Positions 1 to 48,701 of a stretch of DNA of 48,701 bases are shown here, piece after piece. Numbering within the stretch: the first letter of the stretch is position 1; each line of letters begins with the position of its first letter. The DNA is taken from contig QZKS01000085.1 in the NCBI GenBank assembly GCA_003599865.1, positions 1 to 48,701 on the forward strand, in the 5' to 3' direction. The DNA is from Desulfobacteraceae bacterium (GTDB lineage: Bacteria; Desulfobacterota; Desulfobacteria; Desulfobacterales; SURF-7). The notes under the pieces are model-generated. The model was not told the DNA's origin. It saw nothing but the letters and a program-made list of their open reading frames with translations, and ran no database searches. The translations under genes were made by a program, and so were the position numbers.

Positions 1-192
1 TTCGATAATCTTCAATGCGCCTTCCGGACATTCCCCAAGACAGGCTCCCAGACCGTCACACAGGTTGTCGGAAATCACCTTTGCCTTCCCGTCTATGATC
101 TCGATGGCCCCTTCTGCACAGGCAATCACACACTGCCCGCAACCATTACACAATTCTTCGTTAATTTCGATAATTTTTCGTTTGATCTTCAT
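1..192 (-). CDS. 4Fe-4S dicluster ferredoxin-like protein (C-terminus beyond left edge)
   Basis: Partial gene: the frame is open through base 1, so the C-terminus lies outside the window. The visible 64 residues hold a CxxCxxC cluster motif (CNGCGQC) followed by a further Cys, and a second set (CDGLGAC, then GECPEG), which is the pattern of a small ferredoxin that binds iron-sulfur clusters and carries electrons in the cytoplasm. I chose the ATG at 192 because a GGAG lies about six bases upstream; an in-frame ATG at 210 is possible. It follows the HD-domain gene by about 48 bases and hcp further upstream, so it is probably co-transcribed; a role as electron donor to Hcp is a reasonable inference, not shown. 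Confidence 0.85.
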   Translation of the reverse strand, partial: MKIKRKIIEINEELCNGCGQCVIACAEGAIEIIDGKAKVISDNLCDGLGACLGECPEGALKIIE

Positions 193-240
193 GGTATGCT
201 CCGTCTTCATCCTATCCGCTTATGCCGCAGCTGCGTTTTC

Positions 241-975
241 CTACACCTGTGATAACAGAACCTCTCTGGCTTTTTTCTTCCCGCTTTCCGTCAGAAAGGA
301 CTTCTCGATGATTTTTTCCAGGCGTTCCGGATCCGGTTCTTTGTTTTTGTTTCCCTCTTCAATATTCACAATCAGATCTGCATCATACACCGCTTTAAAA
401 TTGCTTGTTTCTTCTTCTCTCGGGCTGTGATGGTGTCCGACGATGTCACAGACTTCTTCGGTCAGCTCTTTTTTAGCGCCCAGTTTCTCCAGGATCTCCC
501 TTGCAATGGGAGGACCTTCCAGTTCCTGGTACCTGGCGGCCGTACTGCCATGCTTTTTTTCCGCAGCATGAATGCCGATATCATGAAGATATGCTGCGGA
601 TAATATCACGGCAAGGTTGCCGCCTTCCGCCTTCCCGATCGGTTCGGCATATCTGGCAACCTTGGTTGCATGACCGATCCGTCTGAAATCGGACTTGAAA
701 TATTTTTTCATTTCAATGGCCACCCTGTCCCTCAGCAGATTTTCTTTTTCCGCAAGCAGTTCAGGAGGGAGTGTTCCAATACACTGCTCGGCAAACTCGC
801 AATAGGACGCACATCCGAAATCCATGCTGGGATTCACAAAACGATGACCGCATTGATAGCATTTCCGGGCCGTGTCATCCTTGAAAAACTCCACCGCTGC
901 GCCGCACTTCGGACATTTTGCTTCAAAAATCGATCCCGGCTTCCAGTATCTGCTGTCCTGTCCCGGACATTTCAT
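241..975 (-). CDS. Zinc-ribbon HD-domain phosphohydrolase-like protein
   Basis: The 244-residue product begins with a zinc-ribbon-like segment (CPKC about residue 22 and CYQC about residue 40, then further Cys in CASYC and EQC) followed by an HD domain: GHATKV, the diagnostic His-Asp pair in YLHDIG, GHHHSP and a late Asp in YDADLIV. HD proteins are metal-dependent phosphohydrolases, often acting on nucleotides or cyclic nucleotides; the substrate here is unknown. A GGAGG precedes the ATG by about eight bases. It sits between hcp and a ferredoxin gene, which suggests a stress or signalling job tied to the Hcp system, but this is inference from position only. Confidence 0.85.
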   Translation of the reverse strand: MKCPGQDSRYWKPGSIFEAKCPKCGAAVEFFKDDTARKCYQCGHRFVNPSMDFGCASYCEFAEQCIGTLPPELLAEKENLLRDRVAIEMKKYFKSDFRRIGHATKVARYAEPIGKAEGGNLAVILSAAYLHDIGIHAAEKKHGSTAARYQELEGPPIAREILEKLGAKKELTEEVCDIVGHHHSPREEETSNFKAVYDADLIVNIEEGNKNKEPDPERLEKIIEKSFLTESGKKKAREVLLSQV

Positions 976-1034
976 GACTCTTCCTCCATTCTATACACCG
1001 TTGTTTGCTTCCGACTTCCTTTTCCGGATCCGAA

Positions 1035-1070
1035 CGGTTTTGCGACCTGAAAATGCAGATCGCAAAACCG
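1035..1070 (-). other. Strong hairpin between hcp and the HD-domain gene
   Basis: Perfect 11-base inverted repeat (CGGTTTTGCGA at 1035-1045 and its complement at 1060-1070) with a 14-base loop, lying in the 116-base gap downstream of hcp. No T-run follows on the minus strand, so it is not a standard intrinsic terminator. It could stabilise the hcp 3' end after processing or be a protein binding site. Confidence 0.6.
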
Positions 1071-1091
1071 GTTCTTCACTGCATTTCCCTG

Positions 1092-2714
1092 CTACCCGAG
1101 AATCGCTTTCAGGTCTTCTTCCGCTGTCTTGATCGGCATGATGTTAAAATTCTCAACCAGCACATTCAGTACATTCGGCGTAATAAATGCCGGCAGGCTG
1201 GGTCCGAGACGGATATCCTTGATTCCCAGATGAAGCAGGGAAAGAAGAATGACACATGCCTTCTGTTCATACCAGGACAGGATCATGGAAAGCGGCAGAT
1301 CGTTGACACCGCATCCGAAAGCGTTTGCAAGGGCTACGGCAATCTGAATGGCAGAATATGCGTCATTGCACTGGCCGATATCCAGCAGCCTTGGAATGCC
1401 GCCGATATCTCCCAGATCCTTGTCAAAGAAACGGAATTTTCCACAGGCAAGTGTCAGTACGACACAGTCTTTCGGCACTTTTTCCACAAACTCGGTATAG
1501 TAGTTTCTTCCCGGCTTTGCACCATCACAGCCGCCGACCAGGAAAAAATGCCGCAAAGCCTTTCCCTTGACGGCTTCAATCACTTTATCGGCAACGCCCA
1601 ATACGGCGTTTCGGGCAAAACCGGTCATGATGGTCTTGCCTTGCGTGTCAGCGGCAAATCCCGGCATGGCAAGGGCCTTTTTAATGGCCGGCGAAAAATT
1701 TTTGTCCGCAATGTGCATTACTCCCGGCCAGCCCACCAGTCCGGTTGTAAAGATATGATCCGCATAGGTATCCCTGGGCTTCTGGATACAGTTCGTCGTC
1801 ATGATGATGGCTCCGGGAAATGCATCAAACTCTTTGGCCTGGTTCTGCCATGCTGTCCCGTAATGACCATAAAAATGGCTGTATTTTTTCAGCCCCGGAT
1901 ATCCATGGCAGGGAAGCATCTCACCGTGTGTATACACATTGATCCCCTTACCCTCTGTCTGCTTCAGGATATCCTCAAGATCCTTCAAATCATGCCCGGA
2001 TACCAGGATCGCCTTTCCTGCCCTGGCTCCCAGCGGCACCTTGGTCGGAACCGGATGACCATACCGTCCGGTATTGCCGGCATCCAGCAGTTCCATGGCC
2101 TTGAGGTTCACCTCTCCGCACTTCAGGGCAAGCCCGACCATCTCATCCACCGTAACGTCTTTTTTCAGGGTAGCGGCAAGTCCTTCATGGACAAATGCAA
2201 ATACCGCATCGTCACTTTTCCCCAGAATCGCCGCATGATCTGCATAAGCGGCCAGGCCCTTGATCCCGTAAATCAAAAGCTGCTTCAAAGACCAGATATC
2301 TTCATTTTCGCTTTGATCCGCCAGAATACCGACCGTTTCGCCAATCGCAATCAGTTCTTCCTTGCTTTTCCGGTCGCACCGGCACTCCTCGACGGCATCA
2401 ACCTTTCCGCCGGCAGCCTTGACCTTTTCCTTCAGTGCTCTCTTATGGACCGCACATGCATGGATCAGATCGACAAAACGGTCCGCATCGAAACTCACAT
2501 TGGTAAGGGTTGAAAAAACACCCTCACAGGTAAACCGGTTGACCGTATTATCCTTCACACCGACCTTCCGGCCTTCCACGGCAACTACCGAAAGTCCTTT
2601 CAACGAATGAATCAACATATCCTGAAGCGCCGCCACATCCGGCTGTTTCCCGCATACACCGATTTTTGTACATCCTTCACCTTTTGCAGTCTGCTCACAT
2701 TGATAACAAAACAT
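1092..2714 (-). CDS. hcp: Hydroxylamine reductase / hybrid cluster protein
   Basis: The 540-residue product is a full-length class I hybrid cluster protein (prismane protein). The N-terminal cysteines follow C-x2-C-x8-C-x5-C (C3, C6, C15, C21), the [4Fe-4S] pattern of class I Hcp, and the C-terminal half carries family segments such as VGGCDGAKPGRNYYTE and LACGKFRF that ligate the hybrid [4Fe-2O-2S] cluster. Hcp acts in the cytoplasm on nitrosative stress; hydroxylamine reductase and NO reductase activities have been described for the family. I start at the ATG at 2714, which has AGGAGG nine bases upstream; the longer frame from 2744 lacks this. An inverted repeat typical of a CRP/FNR-family regulator lies about 100 bases upstream. 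Confidence 0.97.
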   Translation of the reverse strand: MFCYQCEQTAKGEGCTKIGVCGKQPDVAALQDMLIHSLKGLSVVAVEGRKVGVKDNTVNRFTCEGVFSTLTNVSFDADRFVDLIHACAVHKRALKEKVKAAGGKVDAVEECRCDRKSKEELIAIGETVGILADQSENEDIWSLKQLLIYGIKGLAAYADHAAILGKSDDAVFAFVHEGLAATLKKDVTVDEMVGLALKCGEVNLKAMELLDAGNTGRYGHPVPTKVPLGARAGKAILVSGHDLKDLEDILKQTEGKGINVYTHGEMLPCHGYPGLKKYSHFYGHYGTAWQNQAKEFDAFPGAIIMTTNCIQKPRDTYADHIFTTGLVGWPGVMHIADKNFSPAIKKALAMPGFAADTQGKTIMTGFARNAVLGVADKVIEAVKGKALRHFFLVGGCDGAKPGRNYYTEFVEKVPKDCVVLTLACGKFRFFDKDLGDIGGIPRLLDIGQCNDAYSAIQIAVALANAFGCGVNDLPLSMILSWYEQKACVILLSLLHLGIKDIRLGPSLPAFITPNVLNVLVENFNIMPIKTAEEDLKAILG

Positions 2715-2799
2715 AATCACGGCCTCCTTTTTTTGAATGTTCACTTCGATATTTGATAATGACCTGTTTTCTTTGTTTTGAATATGATTTACCGCAAGG

Positions 2800-2813
2800 G
2801 GAACGAAAGTTCC
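2800..2813. promoter_or_regulatory. Second inverted repeat next to the hcp operator
   Basis: GGAAC-GAAA-GTTCC, a perfect 5-base-arm inverted repeat directly abutting the TTGAC-N4-GTCAA site. It may be part of a compound operator or a chance palindrome. No regulator is identified. Confidence 0.35.
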
Positions 2814-2827
2814 TTGACATAGGTCAA
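2814..2827. promoter_or_regulatory. HcpR-like (CRP/FNR-family) operator upstream of hcp
   Basis: Perfect inverted repeat TTGAC-ATAG-GTCAA, 100 bases before the hcp start codon. CRP/FNR-family regulators bind such N4-spaced palindromes, and HcpR of this family controls hcp in sulfate-reducing bacteria. The regulator gene is not in this window, so the assignment is by motif and position. Confidence 0.6.
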
Positions 2828-3009
2828 CAAATCTTTTTTTTTGAAAAAAAATCTCTTTCGGGCATCAAAGATCCTGCACAATCCCAAATTGAGATAAAAA
2901 AATAGATTGTAAAATTCAGATCGATCGATGGGAAATCAACAAAGAAACAGGTTGTACCGACAAAACAAGCCCCTGCCCGGCATCACGATAGTCATGCGTT
3001 ATGGATGGT

Positions 3010-3035
3010 CTCCCGGCAATGTGAAAAACCGGGAG
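3010..3035 (-). terminator. Possible weak terminator after the DUF362 gene
   Basis: CTCCCGG and CCGGGAG pair across a 12-base loop, 11 bases beyond the stop of the DUF362 gene. There is no T-run on the minus strand, so termination would have to be factor-assisted or the hairpin only protects the 3' end. The rest of 2830-3045 shows no supported gene. Confidence 0.3.
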
Positions 3036-3045
3036 CAAGCCCGGA

Positions 3046-4341
3046 TCAAGCCTGAAAAAATGCTTGTTCAAATCCTGCTTTGCCATCATACTTTCGGCTC
3101 TGCTCTTTCATGTAGCCGTGATATACTGTCTCGTTTACTTCAAGCCCTGCAGACTTGAGGGCTGTGACGACATCCTGCTCGGAAGGAGGGCAGCCAATAA
3201 CTTCAACGGCTTCCTGTATATTCGGGTTGGCCTCATTGGCCTTTTTGATGCAGTTGCCCAGGAGAATGGTTTTTTCATATCCGGGACGGGCCTGCATTTT
3301 TTTCCCGTTCAGGATCTCCACTTTCGGCAGCGGCCGGCCCTTAAAGGCGGACAGGACCAGAATGTTGGCCATATTGGCTATGGGTGAGCACCCGGAACAA
3401 AGGGAATCATCATATTTGGGGAGAGCGACCCCTGTAATGCCGAATTTTTGAAAAATCCCCGGTCCGGTATTATCCGCAGTCCAGGTCCAGTCCCATTTCA
3501 GCGGCGTGATCTGGTCTTCCAGCTTTTCTCCCAGGATTTCATAGTCCTGAAGCAAAAGTGACCGGTCATGGCGTTTGGCATAATACTCAAAATGCTTGAT
3601 ATCACCGCTGTCATACCCGATCGTTTTGGCAGCCACGATATCCGCTCCCAGAATATCGGTGGATGCGATGATCAGATCCTTTCGGTATGCATTGCCAAAA
3701 TGAAGCGCGCCTTTTTCCAGTGCATAGATTCCATCCACAATCGTCAATGCCGGTTTCAGGAAATCGGCGATATGGGAAAAACAATACTCCAGATTCAGCT
3801 TGGCATGATGGCACATTTTTTTGGATTGCAGCTTCAGACACCCTTTCAGGTTTTTCAGGCCCAAAGAAACCTTTGTCTGGCCATGGGTTTTCAATACCGG
3901 AAAATTGATCAGGAAATCACAATCCACCGCATCCTTGGCAATATGCAGACTCAGATCATCATGGAAAACAAATTTTTCCGTTTTGGATTTATTGAGGTCC
4001 AGCAGATTCACATCATATCGCTTTTCCAGCTCCCGGTAACCAAGACCCTCAAAGGCCTGCATGGTTCCCACACTCTTTTGTATCTGAACCGACCCTTCGC
4101 CGATGGAGATATGCCGGCATCCGAAATCCTGTAAAAGGATAATCAGATCTTCGACCAGTCTGGTGGTCGTATATACGCCAAAAGGCGCAATGGGATATCG
4201 GTCTTCCCAGGCTACCAGATTGGGCTTGATCAATACACGGTCTGTCTGTTTTAATTTGGCAAATCCCTCACAAAGCTGAAGGGCTTTTTGCAAAGAGGCT
4301 GAATCGGATTGATATTTCACCAGAGACACACGTGGAAGCAT
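3046..4341 (-). CDS. DUF362 domain protein
   Basis: The 431-residue product matches the DUF362 family by its N-terminal half: IKPNLV (about residue 38), SIGEGS (about 100), INFPVLKTH (about 147) and LGLKNLKGC (about 161). DUF362 proteins are widespread in anaerobes and often carry ferredoxin domains; here I see no classic CxxCxxC cluster set, only isolated Cys such as SLCSGCSP near residue 315, so an iron-sulfur role is uncertain. An AGGA lies seven bases before the ATG. It is transcribed toward hcp but separated from it by about 330 bases with hcp's own control region, so it is probably independent. Biochemical function unknown. Confidence 0.85.
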   Translation of the reverse strand: MLPRVSLVKYQSDSASLQKALQLCEGFAKLKQTDRVLIKPNLVAWEDRYPIAPFGVYTTTRLVEDLIILLQDFGCRHISIGEGSVQIQKSVGTMQAFEGLGYRELEKRYDVNLLDLNKSKTEKFVFHDDLSLHIAKDAVDCDFLINFPVLKTHGQTKVSLGLKNLKGCLKLQSKKMCHHAKLNLEYCFSHIADFLKPALTIVDGIYALEKGALHFGNAYRKDLIIASTDILGADIVAAKTIGYDSGDIKHFEYYAKRHDRSLLLQDYEILGEKLEDQITPLKWDWTWTADNTGPGIFQKFGITGVALPKYDDSLCSGCSPIANMANILVLSAFKGRPLPKVEILNGKKMQARPGYEKTILLGNCIKKANEANPNIQEAVEVIGCPPSEQDVVTALKSAGLEVNETVYHGYMKEQSRKYDGKAGFEQAFFQA

Positions 4342-4539
4342 TGGTTTTTCCTAAATGAATTAATTGTTGATTCAATATGTTCCCTTTATACCTGCCTCTT
4401 GTTTGTACATGAAAACGCAGACGGTTACAATTCTTTTTTTGTGCATCGGGATGATGGTTTCCGGCGAATGCGCCCGCGTTTACTATCCGGGAGCAACGTC
4501 GGCTATTTTATAAATTTCATCAATTTTAAGGTAAGACAT

Positions 4540-4569
4540 TTGACATCCGGGCCGACTTGCACATATATT
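4540..4569 (+). promoter_or_regulatory. Sigma70-type promoter for the 4625 gene
   Basis: TTGACA at 4540-4545 and TATATT at 4564-4569 with an 18-base spacer, about 55 bases before the start codon. The -35 is a consensus match and the -10 differs by one base. Confidence 0.6.
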
Positions 4570-4624
4570 CAGGGGCAGAAATCGATATGTTGAAGGGGTT
4601 CCCATCTGAGCAGACGAGGTTAAA

Positions 4625-5056
4625 ATGAAATATACTGTATTTTCAATCTTTTTTTTGGTTTTGCTATTTTTTTCGGCAGCTGCTCCGCATGGGGCTCAAG
4701 TCAAGCCTGCACAGAACTTTTATCCCAGCCCCAGCTATGAAGTTGAAAACCTGGAAGCCGTCCTTCACCAGGCCGGCCTTTTTAGTGTCAGCGGGGAAAT
4801 TCGAAATACCGATGCCCACCCGACAATCGGATATGTAGTGATCTACTTTTCAAATGACAAGGACGAGGTAATCGCTGAAGCGGAAACGATTGTGAATGAT
4901 AAAAAAGCCATTGAACCAGGCAATACCGGCCACTTTAAATTTTCCCAAAAAATTGACGAGTACAAGCGGATTACAAAAACATTTATTGAATATGTGGTTC
5001 AGGAAAAAATTGTTTCCCCGAAAAAGCCGCTGATTATCATTGGAACAAAACGGTAG
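4625..5056 (+). CDS. Exported protein, FxLYD-like beta domain
   Basis: The 143-residue product has a clear signal peptide (hydrophobic residues 4-20, cleavage probably after the AAAPHGA stretch) and a mature domain of about 115 residues. Segments such as LFSVSGEIRNTDAHPTIGYV and VIYFSNDKDEVIAEAE resemble the FxLYD/DUF-type beta-sandwich found in exported proteins, in which an intact versus modified backbone comparison 'X-V-x-G-x-I-x-N' recurs; this is a weak fold-level guess. GAGG lies six bases before the ATG and a good sigma70 promoter precedes it. It stands alone, converging on the TPR gene. Function unknown. Confidence 0.8.
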   Translation: MKYTVFSIFFLVLLFFSAAAPHGAQVKPAQNFYPSPSYEVENLEAVLHQAGLFSVSGEIRNTDAHPTIGYVVIYFSNDKDEVIAEAETIVNDKKAIEPGNTGHFKFSQKIDEYKRITKTFIEYVVQEKIVSPKKPLIIIGTKR

Positions 5057-5077
5057 CGGTTGCGGTTTGCATCTGTT

Positions 5078-6298
5078 TCAGGAAGACGAATCTCTCCGGG
5101 AACCGATAAACGGTTTTTCCAGGTACTGCCTGGCCTTCTGATCCACCATCCGATTTCGCAACGCCCCCTTGTAGGAACTGGCCTTCTCGTAATATCCGGT
5201 TGCTGTTTCCCTTTTTTTTTCGATATCGGCAAGCATTCCCAGCAGCAGGTCCGTATATGGCCGCAATGAATTGTTTTGATATGCTGCATCTGTTTCAAGC
5301 CGAAAAAGAATCGCCCGGGCAGAGGTCGGGTTGTCCTGTCTGATCCATGCCTCGGCTTTCACCTGGAGTGCCGCCTGCCTGACCACGTCATCATAATTCC
5401 GAATGCGCTGATCAACCTTTTCGATGATCCGGTCGGATTTTTCAGCAGCATCCTGATGCTTTCCTTCCGCCAGCAAGAGCCTGGCATGCTGAATCTCCAG
5501 AACCGGATTATCCGGAAAACGGGAGATCAGGTCAGCGGATATTTCCCGAGCTGTTGTCATCCGGTCTTCTTCAAAATTCAAAAAAATGCCGACCAGAAGG
5601 CTTTCTGCCCCCGGACGATGCAAAGCACTGTTTCCCCTGGCCCGTTCCAGGGCGTTCAAACCTTCTTCTGTCGATCCGTTTGGTATAAACCAAAGAAAAT
5701 TAAACACCTGTAAAAACCGGGGAAGACGCCCTGCAAAATAGGAATAGGCACCATAGGGAAAATAGAGGTCTTCACATGGGTTGCCGGCCATCAAACCGGA
5801 CGGGCTTGTTTTGTTCTCCTGTTTTTCACAGATCTCAATGGCCCGCTCCAGATATGTCCGACCCTTCTCTCCCAGAACGCCCCCCCTGTAAAGCCTTCCG
5901 TTGTGAGCTTCCAGGCGTCCCAGGTACGTATACACAAGCCCCATGTAATGCAGCGCATCCACGTTGTTTTCATCAACCGCCAGCATTTTCTCCGCCTGTT
6001 CTCCGGCTTGATTCAGATACTGCCGAATCCGATCAATATGACGCGGGTTGCCTGCATCCAGACTGTTGCGCCAAAACAGCACAACTGCCTGATAAAAAGC
6101 CTGCGACGGATGTTCCGGATCTACGGCTTCAATGGTTGAAAAGATCTCGGCCGCCCGGTCATAATCACCGGAAAAATTAGCTTCGATCCCTTTCATCAAA
6201 ATCCGGTGAATAGCTACCGTATTGGCTGCCGCGATGTTTTCATCCAGTTGAAAAACAAACACCAGAAGCAACCCAATCCATATACCCGGCCTACCCAT
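5078..6298 (-). CDS. Exported TPR-repeat protein
   Basis: About 406 residues with an N-terminal hydrophobic signal segment (IWIGLLLVFVFQL) and several tetratricopeptide-type helix pairs, for example around GDYDRAAEIFSTIEAVDP, NVDALHYMGLVYTYLGRLEA and ARLLLAEGKHQDAAEK. Such proteins are scaffolds in the periplasm or on the membrane. The frame extends to 6319, but I prefer the ATG at 6298, which has GAGGGG upstream; this start overlaps the end of the MarR gene by eight bases, pointing to translational coupling. Its conserved middle (residues about 175-240, with a Pro/aromatic-rich patch PYGAYSYFAGRLPRF) is not a TPR and may be the functional part. Role unknown. Confidence 0.8.
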   Translation of the reverse strand: MGRPGIWIGLLLVFVFQLDENIAAANTVAIHRILMKGIEANFSGDYDRAAEIFSTIEAVDPEHPSQAFYQAVVLFWRNSLDAGNPRHIDRIRQYLNQAGEQAEKMLAVDENNVDALHYMGLVYTYLGRLEAHNGRLYRGGVLGEKGRTYLERAIEICEKQENKTSPSGLMAGNPCEDLYFPYGAYSYFAGRLPRFLQVFNFLWFIPNGSTEEGLNALERARGNSALHRPGAESLLVGIFLNFEEDRMTTAREISADLISRFPDNPVLEIQHARLLLAEGKHQDAAEKSDRIIEKVDQRIRNYDDVVRQAALQVKAEAWIRQDNPTSARAILFRLETDAAYQNNSLRPYTDLLLGMLADIEKKRETATGYYEKASSYKGALRNRMVDQKARQYLEKPFIGSRRDSSS

Positions 6299-6752
6299 GG
6301 TTCCCGAACCCCTCTTCATGGTTGCGGAGTCTTTCCAGCAGACGCCCCAGATCAGCCTTCATCCGGAAAAACTCTTCGACGGTCAATCCACTCCGACAAA
6401 ACAGTTTTTCCGGCACCTCGAAGGCCTTTTCCTTCAGGATTTCTCCTTTTTCCGTCACCTTGATCAAGACCTTTCTCTCATCCTCCCTGGACCGAATCCG
6501 CTCAACCAGCCCATTGCTCTCCATCCTTTTCAGCAGCGGTGTTAACGTACCGGAATCCAGAAAAAGCCGTTCTCCGAGTCCGGTTACACTCTGCGGACTA
6601 TTCTCCCACAGCACCAGCATAACCAGATACTGCGGATAGGTTATGCCCAGCTGATTCAACAAAGGCCGATACAGCCGTGTCAAACTTCTGGAACAGGCAT
6701 AAATCGCAAAACACAGCTGGCTGTCCAGTTTCAGCAGATCATTTCCGTCCAT
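6291..6752 (-). CDS. ohrR: OhrR-type MarR-family regulator, organic-peroxide sensor
   Basis: The 153-residue product is a winged-helix MarR repressor. The N-terminal signature LDSQLCFAIY places Cys14 at the position of the OhrR reactive cysteine (C15 in Bacillus subtilis), and ITYPQYLVMLVLWE and the wing segment SREDERKVLI match the family. A second Cys at 119 lies 105 residues after the first, the same spacing as C22 and C127 of the two-cysteine OhrR of Xanthomonas, so peroxide probably causes a disulfide that releases DNA. I start at the ATG at 6752 (GGAG eight bases upstream), overlapping the lipoprotein gene by 14 bases. No ohr gene is in the window; its target may be its own operon. Confidence 0.88.
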   Translation of the reverse strand: MDGNDLLKLDSQLCFAIYACSRSLTRLYRPLLNQLGITYPQYLVMLVLWENSPQSVTGLGERLFLDSGTLTPLLKRMESNGLVERIRSREDERKVLIKVTEKGEILKEKAFEVPEKLFCRSGLTVEEFFRMKADLGRLLERLRNHEEGFGNHG

Positions 6753-7191
6753 CAATCGACTCCGCGGCAAACAATTTCCGCAACTGCTCCACCCGTTTCC
6801 GGTTAACCCCGAGATCCGAATATCCAAGCCGGGAAGCGGATCGAACATGGATCACATTCTCATCCGGCAAATAAAATTCCACATCATCGACAAAGCCCAT
6901 GATTGCCGACTTGCATTCCATGCGGAGATAATCTTCATTCTCCTGTATAACAGTCGTCCTTTCCAGAGACGCAATGGCTTTTTTCAAGCGTTGAAATGCG
7001 GATTGTTTCGACCCCTCGTATAAAAAGGGCGCAACAGCATGATCTTCATCCGTTGCCTGACTGCCGACACAATTGGGTTTGGACGGGCAGTCTGTCAATC
7101 GGCCGTTAATAACACCGAGGTTTACCGGGCGCTGCCCTGCACAGGACATCATGATCATGCAACCGATTAACGGAATTCCAAAATATTTCAT
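6739..7191 (-). CDS. DUF1499 lipoprotein
   Basis: The 150-residue product starts with a short signal and a lipobox-like MMSC at about residues 14-17, so it is probably lipid-anchored. The mature part fits DUF1499: LTDCPSKPNCVGSQ, followed by LKKAIASLERTTVI, a central YLRMECKSAIMGFVDDVEFY and the closing VIHVRSASRLGYSDLGVN. I use the ATG at 7191, which has GAGGTGG about five bases upstream, not the longer frame from 7275 that runs through the tRNA terminator. It is the first gene of the run DUF1499-ohrR-TPR, with tandem AATT-type palindromes in its promoter region. Molecular function of the family is unknown. Confidence 0.88.
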   Translation of the reverse strand: MKYFGIPLIGCMIMMSCAGQRPVNLGVINGRLTDCPSKPNCVGSQATDEDHAVAPFLYEGSKQSAFQRLKKAIASLERTTVIQENEDYLRMECKSAIMGFVDDVEFYLPDENVIHVRSASRLGYSDLGVNRKRVEQLRKLFAAESIDGRK

Positions 7192-7223
7192 CTGCCACCT
7201 CTTTTCGGGTTGAATAGTTTTAG

Positions 7224-7249
7224 AAAATTTAATTTTGCACAATTTAATT
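7224..7249 (-). promoter_or_regulatory. Tandem OhrR-like boxes in front of the DUF1499-ohrR-TPR operon
   Basis: Two AT palindromes with centres 15 bases apart: AAAATTTAATTTT (7224-7236, perfect) and AATTTAATT (7241-7249, flanked by GCAC and TGCC). OhrR operators in other bacteria are built on an AATT-N-AATT core, often in tandem. The site is 33-58 bases ahead of the start codon, where a repressor would block transcription. The region is AT-rich, so chance is possible. Confidence 0.45.
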
Positions 7250-7276
7250 TGCCAAAATAAAAAAGTCAAGTGCAAT

Positions 7277-7309
7277 AAAAAAGGGGCTTTCCGTTTACGG
7301 ATAAGCCCC
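7277..7309 (-). terminator. Intrinsic terminator after tRNA-Leu
   Basis: GGGGCTT (7283-7289) pairs with AAGCCCC (7303-7309), with an inner CCGT/ACGG stem, and is followed on the minus strand by six T. It lies just past the tRNA 3' end. A T-run on the plus strand (7313-7320) means it could also work in the other direction. Confidence 0.85.
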
Positions 7310-7321
7310 TGATTTTTTTTA

Positions 7322-7408
7322 TGGTGCCGGAGGGGAGAATCGAACTCCCATGCCCTTGCGAGCGGAGGATTTTGAGTCCTCTGCGTCTACCAGTTTCACC
7401 ACTCCGGC
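7322..7408 (-). tRNA. tRNA-Leu (anticodon CAA)
   Basis: An 87-base cloverleaf with acceptor stem GCCGGAG/CTCCGGC, anticodon stem GAGGA/TCCTC around the loop CTCAAAA (anticodon CAA at 7374-7372, reading UUG), a long variable arm as in class II leucine tRNAs, T-arm GGGAG-TTCGATT-CTCCC and an encoded CCA at 7324-7322. Confidence 0.98.
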
Positions 7409-7636
7409 ATGGTTTTGATTTTATAAGTGAAACCACATGCATTGTCAATAAGGAACAACAATAAAAAAAAGCCCCTCCATCAAGAAATCAGCATCAGAAT
7501 TGCGCTTTTTATCTTTGTAACATGGCAGGCTCTCTGTTATAAACTTACAGGTGCTGACCAACCGGGATCGTACCTGGATCAGATCAGTTGTTTTCCATTT
7601 TTACCGAACCTTTTTTTCCTGATCGTGAGGCCGATG

Positions 7637-7813
7637 ATGTCAAAGCTTACGAAAATAGAGCAACCCCTGATAGACGCCCTGGAAGCCATTATGATCTTTA
7701 TCAAAGAAACAACCGGAAGAACGCCGAATCAGGTGGAGCTTGCCAAAGCACTCAAGAGATATTTTGTCATGAACGAAATTAAAGATCATATTTTCATGGA
7801 TCAGAAAGATTGA
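7637..7813 (+). CDS. Small conserved-looking protein, 58 residues
   Basis: A short acidic/basic mixed helical protein (segments KIEQPLIDALEAIMIFIKE and NQVELAKALKRYFVMNEIKD) with no signal peptide or membrane segment; the second segment could be part of a helix-turn-helix but is too short to call. The start is ATG 7637, or the adjacent ATG at 7634, with GAGG at 7626-7629; the longer frame from 7427 begins inside the tRNA upstream region and is unlikely. It ends 10 bases before the EamA transporter start, which has no good ribosome binding site of its own, so the two are probably coupled. Function unknown. Confidence 0.65.
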   Translation: MSKLTKIEQPLIDALEAIMIFIKETTGRTPNQVELAKALKRYFVMNEIKDHIFMDQKD

Positions 7814-7823
7814 ATTTCAAAAA

Positions 7824-8723
7824 ATGAGCCGGATGCCGCTGTTCGAAAAAATACCCGATGCCCTGCAAGTGATGACAGGCGCTGTTCTGATCAGTTTTTC
7901 AGGGGTCTATGTAAAGCTCTCCCAAACCGGCCCAACAGCATCCGGGTTTTACCGGGTATTTTTCGGCGGGATCATTCTCCTGTTGATCTCCCTGATTTCA
8001 AAACAACCATCCGTAAAAAGTCTCAAAGCTGGTTTCTTGTTTTTTCCGGCAGGATTTTTTTTTGCCTTGGACCTGTTTACCTGGCATAAAAGCATTCATT
8101 ATACCGGCCCCGGCCTTGCTACCATCCTCGCCAATTTTCAGGTTTTTTTCCTCGCCTTCATCGGAATCATCTTCATGGGAGAACGGGTAAATCTCAAACT
8201 GATATTGACAATCCCCATCGCCGTTCTGGGACTGTTTATGGTTGTTGGAATTGAATGGGATATTCTGGATGCTGACTATAAAAAGGGTGTTCTTCTTGGC
8301 CTTGCAACCGCAATCTGTTATACCGGATACATCCTGACCCTCCGGAAACTGCAATCCCTTGACGACTCACCGTCTCCGATTTTTACCCTGGCCATGGTAT
8401 CATTTATCACAGCGATTATTCTGGCCGGTTTTGCGTGGCTTCAAGGAGAGCCCTTGCGCATACCGGACCTTGAGAGTGCTTTCTATCTCATATTGTATGC
8501 CGCATTCAGCCAGGTATTGGGCTGGCTGTTTATCATCAACGGCCTGGCCTCCATCCGTACTTCCATGGCCGGTCTGTTGCTTCTTTTGCAGCCGTCACTG
8601 GCATTTGTCTGGGATATATTATTTTTTGAAAAGGTAACCACAGCTGCCAGCCTTACCGGAACCCTGATTACACTTGGAGCCATTTATCTGGGTTCCACCA
8701 GCAGGGCGGAATCCGATTCCTGA
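7824..8723 (+). CDS. EamA/DMT-superfamily transporter
   Basis: The 299-residue product is almost entirely hydrophobic with about ten membrane helices arranged as two EamA repeats (about 15-145 and 160-290), the usual drug/metabolite transporter layout. The first repeat opens with GAVLISFSGVYVKLSQ and contains FYRVFFGGIILLLISL; the second repeat ends with the typical GTLITLGAIYLG segment. Such permeases export or import small metabolites across the inner membrane; the substrate cannot be read from sequence. The last 40 bases overlap, tail to tail, the end of the FN3 lipoprotein gene on the other strand. Confidence 0.92.
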   Translation: MSRMPLFEKIPDALQVMTGAVLISFSGVYVKLSQTGPTASGFYRVFFGGIILLLISLISKQPSVKSLKAGFLFFPAGFFFALDLFTWHKSIHYTGPGLATILANFQVFFLAFIGIIFMGERVNLKLILTIPIAVLGLFMVVGIEWDILDADYKKGVLLGLATAICYTGYILTLRKLQSLDDSPSPIFTLAMVSFITAIILAGFAWLQGEPLRIPDLESAFYLILYAAFSQVLGWLFIINGLASIRTSMAGLLLLLQPSLAFVWDILFFEKVTTAASLTGTLITLGAIYLGSTSRAESDS

Positions 8724-10639
8724 ATCCCCCATTTTTTCTCAAGGTATTGATTCATCCGCTGATGCTCATCCCCATTCAACACCCTGTCAAATAGAATAAA
8801 TTCAGCCAGTTCACCATCAAAAAAACCGGAATCCCCTGAAAATGCCCCCAGCAGAATTTCATGGATGGATCCCGGCTTTGTAAAAACAGATGATGAACAG
8901 GATGCATCCTCTATTCTCAAAACAACACCAGACCCATGGTTGGATTGTTCATATGCCAAAGAAGCGACAAACAATGAGGGAGGGTCCGGAATACCCATCA
9001 GTTGATCCATTCCGTTCTTTACATTGATCTTGAAATCACCATTATGATTTTCATCAAAGAGCCCCAGGAAATCAGATGAATCATCTTTGCCCACAAAATA
9101 GCAGCCCTCTGAAAACAGGTTATCCGATATCTTACCGCCGGTTCCCGCCACAAGAAAAACCGTGTAACCTTCTAATGGTTTGGCAATATCCAGGTCCGCA
9201 CCAAGACGAACAATCATATAATTGCGGTTTCCGGCATCAAACCGGACGACTCTCTTGTTGTCAAACAAAGTGCTGCAGGCGGAAACCGGCTGCCGGCCGG
9301 CGATGACCTGTTCCGCGTGATTTCCCATTCCGCTCTTATCTTTCCAGATGGAAACCGGCCCTTCATAAAAGCTGCCGGTTCCGCTGATATCCGCGCCATC
9401 AAGCCATACCACCAAATGCCCGTTTCCGGCAATTTCCAGGGGAGATGTCGCTTCAGATGATGAAGGATCACCATGGGTCACGCCGGCGCTCTCTGAAACA
9501 GCATAAAACCCCATTATATTTTCCGGGAGTGACTGCATACCACGGGTTAAAGCGCTCTGTGATTGTGTACTATCTATAAGTGTTTGAACTCGAATATTAC
9601 CATAATCTACTTCATATCCATCCTCATCCCTTACACTCAAGACAAAAGTGTATACAGTATCACTTTCCAGTCCGGTTATATTCAGGGTTGTCTTATTTTT
9701 CACCCATGGCATAATTGGAGTATCTATTCCGGATCGTTTGACTTGATATAGCAGATTCTCTTGTTCTGTTTTAAAATCTGTTGCAGGTTCCCAATTCAGG
9801 GTGAAAGAGGTTGACGTGATATTTCCAACACTAACCAACCCCAACCCTCCGGGCGTTGGCTGTCTTGACACAGGCACATACGCTGCAATATTGGCTGTCT
9901 CTGAAACAGAATCCCTGACAAGGACTGTAAAATATTCAACTACCCCATTTAAACTGCTTACTGCATATGGACTATGTATTTCATCCATGGAAGTCCAATC
10001 CAGAACAAGAGTGCCATATCTCTTTGCATCCTCCGCAGTATCCATATTGTCTCTAAATGAGCGCACAATTTTATATTGCAACTCATCCTGGTCTGTGCCA
10101 TTGTCCGTTGCCGCAGGCCATTCCAATTCCATTGAATCATCGGTTTCATTAACGATGGTGATTTCCCCTCCGATCACCGGAGGGGTAATATCAATTGTTC
10201 TTTGAGAAGCCATGGGATAAGCGTTCTGCCTCCAGGCAGCGTCCCGTACAATGACCGTGAAATAGTATGTCTGACCATCCGCAAAACCGACAAAGCTTAA
10301 ATATAATGAAGTAATATCGCGATTCCATTGGATTGCTTCAACTTCTTCGGTTTCCGGATCGTCATAGGTGATGACCGACCCGTTTGCCAATGCATTTGAA
10401 AGAGTATCCAGATTATTCCGGTTGGAGGCCAGCACCATATACTCCAGGTAGGGTTGAAAGGTATCTGCATCGCCGGCTCGTGTCCAGTGCATGACCATCG
10501 TGTTGGAAGTCACGTCTGTAAAATGGGTGATCACCCCGGGAACGGGCGGAGAATTTTCAGTATTCTGGCAGGAAAAGGTAAAGAACGAAATCAGGAGAAG
10601 AAAAAAACGAAATCGCAATAATTTTCTGGATATCAGCAT
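8684..10639 (-). CDS. FN3-repeat lipoprotein with LamG-like C-terminal domain
   Basis: The 651-residue product has a lipoprotein signal with Cys24 after FFTFS, then three fibronectin-type-III-like repeats at about 35-150, 152-265 and 270-365; each has the pattern 'T-S-x-T/S-x-x-L-x-W-x-x-A-x-D' (for example ITSTSFTLNWEPATD) and ends with TYYFTVIVRD-like strands. From about residue 400 a concanavalin/LamG-like domain follows (LVVWLDGADISG, SIWKDKSGMGNHAEQ, GELAEFILFDRVLNGDEHQR). It is probably a surface or periplasmic adhesion or carbohydrate-binding protein. AGGAG lies six bases before the ATG at 10639. The 3' end overlaps the EamA gene by 40 bases. Confidence 0.88.
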   Translation of the reverse strand: MLISRKLLRFRFFLLLISFFTFSCQNTENSPPVPGVITHFTDVTSNTMVMHWTRAGDADTFQPYLEYMVLASNRNNLDTLSNALANGSVITYDDPETEEVEAIQWNRDITSLYLSFVGFADGQTYYFTVIVRDAAWRQNAYPMASQRTIDITPPVIGGEITIVNETDDSMELEWPAATDNGTDQDELQYKIVRSFRDNMDTAEDAKRYGTLVLDWTSMDEIHSPYAVSSLNGVVEYFTVLVRDSVSETANIAAYVPVSRQPTPGGLGLVSVGNITSTSFTLNWEPATDFKTEQENLLYQVKRSGIDTPIMPWVKNKTTLNITGLESDTVYTFVLSVRDEDGYEVDYGNIRVQTLIDSTQSQSALTRGMQSLPENIMGFYAVSESAGVTHGDPSSSEATSPLEIAGNGHLVVWLDGADISGTGSFYEGPVSIWKDKSGMGNHAEQVIAGRQPVSACSTLFDNKRVVRFDAGNRNYMIVRLGADLDIAKPLEGYTVFLVAGTGGKISDNLFSEGCYFVGKDDSSDFLGLFDENHNGDFKINVKNGMDQLMGIPDPPSLFVASLAYEQSNHGSGVVLRIEDASCSSSVFTKPGSIHEILLGAFSGDSGFFDGELAEFILFDRVLNGDEHQRMNQYLEKKWGIQESDSALLVEPR

Positions 10640-11042
10640 AAATACTCCTGATATGAATATGGGGCATGGATAATGATCTGATCGGTTATAAAATAAAATC
10701 TGCCCCGGTTCTCTGAATATCGGATAGTAAAAACGTCTTTTGAAACATAGTATGTTTTTTTGACTGATCCTACTTTGACATATCGTTTAACAGATGTTTT
10801 TTCAAGAAAAATGTGAGACCAGGACTCAAAAAAACATACAGAGTTTTTGCACATAAACACCGCTAGCAAAACAAGACTATCACAGCAAAACAGATATGTA
10901 ATGCACTATGATGAAACTGAAAAATAAGGTTTTTGGATGGTTTTATAATAAGTGCGCATGAAATGACTGATGTTTTGGACGTTTAAATCATCGTCATCCA
11001 TGCTGAAAGGCATGATCTTTCGGAAAGGAATTTGTCGGAAAA
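10640..11042. other. Intergenic region, no supported gene
   Basis: About 400 AT-rich bases between the two FN3-type genes. I see a small hairpin (CATGC/GCATG near 11001-11016) without a T-run and no convincing coding sequence; a 78-codon minus-strand frame at 10633-10869 lacks a ribosome binding site and overlaps the lipoprotein start. It probably contains the promoter of the FN3 lipoprotein gene. Confidence 0.4.
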
Positions 11043-11522
11043 TCAACTAGCAGTAAAAATAGAGTGGATAAAACAGCCGCTTCCTGCTTCGAGCCCCTTG
11101 CCACTATCGGTTATTGCAGACAAGCCGTTCCCGTCCAAACCATAATCCACATTGATATCCGTTTCCATACCGGCTTCGGATCCATAGTCATTTTCGTAAT
11201 CATATTCAACTTCATCAGAATCATCGCTTTCACTACCGGTAATGGTAAATGCCCTTACGACAAAATAGTAATTTTCATTATCTTCCAGATTACGGATGAC
11301 GCAACTGTTTTCAGAACCAAACCAGAAAGGCTTGTCATAGTCATAATCCTGATGCGCCAGACGTCCATAAACCCGATACCCGATGATCGTTGTTTCTTTG
11401 TTCTTATCCCAACTGAGGCTTATCTGAGCAGCCATGGCAGCATACGGTATCGATAAAAAAATGACACCCAGCAACAACAATACAACACCACATCGAATTT
11501 GATTACCTTTTAAAAATAACAT
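11043..11522 (-). CDS. Secreted FN3 protein with GSGCFI C-terminal tail
   Basis: About 159 residues from the ATG at 11522: signal peptide (VVLLLLGVIFLSIPYAAMAA), one fibronectin-type-III-like domain (AAQISLSWDKN, IIGYRVYGR, YYFVVRAFTITGSESDDSDEV), an acidic Tyr/Asp/Glu-rich linker, and a tail ending GSGCFIHSIFTAS right at the stop. A C-terminal Gly/Ser stretch followed by Cys-Phe-Ile is recurrent in exported proteins of Desulfobacterota and may be a sorting or processing signal; here only eight residues follow the Cys. The ribosome binding site is weak and the longer frame from 11579 cannot be excluded. Its role is unknown; with the FN3 lipoprotein downstream it may form a surface group. Confidence 0.75.
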   Translation of the reverse strand: MLFLKGNQIRCGVVLLLLGVIFLSIPYAAMAAQISLSWDKNKETTIIGYRVYGRLAHQDYDYDKPFWFGSENSCVIRNLEDNENYYFVVRAFTITGSESDDSDEVEYDYENDYGSEAGMETDINVDYGLDGNGLSAITDSGKGLEAGSGCFIHSIFTAS

Positions 11523-11579
11523 GAAGCCCACGCGAGTTACGAGATTGAGGTCCAGTTCAAACCAAAAAGAGAAAAGCAT

Positions 11580-12090
11580 TTGTGATCAAAACGTGATGTT
11601 CTATCCGCCAAATGATTTTCTTTTCACTTACCCATTATTCATGATGTGATTCAGTCTTGAGGAATCCATTATGAACCGGTTAATCACTGCCGATTCAGTC
11701 GGCATCATTAGCAAAAGCTGTTCCACTTATCATGATATCAAATGACACAAAGACGAACAATGTTCTCCCGGATCGCCATAGCCATAGGGTAGGCTTGTAT
11801 TTCCGAAAAAAGAAGTTGTTTAAAAAAAAACTATATTTAGTGGTTTTTTGAATCCTACGATTCGATATATTGTATATTTTAATTCAATTGTCAATGACCC
11901 AATGACATGTTTTTGCACACTTGGTTACGTTTTTTGCACACGGCAGAATCGTTTTCAACCTGTTTGATTTTTCTGTTGTTGTTTCAAACTGTTTGGAGTA
12001 TTCAACAGCAAAATGGTTATTACACAAACCGATTAAAACAACGGATCGGAATTTGGCCGTTCCTGTTTTGGGGATCATTGGTGAATAAAA
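11580..12090. promoter_or_regulatory. Divergent control region between the FN3 gene and the kinase operon
   Basis: About 510 bases with no supported gene. It holds a GCCGA-TTCAG-TCGGC hairpin (11689-11703), an AT-rich stretch (11811-11890) and a direct repeat of TTTTGCACAC at 11911-11920 and 11932-11941, 21 bases apart. Promoters for both flanking transcription units should be here, but I cannot place clear -35/-10 pairs. Confidence 0.5.
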
Positions 12091-13518
12091 TTGAAATTTG
12101 GAATAACCGGTAAACTTTTGATATGGTTTTTCTTTTTTATTTCCATTTTTTGTGGAACGATCTTGATTTTATTTGTCAATATCCAAAAAATTGTAACCAT
12201 CTCCGAAAACCTTGTTGAACAGAATTTTGAAATTTCTTCCACATCCAAAAAAATGATTGAAAATCTGCTGGCCATGGAAGAAAGCAGCAGAAAATACAAA
12301 CTTCTCAAAAAAGACATTTATATTCAGCAATATATATCTTCCAGAACCGACTTTTCCCAAAATCTCAACACAGTTTTGGAAATGGGCAAAAAAGGAAAAA
12401 ATATTGCCGCCAAATGGAAATGGTTAGACTCGGAATATCAGCGTGTTGCCTTGAACGCGGACAACACCGCACATCAGGATCTGTGGATTCCGGAAGATGA
12501 CATGAACAGATGGATCCAGATTATTTCCGGGATGCAGACACAAAATGAAAAGCTGATTGAACAATCAACCAGGGAGCTGAATCGTCAAAGCCAGATGTCC
12601 TCCAGAAACGCATTGATCGGCCTTGCCCTGTCAGGCATGGTAGGCTTAGTCGGGATACTCTTTCTCTCCTATTCCATGATACGGCCATTAAAAGAATTGT
12701 TAAAAGGAATCCGGTCCATTTCCAAAGATCGATTCAGCAAGCCGATTCAGGTTCGTTCAAAAGATGAATTCGGAAAGCTGGCAGATGCATTTAACACCAT
12801 GGCCGTCCAATTAAAAGAAGAAGAACGCATGCGATCCGACTTTATCGGCATGCTGAGTCATGAAATCAGAACCCCCTTGACTTCGACTCGTGAATCAGTG
12901 AATATGATCGCCGAGGAAGTGATGGGTGCGATCAATGAAAGGCAACGGAAATTTCTGGAAATCGCCAGTACGGAAATTGGCCGGATTTGTGATTTACTGA
13001 ACCACTTGATGCAGGTTTCAAGGCTGGAATCGTTGGAACTGAACATCAGAAAACAATCAATCAACACAAACACCTTTGTGTCCGGCTGCATTAACCGGTT
13101 AAGCTATGTGGCAAATACAAAAAACATCCATATCGATGCCAGCATTCCTTCAGAGTTGCCCAGCATCCATGGTGACCCTGAATATCTGCAAAGGGTTTTT
13201 TATAACCTTCTGGAAAATGCAATTAAATTTTCGGAATCTGGAAGCCGGGTGAGTGTTCGGATCAAACCGGCAAAAAATCGTTCCATGCTTTTATTTTTCA
13301 TTAAAGATAACGGTCCCGGTGTTCCGGAGGAAGAGCAAACGCTCATCTTCAACAAATATTATCAGGCCAAAGGAACCCGGGATCACATTGACGGCGTTGG
13401 CCTTGGCCTGAATATTTCAAAGCATATCATTGAAGCTCATGACGGAAATATCTGGGTCGAAAGCAAAAATAACCAGGGCAGCACGTTCTGCTTCAGTCTT
13501 CCGATCGCAGGCCATTAA
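12091..13518 (+). CDS. Sensor histidine kinase, QseE/GlrK-like
   Basis: The 475-residue product has two membrane helices (about 8-30 and 174-195) enclosing a helical periplasmic sensor of about 140 residues, then HAMP (about 196-245), HisKA with FIGMLSHEIRTPL (His257) and an HATPase domain with the N box NLLENAIKFS, DNGPGVP and GVGLGLNISKHI. The start is a TTG at 12091; an in-frame TGA lies nine bases before it, so no earlier start exists, and GGTGA is about six bases upstream. The gene order kinase-lipoprotein-sigma54 activator matches QseE-QseG-QseF (GlrK-YfhG-GlrR) of enterobacteria, where it controls envelope-stress and small-RNA genes; shared function is inference. Confidence 0.9.
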   Translation: MKFGITGKLLIWFFFFISIFCGTILILFVNIQKIVTISENLVEQNFEISSTSKKMIENLLAMEESSRKYKLLKKDIYIQQYISSRTDFSQNLNTVLEMGKKGKNIAAKWKWLDSEYQRVALNADNTAHQDLWIPEDDMNRWIQIISGMQTQNEKLIEQSTRELNRQSQMSSRNALIGLALSGMVGLVGILFLSYSMIRPLKELLKGIRSISKDRFSKPIQVRSKDEFGKLADAFNTMAVQLKEEERMRSDFIGMLSHEIRTPLTSTRESVNMIAEEVMGAINERQRKFLEIASTEIGRICDLLNHLMQVSRLESLELNIRKQSINTNTFVSGCINRLSYVANTKNIHIDASIPSELPSIHGDPEYLQRVFYNLLENAIKFSESGSRVSVRIKPAKNRSMLLFFIKDNGPGVPEEEQTLIFNKYYQAKGTRDHIDGVGLGLNISKHIIEAHDGNIWVESKNNQGSTFCFSLPIAGH

Positions 13519-13520
13519 TC

Positions 13521-14171
13521 ATGATGATTTTAGGTAAAAACGATAATAAACTCCGGTTTTATGAACATCTGACGATCATCTGTATCTCTTTTTTCTATAT
13601 TGGGATATCCGGTTGTGCATTCACGAAAAACCTGTCAACCTTACCGGAACCAAATCAGGATTATGATGCGGATTTGGCCACCCTGAAAAGGGGTGATATG
13701 GCATTCCAGGCGGGCAACTATCAGAAAGCGCTTGAAATATACAGCATACTCAGTCAGCTCTCCGAAAACAAGACAACACAGAGAAAGGCATTGTACGGTC
13801 TGGCCTGTACAAAACTGGTTCTTGCAAAAAACCAGACTGAATTAAATAAAGCCATTATCCTCTGGGATACCTGGAGCCAGACTGTACCCCAGGGGAGTTA
13901 TGATGAAGATCCAAGGATGCTGAGACCGATCCTGACGGAAAAGAACATGTCTGGAATCATACCCAAAAAGCAGATTGTCATCATCGAAAATCCCGAGCAG
14001 GACAGAATAACTTCAAAAATCATTCAATCGAAAACCGATGAGATTAAAAATCTTCAAAATCGGATCGCTTCCCAACAAAAAGAGATTGAAACATTGAAAC
14101 ATCAAATCAACTCTCTGGAGGCAATCGATCAGGATATGTTGCAAAAGAAAAAAGACATTTCAATACAGTAA
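13521..14171 (+). CDS. QseG/YfhG-like lipoprotein with TPR-type helices and coiled coil
   Basis: The 216-residue product starts two bases after the kinase stop. A lipobox ISGC gives Cys32 after a long basic N-region, so it is probably anchored in the outer or inner membrane. Residues 55-100 form a TPR-like helix pair (GDMAFQAGNYQKALEIYSIL), and 165-205 a heptad-rich coiled coil (IKNLQNRIASQQKEIETLKH). Position between kinase and regulator and its general build match QseG/YfhG, an outer-membrane lipoprotein that interacts with the kinase sensor domain. Sequence similarity beyond layout cannot be tested here. Confidence 0.8.
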   Translation: MMILGKNDNKLRFYEHLTIICISFFYIGISGCAFTKNLSTLPEPNQDYDADLATLKRGDMAFQAGNYQKALEIYSILSQLSENKTTQRKALYGLACTKLVLAKNQTELNKAIILWDTWSQTVPQGSYDEDPRMLRPILTEKNMSGIIPKKQIVIIENPEQDRITSKIIQSKTDEIKNLQNRIASQQKEIETLKHQINSLEAIDQDMLQKKKDISIQ

Positions 14172-14240
14172 ACGGATTTAAGCAAAACACCATGCGATCT
14201 TATCCGATCGCTCATAGAATACCAGGAGAGGTAATTTATT

Positions 14241-15629
14241 TTGAGTTTCCCCAAAACGATTTTAATCGTAGATGATGATATGAATGTTCTGGAGGTTCTG
14301 GAGGCCAGGCTGCTGTCCAATGATTTTCGAGTCCTCAAGGCATCGGATGCACTTCAGGCGATTCAGTTGCTGAATTCAAATCCGGTTGATGTCATGATTT
14401 CCGATATAAAAATGCCGGGTATGGGGGGAATGGATCTGTTTACAGAAATCAAATCCTCCCATCCGAACCTTCCGGTTATTTTTCTGACCGCTTATGGGAC
14501 CATCCAGGATGCGGTAAATGCAATGAAGGCCGGAGCAGTTGACTACATTGCAAAACCTTTTGACGGGCAGACACTGCTTAAAAAACTCCGTAAGATCATA
14601 AAAGAAACGCCTTCGGAACAAGCCATCCCTTCTCCGGAAATGGTGGATCCAAAAAATACAATCGGAATTTGTTCCGAACAAAGTGCGTCCATGAAAGAGC
14701 TGAATGGGCTTATTGCCCGTGTTGCCGTCAGCAATGTAAGCGTTTTGATCCTCGGTGAAAGCGGATCCGGCAAAGAGTATGCTGCCCTTAAAATACATCA
14801 GCAAAGCCCCAGGCAGGAAAACCCATTCGTTGTAGTGGATTGCGGATCTACACCGGCAGGACTCCTGGAAACCGAACTGTTCGGCCATGCCAAGGGTGCG
14901 TTTACCCATGCTGTCCGGGACAAAAGGGGATTGATTGAAGAGGCGGATCAGGGAACCCTGTTTCTGGATGAAATCGGCAACATCTCTCAGGAAATGCAGA
15001 CCCGCCTTCTCCGGTTTCTGGAAGATCGAAAAATCAGACGTATCGGTGAACTGCGGGAAATCCCTGTAGATTGCCGGGTGATTGCGGCAACCAATTCAGA
15101 CCTTACCGAAGATATACGGGACGGACGATTTCGGGAAGATCTGTATTACCGGCTCCGGGTGGTCACCTTAACGGTGCCGCCGCTGCGGGAAAGAAAAGAA
15201 GATATCACCGGCCTTGCCCGGCATTTTATAACTTCATTCTGCCAGAGTAATGGTTTGCCGCAAGTTGAGATTCCTTCGGAAACCATGAGCTGGCTTCGCG
15301 AATATCCATGGCCGGGCAATGTCCGGGAGTTAAAAAATGCCATTGAAGCCGGTGTTGTTTTATGCAGAAACAATATCTTATATCCCAGCGACCTCCTTCT
15401 TTCAGGACTTCCGGATATTTCTGCCGGTTTATCTCCGGATCCCGATTCCTTCACCCTGAAAGACAGCGAATATCACACCATCCTGCGGGCGTTAAAACAA
15501 ACAGGCGGTGTCCAGAAAGATGCGGCGGAGCTGCTGGGCATCAGCCGCAGGGCGATCCATTACAAAATCAAGAAATACGGAATCAACACTTCACAAATCA
15601 GATCGGCCGGGAAGAAAACAGCATGGTGA
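14241..15629 (+). CDS. Sigma54-dependent response regulator, QseF/GlrR-like, with GAFTHA variant
   Basis: The 462-residue product has a receiver domain (acidic pocket D11-D13, phospho-acceptor Asp55, Thr83, Lys105), an AAA+ sigma54-activator domain (Walker A GESGSGK at 172-178, Walker B LFLDE at 240-244, arginine region FREDLYYR at 297-304) and a C-terminal Fis-type helix-turn-helix (KDAAELLGISRRAIHYKIKK). The loop that contacts sigma54, normally GAFTGA, reads GAFTHA (219-224), with His223 replacing Gly. The start is a TTG at 14241 with AGGAGAGG about nine bases upstream. It should be phosphorylated by the kinase two genes upstream and activate sigma54 promoters elsewhere. Confidence 0.92.
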   Translation: MSFPKTILIVDDDMNVLEVLEARLLSNDFRVLKASDALQAIQLLNSNPVDVMISDIKMPGMGGMDLFTEIKSSHPNLPVIFLTAYGTIQDAVNAMKAGAVDYIAKPFDGQTLLKKLRKIIKETPSEQAIPSPEMVDPKNTIGICSEQSASMKELNGLIARVAVSNVSVLILGESGSGKEYAALKIHQQSPRQENPFVVVDCGSTPAGLLETELFGHAKGAFTHAVRDKRGLIEEADQGTLFLDEIGNISQEMQTRLLRFLEDRKIRRIGELREIPVDCRVIAATNSDLTEDIRDGRFREDLYYRLRVVTLTVPPLRERKEDITGLARHFITSFCQSNGLPQVEIPSETMSWLREYPWPGNVRELKNAIEAGVVLCRNNILYPSDLLLSGLPDISAGLSPDPDSFTLKDSEYHTILRALKQTGGVQKDAAELLGISRRAIHYKIKKYGINTSQIRSAGKKTAW

Positions 15630-15644
15630 TCGTAATCTTTTTTT

Positions 15645-16952
15645 TTACAGCCGCCAATAAGCTATCCCCAGTTCCCCCGCCGGCACAGGGCCAAAAACCC
15701 CCTTGACATCAATCAGTATAGGATTTTTCTCACACAGAGCGGATATTTTTTTCAATCCAAGCTTTTTATACGGAGCATGTGCAACCGCGAGCAAAACCGC
15801 ATCAACACCTTTCATCTGATCCAGCGCACTCAGTTGAATCCCATAATATTTCTGCGCTTCCGCCGGATCGGCAAAGGGATCGTTCACCAGAACTTCGATC
15901 CCATAATCCATGAGCTCCCGGATGATATCGATCACTTTTGTATTGCGAAGGTCCGGAACATCTTCCTTGAATGTTATGCCCAGAACAGCAACCCGTGCCT
16001 GATGAACCATCCTTCCGGCCTTGATCAGCATCTTTATGACACGTTCTGCAACATACTTTCCCATCCCATCATTGATTCTCCGCCCGGCCAGTATCATCTC
16101 CGGATGATACCCCAGCGATTCGGCCTTAAAGGTAAGGTAATATGGATCAACCCCGATGCAATGCCCTCCGACAAGCCCGGGTCGGAATGGCAGAAAATTC
16201 CATTTGGTCCCCGCTGCCTCCAGAACCTCGGTGGTATCGATCTTCATCCGGTCAAATATCAAAGCCAGCTCATTCATGAGGGCGATGTTTAGATCCCGCT
16301 GCGTATTCTCGATGACCTTTGCCGCCTCCGCCACCTTAATGGAAGACGCCTTGTGTATCCCGGCTTTTACAATTTTTCCATATACACCGGCGAGCATGTC
16401 GCAAATCGTATCATCCGAACCGGAAACAATCTTGGTAATTTTATCCACTGTGTGAACCTTGTCCCCGGGATTGATACGTTCCGGCGAATACCCAAGGGCA
16501 AAATCCTTCCCGAATTCCAATCCGGATTGCGCAGACAGGATGGGCGCACAGATTTCTTCCGTAACCCCCGGATAGACCGTGGATTCGAATACAACACAGG
16601 TTCCTTTTTTCATGTTTTTTCCGACCAGTTCGGAAGCACTTCTCACCGGAGAAAGATCCGGTATCCGATACTCGTCAATGGGAGTCGGAACCGCTACAAT
16701 AATCAACCGGCATTCGGAGAGCTTCCCGGGATTATCGGTATAGTCTATGACCGCATTCCGGAGTTCCTGATCCGGCACCTCCAGGGTCCGGTCATGCCCG
16801 GCCGTAAGCTCTTTGATCCGCTGCCGGTTCAGATCAAACCCCGTAATATCGAAAACATGTGAAAGGTGTACTGCCAGAGGAAGTCCCACATATCCCAAAC
16901 CCACAACTGCGATCCTGTCTGTTTTTGATAACAATGATTCGATACTAACCAT
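15645..16952 (-). CDS. UDP-N-acetylhexosamine/UDP-glucose 6-dehydrogenase family, TviB-like
   Basis: The 435-residue enzyme has an N-terminal Rossmann motif VGLGYVGLP, the segment FRPGLVGGHCIGVDPYYL with the catalytic Cys, the second Rossmann-like VAVLGITFKEDVPDLRN and a C-terminal NDP-sugar binding domain. It oxidises a UDP-sugar to the uronic acid with NAD in two steps. The segment around the catalytic Cys is that of the TviB/WbpO/WbpA group (UDP-N-acetylgalactosamine or -glucosamine), more than that of Ugd; exact sugar not certain. GGAGG lies eight bases before the ATG at 16952. It would feed capsule or O-antigen synthesis, though no other polysaccharide genes are near; it follows the pseudouridine synthase by 31 bases. 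Confidence 0.92.
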   Translation of the reverse strand: MVSIESLLSKTDRIAVVGLGYVGLPLAVHLSHVFDITGFDLNRQRIKELTAGHDRTLEVPDQELRNAVIDYTDNPGKLSECRLIIVAVPTPIDEYRIPDLSPVRSASELVGKNMKKGTCVVFESTVYPGVTEEICAPILSAQSGLEFGKDFALGYSPERINPGDKVHTVDKITKIVSGSDDTICDMLAGVYGKIVKAGIHKASSIKVAEAAKVIENTQRDLNIALMNELALIFDRMKIDTTEVLEAAGTKWNFLPFRPGLVGGHCIGVDPYYLTFKAESLGYHPEMILAGRRINDGMGKYVAERVIKMLIKAGRMVHQARVAVLGITFKEDVPDLRNTKVIDIIRELMDYGIEVLVNDPFADPAEAQKYYGIQLSALDQMKGVDAVLLAVAHAPYKKLGLKKISALCEKNPILIDVKGVFGPVPAGELGIAYWRL

Positions 16953-16983
16953 CGATTTGCCTCCGATACCCAATAAATGTGTG

Positions 16984-17682
16984 CTAACGTTCTTTCAACC
17001 GGTGTATTTCATTCTTTGTCAGATATCTCCACTGACCAACCTTAAGTGTCCCCAATGGTATATTGGCGATGCGAATCCGCTTCAGTTCCGTCACCTGATT
17101 TCCAATTTTCTCCACCATGCGTCTGATCTGCCGGTTCCGGCCTTCCTGCAATGTAATCTGAAACCGTTTTTCCGAACACCGCTTCACGGCAGCCGGCCGG
17201 GTTTTTCGCCCCAGAATGCGGAGCCCTGCGGATAACCGCTCAAGATCTCTGTCCGAAACAGGCGACGCAACAGACACATCATACTCTTTCTCGTGATCAT
17301 GAGAGGGATGCGAAAGATTCTGGTGCAGGCTTCCGTCATTGGTCAACAGCAGAAGTCCTGTAGAATCCTTATCCAGCCGTCCGACCGGATATACTCTTTC
17401 TTGAATATCGATCAAGTCAAGAACAATCTTCCGGCCTTTTTGATCACATGAGGTAATATATCCCATGGGCTTATGCAAGGCGATATAGATTTCTTCCTGC
17501 CGAAGCGTAACCGGCTTTCCCTGAAATTCAACGCGATCTGTTTCCGGATCGACCTTTGAGCCCAGTTCGGTAACCACAATTCCGTTTACCGTAATCCTGC
17601 CTGCCTGAATATACTCCTCTCCCTTTCTCCGGGAACAGACCCCTGAGGCGGAAAGAAATTTCTGTAAGCGCATCAATACCAT
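16984..17682 (-). CDS. rluB: RsuA/RluB-family 23S/16S rRNA pseudouridine synthase
   Basis: The 232-residue product starts with an S4 RNA-binding domain (MRLQKFLSASGVCSRRKGEE and TVNGIVV) and continues with the pseudouridine synthase core, catalytic motif VGRLDKDSTGLLLLTNDG with the Asp in GRLD, and QEGRNRQIRRM. It converts a specific rRNA uridine to pseudouridine; the RluB subgroup (23S U2605 in E. coli) is the likeliest from this layout, but RsuA/RluE cannot be excluded. The ATG at 17682 and one nine bases in (17673) are both possible; neither has a strong ribosome binding site. It is 57 bases downstream of argJ and 31 upstream of the nucleotide-sugar dehydrogenase. Confidence 0.9.
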   Translation of the reverse strand: MVLMRLQKFLSASGVCSRRKGEEYIQAGRITVNGIVVTELGSKVDPETDRVEFQGKPVTLRQEEIYIALHKPMGYITSCDQKGRKIVLDLIDIQERVYPVGRLDKDSTGLLLLTNDGSLHQNLSHPSHDHEKEYDVSVASPVSDRDLERLSAGLRILGRKTRPAAVKRCSEKRFQITLQEGRNRQIRRMVEKIGNQVTELKRIRIANIPLGTLKVGQWRYLTKNEIHRLKER

Positions 17683-17739
17683 TTTTCAAACTATGGAAAA
17701 CCGTATTTCATTTTCATGAGCAGGGCGGCATTACCCTGA

Positions 17740-18930
17740 TCAGGATCGGTAATCTGCATTAATTTTTACATAATCGACGGAAAAATCACAGGTTAAAACC
17801 GAGCAGGCCCCCTCCCCTGCGTTCAGATGGATCCGAATCAGAAACTCCGGTGTTTTCAATATGTTCGTTGCCTCGATTTCCGCATCCGGACCGCAGCCGA
17901 TTCCGTTTTTCACCATGCATACATCATTAAAGTAAATATCCATTTTTTCAGGATCCATTTCAACACCCGCCCTGCCGGCAGCCGCAATAATCCTTCCCCA
18001 ATTGGCATCCTCTCCGAACAGTGCGGTCTTGACCAGATTGGATTGTGCCACGGTATCGGCGATGCGCCTCGCATCATGGTCCGACCGGGCACCTTCCACC
18101 CGGATTTCAACCAGCTTGGTGGCGCCTTCACCGTCCTTCACCACCATTCGTGCCAGCTCCATCAGCACCTGATCCAGCAAACCCTGAAAAACGGAAACCT
18201 GATCATGGCTGTTGATTACCGCTCCGGATACGCCATTGGCCAGAAGGAGCACCATATCGTTGGTGCTGGTGTCTCCATCAACCGTAATCCGGTTAAAGGA
18301 TGGATCCACACCTTTTATGAGCATTTTCTGAAGAGTCTTCGGGTCTGCGGCAGCATCCGTACAGACAAAACACAGCATGGTCGCCATATCCGGCCGAATC
18401 ATGCCGGATCCTTTTGCAACGCCGGTGATCGTAAAGGATGTATGGTTGATTTCACCTTGTCGTGTCACAATCTTGGGAACCGTGTCCGTTGTCATGATCG
18501 CTTTTGCAAAGTCGGAGATTCCGCCGGCAGCCAGGGACTTGAACAATTCCGGGACAGCGCGTTCAACCTTTTCAACCGGAAGCGGCTTTCCGATCACACC
18601 GGTAGAAGCGGAAAGAACCAGCTCTTCGGCAATACCCGCTTCCGATGCAACAAACCGCGTCATGGACCGGTTGTCCAGCACACCCTGCTCGCCGGTGCAA
18701 CAATTGGCATTGCCGCTATTGGCAATAATGGCCCGACATTTGCCGGATTTGATCCGCTCCATGCCGAGTTTTACGCATGCGGCCTGAACCCGATTCCGTG
18801 TAAAAACACCGGCAGCGGCTGTTTCCGTTTCAGAATAAATCAGTCCGAGATCCATTCCCCCGTTTTTTTTCAACCCGGCTGCGCACCCGCTGAACTTGAA
18901 GCCGGGGCATCCTCTTACAACTGTCTTCAT
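17740..18930 (-). CDS. argJ: Bifunctional glutamate N-acetyltransferase / ornithine acetyltransferase
   Basis: The 396-residue product is full length for ArgJ. It shows the N-terminal FKFSGCAAGLK, the oxyanion region ASTGVIG (109-113), and the autoprocessing site KGSGMIRPDMATML, where the chain is cut before Thr184, the catalytic nucleophile. It transfers acetyl from acetylornithine to glutamate, closing the cyclic arginine pathway. AGGGG lies about nine bases before the ATG. A 12-base palindrome GAGAATATTCTC (18945-18956) sits just upstream and could be an operator. It is the first gene of the run argJ-rluB-dehydrogenase; no other arg genes are nearby. Confidence 0.97.
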   Translation of the reverse strand: MKTVVRGCPGFKFSGCAAGLKKNGGMDLGLIYSETETAAAGVFTRNRVQAACVKLGMERIKSGKCRAIIANSGNANCCTGEQGVLDNRSMTRFVASEAGIAEELVLSASTGVIGKPLPVEKVERAVPELFKSLAAGGISDFAKAIMTTDTVPKIVTRQGEINHTSFTITGVAKGSGMIRPDMATMLCFVCTDAAADPKTLQKMLIKGVDPSFNRITVDGDTSTNDMVLLLANGVSGAVINSHDQVSVFQGLLDQVLMELARMVVKDGEGATKLVEIRVEGARSDHDARRIADTVAQSNLVKTALFGEDANWGRIIAAAGRAGVEMDPEKMDIYFNDVCMVKNGIGCGPDAEIEATNILKTPEFLIRIHLNAGEGACSVLTCDFSVDYVKINADYRS

Positions 18931-18944
18931 GTCATCTAACCCCT

Positions 18945-18956
18945 GAGAATATTCTC
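18945..18956. promoter_or_regulatory. Palindrome just upstream of argJ
   Basis: GAGAATATTCTC, a perfect 12-base palindrome 15 bases before the argJ start codon. It vaguely recalls an ARG box half-site pair but is not a good match; it may be a chance feature. Confidence 0.25.
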
Positions 18957-19145
18957 GAACGTATACCAGATAGTAAAGACTGGAAAGAGAGTGAGAAGCC
19001 TTCTGGCAACCCCTTTTTTTTTATGTTATGACTGTTTCGGTTCACCGTATCGAAAAAAATGATATCATGGATATACCGTATGATATTATTCCGGACTTAC
19101 TAACAAATAAACCTTTAGACTGCAACAACGGAAAACAGGAAAACC

Positions 19146-19328
19146 ATGAGAAAATCCATTCCATCATGTCTCCAGTGCAGCGGGAAACTGGTCATCAAAA
19201 AACGATGACGACAGGTTTTTCTTTGCTGCACGGTGTGCGGCACAACCTTTTCTGTCAGGCAATACGCCGAATTCATGGACCAAATTCTGGAAAATGAACT
19301 GGCCGACATCCCCTGTGATCGTTTATAA
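19146..19328 (+). CDS. Dual-CXXC small selenoprotein candidate (in-frame TGA at 19206-19208)
   Basis: Read straight through, the frame gives 60 residues: MRKSIPSCLQCSGKL, VIKKR, TGA (residue 21), RQVFLCCTVCGTTF and a helical tail ending DIPCDRL, with the TAA stop directly abutting the truA ATG. CxxC pairs at 8-11 and 28-31 flank the TGA, as in a small zinc-ribbon or redox protein. ACAGGA lies about six bases before the ATG. Just after the TGA a stem-loop (19210-19256) with a GGU apical loop 23 bases from the TGA fits a bacterial SECIS element. From memory, Desulfobacterota carry a family of small proteins with two CXXC motifs and Cys or Sec between them; this appears to be a member. If TGA is a true stop, the gene would be a 20-residue remnant. 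Function of the family unknown. Confidence 0.78.
19210..19256 (+). promoter_or_regulatory. SECIS-like stem-loop after the in-frame TGA
   Basis: Apical stem GCTGCAC (19225-19231) with GTGCGGC (19235-19241), seven pairs with one G-U, loop GGT (19232-19234). Below an internal loop, AGGTT (19213-19217) pairs with AACCT (19244-19248), and GAC (19210-19212) with GTC (19254-19256). The loop is 23 bases beyond the TGA, in the range for bacterial SECIS elements, and contains the G and U that SelB contacts. Confidence 0.6.
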
Positions 19329-20150
19329 ATGAAACAGAATATTTTTTTGACGATTGAATATGACGGCAGCAGGTATCATGGATGGCAGCGGCAGAAAAAC
19401 GAACCAACCATCCAGGAAACAATCGAAACCGCTATTGCTGCCATGACCCGCCGGAAGGTTACACTGACCGGATCCGGACGCACCGACGCCGGTGTGCATG
19501 CACTGGGGCAGGCCGCCAATTTTCATTGTGAAACAACACTCACACCGGAAATCTTTTTGAAAGGTTTAAACAGCCTTCTCCCGGACGATATCGTCATCAA
19601 AACCTGCCGGCAGGTCGACGACAGCTTCCATGCCCGGTATGATGTCATCAATAAAACCTACCGGTATACAATCTGCAATCAGGATCTGCCGGTTGCCCTG
19701 GGCAGACAATTCTCATGGTTTATCCGGAAACAGCTGGATCTGGAAAAAATGAAAAAAGCCGTTCATTATATTATCGGAACCCATGATTTCAAAGCATTTG
19801 AAGCAGCAGGCAGCCCAAGATCCCATACAACCCGTACCATTTTCAATGCAGGAATTTCAGAAGCGGAAAACAATCGCATTCTGGTTACAATCCAGGCCGA
19901 CGGTTTTCTGCGGTATATGGTTCGCAACCTGGTCGGCACGCTGGTGGAAATCGGCCACGGCAAGCTCCGGCCGGAAGATATGGAAACGATTCTTCTTTCC
20001 GGGAACAGAAAAAATGCAGGCGCCACAGCACCCCCTCATGGCCTATGTCTGATATCCGTCGAATATCCGCCTTTTTCAAACCCCGACTTGACAGGATCAT
20101 ACCGCCTGTGTTTATCTACCTCTTCGAAATCACCAGAAACAGAAAGATAA
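19329..20150 (+). CDS. truA: tRNA pseudouridine(38-40) synthase TruA
   Basis: The 273-residue product is full length for TruA. The catalytic motif SGRTDAGVHALGQ gives Asp53, followed by LNSLLPDDI, the motif FHARYDVINKTYRYTI and the C-terminal GFLRYMVRNLVGTL. It makes pseudouridine at positions 38-40 in the anticodon arm of many tRNAs. The start codon immediately follows the stop of the small selenoprotein candidate, so the two are probably translationally coupled, and panE-like reductase follows by four bases. Confidence 0.96.
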   Translation: MKQNIFLTIEYDGSRYHGWQRQKNEPTIQETIETAIAAMTRRKVTLTGSGRTDAGVHALGQAANFHCETTLTPEIFLKGLNSLLPDDIVIKTCRQVDDSFHARYDVINKTYRYTICNQDLPVALGRQFSWFIRKQLDLEKMKKAVHYIIGTHDFKAFEAAGSPRSHTTRTIFNAGISEAENNRILVTIQADGFLRYMVRNLVGTLVEIGHGKLRPEDMETILLSGNRKNAGATAPPHGLCLISVEYPPFSNPDLTGSYRLCLSTSSKSPETER

Positions 20151-20154
20151 AATA

Positions 20155-21117
20155 ATGAATATACTTATTTATGGCGGCGGGGCCGTTGGGCTCGGACTTG
20201 CCGGATGCCTCATTCATTCCCGTGAAAAAGTGGATATCATCGCCCGGAAAGCCACGACCGAAGCCTTACGGAAAAACGGTCTTTTTCGCACCGGCGTATT
20301 TGGCGACATTCATGCAGCCCCAAATCAGTTCCGTGCATTTGAATCCCTGAATGAATTGCCGCCGGAAAACGCCTATGATTATATTCTGGTCTGCACAAAA
20401 TCCTATGATTCCGAGATGGTTGCCGGAAGCCTTGCCGATAAGCCTCTGGTTGCCGGCCCGCATACCGGAATTGTACTCTGCCAGAACGGATGGGGAAACA
20501 CCGAAACCTTTGCCGCCTGCTTTGACGAGACCCGAATATGGAATGCAAGAGTGATCACAGGATTCACCAGACCCTCTCCAAACCATGTTGAAATCACGGT
20601 GCATGTGGATGCCATTCATATCGGCAGTATCTTCGGCTCGGTTGCCGATGATCTGGAGAACCTGTGTACCTCCATCACAAGAGGCGGCATTCCCTGCAAG
20701 TCGACCAGCCACATCACCCGGGACATGTGGGCAAAAATGCTGTATAACTGCGCTTTAAATCCACTGGGAGCCATTTTTAATGTCCCTTACGGCAAGCTGG
20801 GTGAATCCATACACACCCGGCGGATCATGAAACGGATCATTGAAGAAATTTACAGGGTTCTGGAAAAGACCCCTTACCGGACCAACTGGAAAACCGCGGA
20901 TGAGTATCTGGATGTCTTTTTTAACAAACTGATCCCTGCAACCGCAAGGCATGAAGCATCCACACTCCAGGATATCAAAGCCCAAAAGAGAACCGAAATT
21001 GATGCGCTGAACGGGGCGGTTGTCAAACTGGGAAAAAAACACGGTATCGATGTTTCGACCAATGAAATGATTTATGAAATGATAAAATTCAAGGAAGGTC
21101 AATATTTAAAACAATAA
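20155..21117 (+). CDS. 2-dehydropantoate 2-reductase family protein
   Basis: The 320-residue product is a PanE/ApbA-type reductase: N-terminal Rossmann motif IYGGGAVGLGLAG (the usual GxGxxG region), the NADPH-phosphate region, VCTKSYDSE, CQNGWGN and a C-terminal helical domain with the conserved DMWAKMLYNCALNPLGA, including the catalytic-type Lys and Asn. The family reduces ketopantoate to pantoate in coenzyme A synthesis, but paralogues act on other 2-oxoacids, so I do not assign the symbol. It follows truA by four bases and converges on the J-domain gene. Confidence 0.9.
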   Translation: MNILIYGGGAVGLGLAGCLIHSREKVDIIARKATTEALRKNGLFRTGVFGDIHAAPNQFRAFESLNELPPENAYDYILVCTKSYDSEMVAGSLADKPLVAGPHTGIVLCQNGWGNTETFAACFDETRIWNARVITGFTRPSPNHVEITVHVDAIHIGSIFGSVADDLENLCTSITRGGIPCKSTSHITRDMWAKMLYNCALNPLGAIFNVPYGKLGESIHTRRIMKRIIEEIYRVLEKTPYRTNWKTADEYLDVFFNKLIPATARHEASTLQDIKAQKRTEIDALNGAVVKLGKKHGIDVSTNEMIYEMIKFKEGQYLKQ

Positions 21118-21127
21118 GAATGCGGAT

Positions 21128-21871
21128 CTACACGGATGTTCTCCGGCTCCCGAATTTCATATTATGCACCTGAGCCTGCCGGTTCAGAATGTTCATCCGG
21201 GATTCCGTAAAAACCCCTTTTTGAATAAAATGGCGGCCGATCAACGGCTGACAAAGTTTCTGCCTTCCGGCAACCGCCATCTGCTGAAAAGATGTCAGGT
21301 AGCCGTGCCGCAGGGCAAAGTCTCCGAATCGATCATGATACTTCTTTTGGCGGATGATCGTCATGATGTCTTCAGATGTCAGATACCCCCAGTCTTTTGC
21401 GATCTGTCCAAAAAGCGGCCGCTGCTTTTTCTGCCATACAATCGCGTCAATCAATTCCTGCCAGGATATCATTTGGGAATAGTACAGATATTGACCGATT
21501 TTAAGCCTGCGTTCCGGAAGCACCCCATGGAAAAAATATCCCTCCTTCCATTTTGTTTTCGATTTTTTTGTCTTCCTTTCCCAGGCCGATTTTTCCTGAT
21601 TTGCCGGAGTTGCTGTCGCCTTTCCGGAAACATAGAATTTCAAAACCTCATATGCATTTGATACCTCTTGAAACCTTACCTGCAGTTCCTCCTCTGTGCG
21701 CCCAAGCATCATGGAGCGATCCGGATGTGTGGCAAGAGCCTTCTTACGAAATGCCATTTTTAATTCATCCGGATGCAATTTTTTCAGAACCGTTATGGAA
21801 AAATTGATGCTTGAATCAAACAAAAGGCTATAAGCCGATAACAGATCCAGTGATGATTGGTTCAATGTCAT
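21128..21871 (-). CDS. J-domain protein with C-terminal MshEN-like repeats
   Basis: About 247 residues. Residues 30-80 form a J domain with the diagnostic HPD (ALATHPDRSMM) between helices II and III, so the protein should stimulate an Hsp70 (DnaK) ATPase. The Gly/Phe and zinc-finger regions of DnaJ are missing. After a basic linker, two or three repeats follow, RRLKIGQYLYYSQMISWQEL, PLFGQIAKDWGYLTSEDI and RFGDFALRHGYLT, whose 'R-x-G-x-x-L-x-x-x-x-h-I/L-T' build recalls the MshEN domains of type II/IV secretion ATPases. I start at the ATG at 21871 (AGGGG about ten bases upstream) instead of the TTG at 21910. Client unknown. Confidence 0.8.
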   Translation of the reverse strand: MTLNQSSLDLLSAYSLLFDSSINFSITVLKKLHPDELKMAFRKKALATHPDRSMMLGRTEEELQVRFQEVSNAYEVLKFYVSGKATATPANQEKSAWERKTKKSKTKWKEGYFFHGVLPERRLKIGQYLYYSQMISWQELIDAIVWQKKQRPLFGQIAKDWGYLTSEDIMTIIRQKKYHDRFGDFALRHGYLTSFQQMAVAGRQKLCQPLIGRHFIQKGVFTESRMNILNRQAQVHNMKFGSRRTSV

Positions 21872-21910
21872 TTGAAATAACCCCTGTTGTGATGATACGA
21901 TCCCACCCAA

Positions 21911-22401
21911 AAGGAAATGGTTTCCTGCTTTTCATCATATACATGACAATTATTTTTCAATCCCGGGAATGAGGACCTGACCAATAGGAATATTGCGCTT
22001 CAATATACACCATTTTGACAAATATAAAAAGGCTGTTTCCATTTTCATTTTCCGGATCGGATGCAAATAAGTCTTGACTGAGCAAATCCTTTAAGGCATT
22101 TTAGGCATTGTTGCAAAAAACGCAGTTAATTGGTAAACCAGTTGTTTTTTAAATAAAATTGATCAAAATCAGGGCAAGGATATATCCGGATCAAAACAGC
22201 ACTTCCAAAATTCCGACCGCCTGGCGGAGAAGCATGAAGGAACAATAACCGGAAAAGAGGAAAGCTGTTTTGCCGATGCCGCAACCAGGTTCGGTTTCCT
22301 GATGACAGCATGTTTCATCAGGATTCCCATATATGTAAGGTAAACGTATTTTTTAATTAGCCAGGCTCGGATTGGAGCCGAATCTTCGAAAGGAGCAACT
22401 C
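21911..22401 (+). promoter_or_regulatory. Leader and control region of fhs
   Basis: About 490 bases without a supported gene. Seen: a TTGACT at 22074-22079 that could be a -35 (the -10 is poor), a 14-of-16 palindrome AATTGGTAAACCAGTT (22128-22143) resembling GntR/FadR-type operators, and a GGCTC/GAGCC hairpin (22364-22379) shortly before the ribosome binding site. No known riboswitch is recognised. Confidence 0.4.
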
Positions 22402-24177
22402 ATGCCATTAGATCCTACCAAACACGCTGACTGGGAAATTGCCCAGGATGCAGAAAAAGACATGAAAACCGTTTATGAAATCGCTGAAAGTTTTGGACTG
22501 ACAAAAGAAGAACTTTTGCCCCAGGGACATTACTTTGGCAAAATCGACTACCGGGCGGTTTTAGATCGTCTCGGCAACAAACCGGATGGAAAATATATTG
22601 ATGTTACCGCCATTACCCCGACACCGCTTGGTGAAGGCAAATCAACCTCAACAATGGGTCTGGTCGAAGGTCTCGGCAAACGCGGAAAAAGTGTTTCCGC
22701 TGCAATCCGGCAGCCTTCCGGCGGCCCGACCATGAACATCAAGGGTTCCGCAGCAGGCGGCGGGCTTGCCCAGTGCATTCCGTTGACCCAGTTCTCCCTT
22801 GGCTTCACCGGCGATATCAACGCCATCATGAATGCCCACAACCTTGCCATGGTCGCTCTGACCTCCCGTATGCAGCATGAAAGAAACTACAACGACGAGC
22901 AGCTCGCACGTCTGACCAAAATGAGACGCCTTGACATTGATCCGACCAACGTTGCCATGGGATGGGTCATCGACTACTGCTGCCAGTCACTCCGGAATAT
23001 CATTATCGGCATTGACGGCGTCAACGGCAAAACCGACGGTTACATGATGAAATCCAAATTCGGCATTGCCGTCTCTTCAGAGGTTATGGCAATTCTGGCA
23101 GTCGCAACCAGCCTGAAAGACATGCGTGAGCGTATGGGCAAAATCGTTGTTGCCTATGACAAAAAAGGCAATCCGGTTACGACGGAAGACCTGGAAGTCG
23201 CCGGTGCCATGACCGCATGGATGGTTGATGCCCTGAACCCGAACCTGATGCAGACCATCGAAGGCCAGCCTGTTCTTGTCCATGCCGGTCCGTTTGCCAA
23301 TATCGCTATTGGTCAGAGTTCCATTATTGCCGACCAGGTCGGTTTGAAACTTGCCGATTACCATGTTACCGAGTCCGGTTTTGGTGCGGACATCGGGTTT
23401 GAAAAATTCTGGAACCTGAAATGCCGCTTCAGCGGTCTGAAACCGGATGCGGCTGTTGTTGTAGCCACCATCCGCGCCCTGAAATGCCACGGTGGAGCTC
23501 CTGTACCGGTTCCCGGAAAAGCAATGCCGGAAGAATACAAGGGTGAAAATGTAGGCTGGGTGGAAAAAGGATGCGCAAACCTGATTCATCACATCAGAAA
23601 CGTCAGAAAAGCCGGTATCAGCCCGGTTGTTTGTATCAATGCATTTTTTACCGATACGAAAAACGAAATCAAAAAAGTCCGTGAACTGTGTGAAGCGGAA
23701 GGTGCAAAAGTTGCCCTGTCACAACACTGGTTAAAGGGCGGCGACGGCGCGCTTGAATTTGCCGATGCGGTTATGGAAGCCTGCAATGAAAAAACCGATT
23801 TCAAATTCCTCTATGAACTGGAGATGCCGGTTAAAGACAGAATTGAAAAGATTGCCAAGGAGGTCTACGGCGCCGACGGTGTTGATTACTCAGGAGAAGC
23901 CCAGGCTCAGCTCAAGAGAATCCAGGCGGATCCCAAACTGTCCAAACTGGGTCTTTGCATGGTAAAAACCCATCTTTCCCTGTCTGATAATCCTTCCATC
24001 AAAGGTGTTCCCAAGGGATGGCGGCTCACCGTACGGGAAGTTCTTACCTACGGCGGTGCAGGCTTCATCGTTCCGGTTGCCGGGACCATCAGCCTGATGC
24101 CCGGAACCAGCTCAAACCCGGCCTTCAGGCGGGTTGATGTGGATGTGGAAACCGGCAAAGTGCAAGGTGTGTTCTAA
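22402..24177 (+). CDS. fhs: Formate-tetrahydrofolate ligase
   Basis: The 591-residue enzyme shows the ATP-binding loop [13 protein letters not shown] (about 73-85), [33 protein letters not shown], and the C-terminal [13 protein letters not shown] and [12 protein letters not shown] segments of the family. It joins formate to tetrahydrofolate with ATP, giving 10-formyl-THF, the entry of the methyl branch of the Wood-Ljungdahl pathway. I use the ATG at 22402 with AGGAG seven bases upstream; the frame from 22372 lacks a site. Codon use looks highly optimised, consistent with strong expression. A strong terminator follows. Confidence 0.98.
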
Positions 24178-24213
24178 CCCAACAGACATTCTTGCCTATT
24201 GTTAAAATATAAA

Positions 24214-24248
24214 AAGGATACGGCTTCATTCAGCCGTATCCTTTTTTT
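24214..24248. terminator. Bidirectional intrinsic terminator between fhs and the thioesterase gene
   Basis: A 12-base perfect stem AAGGATACGGCT (24214-24225) with its complement (24232-24243), six-base loop TCATTC, eight T on the plus strand and five on the minus strand. The stop codon and last codons of the minus-strand thioesterase gene lie inside the loop and the 3' arm. Confidence 0.92.
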
Positions 24249-24672
24249 TGACCCGATCCAATCGCAATGACATGAGTGTCACCGTAGCTTTTGAAACCAG
24301 TTTCTCCTGATGGTCATACCGGGAAAAAATCTCCGATTCCGCAACGATGATTTTTTTTCCCCTGTTGATCACCTTGGACCGGCAGACAATCGACTCTCCT
24401 GTCGCCGGCTTAAAATAATTAATCTTGAACTCTATGGTGAGAATCCGATGATCCGGGGGCGCAATCGTAAAGGCTGCATACCCTGCGGTATGATCGGCCA
24501 TGGTGGCGATCACACCGGCGTGAACAAAACCATCCTGCTGCAAATGGCTGGGCTGAATTTCCAGAATGCTCTCAAAAATCCCGTCTCCGATCCGCAACAC
24601 TTGTATCCCGCAATATGCGGAAAAACCCTGGACATAATCCTTTTGTAATAACGCCAATCTTTGTTTATCCAT
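24226..24672 (-). CDS. PaaI/YdiI-type hotdog thioesterase
   Basis: The 148-residue product has the hotdog fold signature of the PaaI family: HLQQDGFVHAGVIATMADHTAG with the Asn/Gln-Gly-h-h-H-x-G helix start and the catalytic-type Asp in MADHTAG, then ILTIEFKINYFKPATGE and the last strands VAESEIF and VSKATVTLM. Members hydrolyse acyl-CoA or aryl-CoA esters; the substrate is not visible. It is the last gene of a four-gene run beginning with the chemoreceptor; its end overlaps the terminator. Confidence 0.9.
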   Translation of the reverse strand: MDKQRLALLQKDYVQGFSAYCGIQVLRIGDGIFESILEIQPSHLQQDGFVHAGVIATMADHTAGYAAFTIAPPDHRILTIEFKINYFKPATGESIVCRSKVINRGKKIIVAESEIFSRYDHQEKLVSKATVTLMSLRLDRVKKKDTAE

Positions 24673-24706
24673 AACCCCCCATCCCCGTTGTACAAAGTCA
24701 TCATGT

Positions 24707-25027
24707 CTAGGATTGCAGCCCCATCCATAAACAATCCGTATAATCCAGAAACATGTGTACCATCAACCCCAGACTGAAAACACGAAGCTTTGGAATGAAA
24801 AACAAAAAACCATAGATACAGATGGCAAAGTACGAATGACCCGGATGAAATCCAATACTGCAGCGCCCGGGATCAAAAACAGGAACCGTCAGCAGATGAT
24901 CCAGATCAACAATCATCGTGGAAACCATGAACCCCCATGTCCGCTTCCAATTTTCCCGATAAAACCATTTTGCCAGAACCCCGGGCAAGGCAAAATGCAA
25001 CGTCATATGTGTTATCAATCGAATCAT
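24707..25027 (-). CDS. DUF6122 membrane protein
   Basis: About 106 residues with three or four membrane helices. The pattern HFALPGVLAKWFYRENWKR, TMIVDLDHLLTVPVFDPGRC, IGFHPGHSY and LMVHMFLDYTDCLW fits DUF6122, with the Asp/His sets DLDHL and HPGHS recalling membrane metal-dependent hydrolases of the YdjM type; catalysis is unproven. I start at the ATG at 25027 with AGGATGG upstream; the longer frame to 25219 overlaps the neighbour. It lies 34 bases after the HIT-like gene and 34 before the thioesterase. Confidence 0.85.
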   Translation of the reverse strand: MIRLITHMTLHFALPGVLAKWFYRENWKRTWGFMVSTMIVDLDHLLTVPVFDPGRCSIGFHPGHSYFAICIYGFLFFIPKLRVFSLGLMVHMFLDYTDCLWMGLQS

Positions 25028-25061
25028 TCCATCCTGCTTATCCGGTAACCGGATTTCTTTT

Positions 25062-26711
25062 TTATGCTTGCGGCAAATTTGCCCGGCAGGCAATGGCAAA
25101 ATCCTCCGGATAATGTCCATTGATCCAGCGAAGCTGGGCCTCGCTGAACGCTCCGGGTGACTCCGGCAGCTTTGGCAAAAATGAAACCAGCAATCGCTGA
25201 TCGACCTCAGGCAGATCAAACCGCTTGGAATACTCGATGGTCGTTATCATCCTGGCTCCCATTTTTGTCAGTGTTCTCATGGCAATCCATATAGCCGTAT
25301 CCAGGGATTTCCGGACAGAACCATCCGCTTCCAAGATATTCCCGACCGGACCGGTTGTCATGAGCTGCAATTCCCACTGGGAGGTCTGCGCCTTGGGCAC
25401 AAACAGCATCACCTGTTCATCTTCATACACAATCAGACTGGACGGCCGGTTCTCTCTTCCATCCATGCGGATATTGGAACGGATGGCCCGGCAGTAATCT
25501 TCAAAAAAAGAATGGCCGGTTTCCCGGCGGTATTCCTCGATAAAGGCATGGATCAAATCTCCGCAACAATACGTTGAAAAACGGATGTCCGATGCCGTGT
25601 GATTTTTTGTGCTTTTCTCAACATCCGCCACAACCGGGACCATGGCGAACTGCTGGTGGATCTGCTGGTGGGATGCATGAAGTCTGTACTTGCTTGGCGC
25701 AAAATCAAAGCCGTAATTCCATCCCCACAGTGAAGCGGTAAAGCGAAATGATTTCCGCAATGCCTCATCCGACAGATGCCGCTTTATTTCCTTTCGGATA
25801 TCTTCCAGTATATCCGCGGGAATGGTGTCCCGGGAATGAGAAATATCGATGTTCAATTCTTCCGCCATCCGGACATAATTGCGCTGATAATACAAGTAAC
25901 GCAATCCGGACATATCCTCCAGCGACAGGTCCCGTATATGGTACCGGATGGCATCATGCGCCATGTTGGATGCATAATGCCCCCATGGGATATAGCTGTT
26001 CCGCCGAAGGTACTCATATACATGGGCGCCGGATTCTCCGCCGTTCCACTCACCGACGATCTCGCTGTCTCCCTGCACACCGGGTTTTAACACCATCACT
26101 TCCTTATACATGTCGGGAAGAAAAATATTGTTGACAAGCACTTCAAACAGATCATGATGCCGGATGACGGCCCGATATCGCCCTTCCGAATCCGTGTGAT
26201 AATGAATTCCGATGGGCGTTAAACAATCGGAATCATATACGAATTTGCAGCAATGCTTTGCAATACTCACAAGGTCTCTCGGGTCGGTGGATGTTTCGGC
26301 AATCGCCAGTAAAAGCGATTCCGGAAGGTCTGAAAAGGCTTGCCGGAAGGTCTGTTCCGGATCATCCGGATTTTTCAATTGTTTTTCCAGATAATCCGTG
26401 AATGAGACAGTCGCAGGGGCCGGGAGGCTGATGACCAGGGGATTTTCCGCTTTTTTCTCTGCCCAGCTTCTGGTAATATAGGTTGTTCCCCGGAACGAAA
26501 AAGGATTCGGGATTTCATAAATCCAGTCTGCATCAGGTTCGGTGACATCTTTTTCCGGAAAATTCCGATGGTTCCTGTTTGCCCTCCCGTCTGAGAAAAC
26601 ACCCAGTGTCAGGATATGATCCAACTTCCGCAAATTTCGAACCGTAAAGGAAGGACGGTGAACACCATAAACAAAATATCCATCCGGTGATACGCATGTA
26701 CGAATTTTCAT
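25062..26711 (-). CDS. HIT/GalT-superfamily-like protein of unknown function
   Basis: The 549-residue product has no clear family. Two stretches point to a diverged galactose-1-phosphate uridylyltransferase/Ap4A phosphorylase fold: SKYRLHASHQQIHQQFAMVP near residues 338-357, where His residues in an 'H-x-x-H-Q-Q-x-H-Q' pattern resemble a HIT active site, and VMLFVPKAQTSQWELQLM near 434, which resembles the 'F-V-P-x-x-x-x-W-E-x-x-L' strand of GalT. The N-terminal half (CVSPDGYFVYGVHRPSF) shows nothing recognisable. The ATG at 26711 with GAGG about eight bases upstream is better than the GTG at 26720. It follows the chemoreceptor by 42 bases. Confidence 0.7.
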   Translation of the reverse strand: MKIRTCVSPDGYFVYGVHRPSFTVRNLRKLDHILTLGVFSDGRANRNHRNFPEKDVTEPDADWIYEIPNPFSFRGTTYITRSWAEKKAENPLVISLPAPATVSFTDYLEKQLKNPDDPEQTFRQAFSDLPESLLLAIAETSTDPRDLVSIAKHCCKFVYDSDCLTPIGIHYHTDSEGRYRAVIRHHDLFEVLVNNIFLPDMYKEVMVLKPGVQGDSEIVGEWNGGESGAHVYEYLRRNSYIPWGHYASNMAHDAIRYHIRDLSLEDMSGLRYLYYQRNYVRMAEELNIDISHSRDTIPADILEDIRKEIKRHLSDEALRKSFRFTASLWGWNYGFDFAPSKYRLHASHQQIHQQFAMVPVVADVEKSTKNHTASDIRFSTYCCGDLIHAFIEEYRRETGHSFFEDYCRAIRSNIRMDGRENRPSSLIVYEDEQVMLFVPKAQTSQWELQLMTTGPVGNILEADGSVRKSLDTAIWIAMRTLTKMGARMITTIEYSKRFDLPEVDQRLLVSFLPKLPESPGAFSEAQLRWINGHYPEDFAIACRANLPQA

Positions 26712-26753
26712 GAATGACACCTCGAAAACAATTTTAAAACATCGGGGAACGGT

Positions 26754-28250
26754 CTATCGGGAATATTTTTTGGATAATTCTTTCAGTTCATTGGCCAGTA
26801 CAAGCAGGTTCTTTGCCCCTTGATTGACCAGCTCACTGCTGTCGGAAACCATGCCCACATCACCGGCCACCTCGGCGATCTCCTTTGCAATCTTATCGGC
26901 AAATCCGGAACTGATGACGACATTCTCATTCACATCAGACATTCCCCTTGATGTATAAGCAACATTTCCGGCGATTTCTTTGGTGGTTTCCGATTGTTCG
27001 CTGATCGCTTCCGTAATGGCTGCCACAATCTCATTGACCTCATTGATGACTTTTATTATCTGCAAAATTTCATCTGCCGTGATGGTAGTCGTCTTCTGAA
27101 TTTTTTTAATCTGTTCTTTAATCTGGAGCGTCGCACCGGCCGTCTGCTTTGCCAGTTCCTTGATTTCATTTGCCACGACCGCAAACCCTTTTCCATAGTC
27201 GCCGGCCCTTGCCGCTTCGATGGTGGCATTCAGCGCCAGCAGGTTTGTCTGCTCCGAGATGTCGGAAATGACCTCCGTTATTTTTCCGATCTCTTTTGCC
27301 ACCACGGCAAGCTGGTCCACCTTTTCAGAAACGATCTTCGACTGGATTACCGCCTGATTGGACGTGTTCATCGCATTTACGGAATTCTGCGATATCTCAT
27401 TAACGGTTGCGGTCATCTCTTCGGCTGAAACCGCAAGAGAACTCACGCTTTGAGCGGTCTCATTCATTGCAGCGGCAACCGATGTGATATTGGAACTCAT
27501 CTCTTCGGAAGCAGCGGAAACCCCGATGGATTTTTCCGCAATCTCATTGCTCGTATGGCGCATCGTACCGGAAAGGGTCAACAGTTCATTGGATGCGGTA
27601 TTCAGGGCCTCACACTTCCTGCTGATATCGGAGATCACACCCCGAAGGGAATCCCTTGCCTCCTCAGCAGCTTTTTTCGATTCGATAATCTGAATTTTCT
27701 GTTTTCGGAAGTAATCGGACAGAACCGAAACAAACAGCGCAAACGGAATAAAACAAAAAACATAAAACAGCTCCTGCCGGAGGGAACCGCTTTGATGTAA
27801 AAATACGATGCTGTAATAGGATACCAGTGAATGGGTGATGATAATGGTTGATGTGATGGCCAGGGACCTCACCAGATTTGACCCCAGCAGGAGAAACAGC
27901 ATGGCAAAAATGGCAAACATCATCCCGACAATCCTGGTCTCGTTCAAAAACACAACCCATATGCAATACAGAAAAAGAAACACCCCATACTGAAAAAAGA
28001 CAATGATCCCGGTTGCCTGATCCGAAAAATTTTTCAGGTTGTTGATCATGATATAAAAAACCAGTGTGGCCCCGACAGAGAGAAACAGCATGATAAACAT
28101 TTCATTATAGGTAATACTGCTCAACCCTGCCAGCTTTGCAAACAGACTCGCCACCTGGGTCGAACAATAGGCAATCAGAGAATAACCGGTATTGGCATTC
28201 AACGTCTTTTTTCGTCTCAGATTCTTTTCCATTATCGCGTCTATACTCAT
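26754..28250 (-). CDS. Methyl-accepting chemotaxis protein with six-helix membrane domain
   Basis: The 498-residue product has about six membrane helices between residues 45 and 190, a short helix and then the cytoplasmic signalling domain with the conserved hairpin tip [18 protein letters not shown] and [15 protein letters not shown]. It has neither a large periplasmic domain nor a HAMP domain, so it probably senses membrane-near or energy-related cues. It would control CheA/CheW or a related pathway; no che genes are near. AGAGG lies six bases before the ATG. It heads a compact run with the HIT-like, DUF6122 and thioesterase genes. Confidence 0.93.
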
Positions 28251-28427
28251 GGTATCCTCTTGTCGGATGATATGGCACCGGTATCCAATTGATTCAAAAA
28301 GCCCCTTGCTCTTTGTTACCCCTCAAAAAGCCTATCTGGATGTAGCAAAAAAAAATTGCCGTGTAAAGCCGTGCATTTCAGAAGACGGTGAAGAAAGTGA
28401 ACCTGCCGGTAATCAGAGGGGTAAGTC

Positions 28428-31400
28428 TCAATGCATCTTCCACATCAGCCGCTGAACGCCTCCCGGCGGCGAAGGGATATTCGGTGGGTTTCCGGTCACA
28501 GAGCCTTTTTCCGATCCCAGTCCGATAATGCTGCCGCCGGAGCAGACAAACGCCGATGCCCCTTCCGGACGTGTGATCAGCTTGATTTCAGAAGGGATGC
28601 CGCCATCCTCCACCATCTGAAAGGTGTCCTCGATGGAATGGATATCTGCCGAATCGTTTTGGTCCTTTTTGGGGACAGCTCTGCCATCCGAGTAATCGAT
28701 CGTGTAAAAAAAGCTCTTTCCGCCGGGCCGGCACAGATTTTCAAACCCCGGCTGAAATGTTGAGAAATAAACCGAATTAAAAAACAATACCGGCCTGCCC
28801 AGCCCCATCTCTCCCTGATGATCCAGAGTGGCTCCCGGACAATTCCCCTGTCTCCCGAGGATTCGATACCATCCGCGGCAGCGTTTGGTTTTTTCAGGAT
28901 ATGGTGAAACCCCATATAAAATATCCAGAAGACGACCCCGGAGGATTTCATCATGATTGCCCGGGCCGTCCCCGTATTCCAGGATTCCATCCTGATTCAC
29001 ATCGGAATGATGATCCAGTTCATTGCATGTCAGATTGATCAGGTCTGTTTCACAGGCAGCCGTGCCCGTATCGGAAACAACAACCAAACGGTTTTCATAT
29101 GAGGGAACATACAGGGGATGCTCGCGGTCACCGGTGACAAAATAGAGAACCGGATCATCGCTCCATTCCGTACCCTTATATGACACGTCCGGAGAGTGAA
29201 ACAGCTTCCTGCCGAAGTCGGACGGTTTCAAGGAGGGCTCGACAGACAGGGCATCCATGGCATCCGCCTGATCCGAGCCGGGATTTGCATGGAATATCCG
29301 CTTTACCTCCCATTTGTTATTCTCTGCAAACGGACGATGCGCCACCTTCCAGATTTGCCCATATATGTCCGCAGCATAGATCACAAAAACGCCCGGGTAG
29401 CTGATGACCGTTGGATCTGCCGGAAAACACCATTTCATATCCTCATGTTTCTGATGGGTTCCGTTTATGTTGTTTTGTCCATATGAAGCCTGGAATACAG
29501 GACTGCCATCCCAGACATCCACCATAAAAATACCCCGGCCGATTTCGTTCTGCTCCGGATTATACATATCATACCGGTCATTATCCAATGAATCATGCTT
29601 TGGGTTATGGATATCAAAAACATCACGCCGGTCCATAGGGGAATACCTGCCGTCATAATTTCCGTCAAACCAGGCTTCCGGAAAATGATCCTCTTCCGGA
29701 TCATACCCACCGCCAAAGATTACTACCTCCCTTACCTGGGAGGAAGATTCCTGATATACTGCAAACGTCGGCTTTGACCAGGAATATCCAAGCTCCGGAG
29801 AAAAATCCTCTTTCCCGTCTCCGCCTTTTATCCGCCATCTGACAAACCACTTGCCGGGATCCGGCACAGAGACGTCCAGGGCCCAGTAGCATCTCCCGCC
29901 CCTTCTTTCTCCAAAGACCAAAACCTTGTCATTATATTTCTCTGCTTTTCCGGATTGCATACTGCCGGAAGGAGAACTGCCTGTATTGGACGTGTATAGC
30001 GAAACAAATCCATCCGCAAAATACGGATGAGAACGACCGTCCGCCAACTCTTTCAGCCGCGGAAGAAACTCGCCGGGAATAAAAGCCCATATTTCATCAC
30101 CGGGTTCATATTCCCGGCCGCTGATATGGATCATTTCGTCAGATGTCTGGGAATCGGCTGAATCGACAAACACATGAAGCATGCCGTCATTTGCACCCAC
30201 AGCGATAAAACGATACTGCACCCTGCCATTGTCATCCGGATAGTCGATAATACAAGGCCGGGAGTGAGAAATATCCCCCAATATCCAGTCCCGCAATTTG
30301 AGCGGAGCCCCATCCTTCTCCTCATCGTATGTTTTTCCGCCGCTGTCCGATGCATCATATTCATATCCGTACAGGAAGTTGATGATCCGGTCTCTCTCCA
30401 GGTATTGCTCCTTTTTCCGCCTGGTATCAATCCCCAGATCCGGAGGAGTGATGGTATCTTCCACCGAGCTGTCTCCATCACGATAAAACCTTACCAGCTT
30501 TTTGGATACTGACGGATTTTTACAGGTATAGATGTTTCGGAAATCATAAAATCGATTCTTGCTGAAATCAACACGCTGCGCTGATTTCAGCAGGTGTTCC
30601 CCGGCACCTCCTGCCGTCACCGAAAAGCCGTCCTGGTGATCCGACCATAAGGAGATGGATGTCTGCTTAAAATTCCCATGGCAGTCAACCGCCGGACGTC
30701 CCTCCCGATCGACGATAACCAGTTCTTCCCGGCTCCGGTCACAATCCCCTTCTCCTCTCGTCATCTGCTGCAAGCCATATTTTTTCAGATTGCCGGCCCA
30801 GAGGCCTTGATCATCCGGCTGAAAAAAGACCATGTACAGGGCATCCCCGCTCTGGGTCATATTGGCATGATCCACCGGGACAACCGGCGATGCAAACGAA
30901 TACGCAGAGGTGATCGTCCGGCTGATCTCCGTCATCACATTGATCAAATCCGATTCACCCGTAATGGTTTGATACGTGCCGCCGCCGGCCTTTGCCATTT
31001 CCGCCGGCAGCGGATGGTAAGCATTGACTCCGATGGTGTGAACCACATGCCGGTAAGTGGCTTCGTTTTTCAGCCAATAGGCAAGATCATCACAATGGTT
31101 GTCATCCGGCCAGATATCGTCATCGCCGTAAGCATCACATTTCCCGTATCCGTCCTTGCAGAAACCGAACTCCGGGTCCGGGAAGCGCGGCGCCTTGGAA
31201 TCCCTGATTTTATCCCATGTTTCATCATCAGTCGGAAATCCGGCCGATATGACCAAAAAAAAATCGGTTCCGCAACCCATCACGGATGGCTCGGCCTGAA
31301 ATCTTTTCATCGTATCGTTGTAGGCATCCTGAACAGCCTCACCGATCGGACGCGATCCGTTGTCCATGGGAATATTCCGAAGCTGCTCGATCAGTTCCTT

Positions 31401-32573
31401 GTTGGCTGTTCCCAGCGGTGCGATCACTTTTCCGCCGTCGCTGCCATTGAATATCGTAATCCCCCAGTTGACCGTGCCCGTTGTCTGTTGAAACAACTTT
31501 TGAAGAACATTTTGAACAACATCCATTCCGGACTGTATTCGGATGACTTCATGATCCGATTTCCCCGCGTCCCGCTGTCGGAGAATGCCCTCTTTTGAAA
31601 TCGACCGGCCGATATAACGCCAAGCCTTGCCCGTCCCTTCAGAACAATCATCCGGATTCAAAATCGCCGGATTGGGAGAAGACAACCTGAAATCCTCCAC
31701 CAGCTTGATGAAGTTCAGCCAGTTCCCGGTTGCAAAAAAATAAACCTGCCGTCTGCCGGAATCGTCACGTTCGCATTCATTGCCGTCCATTGTAAAACCT
31801 GTCATCTCAGCGCTGATTCCGAACACCCCGGAAAAATAGCATCCAAATCGTTGCAGTTCCTGAACGAATCCGCTTCCGGCATCCATTCCCAAACCGGTTC
31901 CCTTTTCGCCAAGATCAATATCCTGACCGTTGGGGAGAACCTCCCCTTTGATCTCTTCCGGAACGGATACCTCTTTTCCATCCGTATCAGTTTTGATCCC
32001 GGGCGGAAACAGAATACGGTTTTCCGCATTCACATCCATAGATGAGACATCATCTAATGACCACATTCCGCTTTTTCGATTGACGGCCGGAATCATGGGA
32101 CTCAACAGCAGCGAACAGCGTCGATTCACCGCAGGATCAATTTCGTCTCCCGAATTTTCCATGACACCGGATATTACCGCTATCTGCTCATTGTGATTAT
32201 CCGGGTCCCTGCCCTGAACCATTGTATAAAGCAGCCGGACGCTTACCAGATAGATCCCGTTTGGGTCCAGCCGGTCATAATCATTGCCCGAACCATCCCG
32301 GTCCCACCACTGCCTGCCGCTCCGGCAATCATTCTCATCCTCGGCAATGCCCCGATCCGCCCACTCCTTCATCAGCAGACCATAATCCATCCGGTTGTCA
32401 TATACAGGCGATGTCATGCCGACCGAATTATCGATCACCACCATGACATTTTTCGGCCCCTTTTTTAGATACAGATCCGTATCCGCCGACAGGAGATCCT
32501 TGCTGCTGCATAAAATCATACCGGCTATCCACATGAACAACAGGCTTTTCCTGACCAATCGGCTCCTTCCCAT
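28428..32573 (-). CDS. pilY1: PilY1-like type IV pilus tip/adhesin protein
   Basis: About 1381 residues from the ATG at 32573 (AGGA six bases upstream); the longer frame to 32726 overlaps pilX without a ribosome site. Signal peptide (LLFMWIAGMILCSSKDLLSA), then a von Willebrand-A-like segment starting VMVVIDNSVGM, where DNSVG replaces the classical MIDAS DxSxS, and long Asp/Asn-rich loops (DRDGSGNDYD) that could bind calcium. The C-terminal third is the PilC beta-propeller: FIAVGANDGMLHVFVDS, GDEIWAFIPGEFLPRLKEL, and YGQIWKVAHR. PilY1 is exposed at the pilus tip and acts in adhesion and surface sensing. Last gene of the fimT-pilW-pilV-pilX-pilY1 run. Confidence 0.9.
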   Translation of the reverse strand: MGRSRLVRKSLLFMWIAGMILCSSKDLLSADTDLYLKKGPKNVMVVIDNSVGMTSPVYDNRMDYGLLMKEWADRGIAEDENDCRSGRQWWDRDGSGNDYDRLDPNGIYLVSVRLLYTMVQGRDPDNHNEQIAVISGVMENSGDEIDPAVNRRCSLLLSPMIPAVNRKSGMWSLDDVSSMDVNAENRILFPPGIKTDTDGKEVSVPEEIKGEVLPNGQDIDLGEKGTGLGMDAGSGFVQELQRFGCYFSGVFGISAEMTGFTMDGNECERDDSGRRQVYFFATGNWLNFIKLVEDFRLSSPNPAILNPDDCSEGTGKAWRYIGRSISKEGILRQRDAGKSDHEVIRIQSGMDVVQNVLQKLFQQTTGTVNWGITIFNGSDGGKVIAPLGTANKELIEQLRNIPMDNGSRPIGEAVQDAYNDTMKRFQAEPSVMGCGTDFFLVISAGFPTDDETWDKIRDSKAPRFPDPEFGFCKDGYGKCDAYGDDDIWPDDNHCDDLAYWLKNEATYRHVVHTIGVNAYHPLPAEMAKAGGGTYQTITGESDLINVMTEISRTITSAYSFASPVVPVDHANMTQSGDALYMVFFQPDDQGLWAGNLKKYGLQQMTRGEGDCDRSREELVIVDREGRPAVDCHGNFKQTSISLWSDHQDGFSVTAGGAGEHLLKSAQRVDFSKNRFYDFRNIYTCKNPSVSKKLVRFYRDGDSSVEDTITPPDLGIDTRRKKEQYLERDRIINFLYGYEYDASDSGGKTYDEEKDGAPLKLRDWILGDISHSRPCIIDYPDDNGRVQYRFIAVGANDGMLHVFVDSADSQTSDEMIHISGREYEPGDEIWAFIPGEFLPRLKELADGRSHPYFADGFVSLYTSNTGSSPSGSMQSGKAEKYNDKVLVFGERRGGRCYWALDVSVPDPGKWFVRWRIKGGDGKEDFSPELGYSWSKPTFAVYQESSSQVREVVIFGGGYDPEEDHFPEAWFDGNYDGRYSPMDRRDVFDIHNPKHDSLDNDRYDMYNPEQNEIGRGIFMVDVWDGSPVFQASYGQNNINGTHQKHEDMKWCFPADPTVISYPGVFVIYAADIYGQIWKVAHRPFAENNKWEVKRIFHANPGSDQADAMDALSVEPSLKPSDFGRKLFHSPDVSYKGTEWSDDPVLYFVTGDREHPLYVPSYENRLVVVSDTGTAACETDLINLTCNELDHHSDVNQDGILEYGDGPGNHDEILRGRLLDILYGVSPYPEKTKRCRGWYRILGRQGNCPGATLDHQGEMGLGRPVLFFNSVYFSTFQPGFENLCRPGGKSFFYTIDYSDGRAVPKKDQNDSADIHSIEDTFQMVEDGGIPSEIKLITRPEGASAFVCSGGSIIGLGSEKGSVTGNPPNIPSPPGGVQRLMWKMH

Positions 32574-32643
32574 TGCTGATCCTGTTCCATTCCCTGACAT
32601 CATTAATATTGAAAATCTTCCCATCATAAACCGGTATCGTGCT

Positions 32644-33093
32644 TCACAAATCGGGTTTTGGACCGACCCGGCCATACACGGATGTAATCCTGGTTTCATG
32701 TTTCCGGACATCAATTTCATAATCATATCGATTAAATGCGATTGCTGAAAACCCCTTGTCCGGAATCGACACGCCGGAATAGGTTATGGAAAATGAATAT
32801 GGATTTCCGTCCACTTCATGCGGAGACGGCCCGGGGAGATCACTTGCCTTATCGGTTGCCAGTATCCGGCTGACATGAATGTCCCGGACCGGATATGCAC
32901 CGTTTCCGATCTCCTGTGCCTCCCGGGAAACGCCCCCTTCGGAAATATAAAAATCATTTTGATAACCGGCTTCATTTCGGGATATCAACAGCTCCATTCT
33001 GGAAATGCCGCTTCCGCATATCCCTAAAATGGTGAGAACGGAAAGAATAATCACCACCACAAAAGCAATGGAACCATCTTTTTCCTTGATCAT
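32644..33093 (-). CDS. pilX: PilX-like minor pilin assembly protein
   Basis: About 149 residues with an N-terminal hydrophobic segment IAFVVVIILSVLTILGICGSG after a short charged leader, then SRMELLISRNEAGYQNDFYISEGG, the layout of PilX-type proteins whose mature part begins with a long helix. It lacks the GFTLIE motif of the neighbouring prepilins, as usual for PilX. I start at the ATG at 33093, which has AGGA five bases upstream; ATG 33099 and TTG 33108 are also open. It lies between pilV and pilY1 and probably contributes to the minor-pilin priming complex. Confidence 0.75.
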   Translation of the reverse strand: MIKEKDGSIAFVVVIILSVLTILGICGSGISRMELLISRNEAGYQNDFYISEGGVSREAQEIGNGAYPVRDIHVSRILATDKASDLPGPSPHEVDGNPYSFSITYSGVSIPDKGFSAIAFNRYDYEIDVRKHETRITSVYGRVGPKPDL

Positions 33094-33142
33094 ATTCATC
33101 CTGGACAATACCTCTTATTCAGTTACCGAACCCGGGTTCCGT

Positions 33143-33616
33143 TCAATGCAACAATGAATGGCGCGCCCCGCTTGAAAGGGATTTGACTGTGGAAAGCCTG
33201 CGGATGTGCCTGCCGTTATCCCAGTGAACCAGAACAACAATTGTTTTTGTATTTTGAATCGGAGTGTTATCTGCAATATTCAATGCCAGGGCATATCGGT
33301 CCAGACCTGCGGACCCTCCTTCTGCATCCGTATTTTGAAAGTCGGTATTCGCAATCGAATCCAGATCACTGTTGTTCGAAGCGTTAACATCATGCAGACC
33401 GGGAGCATGATACTCCGCGTTAATGACCTTTTCCATATGCATTTGAGCCAAAGATCCGGCAACCGTCGCTTTACTGCTCAAGGACGTCCCCCGGATACTG
33501 ATAATCTGAAGCGCCATCAGCCCCATCATTCCCATCGCAAAAACCGTCATCGCAATCAGCACTTCAATCAAGGTAAAACCCTTGTTCATCATCTGCCGAC
33601 TCAATTTAAATCCCAT
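33143..33616 (-). CDS. pilV: PilV-like minor prepilin
   Basis: 157 residues. The prepilin cleavage motif NKGFTLIEVLIAMTVFAMGM begins at about residue 12, so a PilD-type peptidase would cut after Gly and methylate the Phe. The following pattern MGMMGLMALQIISIRGTS is that of PilV-family pseudopilins. The ATG at 33616 is 11 bases after the pilW stop, with a GAGA stretch upstream; a site at the internal ATG pair near residue 9 is possible. It would act with PilW, PilX and FimT in priming the type IV pilus. Confidence 0.88.
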   Translation of the reverse strand: MGFKLSRQMMNKGFTLIEVLIAMTVFAMGMMGLMALQIISIRGTSLSSKATVAGSLAQMHMEKVINAEYHAPGLHDVNASNNSDLDSIANTDFQNTDAEGGSAGLDRYALALNIADNTPIQNTKTIVVLVHWDNGRHIRRLSTVKSLSSGARHSLLH

Positions 33617-33627
33617 CGCAAGAATCT

Positions 33628-34545
33628 CTACATATTTCTGATTGTCAATACCGTAACCAAAGAGCGTGTCTGCTTCCCGCCTCTTCCGGTTTCCACCTCT
33701 CCTGCCAGAAATACTTCCACAGCGCAGAGTTCCTCCTCTGTATCATCCGGATCTTCCACAACCGCCCCATTGCCCAGAAAGTACCGGAATTGCAAATCCG
33801 TTATCCCCTCAGCGACGACCTGAAATCGATTCCCATTCCCTGCATTCTTTCGTTCCAGAACCGACTGGGAGAAAGAAGCATTCGCATCATCGATCCGGTA
33901 GATGATAATATCCGCCCGTTTGATCACATCGCCTTCCATATAATTTTTATGAAATGGATCGGCGACCACCATAGGAGGGCCTTTCTGGATCATTTTAAAC
34001 AGTTGAGAACCGCTGAAATCCGATTTCATGACCACACCGAACTCCCTTCCGCCCATTGCAAAATCTTCATCACCATCCCCATCCAGGTCAAGATCATGGA
34101 TAAATAAAATATGCTGATTGGCGAGCGCACACTCCGATCCTTCCAGAATCCCTCCATCCTCCCCGGCTTTCACAATCATGATCACATCCGTATTCTCCCG
34201 ATATTTTCCAACCCCGACAATATTGTCGATCCCATGAATCAAAGGGGAAAAGGCTTCTGCTCCCTTTTGCCGCGGATCCCAATCCAGGTATCCATCGTAC
34301 ACCGAATGGTCCATCGATGTGCAATAGCCCGCCATACGGATATCTGCAGATAAAATATTCATCGCTGTCCGTAAATTCTGCTGTAATGACGCCATGCGGA
34401 TTTGCGTCCGGTAAGACTCCTGCTGAGAAAAAAACAAGTACATGATCATGCTGGATACGATGCCGGACAGACCAAGAGTCATCAGCAGTTCGACCAGTGT
34501 AAAACCCGCCGTTGTTCTTCGGCCTACGGGCATCATCGTCTTCAC
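33628..34545 (-). CDS. pilW: PilW-like minor prepilin
   Basis: About 305 residues from a GTG at 34545, whose last two bases overlap the fimT stop codon (GTGA); GGAGG lies nine bases upstream, so translational coupling is likely. The prepilin motif TTAGFTLVELLMTLGLSGIV opens the protein, then RTQIRMASLQQNLRTAMNIL and ADIRMAGYCT are typical of PilW. Asp-rich stretch DLDLDGDGDEDF may bind calcium. It belongs to the minor pilins that prime pilus assembly. Confidence 0.88.
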   Translation of the reverse strand: MKTMMPVGRRTTAGFTLVELLMTLGLSGIVSSMIMYLFFSQQESYRTQIRMASLQQNLRTAMNILSADIRMAGYCTSMDHSVYDGYLDWDPRQKGAEAFSPLIHGIDNIVGVGKYRENTDVIMIVKAGEDGGILEGSECALANQHILFIHDLDLDGDGDEDFAMGGREFGVVMKSDFSGSQLFKMIQKGPPMVVADPFHKNYMEGDVIKRADIIIYRIDDANASFSQSVLERKNAGNGNRFQVVAEGITDLQFRYFLGNGAVVEDPDDTEEELCAVEVFLAGEVETGRGGKQTRSLVTVLTIRNM

Positions 34546-35123
34546 TGCCAATGCCCTCCTCCCCAACTTTTAATGCTCACGACGCCGGCCAGCGTCGGCG
34601 TCGATATGGCATACGCCGATTTCCGGCTGTTCTCAAGATACACATATCCCATTCGGTTGCTCATTCCCTGAGAGTTGAACTCAGCCATATCATCCGGATA
34701 ACTGATTTCATCTCCTGCTGTAAATCCGCCTCCGCCTGCAGTGGCTTTTTTGTCCGCCCGCCCATATCCATAGCGGACGCCGCCACCATACCCGGAAAGA
34801 GATACTTTTTTCTCAATCACGTCGTCGCCGGCTGCATTGCCGCCTTCAAAACGTTTGTTCTTTCCGCCGCTCACAAGATGGTATTCTCCGGTTTGAACAT
34901 GAAAAATGATCCCGTATTCACTGCTGGTCTGGATTGCACGCATCCTGGCAAATTGAAAATTAGAGAACAAATCCAGCGCGGCATGTTTCAACCGGTAATC
35001 CGCCACCCAGCGCAATACCGCCGGTGTGGCAATGGATGCCAGAACCGCCATAATACAGAGAACCGTTATGGCTTCCAGAAGTGTAAAGCCTATTGCCGGG
35101 AGTTTTGTTTTCACCATGATCAT
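34542..35123 (-). CDS. fimT: FimT/GspH-type minor prepilin
   Basis: About 193 residues from the ATG at 35123 (or the ATG at 35117); the longer frame to 35177 adds a Pro/Gln-rich extension that is unlikely for a prepilin leader. The prepilin motif is AIGFTLLEAITVLCIMAVLA, followed by the GspH/FimT-type segment HAALDLFSNFQFARMRAIQTSSEYGI. First gene of the run to pilY1; the promoter is probably in the AT-rich stretch 35178-35423. Confidence 0.85.
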   Translation of the reverse strand: MIMVKTKLPAIGFTLLEAITVLCIMAVLASIATPAVLRWVADYRLKHAALDLFSNFQFARMRAIQTSSEYGIIFHVQTGEYHLVSGGKNKRFEGGNAAGDDVIEKKVSLSGYGGGVRYGYGRADKKATAGGGGFTAGDEISYPDDMAEFNSQGMSNRMGYVYLENSRKSAYAISTPTLAGVVSIKSWGGGHWQ

Positions 35124-35423
35124 CTTAAACAGGATAAACGATTGTTTGTCCTGTTGGTCCGGTACTGGAACCGGCATGGGGACGCCGGATTCAAATCACT
35201 GCCCCCGGCACCGTTTCGTCATTTAATATTGTTTAAGAAAAAGAGAATACGATATGAATATTTTATCGATATGCCAATACAACGAACATTTTGATTTGTC
35301 AAACAGGTTTTTGATTATTTTGCGATATTACGAATATACCGGGTCGATCCAGGGAAGGTCATGAGGAAATGTACGTTGGCCGGGATGTTTCTCAGACGAT
35401 GAATCCGGAAGGATTGGCGGCGA

Positions 35424-35933
35424 TTATTGTGTGTTTGCCGTGCGCCATTGGCTTGGCGACATATAGACCTTGCCGAGAGCCCACATGCCCTTTTCCTGTT
35501 TTTTGGCCGCAGCCTCCTCGTTCCTGTATGGTTCTACATCAAAATCAGAAGGAAGTGTGCCTTTGTATACCTCGGCCAATCCGGACCGGATCATTTCCAG
35601 ATTGACATTCTTTCCATCAGAATAGACAACCGCAAGAACCTGACGATTGACCATCCGGCTTTTTGCCTCAAAAGAAAATTGTTTGTTGAAGAGCAGATCA
35701 GATAGCTGCTTTTGGGCCTGCCTGCAGAAAGGCTGTCCCTTTTCCGATTTTCGTTTCGGCATTTCCGGAGCATCGATTCCGACCAGATTCACGATGACCC
35801 GTTCTCCCGTTGCCGTAATCAACTCCAGCGTATCGCCGTCGATAATCCGGTTCAGCCGGAAATCAGCGGAAAAACCGCATGCCGCGTCAAAGACCAAACA
35901 AACGAACACCGCGATTGCAACAATTGATTTCAT
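35424..35933 (-). CDS. Secreted SNase-like (thermonuclease) protein
   Basis: The 169-residue product has a signal peptide (IVAIAVFVCLVFDAACGFSA) and a staphylococcal-nuclease domain: RIIDGDTLEL near residue 29, VNLVGIDAPEMPK with the metal-binding Asp, and YSDGKNVNLEMIRSGLAEVY. The catalytic set (Arg, Asp, Glu, Arg of the family) appears largely present, so it could cut DNA or RNA in the periplasm or outside. It is read away from the hybrid kinase gene; separated by a 217-base promoter region. Confidence 0.9.
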   Translation of the reverse strand: MKSIVAIAVFVCLVFDAACGFSADFRLNRIIDGDTLELITATGERVIVNLVGIDAPEMPKRKSEKGQPFCRQAQKQLSDLLFNKQFSFEAKSRMVNRQVLAVVYSDGKNVNLEMIRSGLAEVYKGTLPSDFDVEPYRNEEAAAKKQEKGMWALGKVYMSPSQWRTANTQ

Positions 35934-36076
35934 CTTTTTCTCGTCTTTTCAGGTTTTCGCAGAAATGTCCACGCCCTTTATGAAACGGTATTTTTTCGCT
36001 CATCCATCTGAATTCAATTGTCAAAACGCTATACCAAATTCATGCGGAAGTCAATTATATTGAAACCGCATTCGAT

Positions 36077-36105
36077 TTGACATAAGAGATTAATTTTAAT
36101 AATGG
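36077..36105 (+). promoter_or_regulatory. Sigma70-like promoter of the hybrid kinase gene
   Basis: TTGACA at 36077-36082 and TAATGG at 36100-36105 with a 17-base spacer, 46 bases before the GTG start. The -35 is perfect, the -10 partial. Confidence 0.5.
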
Positions 36106-36150
36106 ATAGACATCAACCCATCTCATCACACCGGGAACAAGGGAGCTGTT

Positions 36151-38646
36151 GTGGATAATGTAAAACATTATTTTTCCGAGAAATTCGAACATCTTTTCGT
36201 AATCAGCATTCTGGTTGCCGTAGCGGTGATCAATTACTTCATTCCCCAGAAGATCGCTTTTTTTAATTTTTATTTTCTTCCCGTCATCCTGGCCGGGTAT
36301 TTTCTGGGGTTTCGCAAATCAATTCTGGGCGCCTTTCTCTGCATTCTTCTGGTTTCCGTGTATATCATCCTGTCTCCTGACCGATTTATCATGCCGGCCA
36401 CAAAACTGGATCTTTACCTGTATGTTCTTGCGTGGGGCGGGTTTCTGATCCTCGCCGGCGCCTTTGTCGGCAAGCTGCAGGAAAAACTGATTCATAAAAT
36501 GCGGCAGACCGACCTTCTGAATCGGAAGCTGAAGCAGAAACAGATTGCGCTGAACAAGGCGAACCAGGCACTCAAAGATCATTCCGAGCATCTGGAAGTA
36601 CTGGTCAAAAAAAGAACCAAAGCCCTGCGAAAAAGCAATGCCGAACTGATCAAGGCCAAAGAAGCCGCAGAGGCCGCCACCCGAGCCAAAAGCGATTTCC
36701 TGGCCAATATGAGCCATGAGATCCGAACCCCGATGAACGCCATCATCGGAATGACCGACCTGGTCATGGGAACAAATCTGGATCGAAAACAACGGGAGTA
36801 TTTCAATATCGTCCGGTCATCCGGCAGAGCCCTCCTGGCGCTCATCAATGATATTCTGGACTTTTCCAAAATTGAAGCCGGAAAACTGGAATTTGATATA
36901 ATCCCGGTTTCCGTACGGGAAATTGTAGAAGAGGTCACGGACATGTTCGGCGTGAAAGCAAGAGAGAAAGGCCTCGAACTGATTATTGATATCGCGCAGG
37001 AAGTACCCCATAAAATTTCAACCGACCCGTTCCGGTTGCGGCAGGTGATCATCAATCTGATGTCAAATGCCATCAAATTTACCGACAAGGGCGAAGTCTG
37101 CATTACCATCAAAAATCAATCCCATTCCTCAGGAGCCGCAGAACTGCTCTTCTGCGTCCGGGATACGGGCATTGGAATCGATTCGCAAACATCCGGCAAA
37201 CTATTTACCGCTTTTGCACAGGCAGACGGCTCGGTCACCCGGAAATATGGCGGCACAGGACTGGGGCTGGCAATCTGCAAAAAAATTGTGGGCATGATGG
37301 ACGGCAATATATGGGTGGAAAGTACTCCGGGAAAAGGCTCCTCATTTTTTTTCAACGGTTTGTACCAGACCCCGCCGGATCAGAAAAACACGGCACCGGT
37401 CCTTCCGGAGACATTAAGAAATATCAAGATGCTGATCGTGGACGACAACACCTCTTCCCTTCACGCCTTAAAACGAATTGTAAGATCCTTCGGGATTCAG
37501 GCTGAAATCGCCACAACTGCCAAAGAAGCCCTTTCCACCTTCCAGGGTTCCCTGAACAGGAAGAAGTTTGATCTTCTGATTATCGATTCCGGCCTGCCGG
37601 ACATGGATGGCATCAAATTGGCTGAAATGATTAAAACCGTCCATAAAATCGATTCGCCGCCTGTGATTATCACCAGTCTGTCCGGACATGAAAACGACAG
37701 GCAGCGAGCCGGAAAAGCCGGAGCGCAAAGCTTCCTGATCAAGCCTGTCAAGCAATCCACGCTTTTTGATACCACAATGGAGCTCTTGGGATACCATTTT
37801 GCGCCGGCCCCCAAAATGCCGTCAGGGCTGGTGTCTTCCGGGGAATTATCCGGCGTAAAGGTTCTCCTGGTGGAAGACAACCCGGTCAATCAGACGGTTG
37901 CAAAATCGCTGTTACGCACCGGCGGCATCATCACGGATATCGCCAATAACGGAAGAGAGGCGATCCGGAAGCTTACCGAAAACCAATATGATGCGGTTCT
38001 GATGGATATCCAGATGCCGGAAATGGACGGGATCGAGGCCACACGCCATATTCGTACGCAATTAAAATTCACGGATCTGCCGATCATTGCCATGACCGCT
38101 CATGCCATGCATGGCGACCGGGAAAAATGCATTGAAGCCGGAATGGATGATTATGTACCCAAACCCATTGACCGGGAAGAACTGTTTTCAACACTGCATA
38201 AAAATATAACCAAAGACCGGGAAAGCATCCGGACGCGAGCAAAAAAGACAGAGAGGACGCATTCGGAAGAATATCCCTTGAACCTTCCCGGTCTGGCCAT
38301 TGACGAAGGCTTGAAGCGGCTGGGTGTCTCGTGGCAGGGATACAAGGAAATCCTGGAACAATACTGCGCGTTATACCAAAACTTTTCAGAAGAATTCAGA
38401 CAGGTTGTCGACCAAAATGATTTTCAGACAGCCCGGCTGAAGGCACACTCGCTGAAGGGTGCTGCCGGCAATATTTCCGCCATCGCTCTGAGCGCGGCGG
38501 CCACCGACCTTGAGAATGCATGTGTTCAAGAAAACCGGGAGCAAATCCTGAAAACTCTTCAAAAAACCGAAGCTGCATTTTTACAGGTGGGAGAATCGCT
38601 TGAAACGGCAAGGAGCTATGCCATTCCGGCATATTCCGGATCATGA
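36151..38646 (+). CDS. Hybrid sensor histidine kinase with two receivers and Hpt domain
   Basis: 831 residues: about four membrane helices (15-31, 36-55, 57-75, 88-106), a coiled coil (110-180), HisKA with [11 protein letters not shown] (His189), HATPase, receiver 1 (VDDN, Asp479), receiver 2 (VEDNPVN, Asp619) and a C-terminal Hpt domain (SLKGAAGNI, His766). Such unorthodox kinases pass phosphate His-Asp-His to a separate receiver. The likely partner is the receiver-PilZ protein encoded 45 bases downstream. GTG start at 36151 with GGGAG six bases upstream. No large periplasmic sensor is seen, so the signal is probably membrane-borne or cytoplasmic. Confidence 0.95.
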
Positions 38647-38691
38647 AACCTTCTGATACGATTTTTGCTTACAATGACAGGAGTCATAAAA

Positions 38692-39699
38692 ATGAAAACA
38701 GTATTGATCGCTGAAGATGATACCATCTTTCTGAAACTGCTGGCTTCTTCATTACGGGAAAATCATCCGCAGTTTGATATCCTGACCGCGGAAAACGGGA
38801 AACAGGCTGTCACGATATTGAATCAGCACCGGATTTCCCTGTTGATTACCGATGTTAAAATGCCGGAAATGGATGGCCTGGCGCTTCTGGCATACGTAAA
38901 TGAAAATTTCCCGTTTATCCCCTGTTTTGTCATGACCGCCTATGAAACGCCTGAACTTCGGCAAAAGCTTCCAAAGGATATCCGGAAATTTTTACGCAAA
39001 CCCTTCCCGGCGGATCGTCTTGGCCAAGAAATTCAGAAAATTCTTCAGCAGGAGGCTCCCAAGGGCATGCTCAGCGGCATATCGGTCAGCAGTTTTATGA
39101 TGATGATCGAAATGGAAAAAAAAACATGCATACTGGAAGTCAACCTGCCGGATGGAGAAAAAGGGCTGTTTTATTTTGAGAAAGGAATACTCTGCAATGC
39201 CGTGTCCAGCGGCCTGAAAGGAGAAGAGGCGGCATTGAAATTCATCACCCGCAAAAAAGCCAGGTTTTCATTCCGGCCGCTGCCGCAGAAAAAAATAGCA
39301 AAACTCCCGGAAATGACCCTCAAGGATCTGGTACAAAAAGCTTCGGCACTGGATATGCCCCTGGAAAAAATGGAGGAAAAAGCCGACACTGCCCCGGAAC
39401 TCAACCTGTCCGGGGTTTTCGTCTCTTCCGACCGGAAGTACGGAGGGAAAATGGTGGTAAAACATTTATCGATTTCCGATATCCGGATGAAATTCGACCT
39501 TAAACCGGAAATTATGATCGACAGCAAGCTTTCCATTGAATTCAATCTGGATGACCAGCCCCGATCTCATATATCCAAAGAGGTGATCGTTACCGGGATA
39601 GATCGGTTTTTTGTGGATGCGGAATTCTGTTCCAAAGAGCATTATGACAGACTGGGACCGTATCTCCACTTCAACGGCCTGGATGAAAAAAACTGGTAG
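38692..39699 (+). CDS. Response regulator with receiver, DUF4388-like and PilZ-like domains
   Basis: 335 residues from the ATG at 38692, AGGAG about nine bases upstream. Receiver at 1-120 (acidic EDD at 8-10, Asp54 in LITDVKMPEMDG, Lys in FLRKPFP). Residues about 125-225 look like the DUF4388 type (MLSGISVSSFMMMIEMEKKT, GEKGLFYFEKG). Residues 235-330 resemble PilZ: HLSISDIRMKF stands at the 'D/N-x-S-x-x-G' place, but the RxxxR arm is not clear, so c-di-GMP binding is doubtful. DNA-binding domain absent, so output is by protein contact. Follows the hybrid kinase; its stop is 7 bases from the end of the opposing kinase gene. Confidence 0.88.
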   Translation: MKTVLIAEDDTIFLKLLASSLRENHPQFDILTAENGKQAVTILNQHRISLLITDVKMPEMDGLALLAYVNENFPFIPCFVMTAYETPELRQKLPKDIRKFLRKPFPADRLGQEIQKILQQEAPKGMLSGISVSSFMMMIEMEKKTCILEVNLPDGEKGLFYFEKGILCNAVSSGLKGEEAALKFITRKKARFSFRPLPQKKIAKLPEMTLKDLVQKASALDMPLEKMEEKADTAPELNLSGVFVSSDRKYGGKMVVKHLSISDIRMKFDLKPEIMIDSKLSIEFNLDDQPRSHISKEVIVTGIDRFFVDAEFCSKEHYDRLGPYLHFNGLDEKNW

Positions 39700-39706
39700 G
39701 AGTGCG

Positions 39707-41605
39707 TTAATGATCATTGCGGATGGGCAAACAGATCCTGAATGTTGTTCCTTCTCCGGGAAAAGATTCGACGGACATCTCTCCTCCATGGTCCTCGGTT
39801 ACGATAAAATAGGATATCGATAACCCAAGACCGGTTCCGGCTCCCACCTCCTTTGTGGTAAAAAACGGTTCGAATATCCGTTTCCTGGTTTCTTCGTCCA
39901 TTCCCACACCATTGTCCTCCACCTCAACACACACCATGCCTTCCTGCCGGCGCGCCCGAATGATCAAACAGGGTTTTCCGGAATCATTTTTATCGTTGAC
40001 CATGGCCTGTGCCGCATTTTTGAACAGATTCAGAAAAACTTGCTGTATCTTGGTCTGCTCACAATAAATTTCCGGCAGACTCTTTTCATACTCGCGAACA
40101 ATATGAATCTGACGGAAATCATATTTCTTTTTCAGGTCGTAATCACTTCCGGCCAGTTCAATGGTTCGTTCAATCAGTTCCGTCAACTGCTTCTGCTCAA
40201 AATTTCCCTGACCTTTCCGGCTGAAAGAAAGCATGTTCTCAACAATTTTTGCCGCCCGCTGACCTGCTTCCATAATCATGGCAACCATGGACAGCAGACC
40301 GCGCTTTTCCGCATATTGTTCAATACTCGCCATTGTTGTACCGCATTCTTCAGCCACTTGTTGATTTTTCGGAAGGCCGATTTTCATCCGGTTTCCCATG
40401 ACCTGAACATTCTGAAGAATCCCGGCAAGAGGATTGTTGATTTCATGGGCCATTCCGGCTGCAAGTCCCCCCACGGAGAGCATTTTTTCAGACTGTACGA
40501 TCATCTCTTCAATGCGGACACGCTCGGTGATATCATCCACCCGGATCACCGCTCCTTCCACACCATTGGTGACCAGCGGATAGATTGTGATGTCCGACAA
40601 CCGTTTGTTGCGCCCGAGCTGAAGGGGAACTTTCGAATCCTTCCGGATTTGACGGTTGTGTACTGATTGGATTACTTTTTCCATGGCATACGAGAGCTGT
40701 GGGAAAACGTCATGGAGATTTTTCCCGTTGGCGTCTCTGCTTGCCACTCCCGTTATTTTCTCCGCTTCCATATTCCACTGGGTGATTTTGCCATGGGCAT
40801 CAACACCTACCAGAATGGATGGCATGGAGTCGACGATGTTCTTCAGATAATTGCGGAGGTGTTTCAACTCTCCTTCCGCCTTTATCCGTTCATCGATTTC
40901 ATTATTCAGATCAACAATCTGCTTTTTGATGGCATCCCGCATGATGATAAAACTGTGCGCCAGAACACCGATCTCGTCCCTGCTTTTGACATCAATATTC
41001 TGGTCCAGCCTGCCTTTGGAAATCTCTGAGGATACGGCTGTAAGCTGCTTGACCGGAAGAACAAACCGCAGCCGCAAAAACAGGATCACCAGGGAAATCA
41101 GGATCACATCCAGTACACCAATCTGGAAAAGATCGGAAACAAAATTTTGCTGCAGCTGATATCGGAAAAATTTTGGTGTCATGCAGATGGTCACTTCGCC
41201 CAGTTCATTGGTTTCATATAAAATCTTCCGGGTGATCTGCCGTTCCTCTTTTTGAGGCGTAAAATTTTTCACCTGAACCGGTTGATTGCTCGCACTCCGG
41301 GTGTATATATACCGGGAAGAGTGGCCGTCATTCAGTGAAACAACCAGCGCGACAATATTGGGATCTTCCATTTCCGACAGTATGATATCCCTTGTCTCAT
41401 ATTCTGCATAATTAAAAATCGGAGTGCGAAGACTGATGCTGAGTCGTTTTGCTTTCAGTTCCAGTCTTTGTTCCAACAGATCCGGTAATTTCTGAAGATT
41501 TTTCTGGTAGCGATACAATCCGAAACCGGTCAGAACCGAACTCGTGATCAGAACAACGGCAAGGCTGAGTTGAATCATCAAACTTCGTGACACCATGAAA
41601 CTCAT
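39707..41605 (-). CDS. Sensor histidine kinase with HAMP and PAS domains
   Basis: 632 residues: membrane helices at about 7-29 and 162-184 around a periplasmic sensor, HAMP (185-235), PAS (about 250-360, with a hydrophobic DSMPSILVGVDAHGKITQWN), HisKA with AHEINNPLAG (His387) and an HATPase with NLFKNAAQAM, DNGVGMDEE and GTGLGLSIS. The HisKA type (HEINNPL) is that of NtrB-like kinases. The start may be the ATG at 41605 or the ATG at 41596, since GAGAGG lies two or eleven bases upstream respectively. No regulator is cotranscribed; it converges with the REC-PilZ gene and follows the DUF748 gene by 57 bases. Confidence 0.93.
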   Translation of the reverse strand: MSFMVSRSLMIQLSLAVVLITSSVLTGFGLYRYQKNLQKLPDLLEQRLELKAKRLSISLRTPIFNYAEYETRDIILSEMEDPNIVALVVSLNDGHSSRYIYTRSASNQPVQVKNFTPQKEERQITRKILYETNELGEVTICMTPKFFRYQLQQNFVSDLFQIGVLDVILISLVILFLRLRFVLPVKQLTAVSSEISKGRLDQNIDVKSRDEIGVLAHSFIIMRDAIKKQIVDLNNEIDERIKAEGELKHLRNYLKNIVDSMPSILVGVDAHGKITQWNMEAEKITGVASRDANGKNLHDVFPQLSYAMEKVIQSVHNRQIRKDSKVPLQLGRNKRLSDITIYPLVTNGVEGAVIRVDDITERVRIEEMIVQSEKMLSVGGLAAGMAHEINNPLAGILQNVQVMGNRMKIGLPKNQQVAEECGTTMASIEQYAEKRGLLSMVAMIMEAGQRAAKIVENMLSFSRKGQGNFEQKQLTELIERTIELAGSDYDLKKKYDFRQIHIVREYEKSLPEIYCEQTKIQQVFLNLFKNAAQAMVNDKNDSGKPCLIIRARRQEGMVCVEVEDNGVGMDEETRKRIFEPFFTTKEVGAGTGLGLSISYFIVTEDHGGEMSVESFPGEGTTFRICLPIRNDH

Positions 41606-41662
41606 TTCCTCTCATCAATACAAAATGGCATCCGCATGTTGCATGCGGATTCATACCTTTTT

Positions 41663-44041
41663 TCAAAGGCTGATCTCTATCCTTGGCTTTGTGTTTTTTC
41701 CCGGATCATAAATCGGCCGGCAGTTTACAATGCGGGAGGAAGGAACGCCGTAATGGGAAACCAGTATTTCCCGGAAAATGTCCGTCCGTTCCCGTGCCAG
41801 ATCCAGCAGCATTTTATCCATATCATGGGAGGCTTTATTTCCGGCTTTCAAAGCCTTCCGATCCCTTTCCGTCGACACACCACAGATCCTGATCCGCAGG
41901 GATGCCTCCTGTCTCAAAAATGCCGACAGCTGTCTGGTATATTCATCCGCTTCCTTTCCCGGTAAAACTTCACCGGCATTCAGGATCACGGGAACAAGGC
42001 GAAGTCCGATCCGGTCTGCGCCGTCATGAATTTCCATACCCCCGGCATGAGGTACCAGCTCTTTATACGGAATAAGCAGTTTTTTCACCTTGTCATATGC
42101 AGCGGAACGGATGGTTCCCGGCAGTATAACCTGCGAAAAATAAACCAGTCCAATACCGGAATCATCCGGATTTCCGGAGATCGGGACTTCGATCTCTAAA
42201 TTTCCATTTTTGTCGGAAAGGTAGCCAACGGCCGCATCCAGCGGAATGACGGAGCGTTCCGTGAGTCTTTCTGAAAAAACCGGCAAAGGGGGTGAAATCT
42301 GAATCCCGTTGAACCTGAGCAGTGCTTCCCCGCAAAGCTGATTTCCAATGATCTCAAGGCCGGCTGCCGCATTCAGGTATCCATTTGTAATATCATGCCC
42401 CAAAAGACTCCGGGCATACGCGGAGAGATCCGAAAGGGGATATCCGGAAATCGTACCTTCGACCAGGAGAGACAATGAGTCGCCGATCAGCCCGATGTCT
42501 CCGCTGATATCCATCTCCCCGGAATCCTCTCCATCGGCAGACAGGTAAAAATGGCCTTTCTGTCCGGGATTGCCTGTATTCAATGATTTCAATTCCGCTG
42601 TTCCGACGATAAATGATTCAGAAAATACCGGGTCAACACTCTCATCGATAAAAGAAAAACGACTGCCCCCTGTGACTTCAAGCGAATCCAACTGAACCCC
42701 AAATCGATCTTCCGGCTTTTCTTCTCCGGACACTTCCATTTCAGGCAAAACCGGTCCTTCTCTCTCTTTTTCCGCTGTCTGAATCTCCGGGATATTGACC
42801 GCCATTCCATCGGGGTCCAGAACCACCGCCGCGTTCATGTTATCCATGACAAGATGCCCGATGCGAATACCGGTTTTGGCAATTTGGACATCTTTTGCGG
42901 AAAGTGTTTCCGCTGTCATGAGGGGAAATTTTTCATGCGGCGTACCCTTGGGCGGCACGCCGATCGTCAACATCGATGACCGGCATAACGGCAGAAGAAG
43001 CATAAATGACTCCTTATAGGACAACTCCGCTTTTTCCGCTCCGGCATGTTTCCAATGGATCATCGTAAAATCCGTATCCGTGTCCCTGACCTGAAAATCA
43101 TGGCTGTTAAGGGATGCCGTGATTCTGGCATAGGAAAGGGAGCCGTTTCTCCGGGTGACCAGAAGGTCTGTCTGAAAGTCTGCCGATTGACCGGCAACTG
43201 CATACGGAGCAGCCACAGCATGGAAATCAACCAGATTTCCTTTCCCTTTCTGGGAGATTTCCATTCGATCGTTCTCCATCTCCACATTCAGTATGGAATC
43301 AAGGGTGAGGTGTCCGCCTATCCCGGAAACAGCATCCGGAAAAATTGCCTGAAAATCTTCCAGCGCGATCTTTTTGAGATCGATTTTACAGGAAGCCGAT
43401 CCTCTGCCCGGTTCCATCTCAAAGGCAGACTCTATTTTCACCGCAGCGCCATTCCAGTCTCCTGTCAATGCAAAGGAAGCATGCTGTGTCTTTTCCGATA
43501 ACACTCCGTCCCAGATCAGCATTTTTTCAATCCGGATATTGCTGCCATGGTCCGGAAACTGCAATTGCTGCAATTGGATGCTACTGTTTGAAACAGAAGC
43601 ACGGCTCAAACGGAAACGCTGCAATGGAAACCCGAATACCGTCTCAGGCAGCGTTAATGTCCCATCGGAAGACAAACAAAAACCACCCGCATGGATTCGA
43701 TTTCCATCCTTCTGCACCACCAGACGGATTCCCTGGAAAAAGGCTTCCGATATCCGTATTTCCCGTTGCATCAAGCCCCATGGAGAAAAATCAACCACCG
43801 CTTTTTCCAGAACGATCATCGTCCGGCTGTTTTTTTGAATCCTTGCATCTTGGATGGTCACGGAAAAGGCAAACGGGTTCAATGAAACATACGGAACGGA
43901 AACGATTTCCGCGCCCTGCTTTTTCAGCCATTCTTCCAGATAGTATTGAGCTACCCGGCCGGTTAACCACCAGCTGCAAATCAGCAGCAAAATAAAAGCA
44001 ATACCGCCATACAGGAACATCCGTTTCATTTTGTTGATCAT
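41663..44041 (-). CDS. DUF748 (AsmA-like) envelope protein
   Basis: About 792 residues from the ATG at 44041 (the longer frame to 44092 is less likely). One N-terminal membrane helix (MFLYGGIAFILLLICSWWLT) then the DUF748 repeat region: EEWLKKQGAEIVSVPYVSLNPF and IEKMLIWDGV-type beta-rich stretches, similar to AsmA/TamB proteins that bridge the envelope and move lipids. The end (RIRICGVSTERDRKALKAG to KPRIEISL) has an OmpA-like ring. Inner-membrane anchored, mostly periplasmic. Exact role unknown. It is read toward the PAS kinase gene. Confidence 0.87.
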   Translation of the reverse strand: MINKMKRMFLYGGIAFILLLICSWWLTGRVAQYYLEEWLKKQGAEIVSVPYVSLNPFAFSVTIQDARIQKNSRTMIVLEKAVVDFSPWGLMQREIRISEAFFQGIRLVVQKDGNRIHAGGFCLSSDGTLTLPETVFGFPLQRFRLSRASVSNSSIQLQQLQFPDHGSNIRIEKMLIWDGVLSEKTQHASFALTGDWNGAAVKIESAFEMEPGRGSASCKIDLKKIALEDFQAIFPDAVSGIGGHLTLDSILNVEMENDRMEISQKGKGNLVDFHAVAAPYAVAGQSADFQTDLLVTRRNGSLSYARITASLNSHDFQVRDTDTDFTMIHWKHAGAEKAELSYKESFMLLLPLCRSSMLTIGVPPKGTPHEKFPLMTAETLSAKDVQIAKTGIRIGHLVMDNMNAAVVLDPDGMAVNIPEIQTAEKEREGPVLPEMEVSGEEKPEDRFGVQLDSLEVTGGSRFSFIDESVDPVFSESFIVGTAELKSLNTGNPGQKGHFYLSADGEDSGEMDISGDIGLIGDSLSLLVEGTISGYPLSDLSAYARSLLGHDITNGYLNAAAGLEIIGNQLCGEALLRFNGIQISPPLPVFSERLTERSVIPLDAAVGYLSDKNGNLEIEVPISGNPDDSGIGLVYFSQVILPGTIRSAAYDKVKKLLIPYKELVPHAGGMEIHDGADRIGLRLVPVILNAGEVLPGKEADEYTRQLSAFLRQEASLRIRICGVSTERDRKALKAGNKASHDMDKMLLDLARERTDIFREILVSHYGVPSSRIVNCRPIYDPGKNTKPRIEISL

Positions 44042-44327
44042 GAAAAGCAGGACTCCGGAATGCGATGCAAGGATCTTCTCCGATGAAACCAAAAGATCAA
44101 TATCGAATGGCTGATTACCGTTTTTGTGATTTGTCGATCAAGAACAGCTATCAAAGTGAGTCTGGTTACCATGAAATGTGCCAAAAAGCAAGGTCGTCTT
44201 TTCCCGGAAACGTCTGTTCCCGGCGCGGTAGCATTATTTTTTTACATAACATTTCAATATGTTCCACACTGACAGCCGGGTCACATTTCGCCCTTTCCGA
44301 TCACCCGGGACTGGTTCGGAATCAACA

Positions 44328-45542
44328 TCAGGAAGTCGGGTTTTTTCGAACCAGCCTGATCAATGTGATTTCGGAAGGCGATCCCAGTCGCAGCGGAGGA
44401 CCCCAGTAGCCTGTACCGCGGCTCACATAAATTCTGGTGTCCTGATATTGATTTAAACCAACGATATAGGGCTGATCAAACCCCACAAAGAAATTCCAGG
44501 GAAAAAACTGCCCGCCATGGGTATGACCGGAGATTTGCAGATCAAAACCAGCCTCCGATGCCTCAAAAATACTTTTGGGCTGATGGGCCAGCAGGATCTT
44601 GTAGCTGGATTCCGGTGCGTTCTGCATGGCCTTGAACGGATCGGATCGATGCGTTTCATCAAACCGCCCGCCCCGGTAATCCGTAACCCCGGCGACCAGA
44701 ATCCGGGCCTCCTTTCTGGCAATGATTTCATGTTCATTCATCAAAACCCGGAATCCAAGGGTTTTCACATGTTGAACCCAGGAATCCACACCCGAATAAT
44801 ATTCGTGATTTCCGGTCACGAAAAAACAGCCATCCGCGGCCCTGAGGCCGGCTAAAGGAGCAACATCATAGCGGAGCCTTTCCACCGAACCGTCCACCAG
44901 GTCACCCGTCAATGCAATCATGTCCGGCTGCAAAGCATTTGCCTGTTCGACAACCGCTTCGATAAACGGGCGTTTGATCGTCGGGCTGACATGGATATCG
45001 GTAAGCTGGACAATGCGAAAGCCGTCGAATTCCTGCGGAAGATCCAATATCGGAATCTCAACGGTCTGCACATCCGGTATCTGGGTTGCGTTGGCATACC
45101 CGTACCCGGTAAAAACACCTGACATGGCAACGATGCCGGTATTCACCGAATGGATTAAAAAATTTCTCCTGGAAGGTTCAGGCACAGCATCGTTCTCCTG
45201 ATTCCTTGTTCCGGATGAGACAATCTGTTTCTTCAGCCGGGCATATCCTCGAATGATTAAAAAACCGATGTCCCGCATCACCATGAAGGTGAACAGGAAG
45301 CTGAGAAATCCCAGCCCGATGTATCCGATCCAGGAGAACCAGTCCACGGCGGCATTTTCAAAACCATGCCGCCACAATGTGATGGACATCGGTGTTGCGA
45401 TGACAATACCGGCAATGACAAGCCGGACGAGCTGCTTTTGCCACGTGTTCAGGCGAAACGATCCGATCAGGCGCCGGGAAACATAATAAGCGGCTGATCC
45501 GACAACCGTAAAAAAAACAATCCCAAATATCAAAAGTCTCAT
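44328..45542 (-). CDS. Membrane-anchored metallophosphoesterase, YaeI/LpxG-like
   Basis: 404 residues from the ATG at 45542 (GGGGTGG upstream; the frame from 45551 starts with GTG). About four membrane helices in the first 110 residues, a twin-arginine-like SRRNFLIHS, then the calcineurin-type active site: TDIHVS, TGDLVDG, GNHEYYSG, the GHTHGGQ with two metal His, and a late HQPKS. The phosphoesterase faces the periplasm or cytoplasm; substrates of this group include phospholipids or UDP-diacylglucosamine, unknown here. Read divergently from the M24 peptidase gene across a region with an inverted repeat. Confidence 0.93.
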   Translation of the reverse strand: MRLLIFGIVFFTVVGSAAYYVSRRLIGSFRLNTWQKQLVRLVIAGIVIATPMSITLWRHGFENAAVDWFSWIGYIGLGFLSFLFTFMVMRDIGFLIIRGYARLKKQIVSSGTRNQENDAVPEPSRRNFLIHSVNTGIVAMSGVFTGYGYANATQIPDVQTVEIPILDLPQEFDGFRIVQLTDIHVSPTIKRPFIEAVVEQANALQPDMIALTGDLVDGSVERLRYDVAPLAGLRAADGCFFVTGNHEYYSGVDSWVQHVKTLGFRVLMNEHEIIARKEARILVAGVTDYRGGRFDETHRSDPFKAMQNAPESSYKILLAHQPKSIFEASEAGFDLQISGHTHGGQFFPWNFFVGFDQPYIVGLNQYQDTRIYVSRGTGYWGPPLRLGSPSEITLIRLVRKNPTS

Positions 45543-45604
45543 GGAAACCACCCCCCGGCTCCTCCCTCATTATTATAGAGAATGATAAACATTGCTGCGG
45601 ATTA

Positions 45605-45634
45605 ATCAATGGAAAGATATTCAAGACCATTGAT
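45605..45634. promoter_or_regulatory. Inverted repeat between phosphoesterase and peptidase genes
   Basis: Perfect 8-base arms ATCAATGG (45605-45612) and CCATTGAT (45627-45634) with a 14-base spacer, arm centres 22 bases (two helix turns) apart. Situated in the divergent promoter region 45543-45715; may be an operator or an RNA hairpin. Confidence 0.4.
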
Positions 45635-45715
45635 AAAACAGATCATATATAGTATTCTTTTCAAACCATTATTCAATTATACATCCCATACCGAAATACG
45701 TGAGGTCATCAGCTT

Positions 45716-46915
45716 ATGTTCAATACCCAATACAATATTCCCCGGCCTGAACTGGAAAACCGGTTCCAAAAATTACAGCTGCACATGAATGAAAACAATA
45801 TCGACGGCACCCTGATCATGCAGAACACGGATCTGTATTACTTTTCCGGTACGGCACAGCAGGGACAGCTCTATATCCCTGCCAAAGGAACCCCTCTTCT
45901 CATGATCCAGAAAGATCTGGAACGAGCTGCGGCAGAATCCTTACTGGATAACATTTTTCCCATCAGCAGCCCCAGCCGGATACCGGAATGCATGCAGCAG
46001 AACGGCATGGATATCCCCCGCAGGCTTGGACTGGAACTGGATGTTCTGCCCACCGCGCTGTATTTCAAAATGCAGCAATTGTTCCCGAAAACGGAAATCC
46101 TGGATATCTCAGGCGCCATCCGGCTGATCCGTGCCGTCAAATCCGACTGGGAGCTTGCTATTATAGAGGATGCCGCACGGCTTGCCGATCAGGTAGCGGA
46201 AGACGCCGGTCAATTCATCAGAGAAGGAATCCCGGAGATCGAGCTGGCCGGAAAAATAGAGGCCAATGCACGCAGGCTCGGACACCAGGGGATCATCCGG
46301 ATGCGCCTGTGGGGAAGTGAATTGTTCTACGGCCACCTGATGGCAGGAGAATCGGCGGCCGTGCCGAGCTATCTTTCCTCGCCCACCGGAGGGGCAGGCG
46401 TCAGCACGGCCATTGCCCAGGGTCCCGGCCACCGGCCCATTCAGCGCAACGAACCCATCCTGGTGGATTATGTATTTGCACTCCGGGGATATCTGGCCGA
46501 TCACACCAGGATCTTCTCGATTGGAGAACTTTCCAAAGACCTGATGGCCGGGTATGAGGCCATGCTGAACATTCAGGAAATGGTTAAAAAAATCGCCGTA
46601 CCCGGAACCGGCGCCGGGGATGTGTATGAAGCGGCCATCCAAAAGGCCGCCGAACTCGGGTATGCGGACAATTTTATGGGAACCGGCGAGAACCGGATTC
46701 GATTCATCGGCCATGGGGTCGGCCTGGAGCTGGATGAATTTCCATTTCTCGCAAAAAACCAGAAACTCAAATTGCAGAAAAACATGGTGATCGCCCTCGA
46801 ACCCAAGCTGATCTTTCCCGGCAAGGGGGTTGTGGGCATTGAAAACACCCATGTGGTTACCGAAAATGGTCTGTACCAGCTCACCAGATTCAACGAAAAG
46901 ATGACCATTCTTTAA
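45716..46915 (+). CDS. M24-family metallopeptidase (Xaa-Pro aminopeptidase type)
   Basis: The 399-residue product has an N-terminal creatinase-like domain (ENNIDGTLIMQNTDLYYFSG) and a C-terminal pita-bread domain with five metal ligands: LVDYVFALRGYLADHTR (two Asp), FIGHGVGLELDE (His), VIALEPKL (Glu) and VGIENTHVV (Glu). Such enzymes remove N-terminal residues before proline or cleave small substrates; the real substrate is unclear. GAGG lies about eleven bases before the ATG. Confidence 0.92.
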   Translation: MFNTQYNIPRPELENRFQKLQLHMNENNIDGTLIMQNTDLYYFSGTAQQGQLYIPAKGTPLLMIQKDLERAAAESLLDNIFPISSPSRIPECMQQNGMDIPRRLGLELDVLPTALYFKMQQLFPKTEILDISGAIRLIRAVKSDWELAIIEDAARLADQVAEDAGQFIREGIPEIELAGKIEANARRLGHQGIIRMRLWGSELFYGHLMAGESAAVPSYLSSPTGGAGVSTAIAQGPGHRPIQRNEPILVDYVFALRGYLADHTRIFSIGELSKDLMAGYEAMLNIQEMVKKIAVPGTGAGDVYEAAIQKAAELGYADNFMGTGENRIRFIGHGVGLELDEFPFLAKNQKLKLQKNMVIALEPKLIFPGKGVVGIENTHVVTENGLYQLTRFNEKMTIL

Positions 46916-46920
46916 GACGG

Positions 46921-47379
46921 TTATTTCTTCCGGCTCACATGCATGGTAATCGTTGCCCGGAGGACAAGGACGCCATTGGCATCATTCACCTCCACGACAA
47001 GGGGCAGTTCCATTGCATCCTGCCAGTCTGTTTCCCCGAGCCTGCAGGATGCGGTCAGATCGGTTCCGGCTACCTTCCGATATTCCACCCTCATCTCTTT
47101 TGGGATCCAGCGAAGATGGGAAGGAATGGAACACTCCAATACCGTTCCCCCCACCAGTTCACACATATTGCACATGGCAATGGCATGAACACTGTTAATA
47201 TGATTCCGGACCCGCCTTCTGTTTTTCATGAAGATTTCTCCAAAGCCCGGCTCAAGCCTGGTAAAAACCGGCCGGATGGAATGGAAATACGGCGCCTTGA
47301 AACAGATCAACCAGGTAAACAAGTGTTTCCCGAACGGAAAACGATTGCATGCATCATATACGGATAAAACCCTGTTCAT
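46921..47379 (-). CDS. DUF4442 hotdog-fold protein
   Basis: 152 residues from the ATG at 47379 (GGGAGAGG upstream; the longer frame begins at 47403). The middle part HAIAMCNMCELVGGTVLECSIP contains the characteristic N-terminal hotdog helix, with PYFHSIRPVFTRLEPG ahead and MRVEYRKVAGTDLTASC after, which fits DUF4442, a thioesterase-like family. No clear catalytic residue can be named. It ends six bases after the peptidase gene on the other strand. Confidence 0.85.
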   Translation of the reverse strand: MNRVLSVYDACNRFPFGKHLFTWLICFKAPYFHSIRPVFTRLEPGFGEIFMKNRRRVRNHINSVHAIAMCNMCELVGGTVLECSIPSHLRWIPKEMRVEYRKVAGTDLTASCRLGETDWQDAMELPLVVEVNDANGVLVLRATITMHVSRKK

Positions 47380-47739
47380 TTTCCTCTCCCTTTTCAGACA
47401 CAATCCTCAACACTTTAACAACACAGTCTAACGGAAAACAGATTGATGAATCCGGATAAAATGTCAACAGATTTCCGGTCATTTTTTTCCTTCTCCGCGG
47501 TAAAATCCCCGAAACATTTCTTTCCTTTGGGATCACAGGGGATATTCCGCATGATCAATTGATATAATACATTTTTTTTGATGCTTGTCCCGTTATCCGG
47601 CAACCCTGGTTTCAACACCCCAGGGAGAACAGTTTCCTGTCGTTATGAAAATTGATATAAAAACAAATTGTTATCTCAAAATATTATGCCGGCACTCTCC
47701 TTGCTCTTACAAGAACCCAAAAAACAACAGGAGAACAAA
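47380..47739. other. Intergenic region with a hairpin upstream of the small HTH gene
   Basis: About 360 bases with no clear gene. A TATAAT is at 47563-47568 but without a -35; a CCCTGG/CCAGGG hairpin with ten-base loop lies at 47604-47625. It probably carries the promoter of the HTH gene. Confidence 0.35.
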
Positions 47740-47910
47740 ATGCCGACACTTGAATTTCATGAAAAACTGCCGACCATTCATCAATTGAAAAGCCTGCTGG
47801 TACGGGAGGCCATGAAACGGTCTTCCGGCAATCTGGATCATGCGGCGGGAATGCTGGGGATCAGCAGGCAAACCATGATGAAGTATGTCATGGACGAGTT
47901 TCACCGGTAG
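47740..47910 (+). CDS. Small Fis-type helix-turn-helix protein
   Basis: 56 residues from the ATG at 47740, AGGAG seven bases upstream. The C-terminal half, LVREAMKRSSGNLDHAAGML then GISRQTMMKYVMDEF, matches the Fis-type helix-turn-helix seen at the end of sigma54 activators, but there is no AAA+ domain, so it is a stand-alone DNA-binding protein. It overlaps the 3' end of ybaK by 23 bases. Its regulatory role is unknown. Confidence 0.75.
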   Translation: MPTLEFHEKLPTIHQLKSLLVREAMKRSSGNLDHAAGMLGISRQTMMKYVMDEFHR

Positions 47911-48370
47911 AATCTGAAATGCCGGCGATGGTGCAGTTGAGGGTCTGTGCAATGACGGCCGGGTCCATTTTCAGCATGATTCCCCGCTGCCCGGCATTGA
48001 TCAGGACCTGATGAAATGAAAGCAGATCCTCTTCCATGATGACCGGAAGGGATCTTCTGGTACCGAAAGGGCTGATTCCGCCGACCAGATACCCGGTCAC
48101 CTTTTCCGCATCCTTTTCTTCCGCCATGGAGATTTTTTTTATTGCGAGCACCTTTGCCAGTTTTTTGAGGGAAAGCTGACGATTGCCGGGCAAAAGGGCC
48201 AACGCATATTCATTGTCTCCCATCTCAACGACAAGGGTCTTGATGGTCTGCTCCAGGGGAAACGCGGTGGCCTTGGCGGCAAACACCGCCCCCTTCTCCT
48301 GATGGTCATAGGTGATGACTTCATGGGAAACGTTTTGTTGGATTAAAACTTGTATGGCTCGTGTGGACAT
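47888..48370 (-). CDS. ybaK: Cys-tRNA(Pro) deacylase YbaK/EbsC
   Basis: The 160-residue product matches the YbaK family: MSTRAIQVLIQQNVSHEVI, EQTIKTLVVEM, KVTGYLVGGISPFGTRRSLP, and the terminal MLKMDPAVIAQTL. YbaK hydrolyses Cys mischarged on tRNA(Pro), working with ProRS. The GGISPFG loop is the family's active-site signature. It lies nine bases upstream... that is, on the minus strand just after the threonine aldolase gene, so probably co-transcribed. Its 3' end overlaps the small HTH gene on the plus strand by 23 bases. Confidence 0.93.
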   Translation of the reverse strand: MSTRAIQVLIQQNVSHEVITYDHQEKGAVFAAKATAFPLEQTIKTLVVEMGDNEYALALLPGNRQLSLKKLAKVLAIKKISMAEEKDAEKVTGYLVGGISPFGTRRSLPVIMEEDLLSFHQVLINAGQRGIMLKMDPAVIAQTLNCTIAGISDSTGETRP

Positions 48371-48378
48371 GATTCCGT

Positions 48379-48701
48379 TTATGATGCAATGACCTTTTTC
48401 ATAATCGTCAAGACCTTTTCAATATCCGCCCGCTCAACCATCCGATGGGTGACGGCTCTTAACCGGCATGAACCCAATTGGATCAACCGGATTCCGCTTT
48501 TTTCCAGTTCCCGGACAAACCGGTCCGCCGGCATGACTTTAACCGGGTCAATATCGAAAAACACGATATTGGTCCGGATATCATCCGGGTTCACCATGAG
48601 TCCATTGAGTCCGGCAATCCCCTCGGCAAACAAGCGTGCATTTGCATGATCCTCTTCCAGACGATCCACCATCTGCGTCAACGACAGGATACCGGCTGCG
48701 G
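48379..48701 (-). CDS. ltaE: Threonine aldolase, C-terminal part (5' beyond right edge)
   Basis: Only the last 107 residues are in the window; the start is beyond the right edge. The segment MVDRLEEDHANARLFAEGIA is the C-terminal part of low-specificity L-threonine aldolase (PLP fold type I, beta-eliminating lyase family), followed by TNIVFFDIDPV and the closing VTHRMVERADIEKVL. The enzyme splits threonine into glycine and acetaldehyde. The active-site Lys is in the missing part. Eight bases separate its stop from the ybaK start, so the pair is probably an operon. Confidence 0.85.
   Translation of the reverse strand, partial: AAGILSLTQMVDRLEEDHANARLFAEGIAGLNGLMVNPDDIRTNIVFFDIDPVKVMPADRFVRELEKSGIRLIQLGSCRLRAVTHRMVERADIEKVLTIMKKVIAS

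Follow-up and report, generated by a model that had tools for sequence, protein, structure and literature searches.

A probable NF041197 selenoprotein gene with an in-frame UGA directly ahead of truA in a Desulfobacteraceae genome

A read-through frame of a known protein family

The locus studied here raises the question of whether an in-frame TGA just ahead of truA is a sense codon and, if so, which amino acid it stands for. The stretch of DNA that was analysed, referred to below as the window, comprises 48,701 nucleotides of contig QZKS01000085.1 from a Desulfobacteraceae bacterium. Its forward strand holds at 19146–19328 a single frame of 60 residues whose sole interruption is the TGA at 19206–19208. 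The frame starts with the ATG at 19146–19148, has a ribosome-binding site read in the sequence as AGGA at 19137–19140, 5 bases ahead of the ATG, and ends with the TAA at 19326–19328. The TAA abuts the ATG (19329) of the gene for the tRNA pseudouridine(38-40) synthase TruA, which lies at 19329–20150 on the same strand (TIGR00071, 213.2 bits, cut-off 142.85). The read-through translation is MRKSIPSCLQCSGKLVIKKRURQVFLCCTVCGTTFSVRQYAEFMDQILENELADIPCDRL. The first-pass annotation had described a 60-codon frame broken by one TGA, with a ribosome binding site, CxxC motifs on both sides of the TGA, a coding tail DIPCDRL and a stop touching the truA start, and the sequence bears this out in every part: the motifs occupy residues 8–11 (codons 19167–19178) and 28–31 (codons 19227–19238), the TGA is codon 21, and the tail is present in the translation. 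A promoter scan gave one site against a shuffle mean of 1.2, and no promoter is claimed.

With Cys replacing Sec, the read-through protein matched the NCBIfam model NF041197.2, named 'dual CXXC motif small (seleno)protein', with 68 bits (cut-off 40, E 5.6e-19), and the match extended over model positions 1–53 of 53. The window's genome (5.0 Mb) was also searched for NF041197, with 16 of the 30 first-look candidates scored; the window frame (59.3 bits, E 2.2e-15) was the sole match among those listed, which include no second match of the GxU type introduced below. Judged by these sequence scores, a chance match is excluded. The family of small dual-CXXC proteins with Cys or Sec that the first-pass annotation had mentioned is real: it is NF041197, it is already published, and the window gene is a new member of it. 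In PMC13188914, NF041197 appears as 'Dual CXXC motif small protein (hypothetical protein OS_HP3)' with the motif RxU, and Table 1 of the same source also files under it a 'hypothetical protein DW' with the motif GxU.

The family was then surveyed in 395 sampled genomes of the phylum and was found in 112 of them at E 0.001 and in 88 above the cut-off. Three of the 144 matches were left out, namely L093, which does not have the residues ahead of the Sec site, L130, which is cut by a contig end, and L143, whose TGA codons lie off the family site. The remaining 141 form a main set of 87 above the cut-off and a lower-scoring set of 54, a mixed bin that is mostly GxU with a few other types and that also received L091, which scores above the cut-off and was judged by eye to be GxU. 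By motif, the main set corresponds to the OS_HP3 type, and the DW type accounts for most of the lower set. The homologue of an Olavius symbiont (L036:3001–3180) was not counted, as its frame contains an in-frame TAG besides the TGA. With both codons it may contain pyrrolysine as well as selenocysteine, and a 2007 title on the Olavius symbiont cited in PMC13188914 names both of these amino acids.

The alignment of the 87 main-set members has five invariant columns: C8, C11, U/C21, C28 and C31. The first-pass annotation had proposed a search for homologues with Cys or Sec at residue 21, and the main set holds nothing else at this position, with TGA in 61 members and a Cys codon in 26. As 26 of the 87 homologues have Cys there, Cys is tolerated at the site. 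In the lower-scoring set, TGA stands at the family position in 52 of 54. On a quick tree of the main set, built on few columns, the Sec/Cys state changed at least three times, two of the changes being forced by starred branches.

The window protein resembles OS_HP3 in scoring above the NF041197 cut-off, in having both CxxC motifs and Sec at the family position, in its small size and in its conserved C-terminal D-R tail. It differs in having K19-R20-U21 where PMC13188914 gives the motif RxU. With DW it shares a similar CxxC-Sec-CxxC spacing, and its hairpin register (see below) is that of the lower-scoring set, but its C-terminus and neighbours differ from those of the GxU protein.

Coding constraint and a predicted hairpin past the UGA

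A profile of the part after the TGA was built from the 60 other Sec-form members with the window excluded. Of the window's 1690 stop-to-stop fragments it recognised a single one, at 19209–19325 (E 7.1e-19); recognition of the stretch ahead of the TGA by itself was weaker (E 3.9e-4). For the codons after the TGA, 43 close pairs of Sec-form genes, chosen for less than 35% difference and not independent of one another, gave differences of 0.17, 0.10 and 0.34 at the three codon positions. Beyond the stop codon the same pairs differed at 0.54, 0.57 and 0.56 of the bases, with no codon-position pattern. The window gene compared with 55 members of equal length gave 0.51, 0.38 and 0.62 for the codon positions after the TGA. 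The first-pass annotation had made its reading depend on coding constraint after the TGA; by the leave-one-out profile and the third-position-biased differences this constraint continues, and the computation shows UGA21 to be a sense position under coding constraint.

It could be supposed that the frame is a pseudogene or the product of a sequencing error and that the real gene is an overlapping frame of 89 codons at 19028–19297, which is open and is the longer one in standard calling. That frame is without any NCBIfam match at E 0.001, whereas the TGA of the 60-residue frame is found at the corresponding position of 60 other main-set members, which rules out a sequencing error, and the constraint persists past it. 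We therefore regard this supposition as having practically no chance of being right.

Downstream of the UGA, in silico folding gave a SECIS-like hairpin at 19224–19242 (+ strand), 23 nt past the UGA, with a stem of 8 pairs and a GGU loop at 19232–19234. The hairpin overlies the codons of the second CxxC motif. In the extended predicted fold (19210–19256), a lower stem formed by 19210–19215 with 19251–19256 encloses it. A 61-nt stretch had a z of -2.02, with 8 of 200 shuffles as stable, and against synonymous recoding the stretch downstream of the UGA in the window had a z of -2.05. The same comparison with synonymous recoding gave a mean z of -1.18 for the 61 Sec genes of the main set (34 below -1) and of -0.18 for its 26 Cys genes (5 below -1); the difference has a Mann-Whitney p of 6e-5 with related genes treated as independent. 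In the lower set the 52 Sec genes had a z of -0.82 and the two Cys genes, contrary to expectation, one of -1.07, so that hairpins are not confined to Sec genes. A seven-pair stem at the window's register was paired at 82% in the 61 Sec genes, at 54% in the 26 Cys genes and at 80% in the 52 lower-set Sec genes; these percentages come from an unsorted scan, as sorting into two registers by best fit favours pairing. Some lineages (e.g., L047, L052, L080 and L082) seem to use an alternative hairpin whose distance from the UGA is about 7 bases shorter and whose loop is AGGU or CGGU. Rfam applied to 18900–19500 returned two matches, at E 7.6 and 8, and no SECIS match; to our knowledge, Rfam is without a general bacterial SECIS model.

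A Sec system and a putative second UGA-reading system in one genome

The first-pass annotation had proposed that the genome be checked for selA, selB, selC and selD, and all four were found: SelA, SelB, tRNA-Sec and SelD are present in the genome of the window. The tRNA-Sec has a UCA anticodon, 8/5 arms and G73. According to PMC5330540, G73 is essential for tRNA-Sec, and it is for this reason that we assign the role of selC to this tRNA and not to a second, U73 tRNA described below. SelD itself contains one in-frame TGA. Four formate-dehydrogenase-like matches have one TGA each, all of them below the cut-off of that family. As SelA was found in 355 of the 395 sampled genomes, its co-occurrence with the family is weak evidence, necessary rather than telling. 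In the table read by eye, the only Sec-form genomes without a SelA match were G005 (L071; 79% complete) and G042 (L070; 67% complete).

Taken together, the family, the Sec genes and the constraint support the claim of the first-pass annotation that the locus encodes a probable small selenoprotein, and we consider it very probable that the window frame is a 60-residue NF041197 selenoprotein in which UGA21 is decoded as Sec. Guided by the hairpin at 19224–19242, SelB and the Sec-tRNA would decode this codon at least some of the time. The part of the claim that has to be qualified is the identity of residue 21, since the same genome has a second tRNA of a Cys type that leaves room for Cys.

This second UCA tRNA lies on contig C38 of the window's genome (L150:8738–8829) and has a long variable arm. 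It is selC*-like in its discriminator, U73, and in the bulged A of its T-stem; its first pair is G1:C72, and its predicted fold draws the twelve pairs as 7+5, while 8+4 can be drawn by hand. Directly after it comes a second, divergent selB (L150:8857–10770), followed by a seleno_YedE transporter gene. Directly ahead of it ends the frame of an IscA/HesB family protein (L150:8393–8737; NF038090, 99.4 bits, cut-off 85), which crosses a TGA at 8702–8704 near the C-terminus. In PMC7609411, selC* tRNA-Cys is characterised by U73, a bulged A and 8/4 arms, and is described from Syntrophobacterales and Desulfobacterales, where it accompanies a second selB. According to PMC11415595, a Desulfobacterales tRNA-Cys(UCA) charged by a special CysRS translates Sec UGA codons with Cys. 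The tRNA found here is like the selC*/SelB* system in its UCA anticodon, U73, T-stem bulged A and downstream second selB. It is unlike the Desulfobacterales selC* type, which has A1:U72 and cysS* downstream, in its G1:C72 and in that the genome holds no second CysRS above the cut-off, the single one being on contig C5. By analogy, Cys may be inserted at some UGA codons of this genome besides Sec. Because of this second, Cys-type UGA-reading tRNA, Sec is the likeliest residue at position 21 but not the sole possible one.

In its extreme form this would mean that UGA21 is read only as Cys, by the selC*-like tRNA-Cys(UCA) and the second SelB, and that the product is an ordinary five-Cys protein. 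Such a reading would draw on the U73 tRNA with its long variable arm and T-stem bulge directly ahead of the second selB, on the published systems just mentioned, and on the Cys tolerated at position 21 in 26 of the 87 homologues. Nevertheless, we find it highly improbable, as a canonical tRNA-Sec, SelA and SelB are also present, the hairpin is much less evident in the main-set genes of the Cys form, and Cys charging of the tRNA is putative, with G1:C72 and one CysRS above the cut-off. That UGA21 is decoded by two parallel systems, as Sec via SelB and tRNA-Sec and as Cys via the second SelB and the selC*-type tRNA-Cys(UCA), is easier to accept, though we still think it unlikely. Decoding as Sec thus remains our preferred reading.

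Predicted fold, possible chemistry and gene context

The AlphaFold model, made from two sequences, has strands at residues 14–20 and 23–28 and a helix at 37–53, with a mean pLDDT of 85–87 over residues 11–40 and of 75.5 overall, and a pTM of 0.51. Sec21 is placed by the model in the hairpin turn between Arg20 and Arg22, with C11 ten residues before it and C28 seven after it. The window protein alone had no match in Pfam at E 1. At the family level, 76 of the 87 members matched the double zinc ribbon model PF07191 at E 1 (best 1.7e-6), and the best solved-structure match of the family profile was 2jrp (6.8e-5). The best solved-structure match by fold was 6ted_I, chain I of RNA polymerase II, which we take to be RPB9 (Z 4.0, 39 aligned, rmsd 2.5). 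Foldseek with the window model gave no match reaching E 0.001; the first was ZifS (E 0.12), and no paper on ZifS stood among the 8 of 80 literature results that were listed.

Zinc ribbons such as RPB9, YfgJ/Zn_ribbon_6 and LysW have two CxxC knuckles at the ends of beta hairpins, and we know of no Sec at the hairpin tip of these proteins. The model of the window protein has such a hairpin, and its profile and fold matches to these proteins are too weak for claiming membership among them; for a LysW-like carrier, too, the matches were weak. From the model and the weak profile matches we infer that the two CxxC pairs would form one zinc-ribbon-like metal site with Sec21 at the hairpin turn, followed by the helix at 37–53 and the conserved tail.

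In selenoproteins, a position that admits only Sec or Cys usually points to redox catalysis. In the mechanism that we propose, the four Cys would hold a structural metal in the predicted site, and the exposed selenolate of Sec21 at the hairpin tip would carry out redox or nucleophilic chemistry on a partner protein or a small oxidant. As there is no adjacent Cys for a CxxU or UxxC pair, the group resolving the selenolate would have to be on another molecule. We put this combination of a structural metal and a reactive selenolate forward tentatively, giving it slightly less than an even chance. The main alternative is that Sec/Cys21 is a ligand of a metal or metalloid in a sensor, carrier or chaperone instead of a redox catalyst. 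Five invariant chalcogen residues in a protein of 60 residues and the zinc-ribbon-like profile matches are consistent with this, and according to PMC13188914 about 20% of selenoprotein families have predicted binding capacity, with about 70% of those interactions involving metals. On the other hand, the modelled residue 21 lies in a turn, at the distances from C11 and C28 given above, and no metal transport or resistance gene was seen among the named neighbour clusters, which are a minority of all clusters. We therefore judge a ligand role to be rather improbable, and the exposed selenolate remains the chemistry that we propose.

In the window, truA and then panE follow the gene, and argJ lies upstream on the opposite strand. 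Of the proposed tie to tRNA modification and pantothenate genes, the adjacency of truA stands, but the link is local and in our sample confined to the order of the window. Among the 87 members, truA lies at most 95 bases downstream in seven, all of that order, and about 940 bases off in one more of the same order; the Olavius homologue has truA about 1 kb away. In lying directly before truA, the window gene is unlike the sampled NF041197 members outside its order. For other lineages, the neighbouring gene on the same strand was pyrE-like in 13 genomes, fabD-like in 11 and asd-like in 4; each cluster was named from one representative. As the neighbours vary by lineage, a family-wide functional tie to truA or panE is rejected. 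The survey used our own gene calling on flanks of 1.5–2.6 kb, with some contigs ending early and a minority of clusters named; the counts are therefore lower bounds, and a shared partner could be missed.

Two further observations were made on gene context. In five genomes (L095, L099, L104, L113 and L129), the GxU-type gene overlaps the end of one that is topA-like, a name that NCBIfam supplied for L095 only. Elsewhere in the window, the protein encoded at 21128–21910 on the minus strand has a DnaJ domain and, after it, a c-di-GMP-binding motif of the MshE type (37.9 bits, cut-off 38).

Members of NF041197 are easily overlooked: when deep-Sep was run on its test genomes, a single known selenoprotein gene escaped it, and this was an OS_HP3 (PMC12013277). 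The family is widespread in the phylum sample, yet no function was found for it, and the papers listed by our literature searches included no study of its function or structure. The present analysis adds a predicted hairpin-tip Sec, a lineage-bound gene context and a second UGA-reading system in the same genome. It gives the family a testable shape, with five chalcogen residues that never vary across the main set, one of which is only Sec or Cys and is predicted at the tip of a hairpin. If dual decoding were true, a single gene would give two products, with either selenol or thiol at the zinc-ribbon finger tip, as set by the selenium supply. A genome with both a Sec reader and a selC*-like reader is a natural place to ask if one UGA can mean Sec or Cys.
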